From Bombella apis (GTDB lineage: Bacteria; Pseudomonadota; Alphaproteobacteria; Acetobacterales; Acetobacteraceae): DNA of 64,000 bases. This document shows positions 1-64,000 of this stretch, piece by piece. Each line of letters starts with the position of its first letter. Positions within the stretch are counted from its first letter, which is position 1. The stretch spans positions 186,001 to 250,000 of the forward strand of contig NZ_JAGJTM010000003.1 in assembly GCF_018221685.1 (NCBI RefSeq), given 5' to 3'. The notes under the pieces are model-generated. The model saw only the letters and a list, made by a program, of their open reading frames with translations, had not been told where the DNA came from and made no database searches. A program made the translations under genes and the position numbers.

Positions 1-656
1 ACCAGCCCGGCACAGATGCCGTCCCGGTCCTGTGCCAGAAACAGGGCACGACCGGGAGACCCATGGGCACGGTGCAGGACATCATCCGGCACGTCAGGCA
101 GAACGGCCTTCATGTCAGCCTCATCCAGCCCGGCGAGGGCCAGCACACGGCAACGGCTCCGCAATGTCGGCAGCAATGTGCCCGGTGAAGAAGTCGTCAG
201 GAAGAGGGCGGTCTTCGGAGGAGGTTCCTCAAGAATCTTCAACAGCGCATTGGCGGCAAAACGGTTCAGACTTTCCAGCCCGTCCACGACCACGACCCGC
301 CAGCCACCCTCCGTGGCCGTGTGATGCAGAAAATTCTGGATGGGCTGGACATCAGCAACCGTGATCTCCCCCTTCAGCTGTCCCTTGCGGGGGTCCATCT
401 TCCGGGCAATCGTCAACAGATCTCCATGCGTCCCCGCAGAGATGCGCCGTCCAGCAGGACTTTCCAGATCGCTGCCCCCCAGCAGCCTGCGGGCCAGATG
501 GAACGCCAATGTCACCTTGCCTACACCGGACGGGCCAGAAATCAGCCACGCATGATGCAGCCTGCCAGACGCAAAAGACTCTTCAAACTGCTGTATGGCT
601 GCCTGATGCCCATACACATGGGCTGCCAGACGTGGTTCAGGCGGAGGCCCCCTCAC
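1..656 (-). CDS. holB: DNA polymerase III delta-prime subunit (partial, C-terminus off left edge)
   Basis: The reading frame starts with GTG at 656 and runs off the left end of the window, so only about the first 218 residues are present. It is the clamp-loader AAA+ subunit that helps load the beta sliding clamp. Visible are the early HAWLISGPSGVGK Walker A-type segment (about residues 40-52), the ALLKILEEPPP segment and the TLRSRC segment (sensor/SRC-like motif) typical of DnaX/HolB proteins. The GTG start overlaps the tmk stop as GTGA, which implies translational coupling. The order D,D-carboxypeptidase, tmk, holB is common in alphaproteobacteria. The typical zinc-binding cysteines are not evident in the part seen, as in many alphaproteobacterial HolB proteins. 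Confidence 0.88.
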   Translation of the reverse strand, partial: MRGPPPEPRLAAHVYGHQAAIQQFEESFASGRLHHAWLISGPSGVGKVTLAFHLARRLLGGSDLESPAGRRISAGTHGDLLTIARKMDPRKGQLKGEITVADVQPIQNFLHHTATEGGWRVVVVDGLESLNRFAANALLKILEEPPPKTALFLTTSSPGTLLPTLRSRCRVLALAGLDEADMKAVLPDVPDDVLHRAHGSPGRALFLAQDRDGICAGL

Positions 657-1309
657 GCAGCGCCCTCTCCAGCCATATGCTGCCGCACGAGAGCGTATAG
701 GTGCGCCTGCACCTCTTCCAGCGACTGGCTGGCATCAACCCGCCGGATGCGGGCAGGATCCTTCTCGGCAATATCCTGAAAACCAGCCCGCACACGCTGA
801 TGAAACTGCATCTGCTGTCCCTCGTACCGGTCCAGCTTTCCACCCCGCCGGTAAATACGCTGACGGGCCACTTCGCAGGGCAGGTCCAGCCATAACGTTA
901 CATCAGGCTCTCCTCCCACGACCTGCCGCAAGGAGCGGATATACTCCAGAACTTCTGCCCGGCCCTCTCCGATTCCATACCCTTGATAGGCCCATGTGGA
1001 ATCATGGAACCGATCACAGAGGACGATTTTCCCTTCTGCCAGAGCCGGTCGGATTGCCTTGGCGAGGTGATCCGCCCGGGCCGCCATATGAAGCATGATC
1101 TCCGCCTGCCAGCAGAAACTCTCCTCCCCAAAAAGGAGCAGGTTCCGCAACGCTTCGGCTGCTGGCGTCCCACCGGGCTCTCTCGTCTGGAAAACCGGGA
1201 AACCAGCGCCTTCCAGCTGCTCGGAAAGGCGGGCCAGCTGCGTGCTTTTGCCCGCACCTTCCCCCCCTTCCAATGTAATGAACACTCCCTCGGTCTTACT
1301 GCGGAGCAT
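653..1309 (-). CDS. tmk: thymidylate kinase
   Basis: The 218-residue product phosphorylates dTMP to dTDP for DNA synthesis in the cytoplasm. The N-terminus reads FITLEGGEGAGKSTQ, the P-loop of thymidylate kinases. It is followed by the TREPGGT motif that binds the nucleotide, the DRFHDSTWAYQG segment (DRY-type motif) and a WLDLP segment. The length is normal for the family. I chose the ATG at 1309, just before the conserved P-loop; it overlaps the end of the upstream carboxypeptidase gene by 14 bases. The stop overlaps the GTG of holB, so the three genes form one transcript. Confidence 0.95.
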   Translation of the reverse strand: MLRSKTEGVFITLEGGEGAGKSTQLARLSEQLEGAGFPVFQTREPGGTPAAEALRNLLLFGEESFCWQAEIMLHMAARADHLAKAIRPALAEGKIVLCDRFHDSTWAYQGYGIGEGRAEVLEYIRSLRQVVGGEPDVTLWLDLPCEVARQRIYRRGGKLDRYEGQQMQFHQRVRAGFQDIAEKDPARIRRVDASQSLEEVQAHLYALVRQHMAGEGAA

Positions 1310-2582
1310 GACCGAACCGTGACAGGATCCGCCCTGCAAAGCCAAGCTCACCGACCGGAGACACCGTATAAAGTGGTGAATAGACCCTGGGCTGACCTGG
1401 CAGGCCAACGGAAACATGGCCAGACTTCTGCCCTGCTGCCACCGGTGCCGGAATGGGGGACGGATAATCCACGCTGATCTGCACTTTCGAGGACCAGCCG
1501 ACAGGGATGGTCAGGCTGACATCCTCCGCAACAGCCAGACCAACCGTGCGATGCTCCCCATTCCACACGGCAGCGGCCGGCTCCACAACCTGCCCCTTGT
1601 GCAGCAGCTGAACCGTCTCAAAACTGGAGAATGCCCAGCTCATCAGCCGCTCACCCTCATGAGCACGCTCATTGGTAGAGGCAGTCCCATTGATGACGAC
1701 AATGACACGGTTGCCGTTCCGTTCTGAACTGGCACACAGGCCAAACCCCCCTGCATCGGTATGGCCAGTCTTCAGACCATCAGCCAGCCCCTTGTCGACC
1801 AGCACATTGCGGTTCCCCTGACGGATATGGTTGAAGGTGAATTCCTTCTCCCCGAAGAACCCGTAATAACGGGGGAAATCACGAATGAGATGCTGCGCCA
1901 GCATGGCCACATCCTGAGCGCACATGTAATGGCTGGCATCCGGCAGGCCGGTCACGTTCATGAAATGAGAGTTGCGTAAGCCAATGCGCTGGGCTGCCTC
2001 GTTCATCAAGGCCACGAAACGCTCTTCAGACCCCGCAATCCCCTCCGCCAGCACGACACAGGCATCATTGCCGGACTGGATGAGCATGCCACGGATCAGA
2101 TTCTCCACGCTGACAGAACTGCCAAGCGGGACAAACATGCGGGAACCTTCCATCTTCCAGGCCCTGGAGCTGACAGGGAATTCCTGCTCCAGCCGGATAC
2201 GCCCGGAGGCCAGAAAAGCAAAAACGACATAGGCCGTCATCATCTTGGTAAGGGATGACGGCGGCATCCGCTCTTCCGCATTGCGACTCAGCAACACCGT
2301 CCCCGTCGTGCTGTCGAGAATATAGGCCCAACGGGCAGAGGTCGGCATGGGACCCATTGGAGTCACGGCATCCCCCACGACCGAATCGGTAGCCGGACCT
2401 GCTTCCTTCACCTGCCCTGCCGGACGCCCCCGCCCCTGCCTGTGCAGCCCGGCGGCCTGCCCGGCCCGTGATGATGCCAGCAGGGAACATGCCGTAAAAC
2501 CGGCAACTCCCCCCATGAGAGAACGTCTTGTCTGCACGTCAATCCCCGCACTGCATGCCCGCCATACCGGCGGGGCCTTCAT
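1296..2582 (-). CDS. D-alanyl-D-alanine carboxypeptidase (penicillin-binding protein 5/6 type)
   Basis: A serine peptidase that trims the terminal D-alanine of peptidoglycan pentapeptides in the periplasm. All three penicillin-binding motifs are visible: PPSSLTK (SxxK, around residue 110), SGND (SxN) and LKTG (KTG). A TRRSLMGG segment followed by a hydrophobic stretch near residue 20 resembles a Tat signal, although a Sec signal is possible. The region after the catalytic domain matches the usual beta-rich C-terminal domain. I favour the ATG at 2582, which has AGG seven bases upstream; ATG at 2606 and GTG at 2615 are also in frame. It lies 57 bases after the transglycosylase gene and overlaps tmk. 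Confidence 0.88.
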   Translation of the reverse strand: MKAPPVWRACSAGIDVQTRRSLMGGVAGFTACSLLASSRAGQAAGLHRQGRGRPAGQVKEAGPATDSVVGDAVTPMGPMPTSARWAYILDSTTGTVLLSRNAEERMPPSSLTKMMTAYVVFAFLASGRIRLEQEFPVSSRAWKMEGSRMFVPLGSSVSVENLIRGMLIQSGNDACVVLAEGIAGSEERFVALMNEAAQRIGLRNSHFMNVTGLPDASHYMCAQDVAMLAQHLIRDFPRYYGFFGEKEFTFNHIRQGNRNVLVDKGLADGLKTGHTDAGGFGLCASSERNGNRVIVVINGTASTNERAHEGERLMSWAFSSFETVQLLHKGQVVEPAAAVWNGEHRTVGLAVAEDVSLTIPVGWSSKVQISVDYPSPIPAPVAAGQKSGHVSVGLPGQPRVYSPLYTVSPVGELGFAGRILSRFGHAPQ

Positions 2583-2639
2583 GAAAAAACCTGCGATGCC
2601 CGCCATGCGGGCCACCCGGCACCATGCCGGACGGCGTGA

Positions 2640-3659
2640 TTATCGGGTCATCCTATCGCCCAGAATCCCGACCGCCAATGCATAATAATCGGAAGGATTA
2701 TAGGCCCGTATCGCACGGAAATTATGATAAACGAGGAAGGCCTGTCCACCAGGTCCATCCGGCTGGAGCAGGCTGCCCGTAGCCTGCGGTGCCAGGAACC
2801 CGGAAGACTGGACCGGCCTCACCCCCATAGCCTGCCACGTGCTGACAGGATGCACGGGGGCATGGCGGGATTTCGTGGCAGCCAGAGCCGTGAACTGCCC
2901 ATTGCTCCCCAGCGGGACCACAACCTCTTCTCCCCAGGGTTCACCACGCCGCCAGCCCGACCGTCCCAAGTAATTGGCAATGGAGGCAAAAACATCCGCT
3001 TCGGAACTCCAGATATTCGCCTTTCCATCACCATCACCATCCGCCGCAAAACGCAGATAGGCACTCGGCATGAACTGAGGCTGCCCCATGGCACCGGCAT
3101 AGCTGCCCAGCATGCTGGCCGGACTGATGACCCCCTGAGCCAATATCTGCATGGCCTTGATCAGCTCGCTACGGAAAAAGGCAGCCCGCCTGCCATCAAA
3201 GGCCAGAGTGGCCAAGGCCTCGATGACATTAAAACGGCCCTGATGCTCTCCAAACCCTGATTCCAGCCCCCATATGCCCATGATGGCGTTGTCATCACAG
3301 CCCAGCGTCTGCCCCAAAGGCGACAGTGTCCCCCGCACCCTCTGCCAGGCCTGCCGCCCTTTTTCTTCCCGGGCAGACGAGATCACACGTGCACGGTATT
3401 GCGCCCATGTCAGGGTAAATTCCGGCTGGTGCCGGTCCAGCCGCAAAACCTCCTGATTGGGGGCCTGAGCCAGCGCAAGGGACTGCTCCACAATAGCCGA
3501 CGGCACACCAGCCGACAGGGCCTGCTGCCGCACACCTCCCAGGAACGCTGCATAATCGGCCGTCCCCCGAGAGGCCACCGCCCGACCACCTGCCCAGGCA
3601 GGCAGACCGCCCATCATCAACCCTCCCGCCGTGGCAGCCAGAAAATGACGCCTCTTCAT
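2640..3659 (-). CDS. lytic murein transglycosylase, MltB/SLT_2 type
   Basis: Predicted to cleave peptidoglycan glycan strands to 1,6-anhydromuramic products in the periplasm. The 339-residue protein starts MKRRHFLAATAGG, a clear twin-arginine signal. The catalytic Glu lies in GIWGLESGFG (about residue 133). The segments YAGAMGQPQFMPSAY, DGDGDGKANIW and FASIANYLGRSGWRRGEPWG are the family signature. The ATG at 3659 fits the signal peptide; ATG at 3674, with AAGGGGAG ten bases upstream, is an equally possible start. Longer in-frame extension would run across the divergent DedA gene and is not credible. It is probably the first gene of the operon with the carboxypeptidase, tmk and holB. Confidence 0.88.
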   Translation of the reverse strand: MKRRHFLAATAGGLMMGGLPAWAGGRAVASRGTADYAAFLGGVRQQALSAGVPSAIVEQSLALAQAPNQEVLRLDRHQPEFTLTWAQYRARVISSAREEKGRQAWQRVRGTLSPLGQTLGCDDNAIMGIWGLESGFGEHQGRFNVIEALATLAFDGRRAAFFRSELIKAMQILAQGVISPASMLGSYAGAMGQPQFMPSAYLRFAADGDGDGKANIWSSEADVFASIANYLGRSGWRRGEPWGEEVVVPLGSNGQFTALAATKSRHAPVHPVSTWQAMGVRPVQSSGFLAPQATGSLLQPDGPGGQAFLVYHNFRAIRAYNPSDYYALAVGILGDRMTR

Positions 3660-3752
3660 CATTCCACTTCCCATCACGCCTGATCTCCCCTTCATCATCC
3701 AAAGGAACGCCCCGATATACCCGGCACTGCCGATTGCGGACAGACGCATTTC

Positions 3753-4358
3753 ATGGCACAGTCCCGCCAACCACAGCCAGGACCGTTCTTTGTGATCCGT
3801 ATCAGCGCTATCATGGCGTCCCAGCCTGTCTGGCTGAAAGCCTTTTCTGTCATCCTTGGTACCTTTATCCTGGAAGATGTTGCAACCGTCCTGGCGGCCA
3901 TTGCGTCCAAAGGAAACCAGATTTCCATCCCTCTGGCACTTGGCAGCCTTTATGCCGGGGTGGCCTTGGGTGACATGGGCCTTTATGCCCTCGGTCTGGC
4001 AGGAAGCCGATGGACGTTCCTGCGCCGTTTCCTGACCCTCCCCAGCGAGGAGCAGGCAAAATGGTGGTTCTCCCGCAACATCATAGGGGTTGTGGCCATT
4101 TCCCGCTTTGTTCCAGGCAGCCGCCTGCCGCTCTATACGGCCTGCGGTTTCTTCCGTGCGCCCTTTCTGGCCTTCGCCCTGACGGCCATAGGCGCAACGC
4201 TGGTCTGGACAAGCCTGCTCTTCCTGCTGGCACTGCATGTTGGCGGGTGGCTTCTGGCGCATCAGGGTGGCTGGCGCTGGGCGGGAATCATCGGCTTCAT
4301 CCTCTGCATTTTCCTGATGGGACGTTTCATCAGCCACCTGCAACGTAGGAACACATAG
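3753..4358 (+). CDS. DedA-family membrane protein
   Basis: A 201-residue polytopic inner-membrane protein. The segment AISRFVPGSRLPLYTACGFF (about residues 125-144) is the DedA/SNARE-associated signature with the conserved Arg-x-x-Pro-Gly-x-Arg, flanked by hydrophobic helices. An acidic residue (Glu, FILEDVA) sits in the first membrane region, as in other members. DedA proteins include the undecaprenyl-phosphate and phospholipid flippases of the UptA/PopT type, so lipid carrier recycling is a reasonable inference. The next gene starts three bases after its stop, which makes the two a coupled pair. ATG at 3813 is an alternative start. No strong ribosome site is visible. Confidence 0.85.
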   Translation: MAQSRQPQPGPFFVIRISAIMASQPVWLKAFSVILGTFILEDVATVLAAIASKGNQISIPLALGSLYAGVALGDMGLYALGLAGSRWTFLRRFLTLPSEEQAKWWFSRNIIGVVAISRFVPGSRLPLYTACGFFRAPFLAFALTAIGATLVWTSLLFLLALHVGGWLLAHQGGWRWAGIIGFILCIFLMGRFISHLQRRNT

Positions 4359-4361
4359 TCC

Positions 4362-5426
4362 ATGACAGCACCTTCTTCCCATCACAAGACGCTGTCCCTC
4401 TTCGAGTTCTGGCCCGACAGCATTTTCTATACCCCCATCGTCATCTACTGGATTCTCATGGGGTTACGTCATGGAGACCTCAGCATCTCCACGGCTGCCA
4501 ATCCCCGTATCGAAACAGGTGGCCTCTGTGGCGAGAGCAAAAGCTCCATTCTGGACATGGTCGGCCCCACGGCCCGAGAGGCCATTGCCCCGTATCGGAT
4601 CATTCATAACGGAGCTGATGCAGCCCGGGATGTGCTGGCCGCCATGAAGGAAATGGGGATCGACTTCCCGGTCGTGCTCAAGCCTGACATCGGCTGTAAC
4701 GGTACGGGAGTGAGGCTGATCACCTCCCTGGCCATGCTCCACGAGGTGCTGCCACTCTTCCCGGCGGGTGTGGCCCTGATGGTGCAGCAGCTCATCACCT
4801 ACCCGATGGAAGCAGGCATCTTCTATATCCGTCATCCTGATGAGCCTGTCGGCCGCATCACCTCCCTCACTTACAAGGAGGCCCCTGTCCTGACCGGCAA
4901 TGGTCGCTCCACACTCAAGGAGCTCATCATGGCCGACCCCCGGATGCGACAGGTGCCACAGCTCTATCTGCCCCGTATCAGTGGCCGTGAAACCGAGATT
5001 CTGCCCGCCGGAGAAACGCTGTCACTGGTTTTTGCCGGAAATCACTGCAAGGGGTCCATCTTCCGGAATGGGAGGCCGGACATCACTCCGGCACTCACGG
5101 AACGCATCAACGCCATCATGCTGGACATACCGGACTTCCATTTCGGCCGGATCGACCTCAAGATGGCTTCCCCAGAAGCTCTGAAGCGTGGGGAAGACTT
5201 TCAGATCATCGAGATCAATGGGGTCGGGTCAGAGGCCATCCATATCTGGGACCGGCGCACGACTCTGACAGAGGCCTACCGCACCCAGATCTACCATTAC
5301 CGGCAGGCCTTCCTCATCGGTGCTGCAAAAAAGAAAGAAGGCTGGAAAAGTTCCGGCATTCTGGGGATGCTCCGCTCCTGGCTGAAGCAGCGGCGCCTGC
5401 TGGCGTCCTACCCGACCAACGACTGA
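4362..5426 (+). CDS. ATP-grasp domain protein of unknown substrate (D-Ala-D-Ala ligase-like)
   Basis: A 354-residue protein. The N-terminus carries a hydrophobic, aromatic stretch (IFYTPIVIYWILMG, about residues 21-34) that may anchor it in or on the membrane, followed by TAANPRIETGGLCGESKS. The central part is an ATP-grasp fold: FPVVLKPDIGCNGTGVRL (first Lys and glycine-rich loop), the hydrophobic VQQLI strand and the metal-binding IIEINGVGSEAIHIWD near the end. The C-terminus is basic. ATP-grasp enzymes ligate a carboxylate to an amine or thiol via an acyl-phosphate. It is often labelled D-alanine-D-alanine ligase, but no Ddl signature confirms that. It is coupled to the upstream DedA gene, which suggests an envelope substrate. 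Function unknown. Confidence 0.75.
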   Translation: MTAPSSHHKTLSLFEFWPDSIFYTPIVIYWILMGLRHGDLSISTAANPRIETGGLCGESKSSILDMVGPTAREAIAPYRIIHNGADAARDVLAAMKEMGIDFPVVLKPDIGCNGTGVRLITSLAMLHEVLPLFPAGVALMVQQLITYPMEAGIFYIRHPDEPVGRITSLTYKEAPVLTGNGRSTLKELIMADPRMRQVPQLYLPRISGRETEILPAGETLSLVFAGNHCKGSIFRNGRPDITPALTERINAIMLDIPDFHFGRIDLKMASPEALKRGEDFQIIEINGVGSEAIHIWDRRTTLTEAYRTQIYHYRQAFLIGAAKKKEGWKSSGILGMLRSWLKQRRLLASYPTND

Positions 5427-5460
5427 GGCAGGCAACAACCGGGCCGGACCCCGCCGGTCC

Positions 5461-5490
5461 TTTCCCGCCCGGCGGGAGCCCGGCGGGAAA
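5461..5490. terminator. inverted repeat between convergent genes, possible bidirectional terminator
   Basis: TTTCCCGCC at 5461-5469 pairs with GGCGGGAAA at 5482-5490 around a GC-rich 12-base loop. It lies between the stop of the ATP-grasp gene and the stop of the convergent mlaD-like gene. There is no long T-run on either side, so termination strength is uncertain. Confidence 0.45.
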
Positions 5491-5497
5491 ACACAGC

Positions 5498-5956
5498 CTA
5501 AAGCCTGCCCGCACCAAATATGTAATTGCTGATCTGCTGCTCCAGAGACAGCAGGGGGTGGGCATCCAGAATGGTGGCACCAGCCGGCAATGTCTGCCCT
5601 GCCTTGCCGGGCAGCAGCTGAAGGGCATTGTCCCCGCCAATGGTCGGTGCCGCAATGGCCACAGCCGTATCCTGCGGGAGCTTCAGATCATCCCGTACGG
5701 CAAACTGCACGTCCACGATGGCGGTTTCCGGATTCAGCGTGATGGAACGCACACGCCCCACGGTTACACCGCCAAGGTCCACGTCAGCCCCCTCATCCAG
5801 ACCATTCGCGGAACTGAATGTCGCATGATAGCCTGTCATGTGGCGATCCGGCCCCTCCAGCAGGCCCAGCCCATAGGCAACGAACCCGCCGGCTGCCAGA
5901 AGAACACAGCTGCTGGCAATGAATGCTCCGCCACGCCCTTTAAGGATCGCCCACAT
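5498..5956 (-). CDS. mlaD: MlaD-like (MCE domain) phospholipid-binding protein
   Basis: About 152 residues with one N-terminal membrane helix (AFIASSCVLLAAGGFVAYGL) and one MCE domain: YHATFSSANGLDEGADVDLG followed by GVTVGRVRSITL is the typical MlaD beta-barrel signature. It would sit in the inner membrane facing the periplasm and pass phospholipids between the membranes. I prefer the ATG at 5956 because GAGGTG lies just upstream; ATG at 6016 is an in-frame alternative giving 20 more residues. No mlaE, mlaF or mlaC lies in the window, so it is isolated from the usual ABC transporter. Extension beyond 6016 would overlap uppP and is not real. Confidence 0.8.
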   Translation of the reverse strand: MWAILKGRGGAFIASSCVLLAAGGFVAYGLGLLEGPDRHMTGYHATFSSANGLDEGADVDLGGVTVGRVRSITLNPETAIVDVQFAVRDDLKLPQDTAVAIAAPTIGGDNALQLLPGKAGQTLPAGATILDAHPLLSLEQQISNYIFGAGRL

Positions 5957-6121
5957 AGACACCTCGAAATTCACGCCCCAGTCTGCTAGCCTTGCGACCG
6001 GAGAAGCTGATTTCATGAAAAACAACAGAACGTTACCGCTACCATAGATGGGACTTTCCCACCAGCATCCGTCACGGCTTTTCCTCAATCTCCCCCACCT
6101 CCAGACAGACCATGGTTCCGC

Positions 6122-6982
6122 ATGACAGATCTCCAGGCCTTCATCCTCGCCATCATCCAGGGCATCACGGAACCCTTCCCTGTCAGCAGCCTTGGCCATG
6201 CCGTCCTTCTGCCCGGAATCCTTCACTGGTCGCTGGATGAACACAGCCCGACCTTCCTGCCCTTTCTGACCATGCTGCATGTCGGCACGCTGGTGGCTCT
6301 GGCGCATGTCTTCTGGGGGGACTGGCGGGCTATCCTGCTCGGCCTCTTCTCCCCCCGCAGGACAGCCAGAACCCGCAACAAGGCGATCCACCTGTGCAGC
6401 CTGCTTGTCGTGGCCACAATACCAGCCGTCATCATGGGCGGACTGTTTGAGCATCACCTGCGGCTCGTTTTTGCCAATCCGCTCATGGTGGCAGGATTCC
6501 TGACCCTCAACGGCCTGCTGCTCATCCTGACGGAGATCATGCGCCGCCGGGCCCTCCGGCATGAACAGGACAATGCCTACCAGACACAGGAACTCTCCTG
6601 GAAAGATGCCCTCATCATCGGCCTCTGGCAATGTCTGGCCCTGTTCCCCGGGCTATCACGCTCCGGTGCCACCATTAATGGTGGGCTGATGCGGGGACTG
6701 GACCATCTGACAGCGACACGCTTTTCCCTGCTCATGGCCCAGCCGATCATTCTGGCAGCCACGGCCAAAGAGGCCTGGCAGCTCCGCCATGTCCATCTCT
6801 CCAGCAGCATGATCACGCAGTCCCTCATCGGCGCTGTCGTGGCTGGCGTAACGGCCCTCATCTGCTCCCGGCTCCTGCTGCGCTTCTTCCATGATGACAA
6901 CCGGCACACCCTGACAGGATTCGGCATTTACTGCATCCTTGCAGGCCTTGGCAGCGCCTGCCTTCTCCATTTTCACCCCTGA
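6122..6982 (+). CDS. uppP: undecaprenyl-diphosphatase
   Basis: Removes a phosphate from undecaprenyl diphosphate, regenerating the lipid carrier for peptidoglycan and polysaccharide synthesis. The 286-residue protein is strongly hydrophobic. Motif one is QGITEPFPVSSLGH at residues 13-26, fitting (E/Q)xxxE with Gln13 and Glu17 and the conserved His26. Motif two is LFPGLSRSGAT, fitting PGxSRSxxT. Helices continue to the C-terminus. It is divergent from the mlaD-like gene. The variant PFPVSSLGH instead of FLPVSSTGH is familiar to me from acetic acid bacteria. No strong ribosome site is visible ahead of the ATG. Confidence 0.95.
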   Translation: MTDLQAFILAIIQGITEPFPVSSLGHAVLLPGILHWSLDEHSPTFLPFLTMLHVGTLVALAHVFWGDWRAILLGLFSPRRTARTRNKAIHLCSLLVVATIPAVIMGGLFEHHLRLVFANPLMVAGFLTLNGLLLILTEIMRRRALRHEQDNAYQTQELSWKDALIIGLWQCLALFPGLSRSGATINGGLMRGLDHLTATRFSLLMAQPIILAATAKEAWQLRHVHLSSSMITQSLIGAVVAGVTALICSRLLLRFFHDDNRHTLTGFGIYCILAGLGSACLLHFHP

Positions 6983-7030
6983 GCACAGAAAAACTCCGCA
7001 GCATAATTTACAAAGGCTTTCCAAGGAGTC

Positions 7031-7087
7031 ATGAATAAAAACATTCCGGTATCATACCGTTCCAGCCCCGTTATGCAGGAATCGTGA
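7031..7087 (+). CDS. possible 18-codon leader peptide ahead of the permease
   Basis: An ATG at 7031 is preceded by AAGGAG with two bases between, and the frame reads MNKNIPVSYRSSPVMQES before TGA at 7085-7087. Inside it lies the 13-base palindrome CGGTATCATACCG (7047-7059). A second short frame (MPQLTTP, 7093-7116) follows and ends as ATGA across the start codon of the permease at 7113, which itself has no evident ribosome site. A leader-coupling arrangement is possible; the spacing of the Shine-Dalgarno sequence is short, so this is tentative. Confidence 0.3.
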   Translation: MNKNIPVSYRSSPVMQES

Positions 7088-7112
7088 CACTCATGCCCCA
7101 GCTGACCACGCC

Positions 7113-8615
7113 ATGAACAAGGCGCGCCGCAAGACCCTCTCCCAGATACAGTCCGCTGGTGGACAGCATAACTTCAAGCGCAGCCTTGGCGCCACGCAGC
7201 TCCTGCTCATGGGCGTGGGGACCGCCATTGGAGCGGGCGTGTACGTCATCACAGGGACGGCGGCAGCAGAATATGCCGGGCCTTCCGTCCTTCTCTCTTT
7301 CCTGATTGCCGCTGCGGCGTGCCTGTTCACGGCACTCTGTTATGGGGAGCTGGCCTCCACCTTCCCTGTCTCCGGGTCAGCCTATGCTTATGCCTATCTC
7401 TCCATGGGCGAGAAAATGGCATGGGTGACCGGCTGGCTGCTCATACTGGAATATGGCATTGCCGGTACCGCCGTGGCGGCCGGCTTTTCGGGCTACCTGA
7501 CATCCCTGCTCAGTGGGTTCGGCATCCATCTTCCGGCTGTCATTTCCCAGACAACCTTTCAGTCCATCCCTCATTCAAGTACCGGCCTGCTGGCCTTTCA
7601 TCCCAGCTTCAACCTGATCGGCCTGGTTGTCATGCTGTTCATCAGCCTGGTCCTGACCCGTGGGATTGAGGTCGCAGCACGGTTCAACACGGCCTTCGTC
7701 AGCATCAAGATCGGCGTGCTGGCACTGTTTGTCGGGGTTGGCCTGTTCTATCTCCATCCTGCCTACTGGCACCCATTCATCCCGCCTTCGGAAGGGAATT
7801 TCCATTTCGGCGTGGCTGGCATCTTCCGGGCTGCCTCGATCATCTTCTTTGCCTATGGTGGTTTCGAAACCGTCTCCACCGCAGCGGCAGAAGCCCGCAA
7901 CCCCACCAGGGATGTGCCCATAGGCATCATCGGCAGTCTCATCATCTGTACGTTGGTTTATGTCACCGTGGCGGCCGTACTGCTGGGCATTGCGCCCTAT
8001 CAGATGCTGGATGTGCCAGACCCTCTGGCCATCGCAACGGGCCTCATGAATCAGCCGTGGATGGCCTTTCTCATCAATGCAGGGGCCACGGTCGGGCTGT
8101 TCTCCGTTCTTATCGGTCTGCTTTATGCAATTTCCCGCATGGTCCACGCCATCAGCCATGACGGACTTCTACCGGGCATCTTCAGCGTCGTGCATCCACG
8201 CTTCAGGACACCATGGCTGGCCACGCTGCTGCTGGGCCTCATCCTGGGGCTGATGAGCGCCACCATGCCCATCGCACTGCTGGGGGATCTGCTCTGCATT
8301 GGCACCACACTGGCCTTCAGCATCGTCTGCTTCACTGTCATCTGGCAACGCAACAGGGCACCGGAGACACACCGGCCCTTCCAGGTGCCACTCGGAGGAA
8401 TCCGCATCCGGGGGATCTGGCTGGGCATCACGCCCATGCTGGGCATTTTCTTCTGTCTCTGCATGATTGTTCCCCTGGGGCTGAACATACTGCACGTCAC
8501 CCTGCAGGGTAACATCATCCCGCTGGCCTTCTTCATCCTCTATACAGGGCTGGGTTTTGCGACCTATCTGTTCTATGGACGGCATAACTCGACCATGAAG
8601 CAGCCTCCATCCTGA
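7113..8615 (+). CDS. APC-superfamily amino acid permease (CAT-like), copy 1
   Basis: A 500-residue inner-membrane transporter with about 12 hydrophobic helices. The first helix carries LLLMGVGTAIGAGVYVITG, the GxGxxIGxGxY substrate-binding turn of the amino acid-polyamine-organocation superfamily. The sixth carries FFAYGGFETVSTAAAEARNP, the conserved F/Y-GFE motif. This arrangement suggests the cationic amino acid transporter branch, but the substrate cannot be read. A close paralogue follows 114 bases downstream. The start at 7113 has no obvious ribosome site and may depend on the short frames upstream. Confidence 0.9.
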   Translation: MNKARRKTLSQIQSAGGQHNFKRSLGATQLLLMGVGTAIGAGVYVITGTAAAEYAGPSVLLSFLIAAAACLFTALCYGELASTFPVSGSAYAYAYLSMGEKMAWVTGWLLILEYGIAGTAVAAGFSGYLTSLLSGFGIHLPAVISQTTFQSIPHSSTGLLAFHPSFNLIGLVVMLFISLVLTRGIEVAARFNTAFVSIKIGVLALFVGVGLFYLHPAYWHPFIPPSEGNFHFGVAGIFRAASIIFFAYGGFETVSTAAAEARNPTRDVPIGIIGSLIICTLVYVTVAAVLLGIAPYQMLDVPDPLAIATGLMNQPWMAFLINAGATVGLFSVLIGLLYAISRMVHAISHDGLLPGIFSVVHPRFRTPWLATLLLGLILGLMSATMPIALLGDLLCIGTTLAFSIVCFTVIWQRNRAPETHRPFQVPLGGIRIRGIWLGITPMLGIFFCLCMIVPLGLNILHVTLQGNIIPLAFFILYTGLGFATYLFYGRHNSTMKQPPS

Positions 8616-8632
8616 AGGGCGAAGGCTGCTGC

Positions 8633-8737
8633 ATGGTTTCCATTTCCGATTACGAGGCGAGGATGGCCGCAGGGGCAACCTGCCCATCCATCAAGTCCGC
8701 TGTCTATTTCTGGATGATCCACCCTCTTTATGCGTAA
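8633..8737 (+). CDS. possible 34-codon ORF overlapping the second permease start
   Basis: ATG at 8633, with GAAGG seven bases upstream, opens a frame of 34 codons that ends at TAA 8735-8737, overlapping the ATG (8730) of the second permease. I recognise no family in the product. It might couple translation between the two permeases or be chance. Confidence 0.2.
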   Translation: MVSISDYEARMAAGATCPSIKSAVYFWMIHPLYA

Positions 8738-10271
8738 ACGTTCCTCCTCCTCCGCCAGGCGTCGTGATCCACGGCGCAAGACCATGAGCCAGATCACGGC
8801 AGAAAATGATTCCGTCACGCTCAAAAGAAGTCTGACAGCCACGCAGCTTCTGCTCATGGGGGTCGGAACGACCGTTGGGGCGGGCGTCTATGTCATGACG
8901 GGTACGGCGGCGGCTGAATATGCCGGACCTGCCGTGCTGCTCTCCTTCCTTGTAGCGGCGGCAGCCTGTCTCTTCACGGCTTTCTGTTATGGGGAGCTCT
9001 CTTCCACCTTCCCGGTATCCGGCTCCTCCTACTCCTATGCCTACATCTCCATGGGAGAACGGGCAGCATGGAATGTCAGCTGGCTGATGCTGCTTGAATA
9101 CGGCATATCCTGCACCGCTGTAGCGGCTGGTCTTTCGGGCTACATGAACTCCCTGCTGGGCATTTTCAACATCCATCTGCCAGTCTGGCTGACACAGACA
9201 AGCCTTCAGCCGGTGCCCGGCTCCGAAGGAACAGCGCTGACAGCCGGATTCCGGCTGGACCTGATCGGCTTCATCTCCGTGTTGCTGGTAACCGCCCTGC
9301 TGGCCCGTGGTGTTGAAGAATCCGCCCGCTTCAACTCTCTCGTTGTCGCCCTGAAAATTGGTGTCCTGTTCCTCTTCCTCATCATCGGTGTCAGTTACAT
9401 CACCCCGGCCAACTGGTTCCCCTTCATTCCACCGGCTCAGGCCCATTTCCACTTTGGTGTGGCTGGCATCTTCCGGGCAGCCTCCATCATATTCTTTGCC
9501 TATGGAGGGTTCGAAGCCGTTTCCACTGCTTCATCAGAGGCCCGCAATCCAACACGTGACATTCCCATCGGCATCATTGGCAGCCTGCTGATCTGCACGC
9601 TGATCTATGTTGCCGTAGCAGCCGTACTGCTGGGAATCGTGCCCTACAGCAAGCTGAATGTGGCTGACCCCCTGGCCGTTGCCACACAGGCCATGGGCAA
9701 ACCGTGGCTGGCCCTGCTGGTGAATGGCGGCGCCACCATCGGCCTTTCCTCCGTCCTGCTGGGCCTGATGTATGGTCAGTCCCGCATCCTGCTGACCACC
9801 GGGCGGGACGGGCTCATCCCGTCCGTCTTTAGCAGGATCCACAAGCGCTACCGCACACCAGCCCGTGGGACATTCATCATGGGGACCATCATTGCCCTGA
9901 TGACAGCCACCCTGCCCATCGACATCATCAGCGATCTCGTTTCCCTCGGGACAGCACTGGCCTTCGCCATGGTCTGCTTTACGGTCATCTGGCAGCGCAA
10001 TTATGCTGCCGATACCCGGCGCCCCTTCAGCGTGCCACTGGGAGGAATCCGTATCCGGGGATTCTGGATTGGCCTTACGCCTGTTCTGGGGATCATTTTC
10101 TGCCTGATCATGATCCTGCCACTGATCTTCAACATGATCCACGCCCTGCTGGGCGGCAATCCTGTTCCCGTCATTCTGCTGGTCACCTACTTCCTGATCG
10201 GTGCGCTGACCTATCGCTTCTACGGGTATCACAACTCCCGCATGGCCAATCCGTCAGCCTCAGCAGAATAA
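8730..10271 (+). CDS. APC-superfamily amino acid permease (CAT-like), copy 2
   Basis: A 513-residue paralogue of the preceding gene, collinear over the whole length. The first-helix motif is LLLMGVGTTVGAGVYVMTG and the sixth-helix motif FFAYGGFEAVSTASSEARNP. The block FHFGVAGIFRAASIIFFAYG is shared exactly with copy 1. The N-terminus is longer and very basic (RKRSSSSARRRDPRRKT). The starts differ but align at the RRKTxSQI segment; ATG at 8784 is an alternative. Divergence is concentrated in the loops and in helices 4-5, suggesting a different substrate range after duplication. A strong inverted repeat lies just after the stop. Confidence 0.9.
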   Translation: MRKRSSSSARRRDPRRKTMSQITAENDSVTLKRSLTATQLLLMGVGTTVGAGVYVMTGTAAAEYAGPAVLLSFLVAAAACLFTAFCYGELSSTFPVSGSSYSYAYISMGERAAWNVSWLMLLEYGISCTAVAAGLSGYMNSLLGIFNIHLPVWLTQTSLQPVPGSEGTALTAGFRLDLIGFISVLLVTALLARGVEESARFNSLVVALKIGVLFLFLIIGVSYITPANWFPFIPPAQAHFHFGVAGIFRAASIIFFAYGGFEAVSTASSEARNPTRDIPIGIIGSLLICTLIYVAVAAVLLGIVPYSKLNVADPLAVATQAMGKPWLALLVNGGATIGLSSVLLGLMYGQSRILLTTGRDGLIPSVFSRIHKRYRTPARGTFIMGTIIALMTATLPIDIISDLVSLGTALAFAMVCFTVIWQRNYAADTRRPFSVPLGGIRIRGFWIGLTPVLGIIFCLIMILPLIFNMIHALLGGNPVPVILLVTYFLIGALTYRFYGYHNSRMANPSASAE

Positions 10272-10276
10272 TACCG

Positions 10277-10313
10277 CCCCCATCAGTCCTGACTTGCCCG
10301 AGACTGATGGGGG
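10277..10313. terminator. 12-bp perfect inverted repeat, bidirectional terminator
   Basis: CCCCCATCAGTC at 10277-10288 and GACTGATGGGGG at 10302-10313 are exact complements with a 13-base loop. It lies between the convergent permease and mscS stops. No T-run follows, but the position and stem strength fit a terminator for both. Confidence 0.65.
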
Positions 10314-10329
10314 ACCCTCCTTCGCCACA

Positions 10330-11535
10330 CTATCTGCGCCCATCGGCCCGGCTACCGGGCCCCATGTAACTGCCCGGTGGCGGGCGATGTACTGGAGGAG
10401 ACAAAAGGGTATCCGGGTCTGTCACATCCAGTTTCGCCCCTGTTTCCGGCGAAACGAACGCCACACGCCGCCGTGGCAGCGCCTGCGGGAACTCCGCCCG
10501 GATGCGGGCAATGGCTTTTTCCCGAATGTCACAACGCAGATCCCAGCTCTGCATGGCATTGCGGGCACTGGCAATGACACGGACCGACATGGCCTGATCT
10601 GTGCAGTCCGACACCTGGGCATCGAACACCTTGCCATCCCAGAGCGGGCAGCTTCGCACGATCTCCCTCAGCATATCCCGGATTTCATCCATTGGGGCAT
10701 CATAATCAAGCCAGAGAAACACGACGCCGGTTATGGCGGCCGAGTTGTGCGTCCAATTTTCAAAGCGATTTTCAAGAAAATAAGAAATGGGCACGATATG
10801 GCGTCGCCAGTCCCAGACACGCAGCACGACATACGTTGCCGTGATTTCCTCCACCCAACACCAGTCACCATTGATGACGACCAGATCCTCCATCCGGATG
10901 GGCTGGGTGATGGCGATCTGCACCCCCGCTATCAGGTTCGTCAGAAGTCCCCGCGCCGAGAGACCGACAATCAGCGAGGCCGCTCCAGCAGAAGCAAAAA
11001 GGGACACACCATACTGTTTGACAGACGGAAAAAGCATCAGGGCCGAAGCAACCGTCACAAGGCCAATGAGAATCTCTCCAAGCCGCCGCAGCACCTTGAT
11101 CTGTGTCTGATGAGCACGGGCCATGATGTCATCCGCATAATCCAACCGTGCCAGACGATTCAGATATGCCTCTGACATCAGGCGGAACATGCTGATGAGA
11201 GAAAAGCCGAAAACCAGAATCAGCAGAAAGAAAAAGAACAGCCTGAGATTCTGCTCCTCCTCATATGAAAAGCCCGTGGCCGCTGGCAGCGCTGCCAGAA
11301 GGACCAGCAATGTAACCATGACCTGCATGGGCCGACGCAACACGCTGACGGTGTTGCGGATCATCGCCCCGCTGCGTGTACCAGGAATACGCAGGATCAG
11401 CGCACTCGCCCCGTGTCCGGCATAAAACGCTGTCAGACCAACGATCACGAGCATCAGGATCGATACGATCGCAGGTGGCAACCAGGAAAGCGCATTGCTG
11501 AACGCAAAGAGGATGTTTGTGAAATGCTGGGACAA
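10330..11535 (-). CDS. mechanosensitive ion channel, MscS family
   Basis: A 401-residue membrane protein predicted to open under membrane tension and release solutes in osmotic downshock. Four or five hydrophobic helices precede the pore helix SLFASAGAASLIVGLSARGL, which is the glycine/alanine-rich TM3 of MscS. After it come the MscS beta domain (EDLVVINGDWCWVEEITATYV) and the RRHIVPISYF segment. The C-terminus is proline-rich. The first start is TTG at 11535, with AGAGGG about nine bases upstream; no ATG precedes the first helix, so TTG is probably used. It is convergent with the permeases. Confidence 0.88.
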   Translation of the reverse strand: MSQHFTNILFAFSNALSWLPPAIVSILMLVIVGLTAFYAGHGASALILRIPGTRSGAMIRNTVSVLRRPMQVMVTLLVLLAALPAATGFSYEEEQNLRLFFFFLLILVFGFSLISMFRLMSEAYLNRLARLDYADDIMARAHQTQIKVLRRLGEILIGLVTVASALMLFPSVKQYGVSLFASAGAASLIVGLSARGLLTNLIAGVQIAITQPIRMEDLVVINGDWCWVEEITATYVVLRVWDWRRHIVPISYFLENRFENWTHNSAAITGVVFLWLDYDAPMDEIRDMLREIVRSCPLWDGKVFDAQVSDCTDQAMSVRVIASARNAMQSWDLRCDIREKAIARIRAEFPQALPRRRVAFVSPETGAKLDVTDPDTLLSPPVHRPPPGSYMGPGSRADGRR

Positions 11536-11648
11536 AAGGAAAAGCCCTCTGACTGAAGGTGTAACAGGCTGTCAGCGAAAAATGACAGCCTCGCCTCAGG
11601 AAGTGAATAGAAAAGAACAAAAAAACATGATGATAGCCCACCTCCCTG

Positions 11649-11677
11649 TTGACTTCCTCATCTGCCTGCCATAAAAG
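11649..11677 (+). promoter_or_regulatory. promoter of tRNA-Met
   Basis: TTGACT (11649-11654) and TAAAAG (11672-11677) are 17 bases apart, a good sigma-70 match. The predicted start point is near 11684, about 34 bases before the tRNA. Confidence 0.65.
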
Positions 11678-11717
11678 CACCTTCATCGGAAGGCAGATGC
11701 CTCCTGAAGGACATGAT

Positions 11718-11792
11718 GGCGGCGTAGCTCAGCGGTAGAGCAGGGGAATCATAATCCCTTGGTCGGCGGTTCAAATCCGTCCGCCGCTACCA
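11718..11792 (+). tRNA. tRNA-Met (CAT), elongator
   Basis: A 75-base cloverleaf folds completely: acceptor GGCGGCG/CGCCGCT, D stem GCTC/GAGC, anticodon stem GGGGA/TCCCT around loop ATCATAA (anticodon CAT), T stem GGCGG/CCGTC around TTCAAAT, discriminator A and encoded CCA. The G1-U72 pair and lack of three G-C pairs at the base of the anticodon stem argue against an initiator tRNA. The sequence resembles alphaproteobacterial elongator tRNA-Met rather than the lysidine-modified tRNA-Ile. Confidence 0.95.
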
Positions 11793-11902
11793 TCTTCCCT
11801 TCTCCCATCCCCTGAAAATTTGCTGAATGAGCCGTTGCGGATGCCGTGCATCTGGTGCTGGCAGGTATCTTCCCCATAATTTCAGAACACTGACAGCCTC
11901 AT

Positions 11903-11934
11903 AAAAAGAAAGCAGGTTGACCTGAGCCAACCCG
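11903..11934 (-). terminator. rho-independent terminator of the DUF4167 gene
   Basis: On the minus strand GGGTTG (11933-11928) pairs with CAACCTG (11919-11913) and is followed by CTTTCTTTTT. It lies 36 bases after the stop of the DUF4167 gene. Confidence 0.65.
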
Positions 11935-11969
11935 CCCTCTCTTGGTGCCGTACGGTCGGGAAAGTGGCC

Positions 11970-12428
11970 TCAGTCCTCGCTGTCCTGCTCGGCCTCTTCA
12001 TCACGCTTTTCAGCACGACGACGACGCTCGGACGGACGACGCTCACTCGCCGGGGCCGGAGCTGCCGCCTCGTCCTCATGCTCCTGACGTTCCCGGCGCT
12101 CCTGACGTGTCTGCTCATAATTGCGCTGCCGTTCGGCACGCTCCTGCTGGGCCGCCTGAGCTGCCTGATTCATGGCATTGAGCATACGGAAATAATGCTC
12201 GGCATGCTGGAAATAGGCTTCCGCCTGCACCCGGTCCCCGGTACCGGTGGCATCACGACCCAGCTGAAGATATTTTTCGAACAGCTGCTGGGCAGTGCCA
12301 CGAATGCGCAGATCAGGCCCGTTGCTCTCAAAAACATGGTTCCGGTTCAGAGGAATCTGACCATTATTGCCACGGGATGCTCCTCCACCGCCGCCTGAAC
12401 GATGATGACGGTTCCTCATTCGCTTCAT
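11970..12428 (-). CDS. DUF4167 domain protein
   Basis: A 152-residue, highly charged protein. The N-terminal RNRHHRSGGGGG stretch is basic and glycine-rich. The conserved core is VFESNGPDLRIRGTAQQLFE followed by KYLQLGRDA and AEAYFQHAEHYFRML (about residues 32-84), the DUF4167 signature. The C-terminal half is a glutamine, arginine and glutamate-rich probable coiled coil ending in an acidic tail. This family is restricted to alphaproteobacteria and usually lies beside prmC, as here. The basic start and the context of translation genes suggest RNA or ribosome association, but that is inference. Confidence 0.85.
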   Translation of the reverse strand: MKRMRNRHHRSGGGGGASRGNNGQIPLNRNHVFESNGPDLRIRGTAQQLFEKYLQLGRDATGTGDRVQAEAYFQHAEHYFRMLNAMNQAAQAAQQERAERQRNYEQTRQERRERQEHEDEAAAPAPASERRPSERRRRAEKRDEEAEQDSED

Positions 12429-12628
12429 ATTTTCAAACCTGCAATCTTGTCACAATGGCGCCTTCAGCAGCCAATCTGCCGTTTCTTCCCATATTGTCCG
12501 AAGAAACATCACTCCCAGAGGAAACGACACTTTACCGCCTGACCGACAGCCATCACCGTAACGCTGTCCATCCCCTGTATCTTCCTGCGGCAATCTATCA
12601 GGCATCAGCCCATAAGCCAACTGCTTTC

Positions 12629-13468
12629 CTAAGAAAAGGCAAGCACCAGGGCACGCTCCACACCTCCCAGGTCCTTCCGGCACTCCAGCACCGCAAGTCC
12701 TTCCGCCTCGGCCAGTTCTGTGACAGCATCTGCCTGTCCCATCCCCAGCTCCAGCACGGCACACCCGTTCGGCATAAGCAGATGTGGCAGGCTCCGGCAC
12801 AGGATGCGATAGGCCACCAAGCCATCATCTCCCCCATCCAGAGCCCGATGCGGTTCATATGCCGCAACATCAGGCATCAGATGGGCCATGTCCGCATGTT
12901 CAATATAGGGAGGATTGGACAACACGACATCAAAACGCCCTCCCACCGCAGCAGCCCAGTCTCCCGCCATAAAAGCCACCCGGTCCGACAAGCCATTGCG
13001 GCCTGCATTCCGTCGGGCAAGGGCGGCGGCGGCGGGAGCAATATCCACACCCAACCCCCAGGCTCGTGGATATTCACTCAGAGCAGACAGAAGCAGGCAG
13101 CCTGTGCCCGTTCCAAGGTCCAGAATGGATCTGACAGACTGACGATCCGGCTTATGGTCCAGCAGCGCTTCCAGCAGGGTCTCACTATCGCCCCGGGGGA
13201 TCAATGTCTCCGGTGAGACGTGAAAATCCAGTGTCCAGAAGCCCTGCTCCCCGGTAATGAAGGCAACCGGCTCCCGCTGGCTGCGGCGCTGAATGGCACG
13301 CTGGAAGCGGTCCACACCCTCGGCCGGAATCTCGTCATGCTGCATCAGCTCCATCCGGGTCCACCCGCAGGCCCAGCAGAGCAGCAAGCGAGCCTCGAAT
13401 GCTGCCTCTTCAATCCCGGCCTGAAAAAGCCTCTCCCCGGCCTGCTGCAAAAGGTCTATTTTACGCAT
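12629..13468 (-). CDS. prmC: peptide chain release factor N5-glutamine methyltransferase
   Basis: Methylates the glutamine of the GGQ motif in RF1 and RF2 using S-adenosylmethionine. The product has about 279 residues. ILDLGTGTGCLLLSAL is the SAM-binding motif I and DVVLSNPPYIEHADM contains the NPPY catalytic motif that hydrogen-bonds the substrate glutamine. The N-terminal helical domain (LLQQAGERLFQAGIEEAAFE) is the usual release-factor-binding part. I chose ATG 13468, with AGGGA nine bases upstream; ATG 13477 is an alternative. Its substrate gene prfA lies nearby on the same strand, separated by a small plus-strand gene. Confidence 0.93.
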   Translation of the reverse strand: MRKIDLLQQAGERLFQAGIEEAAFEARLLLCWACGWTRMELMQHDEIPAEGVDRFQRAIQRRSQREPVAFITGEQGFWTLDFHVSPETLIPRGDSETLLEALLDHKPDRQSVRSILDLGTGTGCLLLSALSEYPRAWGLGVDIAPAAAALARRNAGRNGLSDRVAFMAGDWAAAVGGRFDVVLSNPPYIEHADMAHLMPDVAAYEPHRALDGGDDGLVAYRILCRSLPHLLMPNGCAVLELGMGQADAVTELAEAEGLAVLECRKDLGGVERALVLAFS

Positions 13469-13518
13469 GAATTTCATTCCCTGACCTGTCGCCTCCCATC
13501 ATCCAGGAAAACCAGACG

Positions 13519-14007
13519 ATGACCATAGCCCGTTTCCTGCGCTCCCTGCCTGTTTCACTCTGCCTCGGCATCCTGATGCTGCCAGCCGCAAAGGGTGAAA
13601 CTGTCGGGCCCATGCCGGATGGACCAACGGGGGGCAGTTTCACCGTTCATGACGGACGTGCGCCCGATGAGGTGTCAGAGTCGACACGCCTCTATCTCAA
13701 TGGTCATCTGGCAGCGACATTCCACCTTGACCTCGCCCATGCTGATGATAGTGCCGTGATCCCTCTGCCTCTGGGCCGTGTTGATATTCCCTATACTCTT
13801 TGCGGCACCGTTACCGTCATGCATGATGGCAAGGCCGAAACACGGGACGTGAGTGGAGATGGTGTCCTCCATAATCCGGACGGCCATTATTTCGAAGCCG
13901 TGGGTAGCGAAAATTTCCGAGATTTCTTCCTGATGGATGAAAACGATCCGGCTGCTACCGATCACCACAACGGCAACTCCTCCCGCTGCCTCTCCTCCAA
14001 CAGCTGA
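13519..14007 (+). CDS. secreted protein of unknown function
   Basis: A 162-residue protein with a clear Sec signal peptide (FLRSLPVSLCLGILMLPAAKG), probably cleaved after about residue 26. The mature part has SFTVHDGRAPDE, LYLNGHLAATFHLD and VTVMHDGKAET segments that look like short beta strands, and ends in an Asp/His/Ser-rich tail. AGGAAAACC lies upstream of the ATG. I recognise no family. It is inserted between prmC and prfA on the opposite strand, with only 50 bases to the prmC start, so the two share a divergent promoter region. Confidence 0.65.
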   Translation: MTIARFLRSLPVSLCLGILMLPAAKGETVGPMPDGPTGGSFTVHDGRAPDEVSESTRLYLNGHLAATFHLDLAHADDSAVIPLPLGRVDIPYTLCGTVTVMHDGKAETRDVSGDGVLHNPDGHYFEAVGSENFRDFFLMDENDPAATDHHNGNSSRCLSSNS

Positions 14008-14028
14008 TCACCCTGCCCAGGGGACTTG

Positions 14029-15102
14029 TCAGGAACTGCCGATTTCCGCCGCCAGCAGGGCCATCTGCTCATGGTGGGTCAGGGCGCTGACAATCTCGTC
14101 AAACTCGCCACCCATGACCTGATCAATCTTGTACAGAGTAAGATTGATGCGGTGATCCGTCACCCGCCCCTGGGGGAAGTTGTAGGTTCTTATCCGTTCA
14201 GACCGGTCTCCTGTACCAACCTGGGATCTACGGTCGGCCGCCCTGCTGTCATGCGCCTTCTGCCGTTCCGCCTCATACAGGCGGGCCCGCAGAATCTGCA
14301 TGGCCTTGGCCTTGTTGCGGTGCTGACTTTTTTCTTCCTGCATGGCCACGACAACACCTGTCGGCAGATGCGTGATACGGACAGCACTCTCCGTCTTGTT
14401 CACATGCTGTCCCCCTGCACCGGAGGCCCGGAACACATCAATCCGCAGGTCTTCTTCATTCACCTGCACATCAACCTCTTCCGCTTCCGGCAGCACAGCA
14501 ACGGTAACGGTAGATGTATGGATGCGTCCCTGGCTTTCTGTCGCCGGGACACGCTGGACACGATGCACGCCGGACTCATATTTGAAACGGGCAAACACGC
14601 CTCGCCCTGTAATGGTGGCCATGCCTTCCCGGATGCCAGAAAGCTCACTTTCCGTCAGGGACATGACCTCGAAACGCCAGCCATTGCTCTCGGCAAACCG
14701 ACGATAGGCCTCGAAGAGTTCTGCCGCAAACAGCGCTGCTTCATCCCCACCGGCAGCGGGGCGGACCTCCAGAATGGCGCTCCGTTCATCAACATCATCC
14801 CGAGGCAGAAGCGCCAGCTGCATGGCCTGCTCCAGAGCGGGCATCACGGCCTCGACCTCTTCCAGCTCAAGCTGGGCAAGCTCCTTCATCTCCGGGTCCT
14901 GCACCAGAGCCTGCGCCTCTTTCTGACGCTTCTGAGCAGCCTGCCACGCCCGGATGGCTGCCACAGGTTTTTCCATGGCAGCATAGTCCCGGGAAAGACG
15001 GACAAACTCGTCTCCACTGGCCTCACCAGAGGCCATCATTGCCTGCATTTCCTCAAAGCGGGCAATGATCTGCTCCAGCTTATGCTCCATAGCCGCACTC
15101 AT
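14029..15102 (-). CDS. prfA: peptide chain release factor 1
   Basis: Terminates translation at UAA and UAG. The 357-residue protein contains the catalytic GGQ loop in [19 protein letters not shown] and the PAT stop-codon recognition tripeptide in [18 protein letters not shown] is the RF1-specific form. The N-terminal coiled coil and the C-terminal [18 protein letters not shown] segment are complete. It overlaps the hisS stop by four bases (ATGA). Its modifying enzyme PrmC is encoded 0.5 kb downstream. Confidence 0.97.
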
Positions 15103-16349
15103 GAGGCTCGGGCACGCTCCAGAATAACAAGGATGTCCGTCACGGGCACTTCTTCCTGTTCCCGTGATGCCAGATGACGCAGCTGCACGACATCCCGTGC
15201 CAGATCATCATCCCCCAGGAAGAGCGCATGCGTCGCCCCGGACTGCACAACACGGTCCATGCGTTTCTTCATGTTGCCCCGTGTCTCGATCGAGACAGCC
15301 AGACCACCATCCCGCAACGCCCGGGAAATGGAAGCGGCCTTGAGCAGGGCAGCTTCTCCCATCGGCAGGATGGCCACATCACTGACCTCCTCAGCCGGAG
15401 CATCAATCAGAGCGGCGAGACGTTCAACACCAGCGGCCCAGCCGATGCAGGGCACGGCAGGGCCGCCCATTTCTTCAACCAGCCCCTCATACCGGCCACC
15501 GGCCAGAACGGTCCCCTGCGCACCAAGCTTGTCCGTAACAAACTCGAATACGGTATGGCTGTAATAATCCAGCCCACGAACAATTCGGGGATTCTCCACG
15601 AAAGAGACGCCGAAAGCCTTCAGACCAGCCTTCAGCTCCTCCCAGAATGTACGGGATTCCTCATTGAGATAGTCATCAAAAGCTGGTGCATCAGCCAGAA
15701 GGGCCCTGTCCTGCTCTGCCTTGCTGTCCAGAATCCGCAGCGGGTTGATTTCAAGCCGTGACCGGCTGTCCTCGGAAAGGCGATCCTCATGCTGGCGGAA
15801 ATAGGCCACCAGAGCCTCCCGCCATGCCATGCGGCTGGCCTTGTCACCCAGCGTGTTCAGCTCCAGACGCAGATCATCCGCCAGACCAAGCGAGACCAGA
15901 AAGTCCCGGGCCATGGCGATGATCTCGGCATCACGGAAGGCACTTTCCGCACCGATCAGCTCCGCACCGATCTGATGGAACTGACGGAAGCGCCCTTTCT
16001 GCGGCCGTTCATAGCGGAACATTGGGCCCGTATAGAAAATCTTCTGTGGCAGGGCCTGTGTCAGCGCATTGGAAACCAGTGCACGAGCCACACCCGCCGT
16101 TCCCTCCGGACGCAGGGTCAGGCTCTCCCCTCCCCGATCCTCGAACGTATACATTTCCTTGGAAACAACATCCGAGCTTTCCCCCAGAGAGCGGGCAAAA
16201 ACATGGGTGTCCTCAAAAATGGGGGTGGCCCACTGGCTGAAACCATAACGGCGGAAGACCGTCCTGCCCGTACCAACAACATGCTGGTGGCGACGCATCT
16301 CCTCGCCCAGCAGATCCCTCGTCCCCCGTGGCGGCTGAAACCGTGCCAT
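15099..16349 (-). CDS. hisS: histidyl-tRNA synthetase
   Basis: Charges tRNA-His with histidine. The 416-residue class II synthetase shows motif 1 around [15 protein letters not shown], motif 2 in [20 protein letters not shown] and the histidine-specific [15 protein letters not shown]-like segment (here [14 protein letters not shown]). Motif 3 is in [14 protein letters not shown]. The C-terminal anticodon-binding domain is present. The ATG shares its A with the ispG stop (TGATG), and its stop overlaps the prfA start. Confidence 0.96.
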
Positions 16350-17470
16350 CAGTGCGCTGCCTTCTCGGCCGTTCCGGCCTCAATGGCAGCCACACGGGCT
16401 TCCACCAGCTCCACGATATGGTCGATCATGTTCTCAGCCGGCATGGTATGGTCCTGCTTGCCCGCTGCATAGACCATGTGCCGACCAGACCCGCCACCTG
16501 TCACACCGATGTCCGTCATCAGCGCCTCACCAGGCCCGTTAACCACACAACCGATGATGGAAAGTGTCAGCGGTGTCTTGATGTGCTGAAGACGGTCCTC
16601 CAGCGTCTGGACCGTATCCACCACATTGAAACCCTGACGGGCACAGGACGGACAGGAAATGATCTTCACACCACGGTGACGCAGGCCGAGCGATTTGAGA
16701 ATGTCCCAGCCCACCAGCACCTCTTCTTCTGGAGGAGCAGAGAGGGAAACGCGCATCGTGTCACCTACACCAGCCCAGAGCAGATTGCCCAGCCCGAGGG
16801 CAGACTTCACCGTCCCCGCCCGCTTGGAGCCAGCCTCCGTAATGCCGATATGCAGCGGATGGTCACAGCATTCTGCCAGCTGCTTGTAGGCCGCCACGGC
16901 CATGAAAACGTCAGAAGCCTTCACGCTGATCTTGAATTCATGGAAGTCATGATCTTCCAGAATCTTCGCATGTTCCAGCGCACTTTCCACCAGTGCTTCC
17001 GGCTTCGGCTCGCCATATTTCTCCAGCAGATGCCGCTCCAGAGACCCAGCATTGACGCCAATACGGATGGAGCAGCCATGATCACGCGCTGCCTTGACGA
17101 CCTCACGCACACGATCGGCACTGCCAATGTTACCCGGATTGATGCGCAGGCAGGCCGCACCGGCCGCCGCTGCCTCGATAGCCCGTTTGTAATGGAAGTG
17201 AATGTCCGCCACGATCGGCGCATTGACTTCTTCCACAATGGTTTTCAGGGCCTTCGTGCTGGCCTCATCGGGACAGGATACACGGACGATATCCACACCG
17301 GCCATTTCGGCCTTGCGGATCTGAGCAATCGTTCCTTCGATATCCGTTGTCAGCGTGTTGGTCATGGTCTGCACCGAAACAGGTGCATCGCCACCAACGG
17401 CAACATTACCAACATAGATCTTCCGTGATTTACGGCGTTCAATATGCTGATAGGGACGTAAACTGCTCAT
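16349..17470 (-). CDS. ispG: 4-hydroxy-3-methylbut-2-enyl diphosphate synthase
   Basis: The iron-sulfur enzyme of the MEP isoprenoid pathway, converting methylerythritol cyclodiphosphate to HMBPP. The 373-residue protein has a TIM barrel ([25 protein letters not shown]) and the three cluster-binding cysteines in SCPSCAR and [13 protein letters not shown] selected ATG 17470 because GGAGAGG lies six bases upstream; further extension adds 22 unconserved residues. It sits between rodZ and hisS with stop-start overlap. Isoprenoids made here ultimately feed undecaprenyl phosphate and ubiquinone. Confidence 0.96.
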
Positions 17471-17542
17471 CAATAACCTCTCCGGGTCCTGACTGGACTG
17501 ACCCATGATAAACGTGGCCGCCTCATGGACGGTCACAGAATT

Positions 17543-18715
17543 TTATTGGCTGCGCTTGTCCACCGGTCCCGGCACCTCACCGGCCCCGGTGGCCAGGGAA
17601 CCGTAACCATAATGGCCCTGCTCCACAGATGCTGCATCGACCGTCACGTTACGGACAACCCTGCCACGCAGCCCTAGGGGAGCGCTTACAACATTCCCCG
17701 CCTGAAAAACAACACCCCCGGCATTGCCGCTCGTCACACGATAGGTTTCACCAGCAGTCCCCTGCCAGCTCTCTCCCTTCTTCAGCACACGAACCAGCAG
17801 AACCTTGCCAGAGGCATCCGTAACCTGCACCCAGCTGTCTTCCCGGGCCAGTATTGCAACTCTGTCAGCTGCTTCCTGACTCGGAGCAGGAGCCTGCTGC
17901 GCTGGCGTCGGCTGCGGGGACTGGGCCTTCGATGTCTCCATGGCAGACGGGGCATTCCCCGTCACACTGTCACCAGAAGACGAACCGGCCTGGTGATCAC
18001 CCTCATTGCGGGGCACCTCATTACCCGCTGCATCAACAGTAGAAGGCATGGCCGTAGCAGCAGGAGAAACAGCCTCCGGCGCTGGCGGCAGATCAGGCGT
18101 ATCTTTCGGAGTATCCCCTGCCCCCGTGGCCGCCCCTTGGGCACCAGAAGACAGAACCGGTGCTGTGGGCTGCGCCGTGGCAGACTGCCCGGCTGCTGGA
18201 GACGGAACAGTCGGCTGTGTGGCAACAGGCGGTACCGCAGCCGCTGGCGTTTCACCAGTCTCTGCCAGATGGGACGGCAGAACGGACGAAGCCAGCTGCC
18301 CATGGGAAGAGAAGTGATACCACCCGGCATATCCCCCGGCGATCACCACCAGACCAACAGCCAACAACACCCAGAGACCGGCTGAACGTCCTTCCTGGGG
18401 GCCGGGAAGAACCAGATGGACACTCTGACGTGGCGGCGCAAGAGACGACAGCTCCTGCCTGGCCTGCTGCATGAACTCCTCGCTCTCCATCCCCAGGAGA
18501 CGGGCATAGCTCTTGATGAAACCAAGGGCATAGACCTTGTCTGGCAGCTCGGCATAACGCCCGCCTTCAATGGCCTGAAGTGTTGCAAGCCTTACCTTCA
18601 GGTAAGCCTCGACATCCTCAAGCCTCCAGCCCAACTCTTTGCGTCGGGCCATCAGGCGAGCTCCCAGAGTGGCCGATGACTGACCGGCCATATTCTGCCT
18701 TGCTTTATCGTCCAT
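17543..18715 (-). CDS. rodZ: RodZ-like cytoskeletal membrane protein
   Basis: A 390-residue protein: an N-terminal Cro/CI-type helix-turn-helix (GWRLEDVEAYLKVRLATLQA, then LPDKVYALGFIKSYARLLG), one membrane helix (LWVLLAVGLVVIAGGYAGWY, about residue 115), a long Ala/Pro/Thr/Ser-rich periplasmic linker and a C-terminal DUF4115 domain (REDSWVQVTDASGKVLLV, GNAGGVVFQAGN). RodZ links MreB filaments to cell-wall elongation; rod shape is implied. The ATG at 18715 has GAGGGG about seven bases upstream; 18736 is an alternative. rodZ-ispG adjacency is widespread. Confidence 0.88.
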   Translation of the reverse strand: MDDKARQNMAGQSSATLGARLMARRKELGWRLEDVEAYLKVRLATLQAIEGGRYAELPDKVYALGFIKSYARLLGMESEEFMQQARQELSSLAPPRQSVHLVLPGPQEGRSAGLWVLLAVGLVVIAGGYAGWYHFSSHGQLASSVLPSHLAETGETPAAAVPPVATQPTVPSPAAGQSATAQPTAPVLSSGAQGAATGAGDTPKDTPDLPPAPEAVSPAATAMPSTVDAAGNEVPRNEGDHQAGSSSGDSVTGNAPSAMETSKAQSPQPTPAQQAPAPSQEAADRVAILAREDSWVQVTDASGKVLLVRVLKKGESWQGTAGETYRVTSGNAGGVVFQAGNVVSAPLGLRGRVVRNVTVDAASVEQGHYGYGSLATGAGEVPGPVDKRSQ

Positions 18716-18787
18716 CACGTCACCCCTCTTCCTCATCTGACCAGAGCTCCAGTCCGAACACAGCGCTGTCTGTCCAGTATCCTGCCG

Positions 18788-19837
18788 TTACCGTGCAACC
18801 GCCGCATGGAGGCGTTTCTCACGCTTCTGGAGGGCTTCTACAGCCTGATCCACCAGCGTGGTGATGATATCCGCTACCGGGCGGATCTCCTTGACCATGC
18901 CGACAGACTGCCCGGCCATCATGGATCCGTTTTCCACGTCACCTTCAATGACGGCACGGCGCAGAGCCCCAGCCCAGAAATGTTCGATTTCCAGCTGGGC
19001 AGCTTCCCGCTCGATCTCTCCTTTGCGAAAACGCTCGATCACATCCGCCTGATGGGTCATGAAATGGCGCGTAGCTGCATTGGCCAAGCCACGCACGGGA
19101 ATGACAGGAAAGCGCTCATCCAGCTGCACGGACATCACGGCATCACGGGCATTACCCCGACGGAAGGCCTCCTTGAAACGCTCATGGGCGATGCTTTCCC
19201 GGGAGGCTGCAAACACTGTCCCGAACTGGCCACCGGCTGCCCCCTGCTCCAGATAGGACAGGACGGCATCACCACGGCCAAGGCCACCCGCAACGAAAAC
19301 GGGCACTTCCGTGATGTTGGGCAGGATTTCCTGCGCCAGAACATTCAGGGAAACCGGGCCGACATGACCGCCCGCCTCGGATCCCTCAATGACCAGAGCC
19401 TCAATCCCCAGCTTCACGAGCCGCTTGCCCAGAGCCAGCGCCGGAGCAAACCCCATGACCCTGGCGCCGCCATCCCGCACCCGGCGGATGGTCGCACCGG
19501 TCGGAACACCACCAGCCAGCACGACGTGGGTCACCTTGTGGGCCAGACAGACATCCACCAGCGCATCCAGCTTCGGATGCATGGTGATGAGATTGACGCC
19601 AAAAGGCTTGTCTGTCAGCGCCTGCGTGGCAACGATCTCTTCCTCAAGCCGCTCTGGCTCCATCGCACCGCAGGCAATCACACCAAAGCCGCCTGCGTTG
19701 GAAATGGCCGATACCAGATTCCGTTCACTGACCCAGGACATGGCCCCGCCCAGAATGGCATACCGACTGCCCAGGAAATCACATCCCGGTTTCCAGAGCT
19801 GGTCCAGCGTCTCGCGTGCGTTTGCTTCCCCGCTCAT
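18788..19837 (-). CDS. nitronate monooxygenase family FMN enzyme
   Basis: A 349-residue TIM-barrel flavoprotein of the 2-nitropropane dioxygenase/FabK-like family. YAILGGAMSWVSERNLVSA and NAGGFGVIACG mark the N-terminal FMN pocket, VIEGSEAGGHVG is the diagnostic phosphate-binding motif, and PVFVAGGLGRGDAV is the second phosphate-binding loop. It would oxidise alkyl nitronates such as propionate 3-nitronate; other oxidoreductase roles are possible. It overlaps the lysC stop by four bases (ATGA), so it is translated from the aspartokinase message. Confidence 0.85.
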   Translation of the reverse strand: MSGEANARETLDQLWKPGCDFLGSRYAILGGAMSWVSERNLVSAISNAGGFGVIACGAMEPERLEEEIVATQALTDKPFGVNLITMHPKLDALVDVCLAHKVTHVVLAGGVPTGATIRRVRDGGARVMGFAPALALGKRLVKLGIEALVIEGSEAGGHVGPVSLNVLAQEILPNITEVPVFVAGGLGRGDAVLSYLEQGAAGGQFGTVFAASRESIAHERFKEAFRRGNARDAVMSVQLDERFPVIPVRGLANAATRHFMTHQADVIERFRKGEIEREAAQLEIEHFWAGALRRAVIEGDVENGSMMAGQSVGMVKEIRPVADIITTLVDQAVEALQKREKRLHAAVAR

Positions 19838-21171
19838 GCCTGTGCTCCCTCGGAGGCATCAAGCCCATAGGCGGTGTGCAGCGCCCGCATGGCCAGCTCC
19901 ATATATTCTGCATCGATCAGAACGGAAATCTTGATCTCGCTGGTGGAAATGACCTGAATGTTGATCCCTTTCTCGGCGAGTGTCCGGAACATGGTGGTGG
20001 CCACGCCCGTATTGGACCGCATCCCCACGCCGACCACGCTGATCTTCACGACATTCTGGGATGTGCTCAACCCGCCAAAACCGATCTCGGCACGCATTGC
20101 CTCCAAAATCTGGCAGGCCCGGCTCTCATCCCCCTTGCTGACCGTGAAAGTCATGTTCGTGCTGCGATCCGCACCGATGCTCTGGACGATCATGTCCACA
20201 TTCAGCCCTGCAGCGGAAAGAGGTTCGAAGATTCTTGCCGCAATGCCCGGCTCGTCAGGTACCTGTCGGATGGTGATCTTCGCATCATCCATGGAATACG
20301 CAATACCGGTCACCAGCTTCTTTTCCACGCTTTCGTCCTCATCCACTACAATGGTTCCGCTGCTGTCATCCGTCTCCACAAAAGAGGACAGGACACGCAC
20401 ATGCACCTTTTCCCGCATGGCCAGCCCCACGCTGCGGGTCTGGAGAACCTTGGCACCTACGGATGCCAGCTCCAGCATTTCCTCATAAGTGATCCGCTCG
20501 AGACGGCGGGCCTGCTTAACAATCCTTGGGTCGGTCGTGTAAATGCCATCCACATCCGTATAGATATCACACTGGTCCGCCCTGATGGCAGCCGCCAGCG
20601 CAACGGCGGACGTATCGGAGCCACCACGGCCCAGTGTTGCAATACGGCCTCTGGCATCCACTCCCTGGAACCCGGCGATCACGGGCACGATACCTTCATC
20701 CATGCATTCCCGCAGGGCACGCCCATCTACATCCTCGATGGCGGCGCAGCCATGGGCTTCATCCGTCAGCAAGGGAATCTGCCACCCCTGGAAAGAACGG
20801 GCCGGCACACCCAGCGCCCCCAAAGCAATGGCAAGCAGACCGCTCGTCACCTGCTCGCCAGACGCCACAACAGCGTCATATTCCGCCGGATCAGCCTGTG
20901 CATCCAGCGAGCGGCAATAATCCACCATCTGGTTGGTCACGCCCGACATGGCAGAGACGACAACCGCAATGCGCTGTCCTCTGGCTCTCTCCTTCCGGAC
21001 CTTCTCAGCCACGATGCGGATGCGCTCCAGATCCTTGACGGACGTCCCGCCAAATTTCATCACGACCGTGCGGGGCGCAGACCGTGTTACATCATCCGAA
21101 CAGTCGTGTATGGACATCGGGGAGAAAGCTCCAACAATAAGGCTAGCATCACATAAATATCCGTTCCACAT
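19834..21171 (-). CDS. lysC: aspartate kinase
   Basis: First step of the lysine, methionine, threonine and diaminopimelate pathway. The 445-residue protein shows VVMKFGGTSVKD, TLGRGGSDTSAVALA and TDVDGIYTTDP in the kinase domain. The C-terminus has two ACT domains for allosteric control (VSKGDESRACQ, INIQVISTSEIKISVL). The start is uncertain. ATG 21171 has AGGAG four bases upstream but gives about 38 residues before the conserved strand; ATG 21117 gives a more usual length but a poor ribosome site. Confidence 0.93.
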   Translation of the reverse strand: MWNGYLCDASLIVGAFSPMSIHDCSDDVTRSAPRTVVMKFGGTSVKDLERIRIVAEKVRKERARGQRIAVVVSAMSGVTNQMVDYCRSLDAQADPAEYDAVVASGEQVTSGLLAIALGALGVPARSFQGWQIPLLTDEAHGCAAIEDVDGRALRECMDEGIVPVIAGFQGVDARGRIATLGRGGSDTSAVALAAAIRADQCDIYTDVDGIYTTDPRIVKQARRLERITYEEMLELASVGAKVLQTRSVGLAMREKVHVRVLSSFVETDDSSGTIVVDEDESVEKKLVTGIAYSMDDAKITIRQVPDEPGIAARIFEPLSAAGLNVDMIVQSIGADRSTNMTFTVSKGDESRACQILEAMRAEIGFGGLSTSQNVVKISVVGVGMRSNTGVATTMFRTLAEKGINIQVISTSEIKISVLIDAEYMELAMRALHTAYGLDASEGAQA

Positions 21172-21244
21172 AGCTCTCCTGCCCTTTCGCGTCTAGCCAC
21201 AACATGGCAGAAAAGCACCATGAAAGCCGGGAGGACCGCCAAGA

Positions 21245-22009
21245 ATGTCTGTTTCATCACCATCATCATCCAACGGAGCAGGTAACGGAACATCATCTGT
21301 TATCAATGATGAAATAATTCAGTTCAGTGCACTGGCCAAAGACTGGTGGAACCCGAAAGGACCCATGGCCCCGCTCCATGCCATGAACCCTCTGCGCACC
21401 TCCTGGATTGTCCGGCATCTGCCTGCCTCGCTTTTCCATCTCCCCGAACTGCCAACCCTGCTGGATATTGGCTGCGGTGCCGGACTGGCGAGTGAGCGCT
21501 TCGCCACGCTTGGTTTTGATACTCTGGGCGTTGATGCCAGCGAAGACGGCATACAGGCCGCCCGGGCACACGTCGCCCTTCACCCCCTGCCGCCGCAGGC
21601 CGCCCCCCTGCACTATCTATGCAGCAGTGCCGAAACCCTTCTTGAGGAAGGTCGGCAATTTGACGTGATCTCTGCCCTGGAGATCATTGAACATGTACGG
21701 GACCCGCAAGTCTTTCTCTCCCTGCTATCAGGCCTGGCAAAGCCGGGCGGGTATGTCGCCATTTCCACCATGGACCGCAGTCTGCGCTCATTCCTCATGG
21801 CCAAGCTGGGGGCGGAATATGTGCTGCGCCTTCTCCCTGTCGGTACCCATGACTGGAAAAAATTCATCCGTCCGACAGAACTGGACAGCATGGCCCGGCA
21901 GGTCGGGCTACGCCTGCTGGACCTCAAGGGGCTGTCCTTCCGGCCGCCACACTGGCAGGAGAGCCACGATACCAGCATCAATTACATCGCCCTCTTCCAG
22001 AAAGACTGA
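21245..22009 (+). CDS. ubiG: ubiquinone biosynthesis O-methyltransferase
   Basis: Carries out both O-methylations in ubiquinone synthesis. The 254-residue SAM-dependent enzyme has the UbiG-type start FSALAKDWWNPKGPMAPLHA and NPLRTSWI, motif I LLDIGCGAGLASERFA, and VISALEIIEHVRDPQVFL, which includes the post-motif acidic residues. The C-terminal HDWKKFIRPTELDSMARQVG is also typical. GGAGG lies ten bases before the ATG. It is divergent from lysC and followed by a clear terminator. Confidence 0.95.
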   Translation: MSVSSPSSSNGAGNGTSSVINDEIIQFSALAKDWWNPKGPMAPLHAMNPLRTSWIVRHLPASLFHLPELPTLLDIGCGAGLASERFATLGFDTLGVDASEDGIQAARAHVALHPLPPQAAPLHYLCSSAETLLEEGRQFDVISALEIIEHVRDPQVFLSLLSGLAKPGGYVAISTMDRSLRSFLMAKLGAEYVLRLLPVGTHDWKKFIRPTELDSMARQVGLRLLDLKGLSFRPPHWQESHDTSINYIALFQKD

Positions 22010-22020
22010 CACTACCAAAA

Positions 22021-22049
22021 GAAAAGGCGCCACAAACGGGCGCCTTTTC
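22021..22049. terminator. bidirectional rho-independent terminator
   Basis: GAAAAGGCGCC (22021-22031) pairs with GGCGCCTTTTC (22039-22049). T-runs occur on both strands, so it serves ubiG on the plus strand and the lactonase gene on the minus strand. Confidence 0.85.
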
Positions 22050-22072
22050 TACTTCACGAGGGAAGAGACCTC

Positions 22073-23314
22073 TCAGGAATCCGCCACCATGAAGGCAAAC
22101 GTCGTCGGGCTGCCGACGGCGGTAAAGTGGTTCATGAAGACAGGCTTGCCGGTCTCACGATCCACACGGAAAGCCGTGACGGAGTCAGAGCGCTGGTTGG
22201 CACAGAACAGGAATGAGCCGCTCGGGTCGAACATCATGGCACGGCCATAGTCGGCATGCATCCAGACCTCATCCTCCAGCGTCAGCGTGCCATCCATGCC
22301 AACGGAGAAGACCGCCAGGGAGTCACCCAGACGGTTGGAAACATAGACAAACCGCCCGCTCTCAGCGATCAGGATTTCCGCAGCCAGCGTGGACCCGCGG
22401 AAGTGGGAGGTCACGGTGCTGACGGACTGAATCTGCGTGATGGCGCCTGTCTGCGGATCAAACTTGGACACCACGACCTTGGAGTTCTGCTCACAGAGGT
22501 TGTACAGCACACGGCCCGAATGATCGAACACGAAGTGACGGGGAGCAGAACCCGGTTCCATGTCGTAGAACGGCTTCTGTGCCGGGATGAGCTTGCCTGT
22601 GGCCAGGTCCAGCTTCCAGACATAGACACGGTCCAGCCCAGCATCATCCACCAGAACGAACGCACCGCTCGGATCGGTCGCAATCATGTGCGGATGGGCA
22701 CTGGAATGATCGGAAACGGCAAAATTGCCTTCCGGATTGTCTGCCGCCCGTTCCGGCTGCTTCGGCCCGCTATTGTGGACCACATCCGTAGCCTTGCCCA
22801 GTGACCCATCAGCATGGATGGGCAGGACAGCCACACTGCCACCCATGTAATTGGCAACGAGCAGATACTTCCCGGATGGATGGACACTCAGATGGGCCGG
22901 GACAGCACCACCGGAGCTGACAGTGTTGATCTTGGCCAGTGTCCCATTGCGGGTATCCACGGAGAATGCCGTCACAGAGCCACTGCCAGCCTTGTCGTAA
23001 TCATTGATCTCGCTGAGAGCGTACAGGAACTTCCGGTTGCGGCTCAACGTAATGAAGGATGGGCTGGGAATGTCCATGAACGTGGCAACCGGTGTCAGAA
23101 ACCCGGTATCACGGTCCATCTCGAAGACAGAGATTCCCTTGCCGTTACCAGCTCCCCCCGGAGGACCATGCTCCGTATAACCACCAACAAAGCACAGGAT
23201 ACGGGGCAACGGCCCCTTCTGGGCCTGAGCTGCCCGCAGAGGCGACAGGGCCGTGGCGGCCCCGAATCCAGCAAGCGCCAGAGTAAACCGGCGCCGGGAA
23301 AGACTCTGTGACAT
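22073..23314 (-). CDS. Tat-exported lactonase (6-phosphogluconolactonase-like beta-propeller)
   Basis: A 413-residue protein with a twin-arginine signal, SRRRFTLALAGFGAATAL, at its start. The mature part is a seven-bladed propeller of the YbhE/Pgl type: VGGYTEHG, AHLSVHPSGKYLLVANYMGG, HPHMIATDPSGAFVLVDDAG and GRFVYVSNRLGDSLAVF are its repeated blades. In the cytoplasm this family hydrolyses 6-phosphogluconolactone. Export suggests instead a lactone formed by periplasmic sugar oxidation, a hallmark of acetic acid bacteria; that is inference. AAGGAGAG lies nine bases upstream of the ATG. It is a single-gene unit. Confidence 0.88.
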   Translation of the reverse strand: MSQSLSRRRFTLALAGFGAATALSPLRAAQAQKGPLPRILCFVGGYTEHGPPGGAGNGKGISVFEMDRDTGFLTPVATFMDIPSPSFITLSRNRKFLYALSEINDYDKAGSGSVTAFSVDTRNGTLAKINTVSSGGAVPAHLSVHPSGKYLLVANYMGGSVAVLPIHADGSLGKATDVVHNSGPKQPERAADNPEGNFAVSDHSSAHPHMIATDPSGAFVLVDDAGLDRVYVWKLDLATGKLIPAQKPFYDMEPGSAPRHFVFDHSGRVLYNLCEQNSKVVVSKFDPQTGAITQIQSVSTVTSHFRGSTLAAEILIAESGRFVYVSNRLGDSLAVFSVGMDGTLTLEDEVWMHADYGRAMMFDPSGSFLFCANQRSDSVTAFRVDRETGKPVFMNHFTAVGSPTTFAFMVADS

Positions 23315-23369
23315 AACGTATTACTCTCCTTCAACTTTGCCCCTACGGGAAGAACGGGCCAACGCTACC

Positions 23370-23395
23370 AAAAAAGGCCTCTCTCCATAAGAGCC
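23370..23395 (-). terminator. probable rho-independent terminator
   Basis: On the minus strand GGCTCT (23395-23390) pairs with AGAGGCC (23382-23376), with one bulge, and is followed by six T. It lies just after the DUF2147 gene. Confidence 0.55.
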
Positions 23396-23430
23396 ATTCA
23401 TCATAGGAAGAAAAATGACTGGAAAATCAA

Positions 23431-23922
23431 TCAGTTTATCTTCATGCGGCACTGCCTGCCGATCACCGGGGCCGCAATGCGGCTCCATGTCTGCGTTTCA
23501 CCAAACAGACTCAGCCCTACATAGCCACGCAGCTTGAGAGTATCTCCCTTCCCCTGCCACATGATCGCCTGGTAGGTCCGCCCGCTCCTCGGGTCCAGAA
23601 TCGTCCCATGCCACTGTCCATTCTTGCGGCGCTTCATGTTGCTGATGATCTCGAGCCCACATTCCGAACGTCCCCAGACATCCTTTTCCGGCTCGGCCTC
23701 CGTATAATCCATGCCCACCAGCCAGCCGCAGAGACGGCTGGCAGCCGACGGACAGGGCGCAATACTGAAAATGCCGTCTTTTTCCTCTACCAGCCATGTC
23801 CCGACCAGACTGGATGCCGCCTGAGCCTGCGCACGGGATACCGTGACCATCACACCCCCAGCAAGAACAAGAACAGCGGCGAACAACGCCCTAGCCGCGG
23901 CCCAGCAAGGCATCAAGCTGTC
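23431..23922 (-). CDS. DUF2147 family exported protein
   Basis: About 163 residues. The N-terminus AARALFAAVLVLAGGVMVTV is a signal peptide. The mature part begins SSLVGTWLVEEKDGIFSIAP, followed by C-x-x-x-x-x-x-LCGWLVG and GTILDPRSGRTYQA, the DUF2147 lipocalin-like pattern with paired cysteines. The family has no fixed function. I prefer ATG 23922, with GGAG four bases upstream; 23910 is possible. It overlaps the end of the glutaredoxin gene and is probably co-transcribed with it. Confidence 0.82.
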   Translation of the reverse strand, partial: DSLMPCWAAARALFAAVLVLAGGVMVTVSRAQAQAASSLVGTWLVEEKDGIFSIAPCPSAASRLCGWLVGMDYTEAEPEKDVWGRSECGLEIISNMKRRKNGQWHGTILDPRSGRTYQAIMWQGKGDTLKLRGYVGLSLFGETQTWSRIAAPVIGRQCRMKIN

Positions 23923-24151
23923 CATCCTGCTCCAGCTGCATGAGCTCACTGCACCCTCCTACCGCTTTGCCGCCAATGAAAATCTGCGGCACTGTCGTCC
24001 CTCCTCCTGAACGTTCCCGGGCTGTTTCCCGCTCCGCAGAACCACGAGGGGCATGGATTTCCTCAAAGGGAACATCCTTGGACTGAAGCAGGCTGATGGC
24101 CCGGACACAGTAAGGGCACCCTGGCTGCGTGTAGATTTCAACTTTTGGCAT
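23891..24151 (-). CDS. grxC: glutaredoxin 3
   Basis: An 86-residue thiol oxidoreductase. IYTQPGCPYCVRAISLL carries the CPYC active site, GGGTTVPQIFIGGKAVGG contains the cis-proline TVP loop and the GG glutathione-binding motif. ATG 24151 has AGGA eight bases upstream and gives the usual length; longer frames add an unconserved leader. It lies 32 bases after comF and overlaps the DUF2147 gene. Confidence 0.95.
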   Translation of the reverse strand: MPKVEIYTQPGCPYCVRAISLLQSKDVPFEEIHAPRGSAERETARERSGGGTTVPQIFIGGKAVGGCSELMQLEQDGQLDALLGRG

Positions 24152-24183
24152 GTAACAATCCTTTCTGGTCTCAAAGCCGGATG

Positions 24184-24933
24184 TCATGCCAGTGTCACCC
24201 GGGCTGCCACAAGAATATCCACGGAAAGGCAGCCATGCTCAAGCAATGCTTTTACACAGACCTCTGCCGTAGCCCCTGTTGTCAGGATATCATCAACCAG
24301 CACGACCCGGCGCCCACGCAGCAAACTCCAGTAACGGGGCCGCAGCGTGACAGCTCCCGCCATCTGCCTCCGCCGCCCCTGCCGGGAGAGCCCTGCGAGA
24401 GATGCAGTCCTGAACCGCCGTTGCAGCGCATCTGGATAACAGGCAAGCCCTTCCCGTCGGGCAAGGGCCATGGCCATCAGGGCCGCCTGATTATATCCAC
24501 GCTGCCACAAACGCCCACGATGCACAGGAACAGGCACAAGCACCACATCCGGTCCTATCAGGTCCCCCCCTGCCCGGGCCATGAAATGGGCCAGAGCTGC
24601 AGCATGTTCTGTCCGGCTTCCATATTTCAGTCCCATGACAAGGCTGCGGGCCTGTCCTTCATACAGAAAAGCCGCCCGTGCCCTGTGCCATGGCGGTGGA
24701 GACCTTTCACAGTCTGCACAAAGCATCCCACGCTCGGCCATCTCCTCCTGCGTGATGGGCAGGGCACAGGCATCACAGAAGGGAGAATGGACAAACCGGA
24801 GCCCAGCAAAACAGCGCCCACACAGAAAGCCACCACCCGATGCCACTTCCTCCCCGCATGAAACGCAATTGGGCGGAATGAGCCAGTCCAGCACATTCCG
24901 CCCAAGCCATTTACTTCTGCAAAGCCAGTCCAC
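24184..24933 (-). CDS. comF: ComF-family phosphoribosyltransferase-like protein
   Basis: A 249-residue protein with an N-terminal double zinc ribbon (IPPNCVSCGEE, FLCGRCF, FCDACALP, LCADCERSPP) and a C-terminal phosphoribosyltransferase fold ending in the PRPP-binding loop VVLVDDILTTGAT. The middle carries LVPVPVHRGRLWQRGYNQA, the family signature. ComF proteins act with DNA uptake in competent bacteria, though the biochemical role is unsettled. The start is GTG at 24933; GTG at 24894 is an alternative. It heads the comF-grxC-DUF2147 run. Confidence 0.9.
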   Translation of the reverse strand: MDWLCRSKWLGRNVLDWLIPPNCVSCGEEVASGGGFLCGRCFAGLRFVHSPFCDACALPITQEEMAERGMLCADCERSPPPWHRARAAFLYEGQARSLVMGLKYGSRTEHAAALAHFMARAGGDLIGPDVVLVPVPVHRGRLWQRGYNQAALMAMALARREGLACYPDALQRRFRTASLAGLSRQGRRRQMAGAVTLRPRYWSLLRGRRVVLVDDILTTGATAEVCVKALLEHGCLSVDILVAARVTLA

Positions 24934-24943
24934 CTTTTCTCAG

Positions 24944-24978
24944 AGCACCGCCATCCTCAGAAACGAGATGGCGGTGCT
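24944..24978 (-). terminator. 12-bp perfect inverted repeat, terminator of pgm
   Basis: AGCACCGCCATC (24944-24955) and GATGGCGGTGCT (24967-24978) are exact complements around 11 bases. It lies between the phosphohexomutase stop and comF. The tail is not T-rich. Confidence 0.6.
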
Positions 24979-24990
24979 TCCCCCGAGGTC

Positions 24991-26400
24991 TCAGTGTCCG
25001 GCAGCGGCAGCGTCAAAATCCGGCGCCTGAAGCCCAGAGGCCTCCAGCTGACTGACAAACGCCTTCTTCAGGCGAGCCAGCCCCTCATGAGACTGCGCCT
25101 CAATACGCCCGACAAGAACCGCCTGCGTATTGGAAGCACGAAGCAGCCACCAGCCATCAGGCGTATTCACACGCACGCCATCCACGGAAGACACATCAGC
25201 CCCTTCCTTCTTCAGGCGCTCGGCCACTTCCTTGATGACATCAAACTTGCGGGTGTCATCGCAAGGGAAGCGCAGCTCCGGCGTGTTGACCATCTGTGGC
25301 AGGGCCTCCCGCATGTCTGCCAGAGTGCCGGGCAGACGGGCGACGATCCCAAGAACACGGATCGCCCCATAGAGGGCATCATCGAATCCATACCACTTAT
25401 CGGCAAAAAAGATATGCCCGGACATCTCACCCGCCAGAGGGGACGACGTCTCGGCCATCTTGCTCTTGATGAGGGAATGCCCGGTCCGCCACATCAGAGG
25501 CTCACCACCAGCCTTGCCGACTTCATCAAACAGCACCTGACTGGCCTTGACGTCTGCAATAATGGTCGCTCCCGGGTGTTTCTTCAGCACGTCACGGGCC
25601 AGCAGAACGAGAATCTGATCCCCCCAGAGAATCTCTCCCTTGCCATCCACGACGCCAACCCGGTCGGCATCGCCATCAAAGGCCACGCCAATATCCGCTT
25701 TTTTCTCACGGACGGTCCTGATCAGATCCTGCAGGTTCCCCTCGACGGTCGGGTCTGGATGATGATTTGGAAAGGTCCCATCAATTTCAGGGTACAGGAC
25801 CGTATGCTCACCAGGCAGCTTCTTCACCAGGCGGGTCAGCACCTCACCAGCAGCGGAGTTGCCATTGTCCCACACGACCTTCAGCGGCCGCTCCCCGTCA
25901 TAATCCTTGAGAAGACGCTCAATATAGGCTTCAGAAGGATCAATCGTCTCGACCTTCCCTTCTGCCTTGGGCACGACGTCACCCGCTGCGGCCAGACGGC
26001 CAACCTCACGGATCTGCTCGCCAAAAAACGGCTTGCCCTTCAGCATCATCTTGAAGCCGTTATGATCCGGTGGATTGTGGCTGCCCGTCACCATGATGGC
26101 ACCGTCAGACTCCCCCGTGACAGCCGCATAATACAGCATCGGGGTCGGCCCACGCCCGACACGGCGCACCGTCACACCGGAATCCACGGCACCACGGACC
26201 AGTGCCTCCTCCAGTTCCGGCGATGACAGGCGGCCATCATAACCCACCGTCACCACGCTCCCACCGTCCCGGCGGATCATGCTCGCAAAAACACGGCCCA
26301 GCGCATAGGCATCCTCGGCATGAAGGGTTTTCCCCACAATGCCGCGAATGTCGTATTCCCGCAGGCTGGTCGGCTCAAAATGATGCTTGAATCCCGTCAT
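24991..26400 (-). CDS. phosphomannomutase/phosphoglucomutase
   Basis: A 469-residue enzyme that interconverts hexose 1- and 6-phosphates. IMVTGSHNPPDHNGFKMML contains the phosphoserine loop TGSHNP, VAFDGDADRVGVVD is the magnesium-binding loop, and SSPLAGEMSGHIFF is the sugar-specificity GEMSGH loop. The length matches AlgC/ManB-type dual-specificity enzymes. It begins 14 bases after galU, so the pair supplies glucose 1-phosphate and UDP-glucose for polysaccharide or cellulose-type polymers and lipopolysaccharide. Confidence 0.94.
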   Translation of the reverse strand: MTGFKHHFEPTSLREYDIRGIVGKTLHAEDAYALGRVFASMIRRDGGSVVTVGYDGRLSSPELEEALVRGAVDSGVTVRRVGRGPTPMLYYAAVTGESDGAIMVTGSHNPPDHNGFKMMLKGKPFFGEQIREVGRLAAAGDVVPKAEGKVETIDPSEAYIERLLKDYDGERPLKVVWDNGNSAAGEVLTRLVKKLPGEHTVLYPEIDGTFPNHHPDPTVEGNLQDLIRTVREKKADIGVAFDGDADRVGVVDGKGEILWGDQILVLLARDVLKKHPGATIIADVKASQVLFDEVGKAGGEPLMWRTGHSLIKSKMAETSSPLAGEMSGHIFFADKWYGFDDALYGAIRVLGIVARLPGTLADMREALPQMVNTPELRFPCDDTRKFDVIKEVAERLKKEGADVSSVDGVRVNTPDGWWLLRASNTQAVLVGRIEAQSHEGLARLKKAFVSQLEASGLQAPDFDAAAAGH

Positions 26401-26414
26401 GAGCTCACATCCTC

Positions 26415-27284
26415 TCAGGCATATTTCTTCAGGAAGGCACGCACGTCATCTTCCAGGTCTTCACGCTGGAGCGCCAGAGCAACCTGAGCCTCGAGGAAGC
26501 CCAGCTTGCTGCCACAGTCAAACCGCGTGCCTTCATAACGCAGACCATGGAACGGCACCTTGCCGATCATCTCGGCCATGGCATCCGTCAGCTGCACTTC
26601 ACCACCCACGCCGGTTTTCAGAGCGGACAGTGGCTTGAGCACGTCAGCTGTCAGGACATACCGGCCAATGATGGCAAGATTGGAAGGAGCATCTGCCGGA
26701 GCGGGCTTTTCAACCAGTCCCTTGACCTCAACCTTGCGCCCATCATCCTCGCCAATTTTCAGAATACCGTAGCGGTCCGTCCACTCCCGGGGGACCTCAT
26801 CCACAGCAACCACATTTCCCCCTGTCTGATGGTAGACATCAGCCAGCTGGGCCACACAGCTGCGCCCACCCTGAACGATATCATCCGGCAGAAGAATGGC
26901 GAACGGGTCATTCCCGATGAAGTTGCGGGCGCACCAGATGGCATGACCAAGCCCCAGAGGATTCTGCTGGCGCACAGCCACCAGTGAACCAGCCTCCACA
27001 CTGCTGCTTTCCAGAGCCTTGATGGCGGACGTCTTTTTCCGCTCTTTCAGGGTACTTTCAAGCTCGTAGGCAATATCAAAATAATCAATCAGATTGTCCT
27101 TGCCACGGGCCGTAACCAGACAGAACTCCTCAATGCCGGCAGCACGGGCCTCATCAATAGCGTACTGGATAAGTGGTTTGTCCACGACGGGCAGCATTTC
27201 TTTTGGCATGGCCTTTGTTGCTGGCAGGAAGCGTGTCCCCAGACCTGCAACAGGCAGAACGGCTTTTTTCAATGGCTTGATCAT
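26415..27284 (-). CDS. galU: UTP-glucose-1-phosphate uridylyltransferase
   Basis: Makes UDP-glucose. The 289-residue protein starts with KKAVLPVAGLGTRFLPATKA (nucleotide-binding motif) and continues with PKEMLPVVDKPLIQYAIDEA, ILLPDDI and VEKPAPADAPSNLAIIGRYV, all typical of GalU. A perfect 8-bp inverted repeat lies about 110 bases upstream, in the gap after tRNA-Leu, and may be an operator. It is the first gene of the galU-pgm pair. Confidence 0.97.
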   Translation of the reverse strand: MIKPLKKAVLPVAGLGTRFLPATKAMPKEMLPVVDKPLIQYAIDEARAAGIEEFCLVTARGKDNLIDYFDIAYELESTLKERKKTSAIKALESSSVEAGSLVAVRQQNPLGLGHAIWCARNFIGNDPFAILLPDDIVQGGRSCVAQLADVYHQTGGNVVAVDEVPREWTDRYGILKIGEDDGRKVEVKGLVEKPAPADAPSNLAIIGRYVLTADVLKPLSALKTGVGGEVQLTDAMAEMIGKVPFHGLRYEGTRFDCGSKLGFLEAQVALALQREDLEDDVRAFLKKYA

Positions 27285-27391
27285 CTCAGCTCTCTCTCGG
27301 TCTGTCTGCCCTGCCTTCCATCATCCGACAGAGCACTCATCCATCAATCTCGGCATAAGGCGGCTGCTCACAGGTAAACAGGCCGCCACGC

Positions 27392-27415
27392 AAGATGTAA
27401 CCTAAAGTACATCTT
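27392..27415. repeat. inverted repeat upstream of galU, candidate operator
   Basis: AAGATGTA (27392-27399) and TACATCTT (27408-27415) are exact complements with an 8-base spacer. It stands between tRNA-Leu(GAG) and galU. A GC-rich imperfect repeat (GGCGGC near 27358-27363 and GCCGCC near 27383-27388) lies beside it, closer to galU. No T-run follows, which favours a protein site or attenuator over a terminator. Confidence 0.4.
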
Positions 27416-27519
27416 CGATACAGGGGCCATCCCGATGCCAACAATCAGTTTTTCATGAAAAAGACGTAACACGGTGGAACCCATGTTACGGACCATATCC
27501 TCAAATTGCAGAAGAAATA

Positions 27520-27605
27520 TGGTGCGGCCGAGAAGACTCGAACTTCCACGGGGTTTCCCCCACAAGCACCTCAAGCTTGCGCGTCTACCATTCCGCCACG
27601 GCCGC
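27520..27605 (-). tRNA. tRNA-Leu (GAG)
   Basis: An 86-base class II tRNA. Acceptor GCGGCCG/CGGCCGC, anticodon stem CAAGC/GCTTG with loop TTGAGGT (anticodon GAG), long variable arm TGGGGGAAACCCCGT, T stem GGAAG/CTTCT with loop TTCGAGT, discriminator A and encoded CCA. It decodes CUC/CUU. Confidence 0.96.
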
Positions 27606-27663
27606 TCCGTGATCAGCAGTCCCGTTTTCCCTCGTCTGAGGCGTGACCGCTTCGGTGAAATGG

Positions 27664-27692
27664 CCTATAGCCCATCAAAACAGGGAGGGCAA
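27664..27692 (-). promoter_or_regulatory. promoter of tRNA-Leu (GAG)
   Basis: On the minus strand TTGCCC (27692-27687) and TATAGG (27669-27664) are 17 bases apart. The start point would be near 27657. It overlaps the 5' end of the divergent lipB, so the two may interfere. Confidence 0.5.
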
Positions 27693-27697
27693 TGGTC

Positions 27698-28390
27698 ATG
27701 ACACGGTTTTATAAAGAAATTATCTGGCAGGCGGATAAAAAAACCTGCCCATATCCCGAAGCCCTGTCCTTCATGCGCCAGCAGGTGGAGGCCATCCACC
27801 ATCAGCAGGCCCCCCAACGTATCTGGCTGACAGAACACCCCCCCCTCTATACCGCCGGGACCTCTGCCAAGGCTGAAGACCTCATCAACTCTCAGGGCTA
27901 TCCAACGTTCGAAGCCGGACGGGGTGGCCAGTGGACCTATCACGGTCCCGGACAACGCATCGCCTATGTCATGCTGGACCTCACGCAGCCGCACGCCCCC
28001 CTCCCCGCACGGGACATACGGGCCTTCGTCCAGCTGCTGGAACGCTGGCTCATCATGAGCCTTCAGGAGCTGGGAATTGACGCCTTCACCCGGGAAGGCC
28101 GTATCGGCGTCTGGTGTTTCGATAGGGAAAGCGGGCTGGAAACCAAGATCGCCGCTCTGGGAATCCGTGTCACACGCTGGGTCAGCTGGCACGGAATTTC
28201 ACTGAATGTCTCGCCACGACTCAGTGACTTTGACGGGATCATCCCCTGCGGCATCCGGGACTATGGCGTGACCAGCCTGCAACGCTTCAACCCAGCCCTA
28301 CAGATGGAAGATGCCGACAGGGCCCTGCTGAAAAGCTGGACGGCCCTGTTCGGCCCTGTGATCCATCCAGCTGCTACTCCGGCAGACTGA
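27698..28390 (+). CDS. lipB: lipoyl(octanoyl) transferase
   Basis: Transfers octanoyl from acyl carrier protein to lipoyl domains of 2-oxoacid dehydrogenases. The 230-residue protein shows [20 protein letters not shown], the conserved Lys in [19 protein letters not shown] and the catalytic Cys in [16 protein letters not shown] chose ATG 27698, nine bases after GGGAGG; ATG 27692 is too close to it. Its 3' end overlaps the convergent LolA-like gene by 17 bases. Confidence 0.94.
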
Positions 28391-29006
28391 AGCTGCTTTC
28401 GGAAACAGGCTGGTTCTCCTGCACGTCGAACAGGGAGAGACCAAAATGATGGTGACGGGCATCCACCCCCTGTATGCCAACAAGGGTCAGATGGCCACGC
28501 ACGTCAGAAAACTGGAGGGTCAGCAGCCCCTGGGAAGGATTGTCAGCCTCTGCCACGGAAAGCTGGAGCGATTCTGTCCCACGGGAGACATTCGTCACCT
28601 GAACATCCCTGTCAAAACTGACAGGATGACGGAGCAGAAGTCCGAGCGGATTCCGCTTGAGAGAGAGGTGCGTCACGGCACCATTATCAGCATTCCGGAG
28701 GACAAACCGACCATCACGGGCCACGGCCCTCATGGCATGAGGAACCTCATACACCATCTCGAACCGTCCGGGCACATAGGTGAAATGTCCATCCCCCTGC
28801 TGCTGGGCCGGGCCATCCTGCACAAATGACGCCTGGAGGGACGACAACCCGTTGAGATAGGTCTCCACCCGACGGATATCGTGCCTGTCATTCGTGACAA
28901 GATGATCATAGCCTGATGTGGCGCACCCCGTGAGACCAGAAACAGCCAACGGAGCCGCCACCATGCCGGCCCAGAACAGCAGGCTGCCTGCCATCATGCG
29001 CTTCAT
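28374..29006 (-). CDS. LolA-like outer-membrane lipoprotein carrier with a lipobox
   Basis: A 210-residue protein. The C-terminal region carries the LolA fold pattern: [52 protein letters not shown] and [18 protein letters not shown]. The N-terminus ends in SGLTGC (Cys28), a lipoprotein signal peptidase II site, followed by Ala at +2, which in enterobacteria directs to the outer membrane. Ordinary LolA is soluble. A lipid-anchored form would resemble LolB in role. It is coupled to bolA by a four-base overlap. Confidence 0.82.
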
Positions 29007-29302
29007 GGCTGGCTCTCCCCTTCCAGAGACAGGGAGAGGGCATGAAGGCCCGTCTGGAACTCTCCAGCCAGCAGGTCATTCACAAGCCTGTGTCGGGCCA
29101 GGGTCTTCATCCCGTCAAACCGGCGGCTGACGACATGCAGATGATAATGCGTCTCGCCCACCTGCTCCGGCCCCCGGCTTTCCTGGGCCTGGGTACGCAT
29201 GGCTGCATGATGCCGGTGGCGTGCACTGTCATCCCGTATCTCCAGTATGGACGGGCTCAGGGCCTCCTCCAGTACTGCCCTCATGCGGTCGACTCTTTTC
29301 AT
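29003..29302 (-). CDS. bolA: BolA family protein
   Basis: A 99-residue protein with the BolA fold: LSPSILEIRDDSARHRHHA and ETHYHLHVVSRRFDGMKTLA followed by RHRLVNDLLAGE. The conserved His residues that bind iron-sulfur clusters with monothiol glutaredoxins are present. BolA proteins assist iron-sulfur trafficking and act in envelope stress. ATG 29302 has GGAAG eight bases upstream. It is divergent from the DnaJ-domain gene and overlaps the LolA-like gene. Confidence 0.92.
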   Translation of the reverse strand: MKRVDRMRAVLEEALSPSILEIRDDSARHRHHAAMRTQAQESRGPEQVGETHYHLHVVSRRFDGMKTLARHRLVNDLLAGEFQTGLHALSLSLEGESQP

Positions 29303-29426
29303 CGGTTTTCTTCCACGCTCATCCACGGAGTTACAGGTTCCATCTGTCCTGCCCATAACAGGAATCTTTCCCCACCAGGAAAAGGATGCTTGCATCCATG
29401 CCAGACCTCTCCCCATATCGTCCATC

Positions 29427-30035
29427 ATGCAATGCAAACCATCCAGACACAAAGCCTTCGCACCGGACCCGGACGCCCCCCAGCAATGCTGCGACCACCC
29501 GGACTGTGACAGGCCGGCAGGGTACCGGGCCCCCCGGGGGCGGGACAACCTGCGCAGCTATTACTGGTTCTGCCTGGAGCATGTCCGCCAGTACAATGCC
29601 AGCTGGGACTATTACCGGGGCATGACGCCAGGGCAGATCGAACGCCACCTGCGGGAAGATACCTCCTGGCAGCGCCCTTCATGGAAGATGGGCACGCCAG
29701 GCAACGATTCGGCACGGGCTTCCTTCACACTGGATGATCTGCATGACCCTCTGGACATCCTGAACCGGCACCGTCGCCCTTCCCGGGCAACCGAAACGAG
29801 ACGGCAGGCCCCGCCAGCCCTACGTGAGCCCCTGGCCCAGCTTGATCTTGAATGGCCGACCACGCTTGAAATCATCAAGACCCGCTACCGTGTCCTGGCC
29901 CGCCGTTATCACCCTGATGCCAACAGGGACGACCCAAGAGCGGAAGAACGCTTCAAGGTCATCGGAACGGCCTACGCCACATTGCGGGACCATTTTGCCA
30001 ACAGCACTGAGCAGGCAACAGCCGGAGCCGGATAG
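29427..30035 (+). CDS. DnaJ-domain protein with N-terminal zinc-ribbon-like segment
   Basis: About 202 residues. The N-terminal part has CCDHPDCDRPAGYRAPRGRD and SYYWFCLEHVRQYNASWDYY, a cysteine-containing module seen in alphaproteobacterial relatives. The C-terminus is a J domain: LEIIKTRYRVLARRYHPDAN (with HPD) and ERFKVIGTAYATLRDHF. It probably stimulates DnaK-type ATPases; the client is unknown. Its place beside bolA and upstream of cobST is conserved in relatives. The start at 29427 is chosen before the conserved segment; ribosome site weak. Confidence 0.82.
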   Translation: MQCKPSRHKAFAPDPDAPQQCCDHPDCDRPAGYRAPRGRDNLRSYYWFCLEHVRQYNASWDYYRGMTPGQIERHLREDTSWQRPSWKMGTPGNDSARASFTLDDLHDPLDILNRHRRPSRATETRRQAPPALREPLAQLDLEWPTTLEIIKTRYRVLARRYHPDANRDDPRAEERFKVIGTAYATLRDHFANSTEQATAGAG

Positions 30036-30162
30036 CTGCCTTGCCTTCCCTGCATCTTTTCATGACCGGGTGATTGTGTAATCGTACCTGTAGAGTCCTT
30101 AATAGGATAGACACTCATTCGGTCTTCCATGTACCACCCTACTTAGTGACAGGAATCATGTC

Positions 30163-31131
30163 ATGGCTCTCCCTTCAGCACAGTCCCTCTCCGAGACACT
30201 GCCCCAGACACCTGACAGCCTGAAATCCGCCCGGGAGCTGTTTGGGCTCGACCTTGATCTCGAAGTCCCTGTCTGGTCACAGAAGACGGACCATGTCCCC
30301 GAGATCGACTCCGCCTACCAGTTCGACCGGGATACGACCCGGGCCATTCTGGCCGGTTTCATGCATAACCGCCGTGTTCTGGTGCAGGGCTTTCACGGGA
30401 CCGGAAAATCCTCCCATATCGACCAGATCGCCGCACGGCTGAACTGGCCCTGCGTCCGCATCAATCTCGATAGTCACATCTCCCGCATCGACCTCATCGG
30501 CAAGGACGCCATCACGCTGGAAGATGGCAAGCAGGTCACGGAATTCCGTGAAGGTCTGCTGCCATGGTGTCTCCAGAATCCATGCAGCCTGATCTTTGAC
30601 GAATATGATGCCGGACGGCCCGACGTGATGTTCGTCATCCAGCGCGTGCTGGAAGCCAACGGGGCCCTGACCCTGCTGGACCAGAACCGCGTCATCCACC
30701 CACATCCGTCTTTCCGCCTTTTCGCCACGGCCAACACGGTCGGGCTGGGCGATACAACAGGGCTGTATCACGGCACCCAGCAGATCAACCAGGGCCAGAT
30801 GGACCGCTGGAACATTGTCACCTCCCTGAATTACCTGCCCAAGGAACAGGAAATCCGCATCATCAAGGCCAAGATGGGCGATGCTCTGGAGGAGACCCTC
30901 ATCGGCCAGATGGTGGAACTGGCCGACCTGAGCCGTGCCGGTTTCATGAACGGAGACATCTCCACCGTCATCTCCCCCCGGACGGTCCTCTCCTGGGCAG
31001 AAAACATCACGATCTTCAATGATGTTCCCTTCGCGTTCCGCCTGAGTTTCCTCAACAAATGTGATGAAGCCGAACGCAGCATCGTGGCTGAATATTATCA
31101 GCGCTGCTTCAACGCCTCGCCGCTGGGTTAA
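30163..31131 (+). CDS. cobS: cobaltochelatase CobS-type AAA+ ATPase
   Basis: A 322-residue MoxR-like AAA+ protein. [19 protein letters not shown] is the Walker A motif, [20 protein letters not shown] contains Walker B, and [20 protein letters not shown] is the sensor region. The start and the [20 protein letters not shown] segment are characteristic of CobS. In cobalamin synthesis it drives cobalt insertion with CobN and CobT. No cobN or other cobalamin gene lies within the window. AGGA lies eight bases before the ATG. cobT follows after five bases. Confidence 0.92.
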
Positions 31132-31136
31132 GTCTC

Positions 31137-32963
31137 ATGTCCGATCCGCACGAACTCTTCCGCAAGGCAACTTTTGCCACGCAGCGCGCCCTGAGTGGTC
31201 ATCAGGATGTTCCCATGACACCCGCTCTGGCTTCTCTGGAGCGTGCGGCTCTCACTCCCGAGGACAAGACTTATATCCGGGGGGCCACCGATGCCGTGGC
31301 CCTGCGCCAGCGGCACCACGACCCGGAAAAACGCATCACCATCCCCGATGCCCAGACCCAGACCATCACCGATGGCATGGAGCAGGCCCGTTGTGAGGTC
31401 TATGGGGCCCGCCACATGGCCGGGGTGCAGGCCAATCTGGAAGACTATCTGGGGCGGCGGCTTCATGCCCTCAACAGCGCAAAAATGATTGTGCAGGACG
31501 ACATGCCCATGCCGCTCGCACTGGAACTGCTGACACGGGAGGCCCTCTCTGGCCGCAAACTGCCGGAAAGCATGACCGGGCCGGCATTGGCCGCATGGCG
31601 CCAGTCCCTTACCCCCAGGGCCCGTGAGGCTCTGGCCCGTCTGGCTGACGTGCAGAACGACCAGACACTCTTCAATGAAGCCTCCCAGCGTTTCGTGCAT
31701 GTTCTTACCTTGAAGGAGACAGGCGAGGCCGAAGAAGAGCCGGACCCTTCAAAATCCCGTGGGCAGAGCCAGGACGACCAGACAGAAAGTGGCGAATCCT
31801 CTGCCCCTGACCCGGACGGGCAGGAAGAAGAAGACAGCACGGCTGAAGATGCCCAGGCAGCCCTGAGCGACGATTCCGACGAATCAGCAAACCCGGAAGG
31901 TCTGTCCTCTGATGAGATGGAAACCATCCTGACAGAGGGTGAAAATGGATACGAACAGCCAGCAGGTCCTTCTGCCCAGCCGGAAGAGGAACGGCCCTGT
32001 CCCATAAAGGGGCTTGGGGGCTATCAGGCCTATACGCAGGAATTTGACGAAGAGGTCCATGCGAGCGATCTCTGCGACCCGGCCGAGCTGGACCTGCTCC
32101 GTGAAAGACTGGATGAGCAGCTCCAGCAGACGCAAGGTTTTGTTTCCCGTCTGGCCCATCGACTGCAACGGAAGCTGCTGGCCCAGCAGCAGCGTCGCTG
32201 GCATTTCGATCAGGAAGACGGCATCCTTGATGCAGCCCGTCTGCCCCGCATCATCAGCAACCCCTCCCTGCCACTCTCCTACAAGCAGGAAGGCAAGATC
32301 GACTTCCGGGACACGACCGTCACACTGCTGATCGACAATTCAGGCTCCATGCGGGGCCGTCCCATCACGACAGCGGCCATCTGTGGGGACATTCTGGCCC
32401 GCACGCTGGAACGTTGCGGCATCAAGGTCGAGGTTCTCGGGTTCACCACACGGACATGGAAGGGCGGAGAAAGCCGTGTGAAATGGACACAGGACAGCAG
32501 GCCACCAAAACCGGGACGGTTGAATGATCTACGCCATATCATCTACAAATCGGCAGACACGCCATGGCGGCGGGCACGCCGCAACATCGGCCTCATGCTG
32601 CGGGAAGGCCTGCTGAAAGAGAACATCGATGGCGAGGCCCTTCTCTGGGCATGGAAACGCCTGAAACACCGTCCGGAACATCGTCGCATCCTCATGGTGA
32701 TTTCCGATGGCGCACCAGTCGATGACAGTACCTCCTCCGCCAATGGGCCAGAATATCTGGACCTGCATCTGCACCGCGTCATCCATCAGCTGGAAAATGA
32801 TCCATCCGGGGAACTGCTGGCCATTGGCATCGGTCATGACGTCACACGATATTACGCCAACAGCGTAACCATCAGTTCAGCCGAAGACCTGGGGGACACC
32901 ATGGTAGCCCAGCTGACAGCCCTTTTTGCCCCACGCTCTGCCCGGCAGGGACGGAGAGGATAA
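31137..32963 (+). CDS. cobT: cobaltochelatase CobT-type subunit
   Basis: A 608-residue partner of CobS. The N-terminal domain is helical; residues about 195-280 are strongly acidic and serine-rich ([19 protein letters not shown]). The C-terminus is a von Willebrand A domain with MIDAS motif [13 protein letters not shown], the threonine in the [11 protein letters not shown] loop and [14 protein letters not shown]. The [14 protein letters not shown] segment is typical for CobT. Such AAA+/VWA pairs resemble MoxR chaperone systems, so a non-cobalt role is possible if CobN is absent from the genome. It overlaps nothing and is coupled to cobS. Confidence 0.92.
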
Positions 32964-33017
32964 TTTTCCTCTCCCCCATTGTCAGGCGCCCCGGACTCCG
33001 CCACTCTCAAAAACATC

Positions 33018-33914
33018 ATGCGACATCATCCTGCCCGTCTTTTCCGCACGCTGGCCGCAGCAGCCGGCCTCTCCCTGCTGGCATTGAGCAGCCAGTCCCT
33101 CCTGCCCACGGCAGCGGCCGATACGCTGCCGCACCTTTCGGCGGACTGTTTTACCTACTCTCCCGGCCAGGTCATCAGGACCGGCCATGGCGTAACCATC
33201 CAGGGCATGAAAGCCGAGCTGACAGGCACGCAGCACCGCATCTCGGTCGTCTCCGCCACGGCTGTTGACCATAAACAGAAAATGGATGAGGCCGCCCTGA
33301 CCCGCCTCAATGCGGCGGTCGCCTATGCTGCCCTGACAGCCTATCACCGTGGCATGACGGATGTCTGCTCCACACAGCCTCTGCCCGAAGTGGAAGAGGT
33401 GAAAAACACCCTGCCAGAACTGCACTGGAGCGGCATCACCATGACCCGGCCAGACCGGGTCTCCACCGCCAGCTCGGCACATGTGAATGTCCTCAGCACC
33501 ACACCGACCATTCATGTCGTGTTTGATGCCAGTGGTCTTCATTCCCCCGGCGCCATCCTGCTGCCACCGACCCTGTCTGGCGATGTCAGCTTCACACCAG
33601 CAGCCCAGCCCCCCTATCATCTGACCATCAACAGGTTCCAGACCGTCATCAACGGCAGCGATGTGACTGGAACGGGCACGGTCGTGGCAGGTGAAGGAAC
33701 AAAAAACCTCAAGGCGGATGTTCACCTTTCCATTGGGCGGATCGGCGAAATGATCGATCGGGTCAACAGGGTAGCCCCGACAGAACTCAAAGCCGCCCTG
33801 CTCATTGCCCGCTTCATGAGCGCCAGAGAACCCGACCACCATGTTGGCTGGCACATCGTCGTGAAGAATGGCACCGTCAAGGTCAATGGTGTCGAACTTC
33901 CCATCCCCTTCTGA
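33018..33914 (+). CDS. exported protein of unknown function
   Basis: About 298 residues with a clear signal peptide: RHHPARLFRTLAAAAGLSLL and a cleavage region near AAADTLP. The mature protein is rich in beta-strand pattern (VTIQGMKAELTGTQHRISVV, YHLTINRFQTVINGSD, WHIVVKNGTVKVNGVELPIP). The TGTGTVVAGEGTKNLKADVH stretch suggests a bacterial lipid-binding or outer-membrane-facing beta fold such as DUF2125-like proteins, but I cannot confirm a family. Start ATG 33018; TTG 32979 is in frame but less convincing. A terminator follows directly. Confidence 0.65.
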   Translation: MRHHPARLFRTLAAAAGLSLLALSSQSLLPTAAADTLPHLSADCFTYSPGQVIRTGHGVTIQGMKAELTGTQHRISVVSATAVDHKQKMDEAALTRLNAAVAYAALTAYHRGMTDVCSTQPLPEVEEVKNTLPELHWSGITMTRPDRVSTASSAHVNVLSTTPTIHVVFDASGLHSPGAILLPPTLSGDVSFTPAAQPPYHLTINRFQTVINGSDVTGTGTVVAGEGTKNLKADVHLSIGRIGEMIDRVNRVAPTELKAALLIARFMSAREPDHHVGWHIVVKNGTVKVNGVELPIPF

Positions 33915-33923
33915 TGCCACAGC

Positions 33924-33948
33924 GCCCCGCCCTGACAGGCGGGGCTTT
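33924..33948 (+). terminator. rho-independent terminator
   Basis: GCCCCGCC (33924-33931) and GGCGGGGC (33938-33945) flank a six-base loop and are followed by TTTCTGTTTC. It ends the unknown exported gene, immediately before the convergent dnaE stop. Confidence 0.8.
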
Positions 33949-33953
33949 CTGTT

Positions 33954-36900
33954 TCAGGCCTGTTCCAGCTTTCTGATTCCTTCCAGTGTGTGCATCTGCT
34001 CCGCCAGACGAGGTGTGACACGATAGAAACCCGGCAGCCTGATCTCAATCGCCTGCGTCTCCTCAAGAGTAGGCAACAGCACGACACGCCCCCGCCCGCC
34101 CCTGACCTCTGCCAGCATGTCATGAAGGGGGGCCAGAGCTGCCTCATCATCAATCCAGATACGCAGCTCTCCCTGCTCATTGGCTGCGGCTGTTTCCAGG
34201 TCCTGCACGCTATTGGCCGTGATGCGCAGGGCATCTCCATCCAATTTCAGCTCCGCCTGCACCAGGACAGCCTGCCCAGCCACAAGCATGTCCCGGCAAC
34301 TCTGCAATGTTTCCGAAAATAACGTGACTTCGCAGCCACCGCTGGCATCCGTCAGGGTGACCCATGCCATCTTCTTGCCGGTCTTGGTGGGACGCTCCTT
34401 CTTGTCCACCACACAGCCCGCAATGGAAACACGTGATACACCCTGATGCGCCCTGCTCTCCAGCTGGAGAGCAGGCGTGATCCCCAGTCGGCGCAGCACC
34501 TGCCTGTAAGCATCCAGCGGATGGGCACTCATATGGAACCCGATTACCCCGGCCTCATGAGAGAGACGCTCAAAATCCGGCCAGGGACGGACCTTCTTCA
34601 ACCGCAGGACCTCCCGCAGGCTGCTATCGACACCCCCACCGAACAGACCGGCCTGTCCCACTTCCTTCTCCTGCGCCCGGGACTGCGCCCGCCGCAGGAT
34701 GATCTCCGCACTGGCAAACACGGTGTGACGGTCTGGCTCCAGACTGTCGAACGCACCTGCCTTGGCCAGACTCTCCATCTGTATCTTGTTGATGTGCCGA
34801 GAATCACACCGTTCGGCAAAATCGGTGAGATCGCAGAACGGCTTTTCTCCACGGTCCTGCACCAGCCCTTCCATAGCCACGAAACCAACCCGCTTGACCG
34901 CTGCCAGAGCGTAGCGGATGCCCAGCTGCCCGTCCTCCATCCTCTCGATGGAAAAATCGGCCTGGGATTTATTGATGTCCACCGGCAGGACAGGGATCCC
35001 CATGCGTCTGGCTTCCTGGCAGAGAGCCGCCAGCTTTTCCGTCTTTTCCCGTGCCAGAGACATGCAGCCTGCCAGGAAGGGAACAGGATGGTTCGCCTTC
35101 ATCCAGGCCGTCTGATAGGACACGAAGGCATAAGCGGCAGCATGAGACTTGTTGAAGCCATAATTGGCGAATTTGGCCATGAGGTCGAACACCTCTTCGG
35201 CTTTCTCGGCAGGGATGCCCCTCTTCGTAGCCCCTTCGCAGAAAATGGCCCGCTGTTTCTCCATCTCCGAGGCGATCTTCTTGCCCATGGCCCGCCGCAG
35301 CAGGTCGGCCCCGCCAAGGCTGTAGCCTGCCATCTTCTGGGCAATCTGCATCACCTGTTCCTGATAGACCATGATGCCGTAGGTCTCTTCCAGAATCGGG
35401 CGGATTTCCTCGTGAGGCGGCTCCCACGGTGCCCCATGCTTGCGGCGGCAATATTCAGGAATGTTTTCCATCGGGCCGGGGCGGTAGAGCGACACGCCGG
35501 CAATCAGGTCTTCCAGACGGCTGGCAGCCATCTGCTTGAGCATGTCCCTCATGCCCGCCCCTTCGAACTGGAACACACCCGCCGTGTCTCCCCGGGCCAT
35601 CATCTCGAAGGTTTTCTTGTCATCCAGCGGAATATGAGAGAGGTCCACTTCTTCCCCCAGCTCCCGCAGGAAATCGACCCCCCGCTTGAGAATGGTCAGG
35701 GTCGTCAGCCCCAGAAAGTCGAACTTGACCAGCCCGGCCTGCTCCACAAACTTCATGTTGTACTGGGTGACCAGCATCTCACTTCGTGGATCGCGATAGA
35801 GAGGCACAAGCTCCACAAGATCACGGTCCCCGATCACCACACCGGCCGCATGGGTCGAGGCGTGGCGGTACAATCCCTCCAGCTGAAGGGCGATCTCCAG
35901 CAGGCGGCGGATCATCTCATCCGTGTCCCGCATCTCCTGAAGCCGGGGTTCTTCCTCAATGGCCTGGGCCAGTGGTGTCGGTTTGGCCGGATTGTTGGGG
36001 ATCAGCTCCGCCACACGGTTGACCATGCCATAAGGCAGACCCAGCACACGCCCTACGTCCCGCACGGCCGCCTTGGCCTGGAGTTTCCCGAAGGTGATGA
36101 TCTGCGCCACACGCTCGTGGCCATATTCATTCCGCACGTAGCGGATGACCTCATCCCGCCGGTCCTGACAGAAATCGATATCAAAGTCCGGCATGGATAC
36201 ACGTTCGGGATTCAGGAACCGCTCGAAAAGCAGCCCGAACGGAATGGGATCAATATCCGTGATGGTCAGCGCATAGGCTACCAGTGATCCAGCACCGGAC
36301 CCACGCCCCGGACCCACCGGAATGTCATGCGCCTTGGCCCACTGGATGAAGTCCGCCACGATGAGGAAGTAACCAGGGAAGCCCATATCGGCTATGATTT
36401 TCAGCTCGGTCTCCAGCCGCTCCTCGTACTCGGCCCGACGGTTCTCCCCATCCTTCATGACAGCCAGACGTTTCTCCAGCCCTTCCTGCGCCATGGCCCG
36501 CAGGGTTTCCTCTTCCGTGCTGCCTTCACGAACTTTCGGACAGACAGGCAGGAGCGGCTTGCGGGTATTCACCGCCACGGCACAGTGACGGGCGATCACC
36601 AGCGTATTGTCGCAGGCCTCCGGCAGGTCATGGAAGAGCTTCCGCATTTCATCCGGAGTCTTGAACCATGCCTGACGGGAAACACGCCAGCGGTCTTCCT
36701 CCGCCATGGTACGCCCCTGGGCGATGCAGAGCAGCGCATCGTGCGCCTCATGCAGTTCCGGTCGAGGAAAAAAACATTCATTGGTCGCCACAAGCGGGAG
36801 GTCCAGCTCATCGGCCAGAGCGATCAGCTGCGGCTCCGTGATCTCCTCACCAGCTTCATCCAGCCGGTTGATCTCGACGGCCACATACCCCCCAAAGGCC

Positions 36901-37391
36901 TCCCTGAGACGCTCGAGCATCTGCTTCGCCGCAGCCCTCTGCTCCCCCAGCAGGAGCCGGTTGATCGGCCCCCGGTTGCCACCCGTCAACAGGAACAGCC
37001 CACCGGCACGGCTGCACAGCACGTCCAGCGGCATGGACGGGTCTGCCGAATCCCCATTCAGGAAGCCCTGCGTGGAAAGATACTGAAGATTCTCCAGCCC
37101 TTCTTCCGTCCGGGCCAGAACGACCAGCGGTTCCGCCGGGACACCGGGCCTGCCCGAAGCTGACGGCAGGGCCAGCTGGCACCCGATGATGGGCTGCACA
37201 CCGGCCTTGCGGCAGCTCTGGGAAAATTCCAGCCCGCCAAACATGTTGCCGCTGTCCGTCAGGGCGACGGCGGGCATGGCATTCTTTTTGGCCAGCTCCA
37301 CAAGCTCGGAGACACGAATCGCCCCCTGGCTGAGGGAATAGGCGGAGTGATTACGGAGATGGACAAAGCTGGCATAGGACATGCCGCCCAT
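33954..37391 (-). CDS. dnaE: DNA polymerase III alpha subunit
   Basis: The replicative polymerase. The 1145-residue protein begins with a PHP domain (FVHLRNHSAYSLSQGAIRVS, ALTDSGNMFGGLEF), followed by the family C catalytic core with PGRGSGAGSLVAYALTITDI and MPDFDIDFCQDRRDEVI (two catalytic aspartates), FDFLGLTTLTIL, the tandem HhH and beta-clamp-binding region, and an OB domain (VSIAGCVVDKKERPTKTGKK). Length is normal. ATG 37382, three codons later, is an alternative start. It ends the proS-lolC-lolD-dnaE run. Confidence 0.97.
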   Translation of the reverse strand: MGGMSYASFVHLRNHSAYSLSQGAIRVSELVELAKKNAMPAVALTDSGNMFGGLEFSQSCRKAGVQPIIGCQLALPSASGRPGVPAEPLVVLARTEEGLENLQYLSTQGFLNGDSADPSMPLDVLCSRAGGLFLLTGGNRGPINRLLLGEQRAAAKQMLERLREAFGGYVAVEINRLDEAGEEITEPQLIALADELDLPLVATNECFFPRPELHEAHDALLCIAQGRTMAEEDRWRVSRQAWFKTPDEMRKLFHDLPEACDNTLVIARHCAVAVNTRKPLLPVCPKVREGSTEEETLRAMAQEGLEKRLAVMKDGENRRAEYEERLETELKIIADMGFPGYFLIVADFIQWAKAHDIPVGPGRGSGAGSLVAYALTITDIDPIPFGLLFERFLNPERVSMPDFDIDFCQDRRDEVIRYVRNEYGHERVAQIITFGKLQAKAAVRDVGRVLGLPYGMVNRVAELIPNNPAKPTPLAQAIEEEPRLQEMRDTDEMIRRLLEIALQLEGLYRHASTHAAGVVIGDRDLVELVPLYRDPRSEMLVTQYNMKFVEQAGLVKFDFLGLTTLTILKRGVDFLRELGEEVDLSHIPLDDKKTFEMMARGDTAGVFQFEGAGMRDMLKQMAASRLEDLIAGVSLYRPGPMENIPEYCRRKHGAPWEPPHEEIRPILEETYGIMVYQEQVMQIAQKMAGYSLGGADLLRRAMGKKIASEMEKQRAIFCEGATKRGIPAEKAEEVFDLMAKFANYGFNKSHAAAYAFVSYQTAWMKANHPVPFLAGCMSLAREKTEKLAALCQEARRMGIPVLPVDINKSQADFSIERMEDGQLGIRYALAAVKRVGFVAMEGLVQDRGEKPFCDLTDFAERCDSRHINKIQMESLAKAGAFDSLEPDRHTVFASAEIILRRAQSRAQEKEVGQAGLFGGGVDSSLREVLRLKKVRPWPDFERLSHEAGVIGFHMSAHPLDAYRQVLRRLGITPALQLESRAHQGVSRVSIAGCVVDKKERPTKTGKKMAWVTLTDASGGCEVTLFSETLQSCRDMLVAGQAVLVQAELKLDGDALRITANSVQDLETAAANEQGELRIWIDDEAALAPLHDMLAEVRGGRGRVVLLPTLEETQAIEIRLPGFYRVTPRLAEQMHTLEGIRKLEQA

Positions 37392-37429
37392 TTACCACGC
37401 CCCCGCGCCGGGGCGGAACAGAAAACGCC

Positions 37430-38128
37430 CTACCCCTGAAAAGGAACGATCCGCCCTTCATCCAGCGTGACGGTACGGTCCATCGCCGCCGCCAGAGCCT
37501 CATTATGGGTGGCAATCAAAGCCGCCACGCCCTCTTCCCGCACCACACGCATCAGCTCGGCGAAGACGAGATCGGCGGTTTTCGTATCCAGATTGCCCGT
37601 CGGCTCATCGGCCAGCAGCAGGCTGGGCCGGTTCGCCAGCGCACGGGCGATGGCCGTACGCTGCTGCTCCCCACCGGACATGCGTCCCGGCAGAGCCTCC
37701 AGCCGATGGGACAGCCCAAAACGGACCAGCAGGTCTTCTGCCCGCTTCCGGGCCTCGGCAGGTTTCACGCCTGCCGCAAGCTGAGGCAGCATGACATTCT
37801 CCACGGCCGTGAATTCCCGCAGCAGATGATGGAACTGATACACGAAGCCGATTTCATCCCGCCGCAAGGCCGTCCGTCCCGCCTCGCCCAGTCTGGATGT
37901 GGCCTTCTCCCTGATAAGAACCTCTCCCCTGTCGGGGCGTTCCAGAAGGCCAGCCAGCTGCAGCAGCGTGGACTTGCCCGTGCCGCTCGGGGCCACGAGG
38001 GCAACCAGCTCACCACTTTTCAGGGAAAGATCAGCCTCCCGGAGAATGTGCAGTTCTTCATCCCCGGAACGGAAGGACCGCCCCAGCTTCTCAAGCGTCA
38101 GAACCGTGGTCTGTTTCGTGTCACTCAT
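37430..38128 (-). CDS. lolD: lipoprotein-releasing ABC transporter ATP-binding protein
   Basis: The 232-residue ATPase of LolCDE, which extracts outer-membrane lipoproteins from the inner membrane. [20 protein letters not shown] is Walker A, the Q-loop region is [38 protein letters not shown] is the signature and [12 protein letters not shown] is Walker B. The start at 38128 overlaps the lolC stop by eight bases, so the two are coupled. It may feed the LolA-like lipoprotein encoded elsewhere in this window. Confidence 0.94.
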
Positions 38129-39368
38129 GACGCAGGGCCTCCACCGGGTCGGTCTTCGCCGCACGCCATGAGGGATACAGCGTGGCCAGCAGGGACAGGG
38201 CCAGCGACAGCACGGCGACTTCCACAACCTGCGACCAGACCAGACGGGCCGGCAGCCGGGCCAGGAAATAGACCTCAGGATTGAACAGGTCCGTGCCCGT
38301 CAGGGATTCCAGAACGTGACGGATCCGCTCGATGTTCAGGGCGAAGCAGATGCCCAGCCCCGTCCCCACCACGGTCCCCACGACGCCAACAGACGCTCCG
38401 CACATGAGGAAAATGCGCATCACGCTGCCCCGGCTGGCTCCGAAAGTCCGCAGGACGGCGATGTCCCGTGTCTTGTCCTTGACCATCATGATGAGCGAGG
38501 AGATCACGTTGAAGGCCGCCACCAGAATGATGAGCGTAAGGATGAGGAACATCACGTTCTGTTCTACCGTCACGGCATCCAGAAAACCGTTGGCACTCTG
38601 TGTCCAGTCCAGCACCTGAAGACGGGGATCATTCAAGGCCTCCGTGATCTGGCGGCTGACCGGCCTGACATTCAGCGGATCGGAGGTGCTGACCTGCATC
38701 AGCGAGACCCCGTCTCCCATCATCAGGAATTTCTGGGAGGCTGCCAGCGGCATGAGAATGATGTTGCTGTTGTAATCATTCCAGTTGGCATCAAAGACCA
38801 GGGCCACGTGCAGTTTCCGCACCCGTGGCATCGTGCCGAATGGCGTGGCCTGCCCGTTGGGCGAGAGAATGGTCAGCGACGAACCGACATGCAGCCCGGC
38901 CCGCTCGGCCAGCGTGACCCCCACGGCAACGGCGGAATCCCCTTGGAAGTCATCCAGACTGCCTTCCATGATTCCATCGCTGAGAGCCTTCCAGTTCCGC
39001 AGGTCCTCCTGTGCCAGCCCTTCCAGCATCGCCCCGGTGGAATAACGCCCCGCCTCCGCAAGGACCGTGCCCTGCGTCATGGGCAGGACCTGCGTCACGC
39101 CGGGCACCCTGCGGATCAATGCGGCATCATCCTTGTAGTCCCGGATGACCTGCCCATAGGCATAGACATTCAGGTCTCCATGCAGGCCGAGAATCCGGCC
39201 CATGAGGTCGGCCTTGAAGCCGTTCATCACGGCCATGACGATGATGAGCGTCGCCACCCCCAGAGAGATGCCGACAAGGGAGAACAGCGCAATGACCGAC
39301 GCAAAACGCTCCCCCTTGCGGGCCCTCAGATAACGCAGGGCAACCGTTCGCTCAAACCGCCCGAACAT
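38121..39368 (-). CDS. lolC: lipoprotein-releasing ABC transporter membrane subunit
   Basis: A 415-residue inner-membrane subunit with an N-terminal helix ([20 protein letters not shown]), a large periplasmic domain and three C-terminal helices. [20 protein letters not shown] and [14 protein letters not shown] match LolC/LolE. A single LolC/E-type gene with lolD is typical of alphaproteobacteria that use a homodimeric (LolF-like) complex. ATG 39368 begins two bases after the proS stop; TTG 39374 would overlap it. Confidence 0.9.
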
Positions 39369-39370
39369 GC

Positions 39371-40687
39371 TCAACCAAGCCCCAGTTTCGCCAGAGCTTC
39401 ATCAAGAGGCAGTTCGCTGCGTTCGCCGGAGGCACGATGCTTCAGCTCCACCATGCCCGCCTTGGCCCCACGGGGACCGACAATGATCTGCCACGGATGA
39501 CCCATCAGGTCGGCATCATTGAATTTCACCCCGGCACGGTCGGACCGGTCATCATAGAGCAGCCCTTCCGGGTCACGGCTGTAGATGGTTTCACAGAGCT
39601 GGTCGCACAGCTCATCACCAGGGCGGAGGTTGAGCAGAACCGCCCGATAGGGAGCCACCTCTTCCGGCCAGATGATCCCGGCTTCATCATGAGACGCCTC
39701 GATGATGGCTCCGACCAGACGGGACACCCCGATGCCATAGGACCCCATGTGCGGATGCAGGGGCGCACCATCGGCACCGCTCACTTCCACACCCATGGAT
39801 TCGGTATATTTCGTGCCGAAATAGAAGATGTGGCCGACCTCGATGCCCCGGCCACCACGACGACGGTCTTCCGGCACGGCCTCCCAGGCGGAAAGGTCAT
39901 GTTTTTCATCCGTGGCGGAATAGGTCGTCTTCACGATCTCACGGAGTTTCTGAAGGTCTTCCTCCTTCTGCGGGTCCAGGCCGATGCTGTCCCAGTCAAT
40001 CTCGTCCCAGCCAGCATCATAGAAGACCTCACTCTCCCCTGTCGGAGCAAGAACGAGGAACTCATGGCTCAGCTCGCCACCAATCGGCCCCGTATCGGCC
40101 GCCATCGGCACGGCCTGCACACCCAGACGGCGGAAAATCTTCAGGTAGGACAGCATGATGCGGTAATAGCTGCTCACCGCATCCTCATAGGACAGGTCGA
40201 AACTGTAACCGTCCTTCATGTAGAACTCACGGCCACGCATCACGCCGAAGCGGGGGCGGACCTCGTCCCTGAACTTCCACTGGATGTGGTAGAGCATCTT
40301 CGGCAGCTCACGGTAGGATTTCACCGTGCTGCCGAAAAGGTCCGTCACCATTTCCTCATTGGTCGGGCCGTAAAGCATCTCACGCCCGTGCCGGTCCTCA
40401 AGACGCAGCATCTCCGGTCCGTACGCATCATAACGGCCGGAACGCCGCCACAGATCGGCGGACTGAACGGTCGGCATCAGGATTTCCTGTCCGCCAATCC
40501 GGTCCTGCTCCTGCCGCACGATGGTGGCGATGTTCCGCAGGACACGCAGCCCGGCGGGCAGCCATGTATAGATGCCCGAGGATGTCTGCCGCACAAGCCC
40601 CGCCCGCAGCATCAGCCGGTGTGAGGCAATCTGCGCCTCGGCGGGGACTTCTTTCAGAGTAGGCTGGAATGCCTGACTTAACCGCAT
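39371..40687 (-). CDS. proS: prolyl-tRNA synthetase (short type)
   Basis: A 438-residue class II synthetase. Visible are [20 protein letters not shown] (motif 1 region), [38 protein letters not shown] (motif 2) and [16 protein letters not shown] (motif 3). The insertion (editing) domain is absent, as is usual in alphaproteobacteria. It lies between rnj and lolC with only 2-12 bases to each neighbour. The intact C-terminal anticodon-binding domain ends [20 protein letters not shown]. Confidence 0.96.
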
Positions 40688-40699
40688 GTTCTTTTTCCC

Positions 40700-42358
40700 T
40701 CAGACGCGCAGGAGATGGACATCAACCAGCGGACGCTTCCGCAGCTTGCGGCCGAGTGCCCGCCGCAGGGCTGTGCGTGCCACATCCCGGAAGGCCTGAT
40801 CGTCCTGACGGAATTCATCAGGAATCTCATCAATGGCATAGGCGAATTCTTCACGGATGCGGGTGCTTTCAGGGTCATCCCGCTCCAGAAGACCTGGTGC
40901 ACTGATGCGTGGTTCGCCAATGACATAACCCTCATCATCCACGGCAAAGCTGGCCAGCACCACGCCATTGAAAAGCATCCGGCGACGGGCCGCCAGCACA
41001 CCGCCCGTCATGGGCAGAAGGCGGTCACCATCCAGAGCCAGAAGGCCCGTCGGAGCCGTATCGACCACCTCGACTGGCCCCGGCCCCAGATTGAGGATGT
41101 CACCATCCTCCAGCAGCACGGCCTCAGCACCGGCCTCACGGGCCAAAGCCCCGTGGGCTGTCAGATGGCGCCATTCCCCATGGGTGGGAATGCTGTAACG
41201 GGGGCGAACAAGGCTGTAGAGATGGCGGATATCCCCACCCGTTGCATGGCCGGATGTATGCACCATGCCATCCTTGTCCGTCAGCACGGTCACGCCACGG
41301 CGTGTCAGATTGTCCTGCACCGTCATGACGGCCTGCTCATTCCCCGGAATGACACGGGAGCTGTAAATCACCGTGTCCCCTTCCCCCAGGGAAATGGTGG
41401 AATGGGTATCACAGGCGATACGAGACAGGGCGGAGCGGGCCTCACCCTGGCTCCCCGTAATGATCATCAGCAGGTTTTCATCAGGAACATCCTTGATGTC
41501 ATATTCCGTCAGGAAAGGCGGCAGATCGGCAAAGTAGCCACATTCCCGGGCGGCGGCCTCCAGATTGCGCAGGGAGCGTCCCACCACCATCACCTCACGG
41601 CCAGAAGCGAGCGCAGCCTTGGCGATGCTCTCCACACGGGCCACGTTGCTGGCGAAGCACGTCACGGCCACACGTCCTTCCAGCCCGGCGATCATTTCCG
41701 TCAGGCCGACACGGACATCCGCCTCAGACTGGGACCGCCCCTCCTTCATGACATTGGTGCTGTCACCCACCATGGCCAGCACGCCTTCATCACCCAATGC
41801 ACGGAAGGCATCCTCGTCCGTCACGGGGCCGACAAGCGGAGTCGGGTCCAGCTTCCAGTCCCCGGTATGAATGACAATGCCATACGGACTGCGAATGGCG
41901 ACGGACTGGGCTTCCACAATGGAGTGGGTTACCGGGATGAACTGGAGATCGAACGGCCCGACCTCAAACCGGGAACCCGGCATGATGATGTGGATGACGA
42001 CCTGGTTCTGAAGGTTCGCCTCGCTCAGCTTGCGCCGCAGCACGGCTGCCGTGAACGGCGTGGCGTAGACAGGACAGCGCATCTGCCGCCAGAGGTGGGC
42101 TACAGCCCCCACATGGTCCTCATGGGCGTGGGTAATGACCAGCCCGTGCAGACTGTCTTTCCGTTCTGCGATGAAGGTCGGATCGGACATCAGCACGTCG
42201 GCTTCCGGCGTATCATTGCCGGAGAAGCCGATGCCACAATCGATGGCCAGCCAGTGTTCCTCACCATTTTCGCGCAGGCGGTACAGGTTGAAATTCATGC
42301 CGATCTCGCCCGTCCCTCCCAAGGGAAGGAAGGCAAAATCACTCTTCTGGTCTGTCAT
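40700..42358 (-). CDS. rnj: ribonuclease J
   Basis: A 552-residue metallo-beta-lactamase fold ribonuclease with endo- and 5'-exonuclease activity. VITHAHEDHVGAVAHLWRQM carries the HxHxDH zinc motif; the beta-CASP region shows AVTCFASNVARVESIAKAAL, LLMIITGSQGEARSALSRIA and HTSGHATGGDIRHL. The C-terminal domain is intact. In alphaproteobacteria RNase J matures rRNA and tRNA and degrades mRNA. It follows coaX by 18 bases. Confidence 0.95.
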   Translation of the reverse strand: MTDQKSDFAFLPLGGTGEIGMNFNLYRLRENGEEHWLAIDCGIGFSGNDTPEADVLMSDPTFIAERKDSLHGLVITHAHEDHVGAVAHLWRQMRCPVYATPFTAAVLRRKLSEANLQNQVVIHIIMPGSRFEVGPFDLQFIPVTHSIVEAQSVAIRSPYGIVIHTGDWKLDPTPLVGPVTDEDAFRALGDEGVLAMVGDSTNVMKEGRSQSEADVRVGLTEMIAGLEGRVAVTCFASNVARVESIAKAALASGREVMVVGRSLRNLEAAARECGYFADLPPFLTEYDIKDVPDENLLMIITGSQGEARSALSRIACDTHSTISLGEGDTVIYSSRVIPGNEQAVMTVQDNLTRRGVTVLTDKDGMVHTSGHATGGDIRHLYSLVRPRYSIPTHGEWRHLTAHGALAREAGAEAVLLEDGDILNLGPGPVEVVDTAPTGLLALDGDRLLPMTGGVLAARRRMLFNGVVLASFAVDDEGYVIGEPRISAPGLLERDDPESTRIREEFAYAIDEIPDEFRQDDQAFRDVARTALRRALGRKLRKRPLVDVHLLRV

Positions 42359-42376
42359 AAACGCATCAGTTCCTGT

Positions 42377-43210
42377 TCAAGAATTATCAGGGTGCCCGAA
42401 GGCGGTATGGGCCTGTTGCCCGGAAAAATCGGTGATGAAACGGTCCCTGTTCTGCCCGGCCAGGAGGCGCAGTCCCTCCAGCGTCAGGTCGGGTGCCACT
42501 TCATCAAATAACGTTGTCCCCTCGGAGAAGAGCGGAGCCAGACCGCCCGTCGCCACAACCCGGGGACGTCCATCCATCTCACCGGCAATGCGGTGAACAA
42601 TCCCTTCGACCAGACCTACATACCCCCAGAAGAGGCCTGATCGCATCGCAACACTTGTGCTGCGACCTATTGCTTCCACCGGCCGGCCAACACTGACACG
42701 GGGCAGACGGGCCGCTGCCTGATGCAGGGCATCCATCGAGAGATTGACCCCCGGTGCAATCGCTCCACCGCAATAGCGGCCCTGAGCATCGACAACATCG
42801 AAGGTTGTCGCCGTACCAAAATCCACAACCACAAGCGGGCCCCCGCCGTAAAGCTGGCGGGCGGCAAGGCCGTTCAGCAGGCGGTCAGCCCCAAGCTCTG
42901 CCGGCGTATCCACCAGCACATCCATGTTCCAGTCCAGCTCATGATTGGCCACAAGAGGCTCCACATGCAGCCAGCTACGGCACAGGCGCCGCAGATCATA
43001 CAACGCAGCCGGAACCACCGTCCCGATAATGGCCTGCGTTACACAATCCGGGCCCAGACCTGCCCGTTCCATCAAGGCCAGCAGCCAGACGGCATATTCA
43101 TCCGCCGTTCTGCGATCATCCGTCGAGATGCGCCAGCGTCCTACCCATGCCTCGCCATCATGAACGGCAAAAACCACATTTGTATTGCCAGCATCAATGA
43201 CGAGCAGCAC
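42377..43210 (-). CDS. coaX: type III pantothenate kinase
   Basis: First step of coenzyme A synthesis. The 277-residue protein starts [18 protein letters not shown] (ATP-binding motif) and continues with [38 protein letters not shown] and [15 protein letters not shown] chose GTG 43210 with GGGAGG upstream, which gives the usual MLLVID start; GTG 43228 overlaps birA by eight bases. birA-coaX-rnj is a conserved order. Confidence 0.94.
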
Positions 43211-43220
43211 ATCCCCTCCC

Positions 43221-43970
43221 TTACTCACAGATCACATCACCCGTCACGACCGAGGTCATGCCACCATCGTCCAGTGCGAGCAGAAGATGTCCCTGCGCAT
43301 CAAGCCCGGCGAATTGTCCTGCTACTTCCCTACCATGTCTTCGAAGGATCAGTCGAGTACCCAGAGGATGAGCACGCTCCATCCAGCTCTCCCAGATCAC
43401 ACCGTTGCCCTCACGCTGCCAGCGTTCCATCCATCCATCGAACGCCCGCACGATGGCCTGGGCGCAGGCCTGGGCATCCGGCGGAGAGCAGACCTCGGAA
43501 AGGGCTGCGAGTGTCCGGCCTTCCATGATCGGAGCCTGCCGCAGATTGGCCCCCATGCCTATGACCGCCCAACAGGGCAGCCCCTCTGCCCCGGCTGCCA
43601 GAAAACCGGTTTCAATCAGAATACCTGCCATTTTCCGGCCTGAAAGCAGAAGATCGTTCGGCCATTTCAGCCATAGCGAGGCTGAAGCCTCCCCCGACAG
43701 ATCCGCTGCGGCCACGAGCCCATCACGAAGGGCCAGAGCCACCATATAGGGCAGAACCGCCCGCATGGCCTGATTTTCGGAAAAACGGAAAAGAAAGGAA
43801 AATGCCAGATTTCCCTCGCCACTCTGCCAGCTACGCCCCCGGCTTCCCCGGGCTGCGCTCTGTCGCTCTGCCACAACGGCCAGCCTGTCTTCTTCGCCGG
43901 CTTCAGCCCGTTTCCGACAGAGATCGGAAGTGGATGCCAGCGTTTCATGATATTCGAAACGCCAGGTCAT
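43221..43970 (-). CDS. birA: biotin-acetyl-CoA-carboxylase ligase
   Basis: Attaches biotin to acetyl-CoA carboxylase. The 249-residue single-domain (monofunctional) BirA lacks the DNA-binding N-terminus. [20 protein letters not shown] is the substrate motif, [20 protein letters not shown] is the GRGRxG biotin-binding loop, and [20 protein letters not shown] is the catalytic KWPND motif. ATG 43970 is used; an earlier start would overlap tRNA-Val. It lies only 20 bases from the encoded CCA end of that tRNA, and no ribosome site is visible. Confidence 0.92.
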
Positions 43971-43990
43971 AAAAAAACTTGAATGTAAGA

Positions 43991-44065
43991 TGGTGGGCAA
44001 TGACGGGATCGAACCGCCGACCCTCTCGGTGTAAACGAGACGCTCTACCGCTGAGCTAATTGCCC
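43991..44065 (-). tRNA. tRNA-Val (TAC)
   Basis: A 75-base cloverleaf: acceptor GGGCAAT/ATTGCCC, D stem GCTC/GAGC, anticodon stem TCTCG/CGAGA with loop TTTACAC (anticodon TAC), T stem GGCGG/CCGTC with TTCGATC, discriminator A and encoded CCA. The promoter is extremely close to the 5' end. Confidence 0.96.
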
Positions 44066-44072
44066 GCCCCGG

Positions 44073-44101
44073 TTTATAGGCAAAAGCCTCACGGAGCGCA
44101 A
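44073..44101 (-). promoter_or_regulatory. promoter of tRNA-Val, near-leaderless
   Basis: On the minus strand TTGCGC (44101-44096) and TATAAA (44078-44073) are 17 bases apart. The tRNA 5' end at 44065 is only seven bases beyond the -10 box, so transcription should start at the tRNA itself or within a base or two. Confidence 0.7.
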
Positions 44102-44157
44102 CGGGGAATTCTCATTTTTTTTCAGAAAATTATCTTCCCCGTTTCCACGATGCCAGC

Positions 44158-44445
44158 TTACTTGCTGACGGCATCCTTCAGGCCCTTGCCCGGCTTGAAA
44201 CGCACGGACGTGGAAGCCGGAATGTCGATCTCTTCACCCGTACGCGGGTTGCGGCCCTTGGCAGCCTTGCGGGTGGCTGTCACGAAGCTGCCAAAGCCTA
44301 CCAGGCGAACTTCCTGCCCCTTGGCCAGGGTCTTCTCGATGGTGCCGAACACGGCATCCACGACATCACCAGCCTTCGCCTTGGGAAGATCAGCGGCCTC
44401 GGCAACGGAAGCAATGAGTTCCTGCTTGTTCAGAGGTTTCTCCAT
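44158..44445 (-). CDS. hup: DNA-binding protein HU
   Basis: A 95-residue histone-like protein. It starts MEKPLNKQELIASVAEAADL, and EVRLVGFGSFVTATRKAAKG plus RNPRTGEEIDIPASTSVRF are the HU beta-arm region that wraps DNA, with the RNP-type proline in the arm. A promoter-like element TTGACG (44545-44540) with CATAGT (44523-44518) 16 bases on lies upstream. It follows lon as in many proteobacteria. Confidence 0.96.
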   Translation of the reverse strand: MEKPLNKQELIASVAEAADLPKAKAGDVVDAVFGTIEKTLAKGQEVRLVGFGSFVTATRKAAKGRNPRTGEEIDIPASTSVRFKPGKGLKDAVSK

Positions 44446-44517
44446 GGTAAGCCTTTCAACGTTTGGTGAGACAGCCTCGCAAAGAGGCCAGAATCACATA
44501 TTGCGATTTACACCTGC

Positions 44518-44545
44518 ACTATGAAGCGGTTTTCGTCCGCGTCAA
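44518..44545 (-). promoter_or_regulatory. promoter of hup
   Basis: TTGACG and CATAGT on the minus strand are 16 bases apart, about 75 bases before the hup start. Confidence 0.5.
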
Positions 44546-44571
44546 CAGCCTGAAGCCAAGAATACCCTTAC

Positions 44572-47175
44572 TTAATGTTGAATTGAGCGAGAAATTCCTT
44601 CCCCGTTCACTTTCTTGGCACTCCTGCCCGCCATCTGCCCCGCTGCCAAAGCCTTCGGCGGCTCTGTCAAGGCAATATTCAGCACTTCATCCATATGCTG
44701 GACGGGAATGATCTGTAACCCTTCTTTCACATTTTCAGGAATCTCAGCCAGGTCTTTGACATTCATTTCCGGGATGAGAACCGTCTTGATGCCAGCCCGC
44801 AGAGCTGCGAGCAGCTTCTCCTTCAACCCACCAATCTCCAGAACACGGCCACGCAGGGTCACCTCCCCCGTCATGGCAACATCATGCCGGACCGGGATGC
44901 GTGTCAGCACACTGACGAGAGACGTGGTCAGCGCTGAACCCGCAGAAGGGCCATCCTTCGGCACGGCCCCCTCTGGCAGGTGCACGTGAATGTCCGTTTT
45001 CTCAAGCACGGCCGGGTCGATACCGAATGTCTCGGCACGGGACTTCACATAGGAGAAAGCCGCAGACACGCTCTCCTTCATCACATCACCAAGCTTGCCG
45101 GTATGACGGATCGTGCCCTTGCCCGGCATGGTCAGGCTCTCGATGGTCAGGATCTCTCCGCCAACCTGTGTCCAGGCCAGGCCCGTCACGATACCGATCT
45201 GATCCTCCTGATCAGCCTCACCATGACGGTAACGTGGGACACCGGCATAAACCTCCAGCGTCTCTGGCGTCACCTCGATCTTTTTCACCTTGCCAGACAG
45301 AATCTCACGCACGGCCTTACGCGCCAGACGGGCGATCATCCTCTCCAGACTGCGCACCCCGGCTTCCCGTGTATAAGACCGTATAAGCGCCAGAAGAGCC
45401 TCGTCTGTCACGTGCCATTCACCAGGCTTCAGATTATGCTCTTTCGCCTGCTTGGCCAGCAGATGCCTCTTGGCGATCTCCAGCTTCTCCTGTTCCGTAT
45501 ATCCAGAAAGGCGGATGATCTCCATGCGGTCCAGCAACGGCTGGGGCATGTCGAGAGAATTGGCAGTGGCGATGAACATGATGTCAGAAAGATCATATTC
45601 CACCTCGAGGTAATGGTCCCCGAACGTGTTGTTCTGTTCCGGGTCCAGCACCTCCAGCAGGGCGGAAGACGGATCCCCCCGCCAGTCCGACCCCAGCTTG
45701 TCCACCTCATCCAGCAGGAAGAGTGGATTGCTCACCCCGGCCTTCTTGATACCCTGGACAATCTTGCCCGGCATGGCACCGATATAGGTCCGTCTGTGAC
45801 CACGTATCTCGGATTCATCCTTCATCCCCCCAAGGGAAATGCGGACATATTTCCGCCCTGTCGCCCTGGCGATGGACCGTGCCAGAGAGGTCTTGCCAAC
45901 ACCCGGAGGGCCAACCAGACAGAGGATCGGCCCCTTCAGCTTCTTCGCACGGCTCTGGACGGCCAGATACTCGAGGACACGTTCCTTGATCTTCTCCAAC
46001 CCATAGTGATCAGCCTCAAGAACGTCTTCCGCCTTCTGGAGGGATTTTGCCAGTTTGGAGCGTTTCTTCCATGGCAGGCTGACCAGCCAGTCCAGATAAC
46101 TGCGGACCACTGTGCCCTCGGCAGACATGGGGCTCATGCTCCGCAGCTTTTTCAGCTCGCCACGGGCCTTCTCCCTGGCTTCCTGGCTTAGCCCCTGCGT
46201 TTCGATCTTCTCTTCGATCTCGGCAAGTTCGTCACGGCCATCCTCGCCTTCACCCAGTTCTTTCTGAATGGCCTTCATCTGCTCATTCAGATAATACTCC
46301 CGCTGGGTTTTCTCCATCTGCTTCTTCACACGGCTGCGGATACGCTTCTCCACCTGAAGAACGTCTATTTCCGCTTCCATCCCCGCAAAGACACGCTCCA
46401 GCCTCTCCTCCACGGAGAGGGTTTCCAGCAGCTCCTGCCGTTCCGGAATCCGCAGGTTGAGGTGGCTGGCAATCGTATCCGCCAGACGGGACGGATCCTC
46501 CAGATGGCTGACCGAGGCCAGTACCTCCGGCGCCACCTTCTTGTTCAGCCGGGCATAATCCTCAAACCGTTTTACGGCAGAACGGGCCAGAGCTTCACGT
46601 TCCCCACCACGGGCACCCAGCTCATCAGGAAGGTCTTCCACAGAGCTCTGAAAATAGCCATCCTGCTCCTTCAGGCCAACAAGACGGACACGGCGCAGCC
46701 CTTCCACCAGAACCTTCACCGTACCATCGGGCAATTTCAGAAGCTGGAGGACGCTGGCAACCGTCCCGATGCGGAACACATCATCAACAGTCGGCTCATC
46801 TTTGCCCACATCTTTCTGGGACACGAGAATGATCTCACGGACATCCTCCGGCATCTGCTCCAGAGCATGGATTGATTTCTCACGTCCCACAAAGAGTGGA
46901 ACAATCATGTGTGGGAAGACGACAATATTCCGCAGGGGCAGCACCGGCATGACAGGCGCTTCCTTCCGGGGCGACTGAGCGGCCACTGTAGCCTTGCCGC
47001 TTTCAGCCTTGGAGGACGCAGCCTTCCTGCGAGGAACCGCAGAAGCCTTGGCCTCTCCATCTTTACGGGTAGCAGACGTGGAAGCCGTACGCCGCGTCCG
47101 GGCGACGCTACCCTTGTCGGCATCCTTGGCAGCAGTCTTGCGGCGGGCTGTCTTTGGTTTCTTTTCGTCACTCAT
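44572..47175 (-). CDS. lon: ATP-dependent protease Lon with long basic N-terminal tail
   Basis: An 867-residue protease. After the tail come the N-terminal substrate domain ([20 protein letters not shown]), the AAA+ module ([19 protein letters not shown], with [11 protein letters not shown]) and the protease domain with the Ser-Lys dyad in [20 protein letters not shown]. The first 74 residues carry 12 Lys and 9 Arg among Ala/Ser/Thr, unlike usual Lon proteins. ATG 46950 (residue 76) follows GGAAGGAAG and could make a tail-less form. It follows clpX and precedes hup. Confidence 0.95.
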
Positions 47176-47264
47176 GCTTCAGGATCTCCATAACGGACGA
47201 TCAAACCCCCGCCGCCCTGAAAAAGTGGCACGGCAAGGGGCTCTTTCATTCTGTATCTCTATGT

Positions 47265-47294
47265 GGGGTATCAAGGCACAAGGGACAATACCCC
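47265..47294. repeat. inverted repeat in the lon-clpX gap
   Basis: GGGGTAT (47265-47271) and ATACCCC (47288-47294) are exact complements, 16 bases apart. It lies about 90 bases before the lon start, so it may be a lon operator or part of the clpX end. Confidence 0.35.
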
Positions 47295-47308
47295 TGTCGC
47301 TGCGAAGC

Positions 47309-47335
47309 GCTGGCAGATGATGGAAATCTGCCAGC
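47309..47335 (-). terminator. hairpin after clpX
   Basis: GCTGGCAGAT (47309-47318) and ATCTGCCAGC (47326-47335) form a 10-bp stem with a seven-base loop, twelve bases beyond the clpX stop. No T-run follows. Confidence 0.55.
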
Positions 47336-47346
47336 ATCCGCCTCTT

Positions 47347-48609
47347 TCAGTCTGCCTGTTTTTCTTCCTCAGCCTGCTGGCCGTGAACATAGACAGGCTC
47401 TGCACGGCCTTCCGCCACATCCCGGGTGACGACAACCTTGTCGACATTCTTCCGGCCTGGAAGGTCAAACATCGTTTCCATCAGGATTTTTTCCATGATG
47501 GAACGCAGACCCCGGGCCCCGGTCTGCCGCTCGATGGCACGGGCAGCAATCCCCTTGATGGCCTCTTCCTCAAACTCCAGCTCCACCCCTTCCATCTGGA
47601 AGAGACGCTGATACTGCTTGACCAGAGCATTTTTCGGCTCTGTCAGAATCTGGACGAGAGCGGCCTCATCAAGGTCATTCAGCGTGGCGATGACCGGCAG
47701 ACGACCAATGAATTCCGGAATCAGGCCGTATTTCATGAGGTCTTCCGGCTCGATATCCTTGAGGATATCTCCCAGCTTGCGGTCATCCTCGGAGCGCACA
47801 TCCGCCCCGAAACCAATGCCACTGCCCTTGCCACGGGCACTGATGACCTTGTCCAGCCCGGCAAAGGCCCCGCCACAGATGAAGAGCATGTTGGTCGTAT
47901 CGACCTGCACGAACTCCTGCTGCGGATGCTTGCGCCCTCCCTGCGGAGGAACGGAGGCCACCGTGCCTTCCATCAGCTTCAGCAGAGCCTGCTGCACGCC
48001 TTCACCAGAGACATCCCGGGTGATGGACGGATTCTCCGCCTTGCGGGAAATCTTGTCGATCTCATCAATATAGACAATGCCACGCTGGGCACGTTCAACA
48101 TTATAGTCACAGGCCTGAAGCAGCTTGAGGATGATGTTCTCAACATCCTCTCCCACATAGCCAGCTTCTGTCAGTGTCGTGGCATCGGCCATGGTGAAGG
48201 GAACGTCCAGAATGCGGGCCAGTGTCTGGGCCAGCAGGGTCTTCCCCGTTCCCGTCGGACCGATCAGCATGATGTTGGCCTTGCCGATCTCGACATCACC
48301 AGCCTTTTCGGACTGCTCCAGCCGCTTGTAATGATTATGCACCGCCACCGAAAGCACCTTCTTGGCTTCACTCTGGCCAATGACATAATCATTGAGTATC
48401 TGGCAGATTTCCCGTGGAGTTGGCACCCCTTCACCACTGGTCACAGGGCCTGTGTTCCGCTCCTCACGGATGATGTCCGTGCACAGTTCAACACATTCAT
48501 TACAGATGAATACGGTTGGCCCGGCAATGAGTTTCTTCACCTCATGCTGGGATTTCCCACAGAATGAACAATAAAGCGTATTCTTTGAATCGCTATCTTT
48601 TCCGCTCAT
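47347..48609 (-). CDS. clpX: ATP-dependent Clp protease ATP-binding subunit ClpX
   Basis: A 420-residue unfoldase. The N-terminal zinc-binding domain shows [18 protein letters not shown] and ICNECVELC (four Cys). The AAA+ module has [18 protein letters not shown] (Walker A), [19 protein letters not shown] (Walker B) and [15 protein letters not shown]. The IGF-like ClpP-docking loop region is FGADVRSE. It is 69 bases downstream of clpP. Substrate delivery uses ssrA tags and other degrons. Confidence 0.97.
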
Positions 48610-48678
48610 TACAGCTCCTCAAACCCGTATGGGAGACGGGTATGTTCAGACCCCTGAATGCCCTGTTCAACAATCAGA

Positions 48679-49320
48679 TCAGGCCCTTTTCTTCTCCGCG
48701 GGATGACGTGTCACAACCTCATCCACCAGCCCGAACTCCTTGGCCTCCGCAGCAGAGAGATAACGGTCACGCTCCAGCGCCTCCTCGATTTCCTCCAGCG
48801 CACGCCCTGTATGCTCACGGTAGATCTCATTCAGCCGGCGACGGATATGCAGGATTTCACGGGCCTGAATTTCGATGTCCGACGCCTGCCCCTGCGCTCC
48901 ACCGGAAGGCTGGTGGACCATGACACGGGCATTGGGCAGGCAGAAACGACGGCCCGCCTCACCGGCAGCCAACAGCAATGACCCCATGGACGCTGCCTGA
49001 CCGATACAGACCGTGCTGACCGGTGAACGGATATACTGCATGGTGTCGTACATCGCCAGACCGGCAGAGACGACCCCACCAGGGCTGTTGATATAGAAAG
49101 AGATTTCCTTGGTCGGGCTGACACTCTCAAGATAGAGCAGCTGCGCACAGATCAGAGACGAGACCTGGTCATAGACCGGGCCTGTCAGAAAAATGATACG
49201 CTCCTGCAAAAGCCGGGAATAAATGTCGAAAGAGCGCTCACCCCTTGAGGTCTGCTCCACCACCATTGGAACAAGAGTGTTATTGAACACGTCCAGAGGA
49301 TTACGGTCTTCAATGCCCAT
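48679..49320 (-). CDS. clpP: ATP-dependent Clp protease proteolytic subunit
   Basis: A 213-residue serine peptidase of the ClpXP and ClpAP proteases. The catalytic Ser is in [15 protein letters not shown] and the His in [15 protein letters not shown]; the Asp lies near [20 protein letters not shown] weak promoter-like pair (TTGGCA and TATTAG, 15 bases apart) lies about 85 bases upstream. It is separated from tig by a terminator, so the two units are independent. Confidence 0.97.
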
Positions 49321-49420
49321 AGGTATTTTCCTTTACAACTCCCCCTAGCCTAGCACACCCTCTTTGCCCGTGTCTTCGCACAGAATGGACTAATATCAGA
49401 GGAATCTTCCTGCCAAGAGC

Positions 49421-49450
49421 AAAAAAAAGGGGCAGCGGCTGCTGCCCCTT
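49421..49450 (-). terminator. rho-independent terminator of tig
   Basis: On the minus strand AAGGGGCAGC (49450-49441) pairs with GCTGCCCCTT (49436-49427) and is followed by a run of T (49428-49421). Confidence 0.92.
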
Positions 49451-49469
49451 CCTTCCTCAGATGCAGCAA

Positions 49470-50798
49470 TCAGTCAGCATCCGGAATGTTGGCCAGTTCC
49501 TCTGCCGTCACTTCCTTGTCGGTCACTTCAGCCAGCTCGATCAGATAATCGACGACCTTATCCTCAAGGATTGGCCCGCGCAGGGTATCGATGGCCTGAG
49601 GATTCTTCGTAAAGAACTCGAACACGGCCTGCTCCTGCCCCGGGTAACGGCGAGCCTCCTGCTGCATGGCAGAGAGCAGCTCTTCCTGCGAGACTTGGAT
49701 GTCCTGCTTGCGGCCAAGCTCGGCCAGAAGCAGACCCAGCTTCACACGGCGCTCGGCAATCCTGCGATAGTCGGCCCGCAGGGTTTCCTCATCCTTGGCA
49801 GCATCCTTCTCATCAAGGCTGCCATTCTTGCGCTCAGCCTCGATACGGCTCCAGATCTGGCCGAACTCGGCATCCACCATGCTCTGCGGTGCCTCAAAGT
49901 CAACCTTCTCGGACAGGATGTCCAGCAGGTCCCGCTTGATGCGCATACGGGAAAGCTGCTTGTACTCGCCCTCTGCCTGCTCGGCAATCAGCTTGCGCAT
50001 CTGCTCGACGCCCTCCAGCCCCAGAGACTTGGCAAACTCATCATCAATCGTCGGATCGACCGGCTTCTTCAGCGCATTAGCCTTGATCTCGAATGTAGCC
50101 TCCTGACCAGCGAGCTCCTTGGCCTGGTAATTCTCCGGGAAGGTCACCGTGATCGTGCGTTCCTCACCCGGCTTCATGCCTTCCATCTGCTCGGCAAAAC
50201 CGGGAATGAAACCAGCACCGCCAATCTCGACATTGACATCCTCGGCCGTGCCACCATCAAACGGCACGCCATCCTTCTTGCCAACGAAATTGACGTTCAG
50301 CACATCACCCTTGCCAGCCGGACGGTTCTCATCCACCGTCTCGAACTTGCGGTTGCGCTGGGCAACCTCGGCCAGAGCCTTGTCCACAACCTCATCAGCA
50401 ACCTTGGCACTGTAGCGGGTCAGCTTCGTGCCTGCCATGTCCGGGGTCGGGATTTCCGGCAGGATTTCCATCTCCAGCGTGAATTCGAAGGGCTTGCCCT
50501 CAGTTCCACCAGAAACGATCTCAACCTTCGGCTGCATGGCCGGGCGGATGTCACGCTCTTCCAGCAGGGACTTCACGCTCTCCTGCACCAGCTTTTCCGT
50601 CACTTCCGCCTGGACGGATTCACCAAAGCGCTGCTTGACGACGGAGGCCGGAACCTTGCCCGGGCGGAAGCCGGGAAGCTTCACATCACGAGCCACTTCA
50701 GCCAGACGGGCATCGCAACGGCCCTGCAGGTCAGCAGCGGGAATAACTACGGTGAAGGACCGCTTCAGGCCTTCGGTGAGTGTGGGCGTAACCTGCAT
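49470..50798 (-). CDS. tig: trigger factor
   Basis: A 442-residue ribosome-associated chaperone and peptidyl-prolyl isomerase. The ribosome-binding motif is LPGFRPGKVPASVVKQRFGE (G-F-R-x-G-x-x-P). The FKBP domain follows (VAQRNRKFETVDENRPAGKG, EKTIT-like RTITVTFPENYQAKELAG), then the helical C-terminus. It lies 67 bases after tRNA-Leu(UAG), which has its own promoter, so co-transcription with the tRNA is likely. Confidence 0.95.
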   Translation of the reverse strand: MQVTPTLTEGLKRSFTVVIPAADLQGRCDARLAEVARDVKLPGFRPGKVPASVVKQRFGESVQAEVTEKLVQESVKSLLEERDIRPAMQPKVEIVSGGTEGKPFEFTLEMEILPEIPTPDMAGTKLTRYSAKVADEVVDKALAEVAQRNRKFETVDENRPAGKGDVLNVNFVGKKDGVPFDGGTAEDVNVEIGGAGFIPGFAEQMEGMKPGEERTITVTFPENYQAKELAGQEATFEIKANALKKPVDPTIDDEFAKSLGLEGVEQMRKLIAEQAEGEYKQLSRMRIKRDLLDILSEKVDFEAPQSMVDAEFGQIWSRIEAERKNGSLDEKDAAKDEETLRADYRRIAERRVKLGLLLAELGRKQDIQVSQEELLSAMQQEARRYPGQEQAVFEFFTKNPQAIDTLRGPILEDKVVDYLIELAEVTDKEVTAEELANIPDAD

Positions 50799-50865
50799 GA
50801 AACCGCTATTCCTTCTCTATGACAAGGGGATCATCGACATTGTTGTACTCAGGAGGAGACTGCCT

Positions 50866-50950
<85 letters not shown>

Positions 50951-51022
50951 ATGAACCATACGACCTGTTCTCCAGCATCCGCACCCCCTGACAGGCAGGC
51001 ACGGACCCTTCATCAGTCTGCG

Positions 51023-51051
51023 GATTTAGCGCATGAGACAGGCATCGGCAA
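51023..51051 (-). promoter_or_regulatory. promoter of tRNA-Leu (TAG) and probably tig
   Basis: On the minus strand TTGCCG (51051-51046) and TAAATC (51028-51023) are 17 bases apart. The start point would be near 51016, about 66 bases before the tRNA. Confidence 0.55.
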
Positions 51052-51096
51052 GGGTTTCTCTTTGCAAAGATGTCATTTCTGCCATGGGCGGTCCTG

Positions 51097-52575
51097 TTAT
51101 TCTGCCCTCACGCACACACTGTCCCCTTCAGGCCTCTTGGAAGCCGCATGCCGGGCCGCCCCCAGCTCTCCAAAAAGGTCTTCCGGTACGATCCAGCCTG
51201 CTTTCCTGCGGGCAGCACGCCGTCCTGCCTCACCATGAACCCAGACAGCCGCCGCAGCAGCCTCCCAGGCGGGCAGCCCTGCGGCGAGAAAGGCCCCGAC
51301 AAGCCCACTCAGCACATCCCCTGCCCCGGCAATGGCCAGAGCTGGCGTGGCGTGGACGTTGATGGACGAACGGCCATCCGGAGCCGCAATGACCGTATCA
51401 GCTCCCTTCAGAACAACCACGACACCCAACCGGGCTGCAGCCCGCCGTGCGGCCTCCAGACGGCTCCCCTCCACCTGCCCGAAAAGGCGGGAAAACTCAC
51501 CCATGTGCGGCGTCATGACGGAAACCCCCTTCAGTCGCTCGGGGTGCCCGGCCGCCCATGACAGCGCACCGGCATCAGCCACGATTGTTCGACCAGACTT
51601 CTGAAGGCATGGCAGTGTCCGCTCCACCTCCTCCAGACACAGGCCGGGGCCACAGACCCAGACGTGCCGGCGCTCATCCTCCAGCGCCTGCTCCATGGGC
51701 TGTGCATCCACAATAGCAGCCGGTGAAGCGAGTCGGTACAGCGTGGCAGCCTCGGCTGGCACCGTAAGGCGGACAAGCCCGGCACCGACATGCCGGGCTG
51801 CCTCGAACGCAAACAAGGCGGCACCGTGCATGGCAGCACCACCACAGATGCTTACCACGCCCCGTCTGTATTTGTGGTCCCCAGGCCTCTGCGCCGGGAG
51901 CCGCCATAAACCCGGTGCATTCTCCCACAGCCGGACACTCTCCATCTGGATCATGGCAGCGGCAGGCGCCGCCAGATCGACGCAGACAACCTCACCACAG
52001 AGCGACCGCCCTGGTTCCAGCAGATGGCCCGGCCTTTTGCGGATCAGGGCAATGGTCATCCGGCAGGCTGCCACACGCCCCGAACACGCCCCTGTAGCAC
52101 CGTCCAGACCAGATGGAACGTCAATGGCAATGATCTGCCGTGCCGCAGCAAAGAAATCTTCGACACATTCCGGCAGGGACCGGTTCATGCCAGCACCGAA
52201 TACGGCATCAATCACCAGATCAGCCCGTCGGGCCTCCTCCTGCGTGAAAGCCACCACCGGCCCATGCCAGCGCTTTGCCATCCTGTCAGCCAGACTGTCA
52301 GGCTCAGACGGATGCAGCACCGCCACGGACACAGGCCAGCCACGCTCAGCCAGATGACGGGCCAGCACATAGCCATCGCCCCCATTGTTCCCTGGCCCAC
52401 AGGCCACCAGAGCCCGGCAGGGCCGGACATGCTGGCAGACAGCCCGGGCAGCCATCATGCCAGCTCTCTCCATGATTACAGGCAGAGTCGATGCCATGAC
52501 ATGATCCATCCGCCGTGTATCCTCAGGAGCCAGAAGAACCTGCGACAGGGCTTCCTGATACGGAAAACAGGACAT
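51097..52575 (-). CDS. nnr: bifunctional NAD(P)HX epimerase/dehydratase
   Basis: A 492-residue repair enzyme that rescues hydrated NADH. The N-terminal epimerase domain shows ALVACGPGNNGGDGYVLARH and LVIDAVFGAGMNRSLPECVE. The C-terminal ADP-dependent dehydratase shows VSICGGAAMHGAALFAFEAA, DAGALSW, MTPHMGEFSRLFGQ and NVHATPALAIAGAGDVLSGL, the ribokinase-like ADP site. The fusion is usual in bacteria. It is divergent from the small membrane protein. Confidence 0.93.
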   Translation of the reverse strand: MSCFPYQEALSQVLLAPEDTRRMDHVMASTLPVIMERAGMMAARAVCQHVRPCRALVACGPGNNGGDGYVLARHLAERGWPVSVAVLHPSEPDSLADRMAKRWHGPVVAFTQEEARRADLVIDAVFGAGMNRSLPECVEDFFAAARQIIAIDVPSGLDGATGACSGRVAACRMTIALIRKRPGHLLEPGRSLCGEVVCVDLAAPAAAMIQMESVRLWENAPGLWRLPAQRPGDHKYRRGVVSICGGAAMHGAALFAFEAARHVGAGLVRLTVPAEAATLYRLASPAAIVDAQPMEQALEDERRHVWVCGPGLCLEEVERTLPCLQKSGRTIVADAGALSWAAGHPERLKGVSVMTPHMGEFSRLFGQVEGSRLEAARRAAARLGVVVVLKGADTVIAAPDGRSSINVHATPALAIAGAGDVLSGLVGAFLAAGLPAWEAAAAAVWVHGEAGRRAARRKAGWIVPEDLFGELGAARHAASKRPEGDSVCVRAE

Positions 52576-52635
52576 AATGGAATCTTCCCTCTATAAGACG
52601 TGGCCAATCACTCAGTTACACGTTACGGATTGACC

Positions 52636-53079
52636 ATGACCAGTTCCATTCTCTGGGGGCTCATCCTCGCCCTGCATCTCCTCTGCATCACCTACTGGGT
52701 CGGTGGCGCCATCTTCTGCCTCCAGTCCCGCCGCAGCGTCCGCCTGCTGGAAGCACAGCAGGCCAACACGGTTCTGCTTCAGACCTATGGCCGTTATCTC
52801 AAGGCGCTCTGCCACGTCGTCCCTGTGGCTGTCCTCAGCGGAATCGCCCTCATCATCCATGCAGGCGCCTATCTGCCTTGGCCGTTCCACCTCATGGCCT
52901 TCTGCGGGCTGGTGATGATCGTCATTTTCCTGAGCATGCTTTTCGGCCCACTGCGGGCAGCACGGCGTGCCATCCGCCCTCAGCCGCAGCTTTTCAGCTC
53001 CCTGCATCGGCGGGCAGCCCTCATGGCGCTGGCAGGCATCATCGCCATCATCGCCGGTGCTCTTGGTGGCGGCGCCTGA
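52636..53079 (+). CDS. small integral membrane protein, CopD-like
   Basis: A 147-residue protein with four predicted membrane helices (ILWGLILALHLLCITYWVGG, VVPVAVLSGIALIIHAG, LMAFCGLVMIVIFLSMLFG, AALMALAGIIAIIAGALGGG). The first-helix LHLLCITYWVGG and the interhelix RR and AR segments resemble the CopD/DUF4149 fold of membrane proteins linked to copper or haem. The substrate is unknown. ATG 52636 has GGA six bases upstream; a GTG at 52600 is in frame. Only about 60 bases separate it from nnr. Confidence 0.68.
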   Translation: MTSSILWGLILALHLLCITYWVGGAIFCLQSRRSVRLLEAQQANTVLLQTYGRYLKALCHVVPVAVLSGIALIIHAGAYLPWPFHLMAFCGLVMIVIFLSMLFGPLRAARRAIRPQPQLFSSLHRRAALMALAGIIAIIAGALGGGA

Positions 53080-53155
53080 CATCCAGCTCTCTTCACTGTG
53101 AGCGACCGCCTATTACCTTGCCAAAAACGGCATTTGACGATAACGGATATTAACG

Positions 53156-53188
53156 AACCGGAGAGGCTGATACCCTTCCTCTCCGGTT
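53156..53188 (+). terminator. strong hairpin ahead of the RNA helicase
   Basis: AACCGGAGAGG (53156-53166) and CCTCTCCGGTT (53178-53188) form an 11-bp stem with an 11-base loop, followed by GCCTTTC. It may terminate the membrane-protein transcript. A second hairpin (AGGCTGCC 53207-53214 and GGCAGCCT 53216-53223) follows in what would be the helicase leader. Confidence 0.6.
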
Positions 53189-53253
53189 GCCTTTCATCTG
53201 CCCGACAGGCTGCCGGGCAGCCTGCCCTGTAACAGAAACATTCCGAGAGTCAT

Positions 53254-55557
53254 TTGAGCAGTAAACCATCCTCTGGTCCGTCCAAGACCCGCAGCAGCAC
53301 CAGCCGCGTGCGGAAAACGTCCACTCCCCGCACGAAGACACCCCGCACCGGGACAGAAACCGGGACGGAACAGCCAGCGGACGATACTGTGCAGGATGAC
53401 ACCACCACTGCCGCCCGCAAGCCAGCCACACGACGCCGCAGCACGGCAGCCGGTACCAGGAAGAAAGCCACGACTCCAGCCGCCACGGCTGCTGATGAGA
53501 CAGCCCCGGCTGCTGAGGCTGCGGAGCCTGCCGAGAAACCCAAGCGCACGATGCGCCGCCGCAGCGTGAAACCCACGCCAGAAGATGCTCCCTCCCCAGA
53601 TGAGGCGACAGAAAGCAGCGCCTCCACTCCGGCAAAGAAAACAGTAAAGCCCACCCGCCGCAAGGCTGCCACTGCTGAGGAAGCATCTGCCCCGGCAGAC
53701 CCCACAGCAGCTGCCGGGAGTGAGGAAGCTCCCCCCGCACGCAAACGCAGGGCGACTACCCGCACCAGAAAAACAGCCGAAACAGAAACTGCCAAAGCCG
53801 ACGTCCCGGAAAAAAAACCGGCAACGCCTCGCACACGCCGCAAAAAGACGGCCGAAGCCACACCGGCCACGGAAACCGTGGACGACCACGAAGAGTCGGC
53901 TACCCCTCCAACACGCCGCCCTTCCACCCGTCGGAAAGCTGCTGAAGAAACGGTCGAAACCACGGCAGGCAGCGCCGCACCAGCCGGAACGGAAGACAAG
54001 GCATCCGCCACACCAGCCAAGCCTCGCCGGAAAAGAGCGAAGAAGGCTGAAGCAGAAACGGCTGAGCCGCAGGCAGAAAAACCAGCTGAGGGAACACCCA
54101 CCGAGACCGGCTCGGAAAGCCGTATCCTCTTCAGCGATCTTGGTCTTTCCGAACCGATCCTCCGGGCCGTGGAGGAAATGGGCTATACTCATCCCACGCC
54201 CATCCAGGCACAGGCCGTGCCAGAGATTCTGACCGGGCGTGACGTCCTTGGCGTGGCGCAGACTGGCACCGGCAAGACGGCCTCCTTCACCCTGCCGATG
54301 CTGGAGAAGCTCTCCAAATCCCGAGCCCGGGCCAGGATGCCCCGTTCGCTCATTCTGGAACCCACCCGTGAGCTTGCCCTCCAGGTTGCCGAGAACTTCA
54401 AGCAGTACGGGGCGCATCTGCGCCTCACCCACGCCCTGCTGATCGGTGGCGGCAAGATGAACGAGCAGAAGGAACTGCTCAACCGTGGCGTGGACGTCCT
54501 CATCGCCACCCCGGGGCGGCTGCTCGACATGTTCGAACGGGGCGGACTGCTGATGACGCAGACTGACCTTCTCGTCATTGATGAGGCCGACCGTATGCTG
54601 GACATGGGCTTCATTCCCGATATTGAGCGCATCGTGAGCCTGCTGCCCAGACGGCGCCAGACCCTTTTCTTCTCCGCCACCATGGCTCCGGAGATCCGCC
54701 GTCTGGCCGACAATTTCCTGAACAGTCCCAAGGAAATCACCGTCGCCCGCCAGTCCTCCGTTGCCAGCACCATTACCGAGGGCCTGCTGGTCGTGGAGAA
54801 GAAGGACAAGAGCCGTGCCCTCTGCGCCCTGCTGCGGCAGGATGACGTGCAGAACGCCATCATCTTCTGCAACCGCAAGCGTGACGTGGACACACTGGAA
54901 CGCCATCTGACACGGCAGAAATTCTCTGTCGGCCACCTGCATGGCGACCTGACGCAGGACCTGCGTTTCGAAACCCTCGAGCGCTTCCGCACAGGTGATC
55001 TCCAGATTCTCGTCTGCTCCGACGTGGCGGCCCGTGGCATTGACATTGGCGGGCTGTCCCATGTCTTCAACTATGACCTGCCTTTCAATGCGGAAGATTA
55101 CGTCCACCGTATTGGCCGCACGGGCCGTGCCGGCAAGGAAGGCAAGGCCTACAGTCTGGCCACACCTGATGAGCAGAAGCTGCTCGAGGCCGTCGAGAGC
55201 CTGACGGGCAAGACGATCGAGCCGCTGACTGTAAAAGGCTTCCGCCATCTTGAATGGCGTGGAGAGGAGGATGCTTCCCCTGCCTCCGCCAAGGATGAGA
55301 GCAAGGGTCAGCAGCGGAATGGCAGAAACAGGAAAACTGCCGAACCGAAGCAGGAAGACCGTCCGGCCCGCAAGAAGCAGCCGGAGCGTGATCCTCTGCC
55401 GGAAGCCCGCAAGCATGACCACAAGCGGTCCGGCCGAGCCGAACTGCTGCCGCCCGTACCGGAAAAGAACGGGATGCAGGATGGCTTTGGCGAGAATGTA
55501 CCTGCTTTCATGAAGGTCAGCTTCCTGCCGGAACCACGTGATCCGTCCGACTCATGA
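53254..55557 (+). CDS. DEAD-box RNA helicase, RhlE-like, with long basic N-terminal tail
   Basis: A 767-residue protein starting at TTG 53254 (GAGAG nearby); no ATG follows for about 100 codons. Residues 1-288 are a low-complexity Lys/Arg/Ala/Thr/Pro/Glu tail. The core begins with the Q motif (MGYTHPTPIQAQAVPEIL), then GVAQTGTGKTASFTLPML, LEPTRELALQV, VIDEADRMLDMGFIPDIE, LFFSATMAPEIRR and YVHRIGRTGRAGKEG. The C-terminus is again basic and ends FGENVPAFMKVSF, as in RhlE relatives. The downstream methyltransferase overlaps its stop by four bases. Confidence 0.9.
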   Translation: MSSKPSSGPSKTRSSTSRVRKTSTPRTKTPRTGTETGTEQPADDTVQDDTTTAARKPATRRRSTAAGTRKKATTPAATAADETAPAAEAAEPAEKPKRTMRRRSVKPTPEDAPSPDEATESSASTPAKKTVKPTRRKAATAEEASAPADPTAAAGSEEAPPARKRRATTRTRKTAETETAKADVPEKKPATPRTRRKKTAEATPATETVDDHEESATPPTRRPSTRRKAAEETVETTAGSAAPAGTEDKASATPAKPRRKRAKKAEAETAEPQAEKPAEGTPTETGSESRILFSDLGLSEPILRAVEEMGYTHPTPIQAQAVPEILTGRDVLGVAQTGTGKTASFTLPMLEKLSKSRARARMPRSLILEPTRELALQVAENFKQYGAHLRLTHALLIGGGKMNEQKELLNRGVDVLIATPGRLLDMFERGGLLMTQTDLLVIDEADRMLDMGFIPDIERIVSLLPRRRQTLFFSATMAPEIRRLADNFLNSPKEITVARQSSVASTITEGLLVVEKKDKSRALCALLRQDDVQNAIIFCNRKRDVDTLERHLTRQKFSVGHLHGDLTQDLRFETLERFRTGDLQILVCSDVAARGIDIGGLSHVFNYDLPFNAEDYVHRIGRTGRAGKEGKAYSLATPDEQKLLEAVESLTGKTIEPLTVKGFRHLEWRGEEDASPASAKDESKGQQRNGRNRKTAEPKQEDRPARKKQPERDPLPEARKHDHKRSGRAELLPPVPEKNGMQDGFGENVPAFMKVSFLPEPRDPSDS

Positions 55558-56852
55558 TGGAAACGTCCACGCAGATTCACGCCACTGTCGAACAGCTCGG
55601 CCGTTCGGGAGACGGGATGGTGCGTCATGAGGGGCGGGCTTGGTACATTCCCGGAACCCTGCCGGGCGAGCAACTGCATCTGCGATTCCATGACGGCGAA
55701 GCGGAACTTCTGGAGCGGGAAAGCACATCCCCCCATCGGGTAGAAGCGCCCTGCTCCCTGTCCGACCTCTGCGGCGGCTGTGCCCTCCAGCACATGGACC
55801 AGACCGCCCTGCTGGAGTGGAAAAAGGATCAGGTCCAGCGTGCCCTGAACAGAAGCGGCTTTACGGACCTGCCAGAACCTGCCCTGTACCAGACGCCCCC
55901 TCACAGCCGCCAGCGGCTGGACGTAGCCCTGCAAAGGGTACCAGGGGGCATCATTCTCGGGCTGCATCAACGGGGTGGTGACCCGGTGGACATGACGGAA
56001 TGTCCCCTCATCCGCCCGGAACTGCTGAAGCTGCTTCCTCCACTCCGTGAGTGCCTCTCCTCCCTTGGTGCCCTGACAGGGCGTGGCAATCTGGCCATCA
56101 ACCTTCTGGACAGCGGCCCGGACCTGACGCTGGAGACACCCGCTCCCCTGAGTGGTTCTGACAGGGAAAAACTGGCCGCTTTTGCACGGGACCATGGGAT
56201 TCCACGCATCACATGGCGTCCGGCTCCCGGCAGGATGATGGAAACGGCTGCACAGACGGGGCCGGTCTTCCATCATTTTGGCGGTGTCAGGGTCTCACCC
56301 CCACCAGCCAGTTTCCTTCAGGCCAGTCAGGAAGGTGAGCAGGCCATCCGTGAAGCCGTTCTTGCCGGTCTGCCGCCGCTGAACCGGAAGGACCGGATCA
56401 TCGAGCTGTATGCTGGATGCGGAACCCTGACCTTCCCGCTGGCCCAGCACGGTTTCGTGCAGGCCTATGAGGGCGACAGGGCGGCTATCGCCTCCCTCCG
56501 TGCCGCTACCCACGGCAGCCGTGCAGAAGGCTCCGAGCGGGACCTGAATCGCCAGCCTCTCCTGCCGCCTGAACTGAATCAGGCCCGTGTTGTCGTGCTG
56601 GACCCGCCCTATGCTGGCTCAGGCAAGCAGCTGGCCTCCCTTCTGCGCTCCAAAGTGCAGGATGTGGTCTATGTCAGCTGCAATCCAGCTGCGCTGGAAA
56701 AAGAACTCCCCGCCCTGAAGCAGGCCGGTTTTGCCGTGCTGTCATGGACCGTGATCGACCAGTTTCTCTGGTCCACGGATGTCGAGACCGTGCTGGTTCT
56801 TTCCAGAGATCCGAAACGCATCCGCAAGGCCGAAAAAAAGCGGAAGGGATAA
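55554..56852 (+). CDS. class I SAM-dependent RNA methyltransferase (RumA/TrmA type)
   Basis: A 432-residue uridine-5-methyltransferase-like protein. It starts with a TRAM-like domain (VEQLGRSGDGMVRHEGRAWY), then the iron-sulfur cysteines PCSLSDLCGGCALQH, the SAM motif IIELYAGCGTLTFPLAQHG, VVVLDPPYAGSG and the catalytic VVYVSCNPAALEKEL (nucleophile Cys in SCNP). Which uridine of 23S rRNA or tRNA it modifies cannot be told. Overlap with the helicase gene suggests joint action on rRNA. Confidence 0.9.
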   Translation: MMETSTQIHATVEQLGRSGDGMVRHEGRAWYIPGTLPGEQLHLRFHDGEAELLERESTSPHRVEAPCSLSDLCGGCALQHMDQTALLEWKKDQVQRALNRSGFTDLPEPALYQTPPHSRQRLDVALQRVPGGIILGLHQRGGDPVDMTECPLIRPELLKLLPPLRECLSSLGALTGRGNLAINLLDSGPDLTLETPAPLSGSDREKLAAFARDHGIPRITWRPAPGRMMETAAQTGPVFHHFGGVRVSPPPASFLQASQEGEQAIREAVLAGLPPLNRKDRIIELYAGCGTLTFPLAQHGFVQAYEGDRAAIASLRAATHGSRAEGSERDLNRQPLLPPELNQARVVVLDPPYAGSGKQLASLLRSKVQDVVYVSCNPAALEKELPALKQAGFAVLSWTVIDQFLWSTDVETVLVLSRDPKRIRKAEKKRKG

Positions 56853-56891
56853 CCTCCCTCCCGCTTCATCACGTTGCGCCTGCTTCCACCA

Positions 56892-57248
56892 TCAGACGTG
56901 GAAACTCTCCCCGCAGCCACAGCGGCCCTTCTCATTGGGGTTGGTGAAGGTGAAGCCTGATTCCAGCTCCTTCACCTCATAATCCATGACCGTGCCGATC
57001 AGGAAGAGCGTCGCCTTGCTGTCCACCAGCAGGGTCAGCCCATGATCCTCGATCCGCTCATCCCCTTTCTGGACTTCCGGCACGAAATTCATCTCGTAAG
57101 ACATGCCGGAACAGCCACGCTTGCCCACACTGATGCGCAGGAACTTTCCCTTCTCGGCTCCCTCATACAGGGTCTTCAGGCGGGCGGCGGCCCGGTCTGT
57201 CATGGTCATCAGGGGTGGCAGGCTGCGTTTGGGGGCAGTATCTGTCAT
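56892..57248 (-). CDS. sufA: iron-sulfur cluster carrier SufA/HesB type
   Basis: A 118-residue A-type carrier. ISVGKRGCSGMSYEMNFV carries the first Cys and ESGFTFTNPNEKGRCGCGES the CxC pair. ATG 57248 has GGGAGG eight bases upstream. It is the last gene of the suf operon, 45 bases after sufT. It would take clusters from the SufBCD scaffold to target proteins such as IspG or LipA-type enzymes. Confidence 0.94.
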   Translation of the reverse strand: MTDTAPKRSLPPLMTMTDRAAARLKTLYEGAEKGKFLRISVGKRGCSGMSYEMNFVPEVQKGDERIEDHGLTLLVDSKATLFLIGTVMDYEVKELESGFTFTNPNEKGRCGCGESFHV

Positions 57249-57293
57249 GAGGGTACCCTCCCGATCTTCAGTTTCCAGCGTGTTCATTCAGGA

Positions 57294-57740
57294 TCAGAAC
57301 ATGTTCAGGGCAAGACGGGCATTGTCGCTCATCCGGCTCATGTCCCACGGCGGATCCCAGACCACCTTGACGGTCACTTCCCGCACGGTCGGAACGGACA
57401 GCACGGCATAGCGCACCATCTGGGGCAGCTCCTGCGCACTCGGGCAGTTCGGGGCCGTGAGGGACATCTCAATATCCACACGCCCGTCATCATGCAGGTC
57501 GATGGCGTAGATCAGCCCCAGCTCGTAGACGTTGACCGGAATCTCCGGGTCAAAGACGGTCTCGATGGCGGCGATGACCTCATCCTGCTTTGGCGGCGCA
57601 TCCACGGGGGGAGGAACAAGCTCCTCCTGCCCCGCATAGGCCTGCTCCCGTGTCGGAACAGACGGCCCGGCGGGAACGTTCTCTTCCACAGCGGAAGAAA
57701 CCGCCTCATCTCTGCTCTTCAGCTCGTCTGTTTCTGTCAT
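57294..57740 (-). CDS. sufT: SufT (DUF59/MIP18-type) iron-sulfur maturation protein
   Basis: About 148 residues. The C-terminal DUF59 domain shows IETVFDPEIPVNVYELGLIY, MSLTAPNCPSAQELPQMVRY and VKVVWDPPWDMSRMSDNARL. The N-terminus is a Glu/Pro-rich extension. SufT-type proteins assist cluster assembly, especially when clusters are in high demand. ATG 57740 has GAGG five bases upstream. It lies seven bases after sufS. Confidence 0.93.
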   Translation of the reverse strand: MTETDELKSRDEAVSSAVEENVPAGPSVPTREQAYAGQEELVPPPVDAPPKQDEVIAAIETVFDPEIPVNVYELGLIYAIDLHDDGRVDIEMSLTAPNCPSAQELPQMVRYAVLSVPTVREVTVKVVWDPPWDMSRMSDNARLALNMF

Positions 57741-57747
57741 GACATCC

Positions 57748-58959
57748 TCACGCAAGTAAGGCACGCGCACGCTCAATGCCGTGGGCCAGAGCGTCTATCT
57801 CGTCACGTGTCGTATAAATGGCAAAACTGGCTCTGGCGGTTGCCTGCACGCCCAGCTCCTGCATCAGCGGTTCAGCACAATGCTGCCCGGCCCGGATGGC
57901 AATGCCCTGCTGATCCAGCAGCACGGCAAGATCATGCGGGTGTGCCCCCTCCACCTGAAGTGAGAAGACACCACCCCGCTCCACCGGGTTTCCCATGATG
58001 CTCACACCATCCGTCTTTTCAAGCACCTGCCGAGCATAGGCGACCAGATCACGCTCATGTGCTTCGATCGCCTCTGCCCCCAGCTCCTCCACGAAACGGA
58101 TGGCGGCTCCCAGACCCAGCACTTCCAGAATGGCGGGCGTGCCAGCCTCGAATTTGTGCGGCGCATCGGCCCAGCTTGCCTTCTCGAACGAGACGGAGCG
58201 GATCATGTCCCCTCCACCCAGAAAAGGCGGCATCTCCTCCAGCAGGGGCAGCCTGCCCCAGAGGATGCCGACACCCGTAGGCCCATAAAGCTTGTGGCCG
58301 GTAAAGACGAAGAAATCCGCCCCCAGAGCCTGCACGTCCACCCTGCGGTGGACGATGGACTGGGAGCCATCCACGATGACTTTCGCCCCGTGCCTGTGGG
58401 CCAGCTCCGCCAGCTTTTTCACGGGCGTGATGGTCCCCAGCACGTTGGACATGTGCGTGACGGAAACCAGCGCAACACGGCCATCACCCAGCAGCTCTTC
58501 ATAAGCGGCAAGATCGATGTCCCCATCCGCATTGATGGGGGCCACACGCAGCTCGATGCCCAGCCTGTCCCGCAGCATGAGCCACGGCACGATGTTGGCA
58601 TGGTGCTCCAGAGCGGAGATCAGCACGGCCTGACCGGGCCTAAGCTGGCTGCCCAGCGAATGGGCCAGCAGATTGAGGCCCTCCGTGCTGTTCTTGGTAA
58701 ACACGATCTCCCGCCGGTCCGCCGCATTGAGGAACCGGGCCACATCATCACGCACGGCTTCATAAGCCTGCGTGGTCCGTTCGCTCATGTCATACAGACC
58801 ACGATGGATATTGGCGTAACAGTGCCGTGCCGCTTCGCTCATCGCCTCGATGACACAGTCCGGCTTCTGGGCAGAGGCTGCGCTGTCCAGAAAGACCAGC
58901 GGACGACCATGAGCCGTTTCGGACAGGATGGGGAAGCGGGCACGCACGTTATCAGACAT
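57748..58959 (-). CDS. sufS: cysteine desulfurase SufS
   Basis: A 403-residue PLP enzyme that takes sulfur from cysteine. The PLP lysine is in ADFFVFTGHKLYGPTGVGIL, with VDGSQSIVHRRVDVQA before it, and the active-site Cys in AIRAGQHCAEPLMQELGV. No sufE or sufU acceptor gene lies in the operon. It overlaps sufD by eight bases. Confidence 0.95.
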   Translation of the reverse strand: MSDNVRARFPILSETAHGRPLVFLDSAASAQKPDCVIEAMSEAARHCYANIHRGLYDMSERTTQAYEAVRDDVARFLNAADRREIVFTKNSTEGLNLLAHSLGSQLRPGQAVLISALEHHANIVPWLMLRDRLGIELRVAPINADGDIDLAAYEELLGDGRVALVSVTHMSNVLGTITPVKKLAELAHRHGAKVIVDGSQSIVHRRVDVQALGADFFVFTGHKLYGPTGVGILWGRLPLLEEMPPFLGGGDMIRSVSFEKASWADAPHKFEAGTPAILEVLGLGAAIRFVEELGAEAIEAHERDLVAYARQVLEKTDGVSIMGNPVERGGVFSLQVEGAHPHDLAVLLDQQGIAIRAGQHCAEPLMQELGVQATARASFAIYTTRDEIDALAHGIERARALLA

Positions 58960-60151
58960 GGCCGGGCAACGCTTTCAGCAGATAGTCCCGCAGGCTTTCA
59001 TGCTCCACCAGTTCCACCGTTTCCAGAAGGAAGGCCTGAACCAGCATGTCACGGGCCTGCTCCTCCTGAACCCCACGGGAGCGGAGATAGAAAAGCTGGT
59101 CTTCATCCAGCGCACCGACGGTCGCACCGTGGCTGCACTTGACGTCATCAGCGTAAATCTCAAGCTCAGGCTTGCTGTTCATCTGTGCCTTTTCGGACAG
59201 GAGCAGGGCCTGGTTCATCTGGTAGCCATCAGTCTTCTGGGCAATCCGGTCCACCAGAATCTTCCCCTGGAAGACACCCTGTCCGTTTTCCGACAGCACG
59301 CTCCGCACCGTCTGGCGGGACGTGCAGTCCGGTGACGCATGATGGATCATGGAAGACAGGTCATTCAGCCGGGCACCATCGACAAGCTGGATCGCATTGA
59401 CGTTCGTGTTGCTGAACGGGCCAGACAGCTGGGTGACGACTTCCTGACGGGCCAGCACACCCCCCTGATTGAGCGTGAAGCTGTCATAATTGCCACGCTC
59501 ACCCACACGGGCCCCGACAATGGCCAGACGGGCGGCCTCATGGCTTTCAGCCTGCTGCGTGATGTGGCTGAGATGCGCCTTGTCCGCACAATGGACATCC
59601 ACCTGCGGATTGGTCAGATACTGCCCCGTGCCAAGCTGGACATCCAGCAGGGTCAGCTGCGCCCCCTCATCCAGCGTGACACTGTGATGAAGATGGGTGG
59701 ACACGCCATCCCCTTCCGTCAGGCTGACCATGACGATCAGCCCGGCATCCGTCCCGGCCGGAACATGAAGCCGTGCCCCCGGCTGACGGAGGGCCGCATT
59801 CAGACCGGCAGAGAAACGCCCCGCCAGCAGCGGCTGCACGGCAGAACCGTCACCATATTCCTGCACGTCCATGCAGTCTGGCAGGTGGGACAGCTCCTTG
59901 CAGAAACGGCCATTGGCAAAGACCAGCAGGCCATCATGCTCTGGCAGGTTCAGGCCTTCCACACGCTGCTTCACGGTGGCGGCTTCAAGGGCTGGAGCCT
60001 CCTGCCAGGCAATCCCGTTCAGGGACTGGAGTGGCGTGTAATGCCATGCCTCCACCCGACGTGTTGGCAGCCCTTCCGCTCCCAGCAGGGCTGCACGCTC
60101 TCCGGCACGCCCCGTCAGGGCCTGCCAGGCTGCTGCACTGTTCTCACTCAC
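58952..60151 (-). CDS. sufD: Fe-S assembly scaffold subunit SufD
   Basis: A 399-residue beta-helix scaffold partner. DGARLNDLSSMIHHASPDCT, VLSENGQGVFQGKILVDRIA, MNQALLLSEKAQMNSKPELE and DDVKCSHGATVGALDEDQLF are its signatures. The start is GTG 60151, overlapping the sufC stop as GTGA. It is normal in length. Confidence 0.94.
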   Translation of the reverse strand: MSENSAAAWQALTGRAGERAALLGAEGLPTRRVEAWHYTPLQSLNGIAWQEAPALEAATVKQRVEGLNLPEHDGLLVFANGRFCKELSHLPDCMDVQEYGDGSAVQPLLAGRFSAGLNAALRQPGARLHVPAGTDAGLIVMVSLTEGDGVSTHLHHSVTLDEGAQLTLLDVQLGTGQYLTNPQVDVHCADKAHLSHITQQAESHEAARLAIVGARVGERGNYDSFTLNQGGVLARQEVVTQLSGPFSNTNVNAIQLVDGARLNDLSSMIHHASPDCTSRQTVRSVLSENGQGVFQGKILVDRIAQKTDGYQMNQALLLSEKAQMNSKPELEIYADDVKCSHGATVGALDEDQLFYLRSRGVQEEQARDMLVQAFLLETVELVEHESLRDYLLKALPGHV

Positions 60152-60918
60152 GCTGCCGCCTCAAGAAACTGTTTGTAGCCCTGTTTTTCCAGCAGTGTTG
60201 CCACTTCCGGGCCGCCACTATGGATGATGCGTCCGTGCGCCATGACATGCACACGGTCCGGCACGATATATTCCAGCAGACGCTGGTGATGGGTAATCAC
60301 CAGTGATGAGAAGTCCGGCCCACGCAGGGAGTTCACACCCTCCGCCACGATACGCAGCGCATCGATGTCCAGCCCGCTGTCCGTCTCGTCCAGAATGGCC
60401 AGAGAAGGCTTGAGCAGGCGCATCTGGAGCACCTCGTTGCGCTTCTTCTCACCACCGGAGAAGCCGACATTCACGGCCCGCTTGAGCATCTCGCCGGACA
60501 TGGAAAGGCGGCTGGTTTCCTCCCGTGCCAGCTTGAGGAAGGACACGGCATCCAGCTCCTCCTCACCACGGGCCTTGCGCACGGCGTTTACTGCCGTCCG
60601 CAGGAAGTTGGCGTTGTTGACACCGGGCAGTTCCACCGGGGACTGGAAGGCCAGAAACACACCCAGTGCCGCACGTTCTTCCGGCTCCAGCTCCAGCAGG
60701 TCCTGCCCCTTGAAATGGGCGGAACCACCTGTCACCTCGTAATCCTCACGCCCCGCCAGAACATAGGAGAGCGTGGACTTGCCAGAACCGTTCGGCCCCA
60801 TGATGGCGTGAACCTCTCCCTTGGGGATCGTGAGGTCCAGACCCTTCAGAATTTCCTTGGGGGTGCCGTCAGCATCGATCTGGGCCTTCAGCCCCTCAAT
60901 CTTCAGAAAATCACTCAT
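60148..60918 (-). CDS. sufC: Fe-S assembly ATPase SufC
   Basis: A 256-residue ABC-type ATPase. VHAIMGPNGSGKSTLSYVLA is Walker A, VGFSGGEKKRNEVLQMRLLK the signature and LAILDETDSGLDIDALRIV Walker B. It powers the SufBCD scaffold. The start is three bases after the sufB stop. Confidence 0.97.
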   Translation of the reverse strand: MSDFLKIEGLKAQIDADGTPKEILKGLDLTIPKGEVHAIMGPNGSGKSTLSYVLAGREDYEVTGGSAHFKGQDLLELEPEERAALGVFLAFQSPVELPGVNNANFLRTAVNAVRKARGEEELDAVSFLKLAREETSRLSMSGEMLKRAVNVGFSGGEKKRNEVLQMRLLKPSLAILDETDSGLDIDALRIVAEGVNSLRGPDFSSLVITHHQRLLEYIVPDRVHVMAHGRIIHSGGPEVATLLEKQGYKQFLEAAA

Positions 60919-60921
60919 AGC

Positions 60922-62377
<1,456 letters not shown>

Positions 62378-62403
<26 letters not shown>

Positions 62404-62872
62404 GACATTCTCCCTGTTCCTCAGGCCTATGCATTGTCGCTTCCACCGATGTGGCAGAGGACGGATCGAATTTCAGATCGGGGTTGGCCATATCGGCCAG
62501 AGTGATGGTCTCCAGGGCCTGCCGGACCGCTGCATTGACCATATCCCACTGCCCTGACAGACCGCAGGTCTCACCATGTGCACATTCCTTGCCATCACAG
62601 CAGGCTGTCACGCAGATGGGACCATCCACCACGCTGATGACCCGGGCCACGGAGATGTCGGCCAGCTCCTCGGCCAAGCGATAGCCGCCCCGGGCACCAC
62701 GGAAAGAGACAACCAGCCCACCTGCTGCCAGCCCTTTCAACAGTTTGGCAACTGTTGGCTCTGGCACCCCCGTCTCCTGCGCCAAAGACGCTGCCGTGGC
62801 CAGATCACCACGCACACCAAGACGCACGAGAACAACGGTCGCATAATCAGCCAGTTTGGACAGTCTCAGCAC
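62378..62872 (-). CDS. Rrf2/IscR-like regulator of the suf operon
   Basis: A 164-residue regulator with a winged helix-turn-helix ([34 protein letters not shown]) and cluster-binding cysteines Cys91-x5-Cys97-x5-Cys103, which matches IscR. It probably senses cluster supply and represses or activates the operon. A promoter-like pair lies upstream. The C-terminus (GECHAGC) has two more cysteines. Confidence 0.9.
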
Positions 62873-62906
62873 AATGAAAAACCTACATCCTATATCAATG
62901 ATTCTC

Positions 62907-62935
62907 TATTTAAGACCCAACAGGTACCCATTCAA
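62907..62935 (-). promoter_or_regulatory. promoter of the suf operon
   Basis: On the minus strand TTGAAT (62935-62930) and TAAATA (62912-62907) are 17 bases apart. The start point would be near 62900, about 30 bases before the Rrf2 gene. No operator could be assigned with confidence. Confidence 0.55.
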
Positions 62936-63020
62936 GGGAGTGACCCATATTTTCCCGATGGTCAAGCCTTATGTGCCGCCAGGATAAAGCGTTTTTCATA
63001 TTTTGTTAAAAAATACCCAA

Positions 63021-64000
63021 TCACGGAACAAGACAGACAAGCAGCCCCTCCAGCACGGCACCTATCACAAAGCCGACGACAGTGCCATTGACACGAATAT
63101 AGGCCAGATCTTTCCCGATACCAGCCTCCAGCCGGACTGACAGGCTCCTGGCATCCCAGCGTCCGATAACACGGGCAATCATCCCCGCTACATTCTTCCG
63201 CATCTGCGGCAGGGATTTCACGATAGCCTGCCGGACCGCCCTGTCCAGCTGGCTGGCCAGGTCTGTCCTTTGCAGGAGCGTCCCCGTCAGCTGCTGGTAG
63301 GCAGTCCGCAGTGCCTGCGTACTCAACCCATCATCCCGCCGACTATCTTCCTCCACCATCAGGCAGAGCCGCCGCCACAAACCGCCACCCCATTCCTTCA
63401 CACTCTCGTGTGCGAAAAAAGACGTGATGCTGCCCATGAGCTGACGGGCGCTCTCCGGGTCATCGTCCAGATCCTGGATTTTCCGTTTTACCCAGCGTGT
63501 AAACCCATGCCGGATATCGGAATCCATGGGGTCCACCCGGCCCAGCTCCGCCTTCAGGGCTGTCAGCACCTGCGTGGCCACCGAGGCCCCGATGGCCCAG
63601 CCAACCAGCCGCCCCCCCTGCTCACGCACCCGCCTCTCCACAAACCGGTGCAGGTCATCCTCCTTCGTGCTGACCAACTCCTTGAACTGCGCCAGAAAGA
63701 AAGAAAAGACTTCCTGATGGATATCCTCATCCACCATGGCTCTCAGGGCACGGATGACAAGTGCCGTAACGTCATCCCTTTTCATTAGGGTCGGAAAGAG
63801 GGTGACCAGAAAAGAGCCTCCCCGTCCATCTCCGATGCGCTCCAGCACCGCCGGGGCCAGACCACGAAGGTGACGCAGCAGAACCTCTTCCGTCTCCTTT
63901 TTCTGAAGAAGACGGGCCAAGGCCGCTGGCAGATCGGCACCTTCCAGCAGGCGCAGCATTTCTTCTTCTGTCAGGAAATGCTCAGCCATGAAACGGCCCA
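63021..64000 (-). CDS. DUF445 family membrane protein (partial, N-terminus off right edge)
   Basis: The visible ~326 residues lack the usual N-terminal membrane helices. The frame continues past the window (GRF directly before MAEHFLTEEEM, the family's G-R-F-x-x-x-H-F-L segment), so ATG 63987-63989 is internal. WAIGASVATQVLTALKAELG, FTRWVKRKIQDLDDDPESAR and RDSAR-like SLSVRLEAGIGKDLAYIRVN are typical, with a C-terminal hydrophobic helix GTVVGFVIGAVLEGLLVCLV. Membrane-associated; function unknown. Confidence 0.85.
   Translation of the reverse strand, partial: GRFMAEHFLTEEEMLRLLEGADLPAALARLLQKKETEEVLLRHLRGLAPAVLERIGDGRGGSFLVTLFPTLMKRDDVTALVIRALRAMVDEDIHQEVFSFFLAQFKELVSTKEDDLHRFVERRVREQGGRLVGWAIGASVATQVLTALKAELGRVDPMDSDIRHGFTRWVKRKIQDLDDDPESARQLMGSITSFFAHESVKEWGGGLWRRLCLMVEEDSRRDDGLSTQALRTAYQQLTGTLLQRTDLASQLDRAVRQAIVKSLPQMRKNVAGMIARVIGRWDARSLSVRLEAGIGKDLAYIRVNGTVVGFVIGAVLEGLLVCLVP

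Follow-up and report, generated by a model that had tools for sequence, protein, structure and literature searches.

A candidate aminolipid headgroup ligase of the ATP-grasp superfamily and its DedA-like partner in Bombella apis and other Pseudomonadota

We propose that an ATP-grasp ligase and the DedA-like membrane protein encoded directly before it in Bombella apis form a headgroup-synthase/translocase unit for an acyloxyacyl aminolipid of the ornithine-lipid class, a reading to which we give a probability of about 0.5. We infer which lipid is used, in which direction the reaction runs, which amine is added and that DedA transports the product. The unit joins a known enzyme fold to a known type of transporter, and no description of such a combination of ATP-grasp enzyme with DedA or another flippase was found in the open-licence literature, in a search that may miss the unhyphenated spelling 'ATP grasp'. 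The new element is a tie of the ligase to acyloxyacyl aminolipids of the ornithine-lipid class, which is suggested by gene linkage in other genomes. The features of the pair within the window, i.e. the whole stretch of 64,000 nucleotides that was analysed, are collected in Table 1.

Table 1. Features of the DedA-ligase pair, in positions of the window
Feature	Position	Strand	Remarks
DedA/VTT-like membrane protein, proposed lipid translocase	3753..4358	+	201 aa; translation may instead begin at an internal ATG (3813)
ATP-grasp ligase ORF, candidate aminolipid headgroup ligase	4362..5426, stop included	+	354 aa, ATG start
N-terminal aromatic/hydrophobic segment, residues 16-36	4407..4469	+	Modelled as a helix (19-37); retained across the family alignment
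Family motif GGLCGESK, residues 53-60	4518..4541	+	K60 and G54 in 134/134 loci, E58 in 133/134
ATP-grasp lysine and glycine-rich loop KPDIGCNGTGV, residues 107-117	4680..4712	+	Aligned with cyanophycin synthetases; K107, G114 and G116 in 134/134
R263-x-D265, predicted metal/phosphate site	5148..5156	+	134/134; D265 aligns with a CphA2 aspartate
E284-x-N286, predicted Mg-binding pair of the ATP-grasp fold	5211..5219	+	134/134; aligns with CphA2
C-terminal helical hairpin, residues 302-349, conserved	5265..5408	+	Model helices 302-325 and 332-349

Ligase family, fold and active site

On the contig, the DedA-like ORF and the ligase ORF share a strand, with 3 bases between the stop of the first and the start of the second. 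Scans for promoters and terminators round the pair gave nothing above chance. Among the matches listed, the closest named relatives of the ligase are those of Bombella intestini and Bombella favorum, with 92% identity (GTDB contigs). The family is large and conserved over its whole length. At least 568 stretches in GTDB contigs match the ligase by tblastn, and it was found in 23 of 60 related genomes, own genome counted, at E<=0.001. It is present in at least 31 of 385 genomes of the class (E<=1e-30) and at full length in at least 9 of 299 genomes of a phylum sample (own genome counted), both counts being lower bounds because only the best 5-6 first-look candidates were scored per genome, so that some genomes classed as ligase-free may be misses. 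In the phylum sample, 6 partial CphA-like matches of 15 (E 2e-13 to 6e-11, positions 89-291) were also classed as ligase-free. The ligase is carried by 28 plasmid records, from Paracoccus, Komagataeibacter, Azospirillum, Salinivibrio, Vibrio, Photobacterium and Variovorax, and its matches in the plasmid collection are all from Pseudomonadota. The loci were compared in a set of 134, which leaves out L154 and L155 (the same places as L181 and L182) and in which 96 loci are from Acetobacteraceae, a predominance that arises because the nearest 80 of the at least 568 GTDB stretches were kept.

Public annotations of the homologues vary from hypothetical protein to ATP-grasp domain protein and D-alanine--D-alanine ligase, and to VTT domain protein when the two genes are fused. 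In the profile searches, the ligase had no Pfam match at E<=1, PF13535 included, and its 7 NCBIfam matches at E<=10 were all below threshold, with no Ddl among them. It scores 20.3 bits with the RimK model TIGR00768 (cut-off 143.4) and 12.1 bits with the cyanophycin synthetase model TIGR02068 (cut-off 850), and is a member of neither family. The sequence-only reading had described an uncharacterised ligase lacking a Ddl signature, and these searches, which give no Pfam subfamily at E<=1 and thus no confident assignment to Ddl, agree with it. A reading as a defence system was dropped, as the ligase has no PADLOC match at E<=1.

The best matches of the family profile are two CphA2 entries (8fxh, E 8e-11; and 7ta5), followed by CphA and GshAB, and Ddl is weaker. 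The entry 7ta5 is labelled glutathione synthase in the sequence table and cyanophycin synthetase 2 in the structure table. The AlphaFold2 model of the ligase, built with 19 sequences, has a pLDDT of 90.5 and a pTM of 0.88, and all structural matches listed for it are ATP-grasp enzymes. The model matches CphA1 with a VIA Z of 16.7 (rmsd 4.8, 270 aligned), LysX/ArgX with 14.7 (rmsd 3.7, 223 aligned), RimK with about 13 and Ddl with about 12-13; the identity of the listed CphA, LysX/ArgX and RimK matches to the ligase is 12-18%. Ten residues, K60, K107, G114, G116, E150, R263, D265, E284, N286 and E291, are invariant in 134 of 134 loci. By alignment and model, then, the ligase is a member of the ATP-grasp superfamily, with the predicted lysines, glycine-rich loop, aspartate and E-x-N pair in place, and K60 is the proposed first ATP-binding lysine. 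The intact ATP-grasp core that had been read from the letters is thus borne out by the profile matches, by the comparison of the predicted structure with known ligases and by the invariant residues.

Three parts are specific to the family, namely the aromatic N-terminal helix, the GGxxGESK motif and the C-terminal helical hairpin, around which G327 (133/134 loci), Y350 (131/134) and P351 (132/134) are nearly constant. Interfacial and Kyte-Doolittle scales are in general use for membrane segments, the latter with a threshold of 1.6. The N-terminal segment of the own ligase has an interfacial score of -7.4 kcal/mol and a Kyte-Doolittle mean of 1.13. Among 26 members, the interfacial score lies between -5.2 and -10.4 kcal/mol in all 26, and the top Kyte-Doolittle mean near the N-terminus is 0.97-1.71, exceeding 1.6 in just 3. 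The aromatic N-terminus remarked on in the sequence-only reading is therefore a conserved trait with interfacial composition, and from its composition and modelled helix we propose that it may serve as a membrane-interface anchor and a guide for acyl chains.

The DedA partner

The own DedA-like protein matches Pfam VTT_dom with E 4.8e-6 and 27.5 bits in one search and with 32 bits in another (cut-off 33.9), and the fused relative at locus L190 scores 43.3 bits, above the same cut-off. With the UptA model NF052604 the own protein gives E 1.1e-4 and 22.3 bits for a cut-off of 250, which rules it out as UptA itself. Neither the ligase nor the DedA-like protein matches the MprF family (Pfam at E<=1, NCBIfam at E<=10).

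Of the 134 loci, 115 have DedA as the gene immediately before the ligase, on the same strand, and in 5 the two are fused. Of the remainder, 12 have no DedA, in the sense that none was found by a profile grown from the DedA of the own window; 1 has it at another nearby position, and 1 sits at the edge of a contig. Since most of the set is Acetobacteraceae, the 38 loci outside this family give the fairer count: 27 with adjacent DedA, 5 fused, 5 with none and 1 with DedA elsewhere. The coupling to a DedA flippase-like protein that had been pointed out for the single locus consequently extends to 120 of the 134 loci, adjacent or fused, and to 32 of the 38. In a tree of 61 rows, the 5 fused rows occupy three places, and the supported branches force at least 2 changes of the fused label against the 12 rows without DedA. 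One Azospirillum record annotates the DedA-ligase fusion as a single VTT protein, and another as two overlapping genes. A model of the L190 fusion, built from 4 rows, is too poor to place the domains (pLDDT 68, pTM 0.54).

One supported branch of nine rows (L031, L032, L174, L176, L178, L179, L193, L194 and L195) has an adjacent DedA only in L176 and L178, and its contexts differ, with DUF1989 and YqcI/YcgG neighbours in L174, L176, L178 and L193. As this branch is mostly without adjacent DedA and stands in other contexts, the ligase family may have more than one substrate.

Association with ornithine-lipid genes

A search for recurrent neighbours returned an OlsF-like ORF of 582-619 aa at eight ligase loci. 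These are the eight full-length ligase loci of the phylum sample other than our own, all non-alphaproteobacterial, and in 8 of 8 the OlsF-like gene shares the strand of the ligase and is at most 2.3 kb away from it. It is 1.8-2.3 kb downstream of the ligase in seven of them, and in the eighth, L190, it ends 34 bases upstream of the fused DedA-ligase ORF. Two of the OlsF-like proteins were checked, and both have PF19576 followed by PF13444, which is the domain order of OlsF; with the OlsF model NF052615 they give E 2.7e-128 and 6e-121 (429 and 405 bits, below the equivalog cut-off of 620). A further linkage is found on a Variovorax plasmid (L032), with the order methyltransferase-like gene, ligase, olsB-type gene and lplT. 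Here the olsB-type gene scores 174.9 bits, below the equivalog cut-off of 320, lplT scores 448.6 bits, over the LplT equivalog cut-off of 297, and the DedA profile found no DedA, so another lipid flippase can adjoin the ligase where DedA is missing. The three linkages (the seven-locus clade, L190 and L032) stand apart in the tree. Salinivibrio has the DedA-ligase pair with no OlsF within 8 kb and no PF13444 on that plasmid. Of four ligase-bearing plasmid records that were searched for PF13444, it is on 1 (Variovorax) and absent from the Azospirillum, Paracoccus and Salinivibrio records, which cover plasmids only.

In the own window, the neighbours are an SLT-type transglycosylase, an MlaD/MCE protein and BacA, with no pointer to ornithine lipids, and in Alphaproteobacteria the link between ligase and ornithine lipids is one of co-occurrence, which is weaker evidence. 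In the class sample, 30 of the 31 genomes with the ligase carry PF13444, compared with 223 of the other 354 (Fisher p 2e-5), and the sole exception, G537, is 57% complete; in the phylum sample it is present in 9 of 9 against 157 of 290 (p 0.005). These Fisher tests treat related genomes as independent, and common ancestry inflates the co-occurrence. In an 80-genome control set, PF13444 occurs in 30 of 31 against 32 of 49 (p 6e-4), and hopene cyclase shows a mild enrichment of 16 of 31 against 14 of 49 (p 0.03), counting two matches (G436 and G101) that are under the family cut-off. When Acetobacteraceae are left out, the figures are 27 of 28 against 30 of 47 for PF13444 (p 8.5e-4) and 13 of 28 against 12 of 47 for hopene cyclase (p 0.055). 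As the hopene cyclase control is enriched too, co-occurrence alone is modest evidence. Within Acetobacteraceae it is uninformative, since all 36 of the 36 members among the 60 relatives have PF13444, with or without the ligase.

An OlsB-type gene stands on a different contig of the own genome, with PF13444 over the cut-off and a match to NF052554 at E 3.9e-85 (285.7 bits, under the equivalog cut-off of 350). The own genome also has two putative PF01553 acyltransferases over the cut-off, which have no specific OlsA assignment. All nine named acetic acid bacteria with the ligase have PF13444. For example, Gluconobacter cerinus NBRC 3267 contains both (L045 for the ligase, G692 for PF13444). Three genomes, G087, G215 and G345, have at least two PF13444 genes each, one of them at the ligase locus, and the presence of several such genes in some genomes means that the added amine may differ between lineages.

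Proposed reaction, alternatives and known systems

ATP-grasp enzymes convert a carboxylate to an acyl phosphate and then to an amide, ester or thioester, and CphA and LysX activate a carboxylate on a large carrier before adding an amine. An ornithine lipid is a membrane lipid with a free carboxylate, so an ATP-grasp enzyme bound at the interface could activate that carboxylate and add an amine to it. In the proposed mechanism, the ligase would be held on the inner leaflet of the inner membrane by its aromatic N-terminal helix and would use ATP-Mg to phosphorylate an ornithine-type lipid, the product of OlsB/OlsA or OlsF, at its free alpha-carboxylate. The acyl phosphate would then be joined to a small amine, giving a dipeptide-like headgroup, and the DedA partner would carry the finished lipid to the outer leaflet, much as MprF moves aminoacyl lipids with its flippase half. 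For acetic acid bacteria, the leading candidate for the amine would be taurine, and the product would be the ornithine-taurine lipid cerilipin. This choice of taurine, made by analogy from what is known of G. cerinus only, is less probable than the aminolipid reading as a whole. No taurine gene was noticed among those neighbours of the ligase that were looked at.

The description of cerilipin dates to 1976, and Bacteroidota are known to make serine-glycine lipids. Cerilipin is the ornithine-taurine lipid of Gluconobacter cerinus (PMC4484230, PMC6669457, in the portions available), and the available text of PMC12493201 lists taurine-ornithine headgroups and taurine transfer as an ornithine-lipid modification, naming no enzyme there. 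A glycine-serine-ornithine headgroup, listed in the accessible part of PMC10191378, shows that extended forms go beyond taurine-ornithine. In the open-licence literature we found no enzyme that adds taurine to a lipid, no serine-glycine lipid ligase and no paper on DedA with an ornithine lipid.

The sequence-only reading had suggested that an amino acid or acyl group is ligated to a lipid-linked or membrane substrate in a reaction new to this setting. The part about a lipid-type substrate stands, since olsF, olsB and lplT are linked to the ligase elsewhere and make such a substrate likely. Aminolipids are now favoured over lipid-linked cell-wall intermediates, and the formation of an amide at the lipid carboxylate over acyl-group transfer. 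As to the novelty of the reaction, the type of product is already known, as cerilipin of G. cerinus, in the parts of PMC4484230 and PMC6669457 at hand, and 'missing enzyme' therefore describes the ligase better than 'new reaction'.

Several other readings were weighed against the aminolipid one. The same pair might act on another lipid, with the ligase putting an amino acid on phosphatidylethanolamine or on a polyprenyl-phosphate-linked sugar amine and DedA moving that lipid. This is unlikely, even if DedA proteins are known for the transport of undecaprenyl phosphate (UptA, as the NCBIfam model is named) and phosphatidylethanolamine (PetA, by a title cited in PMC11980842), and bacA (6122-6982) lies downstream in the own window. 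Against it are the linkage to olsF or olsB in three separate parts of the tree, the PF13444 gene in 30 of the 31 ligase-bearing class genomes and a UptA match far under its cut-off (22.3 against 250 bits). Relatives of bacA are near the ligase at 12 other loci of the diverse compared set, all of them in Acetobacteraceae, and because of this confinement a link to undecaprenyl recycling was not taken up. A reaction in the reverse direction, in which the ligase would activate the carboxylate of an amino acid and load it onto the side-chain amine of an ornithine lipid, analogous to lysyl-phosphatidylglycerol, draws on genomic evidence identical to that for the aminolipid reading, and ATP-grasp enzymes such as Ddl do activate a small amino acid, which counts in its favour. 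We consider it rather improbable, as the available part of PMC12493201 lists taurine-ornithine as the extended headgroup, and taurine lacks a carboxylate that could be activated.

It is still less probable that the ligase is an N-acyl amide synthase, turning the carboxylate of a fatty acid into an acyl phosphate and joining it to an amino acid so as to feed or bypass OlsB. ATP-grasp enzymes of Legionella (Pfam 13535) make acyl-histidine in this way, as the accessible text of PMC11631085 has it; the ligase lacks a PF13535 match at E<=1, and the same text gives OlsB and OlsF as already forming the bond from acyl-ACP, which would make the step redundant in ligase-bearing genomes (30 of 31 in the class). 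Equally small is the chance of a RimK/CphA-type ligase that tails a peptide or protein, possibly the DedA partner, and has no role on lipids. CphA, LysX and RimK are indeed the closest kin by profile and fold, but such an activity would leave the interfacial N-terminus, the DedA fusions and the linkage to ornithine-lipid genes unexplained. The least probable of all is a D-alanine-D-alanine or related cell-wall dipeptide ligase, a label that some plasmid records give to homologues and with which the Ddl structures among the fold matches would agree. The Ddl identity was rejected, as neither Pfam (E<=1) nor NCBIfam gave a Ddl match and the best profile kin are CphA and GshAB, ahead of Ddl. Besides, the own genome encodes a Ddl-type protein apart from the ligase (PF07478, E 1e-40, at C2:55246), its three PF07478 matches all lie away from the window gene, and the patchy spread of the ligase over at least 31 of 385 class genomes is unlike that of an essential gene.

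A wider claim, which we regard as tentative and rather doubtful, is that the ligase founds a family of ATP-grasp aminolipid ligases that would make dipeptide headgroups of the ornithine-taurine type through the lipid's own carboxylate, as a unit with DedA that has been fused more than once, a tRNA-independent counterpart of MprF in Alpha-, Beta- and Gammaproteobacteria. If the aminolipid reading is true, it would put a name to the enzyme behind a type of lipid with a product on record since 1976, and a family often annotated as 'hypothetical' or 'D-alanine--D-alanine ligase' would become a testable lipid-modifying system. One branch of DedA proteins would gain a specific partner enzyme and cargo, and units of headgroup synthase and flippase would turn out to have arisen with an ATP-grasp enzyme too, not with the tRNA-dependent MprF alone.

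Compared with known systems, the ligase shares the core fold, glycine loop, GDG-ST motif and metal residues (D and E-x-N) with CphA/CphA2, GshAB, LysX/ArgX and RimK, but it has an N-terminus of its own, with the aromatic interface helix and GGxxGESK, and scores far under the cut-offs of the CphA/RimK type. With Ddl it has in common the ATP-grasp fold (Z about 12-13) and some public annotations, whereas the ligase has no Pfam match and the Ddl-type protein of the own genome is a separate one. The Legionella acyl-histidine synthase (Pfam 13535) likewise forms an amide on a lipid-like acid, as given in the available text of PMC11631085; the ligase differs in having no PF13535 match (E<=1) and in its proposed substrate, which would be a finished aminolipid and not a free fatty acid. 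Genes of the OlsBA/OlsF pathway are linked to the ligase in some genomes and co-occur with it. The modifications of ornithine lipids include hydroxylation, N-methylation and taurine transfer, and the Ols proteins that the accessible part of PMC12493201 names do not include the ligase. UptA and PetA have the VTT/DedA domain, which the partner protein of the own window matches below the Pfam cut-off; its UptA match is far under the cut-off, and in most loci this DedA goes together with the ligase. The nearest parallel in architecture is MprF, which couples a soluble enzyme for headgroup modification to a membrane domain that translocates lipids. The available text of PMC11980842 also mentions, with reference to Roney and Rudner 2023, fusions of DedA domains to the soluble synthase domains of MprF. 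The substrates of MprF are charged tRNA and phosphatidylglycerol, whereas the pair described here has an unrelated ATP-grasp ligase with DedA and probably works on an aminolipid.

Surroundings of the pair in the window

The DedA-ligase pair is flanked by ORFs on both strands. These ORFs overlap, each being taken to begin at its earliest start codon, so the starts given are provisional. Among the loci compared, relatives of the bacA ORF were found near the ligase in 12 others, all from Acetobacteraceae.

Features around the pair in the window and at the Variovorax plasmid locus (flanking ORFs counted from the first start codon)
Feature	Position	Strand	Remark
SLT-type lytic transglycosylase	window 2640-4385	-	flanks pair
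MlaD/MCE lipid-transport protein	window 5498-6631	-	flanks pair
BacA	window 6122-6982	+	flanks pair
Two similar tandem ORFs	window 7113-8615, 8730-10271	+	putative amino-acid permeases, by-eye resemblance
L032 gene run	NZ_CP070344.1 7009-11107		compact; methyltransferase-like, ligase, olsB-type gene, lplT

Partners of the ligase at other loci

At the Variovorax plasmid locus L032, the LplT lysolipid flippase seems to take the place of the DedA partner. Four loci (L174, L176, L178, L193) share DUF1989 and YqcI/YcgG genes upstream of the ligase, and the ligase substrate may be different there; DedA adjoins the ligase in L176 and L178, and at L174 and L193 it was not found by the profile of the window's DedA.

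In loci L183-L189, DedA, the ligase, further small genes and an OlsF-like gene follow one another on one strand, and the small genes include DinB-like, NRDE and YHS-domain genes in most loci and a DoxX-like gene in some.

Three genomes (G020, G033, G035) carry two ligase copies each, one of which is nearer the window's ligase than the other.

Alpha/beta hydrolases beside the pair

An alpha/beta hydrolase gene adjoins the pair in several lineages (L162, L164, L167, L169, L170, L172), and likewise in Paracoccus (L029, L218). These hydrolases may be lipid acyltransferases or hydrolases, by analogy with OlsI of a planctomycete, an alpha/beta hydrolase that acts as an aminolipid O-acyltransferase (PMC12493201).
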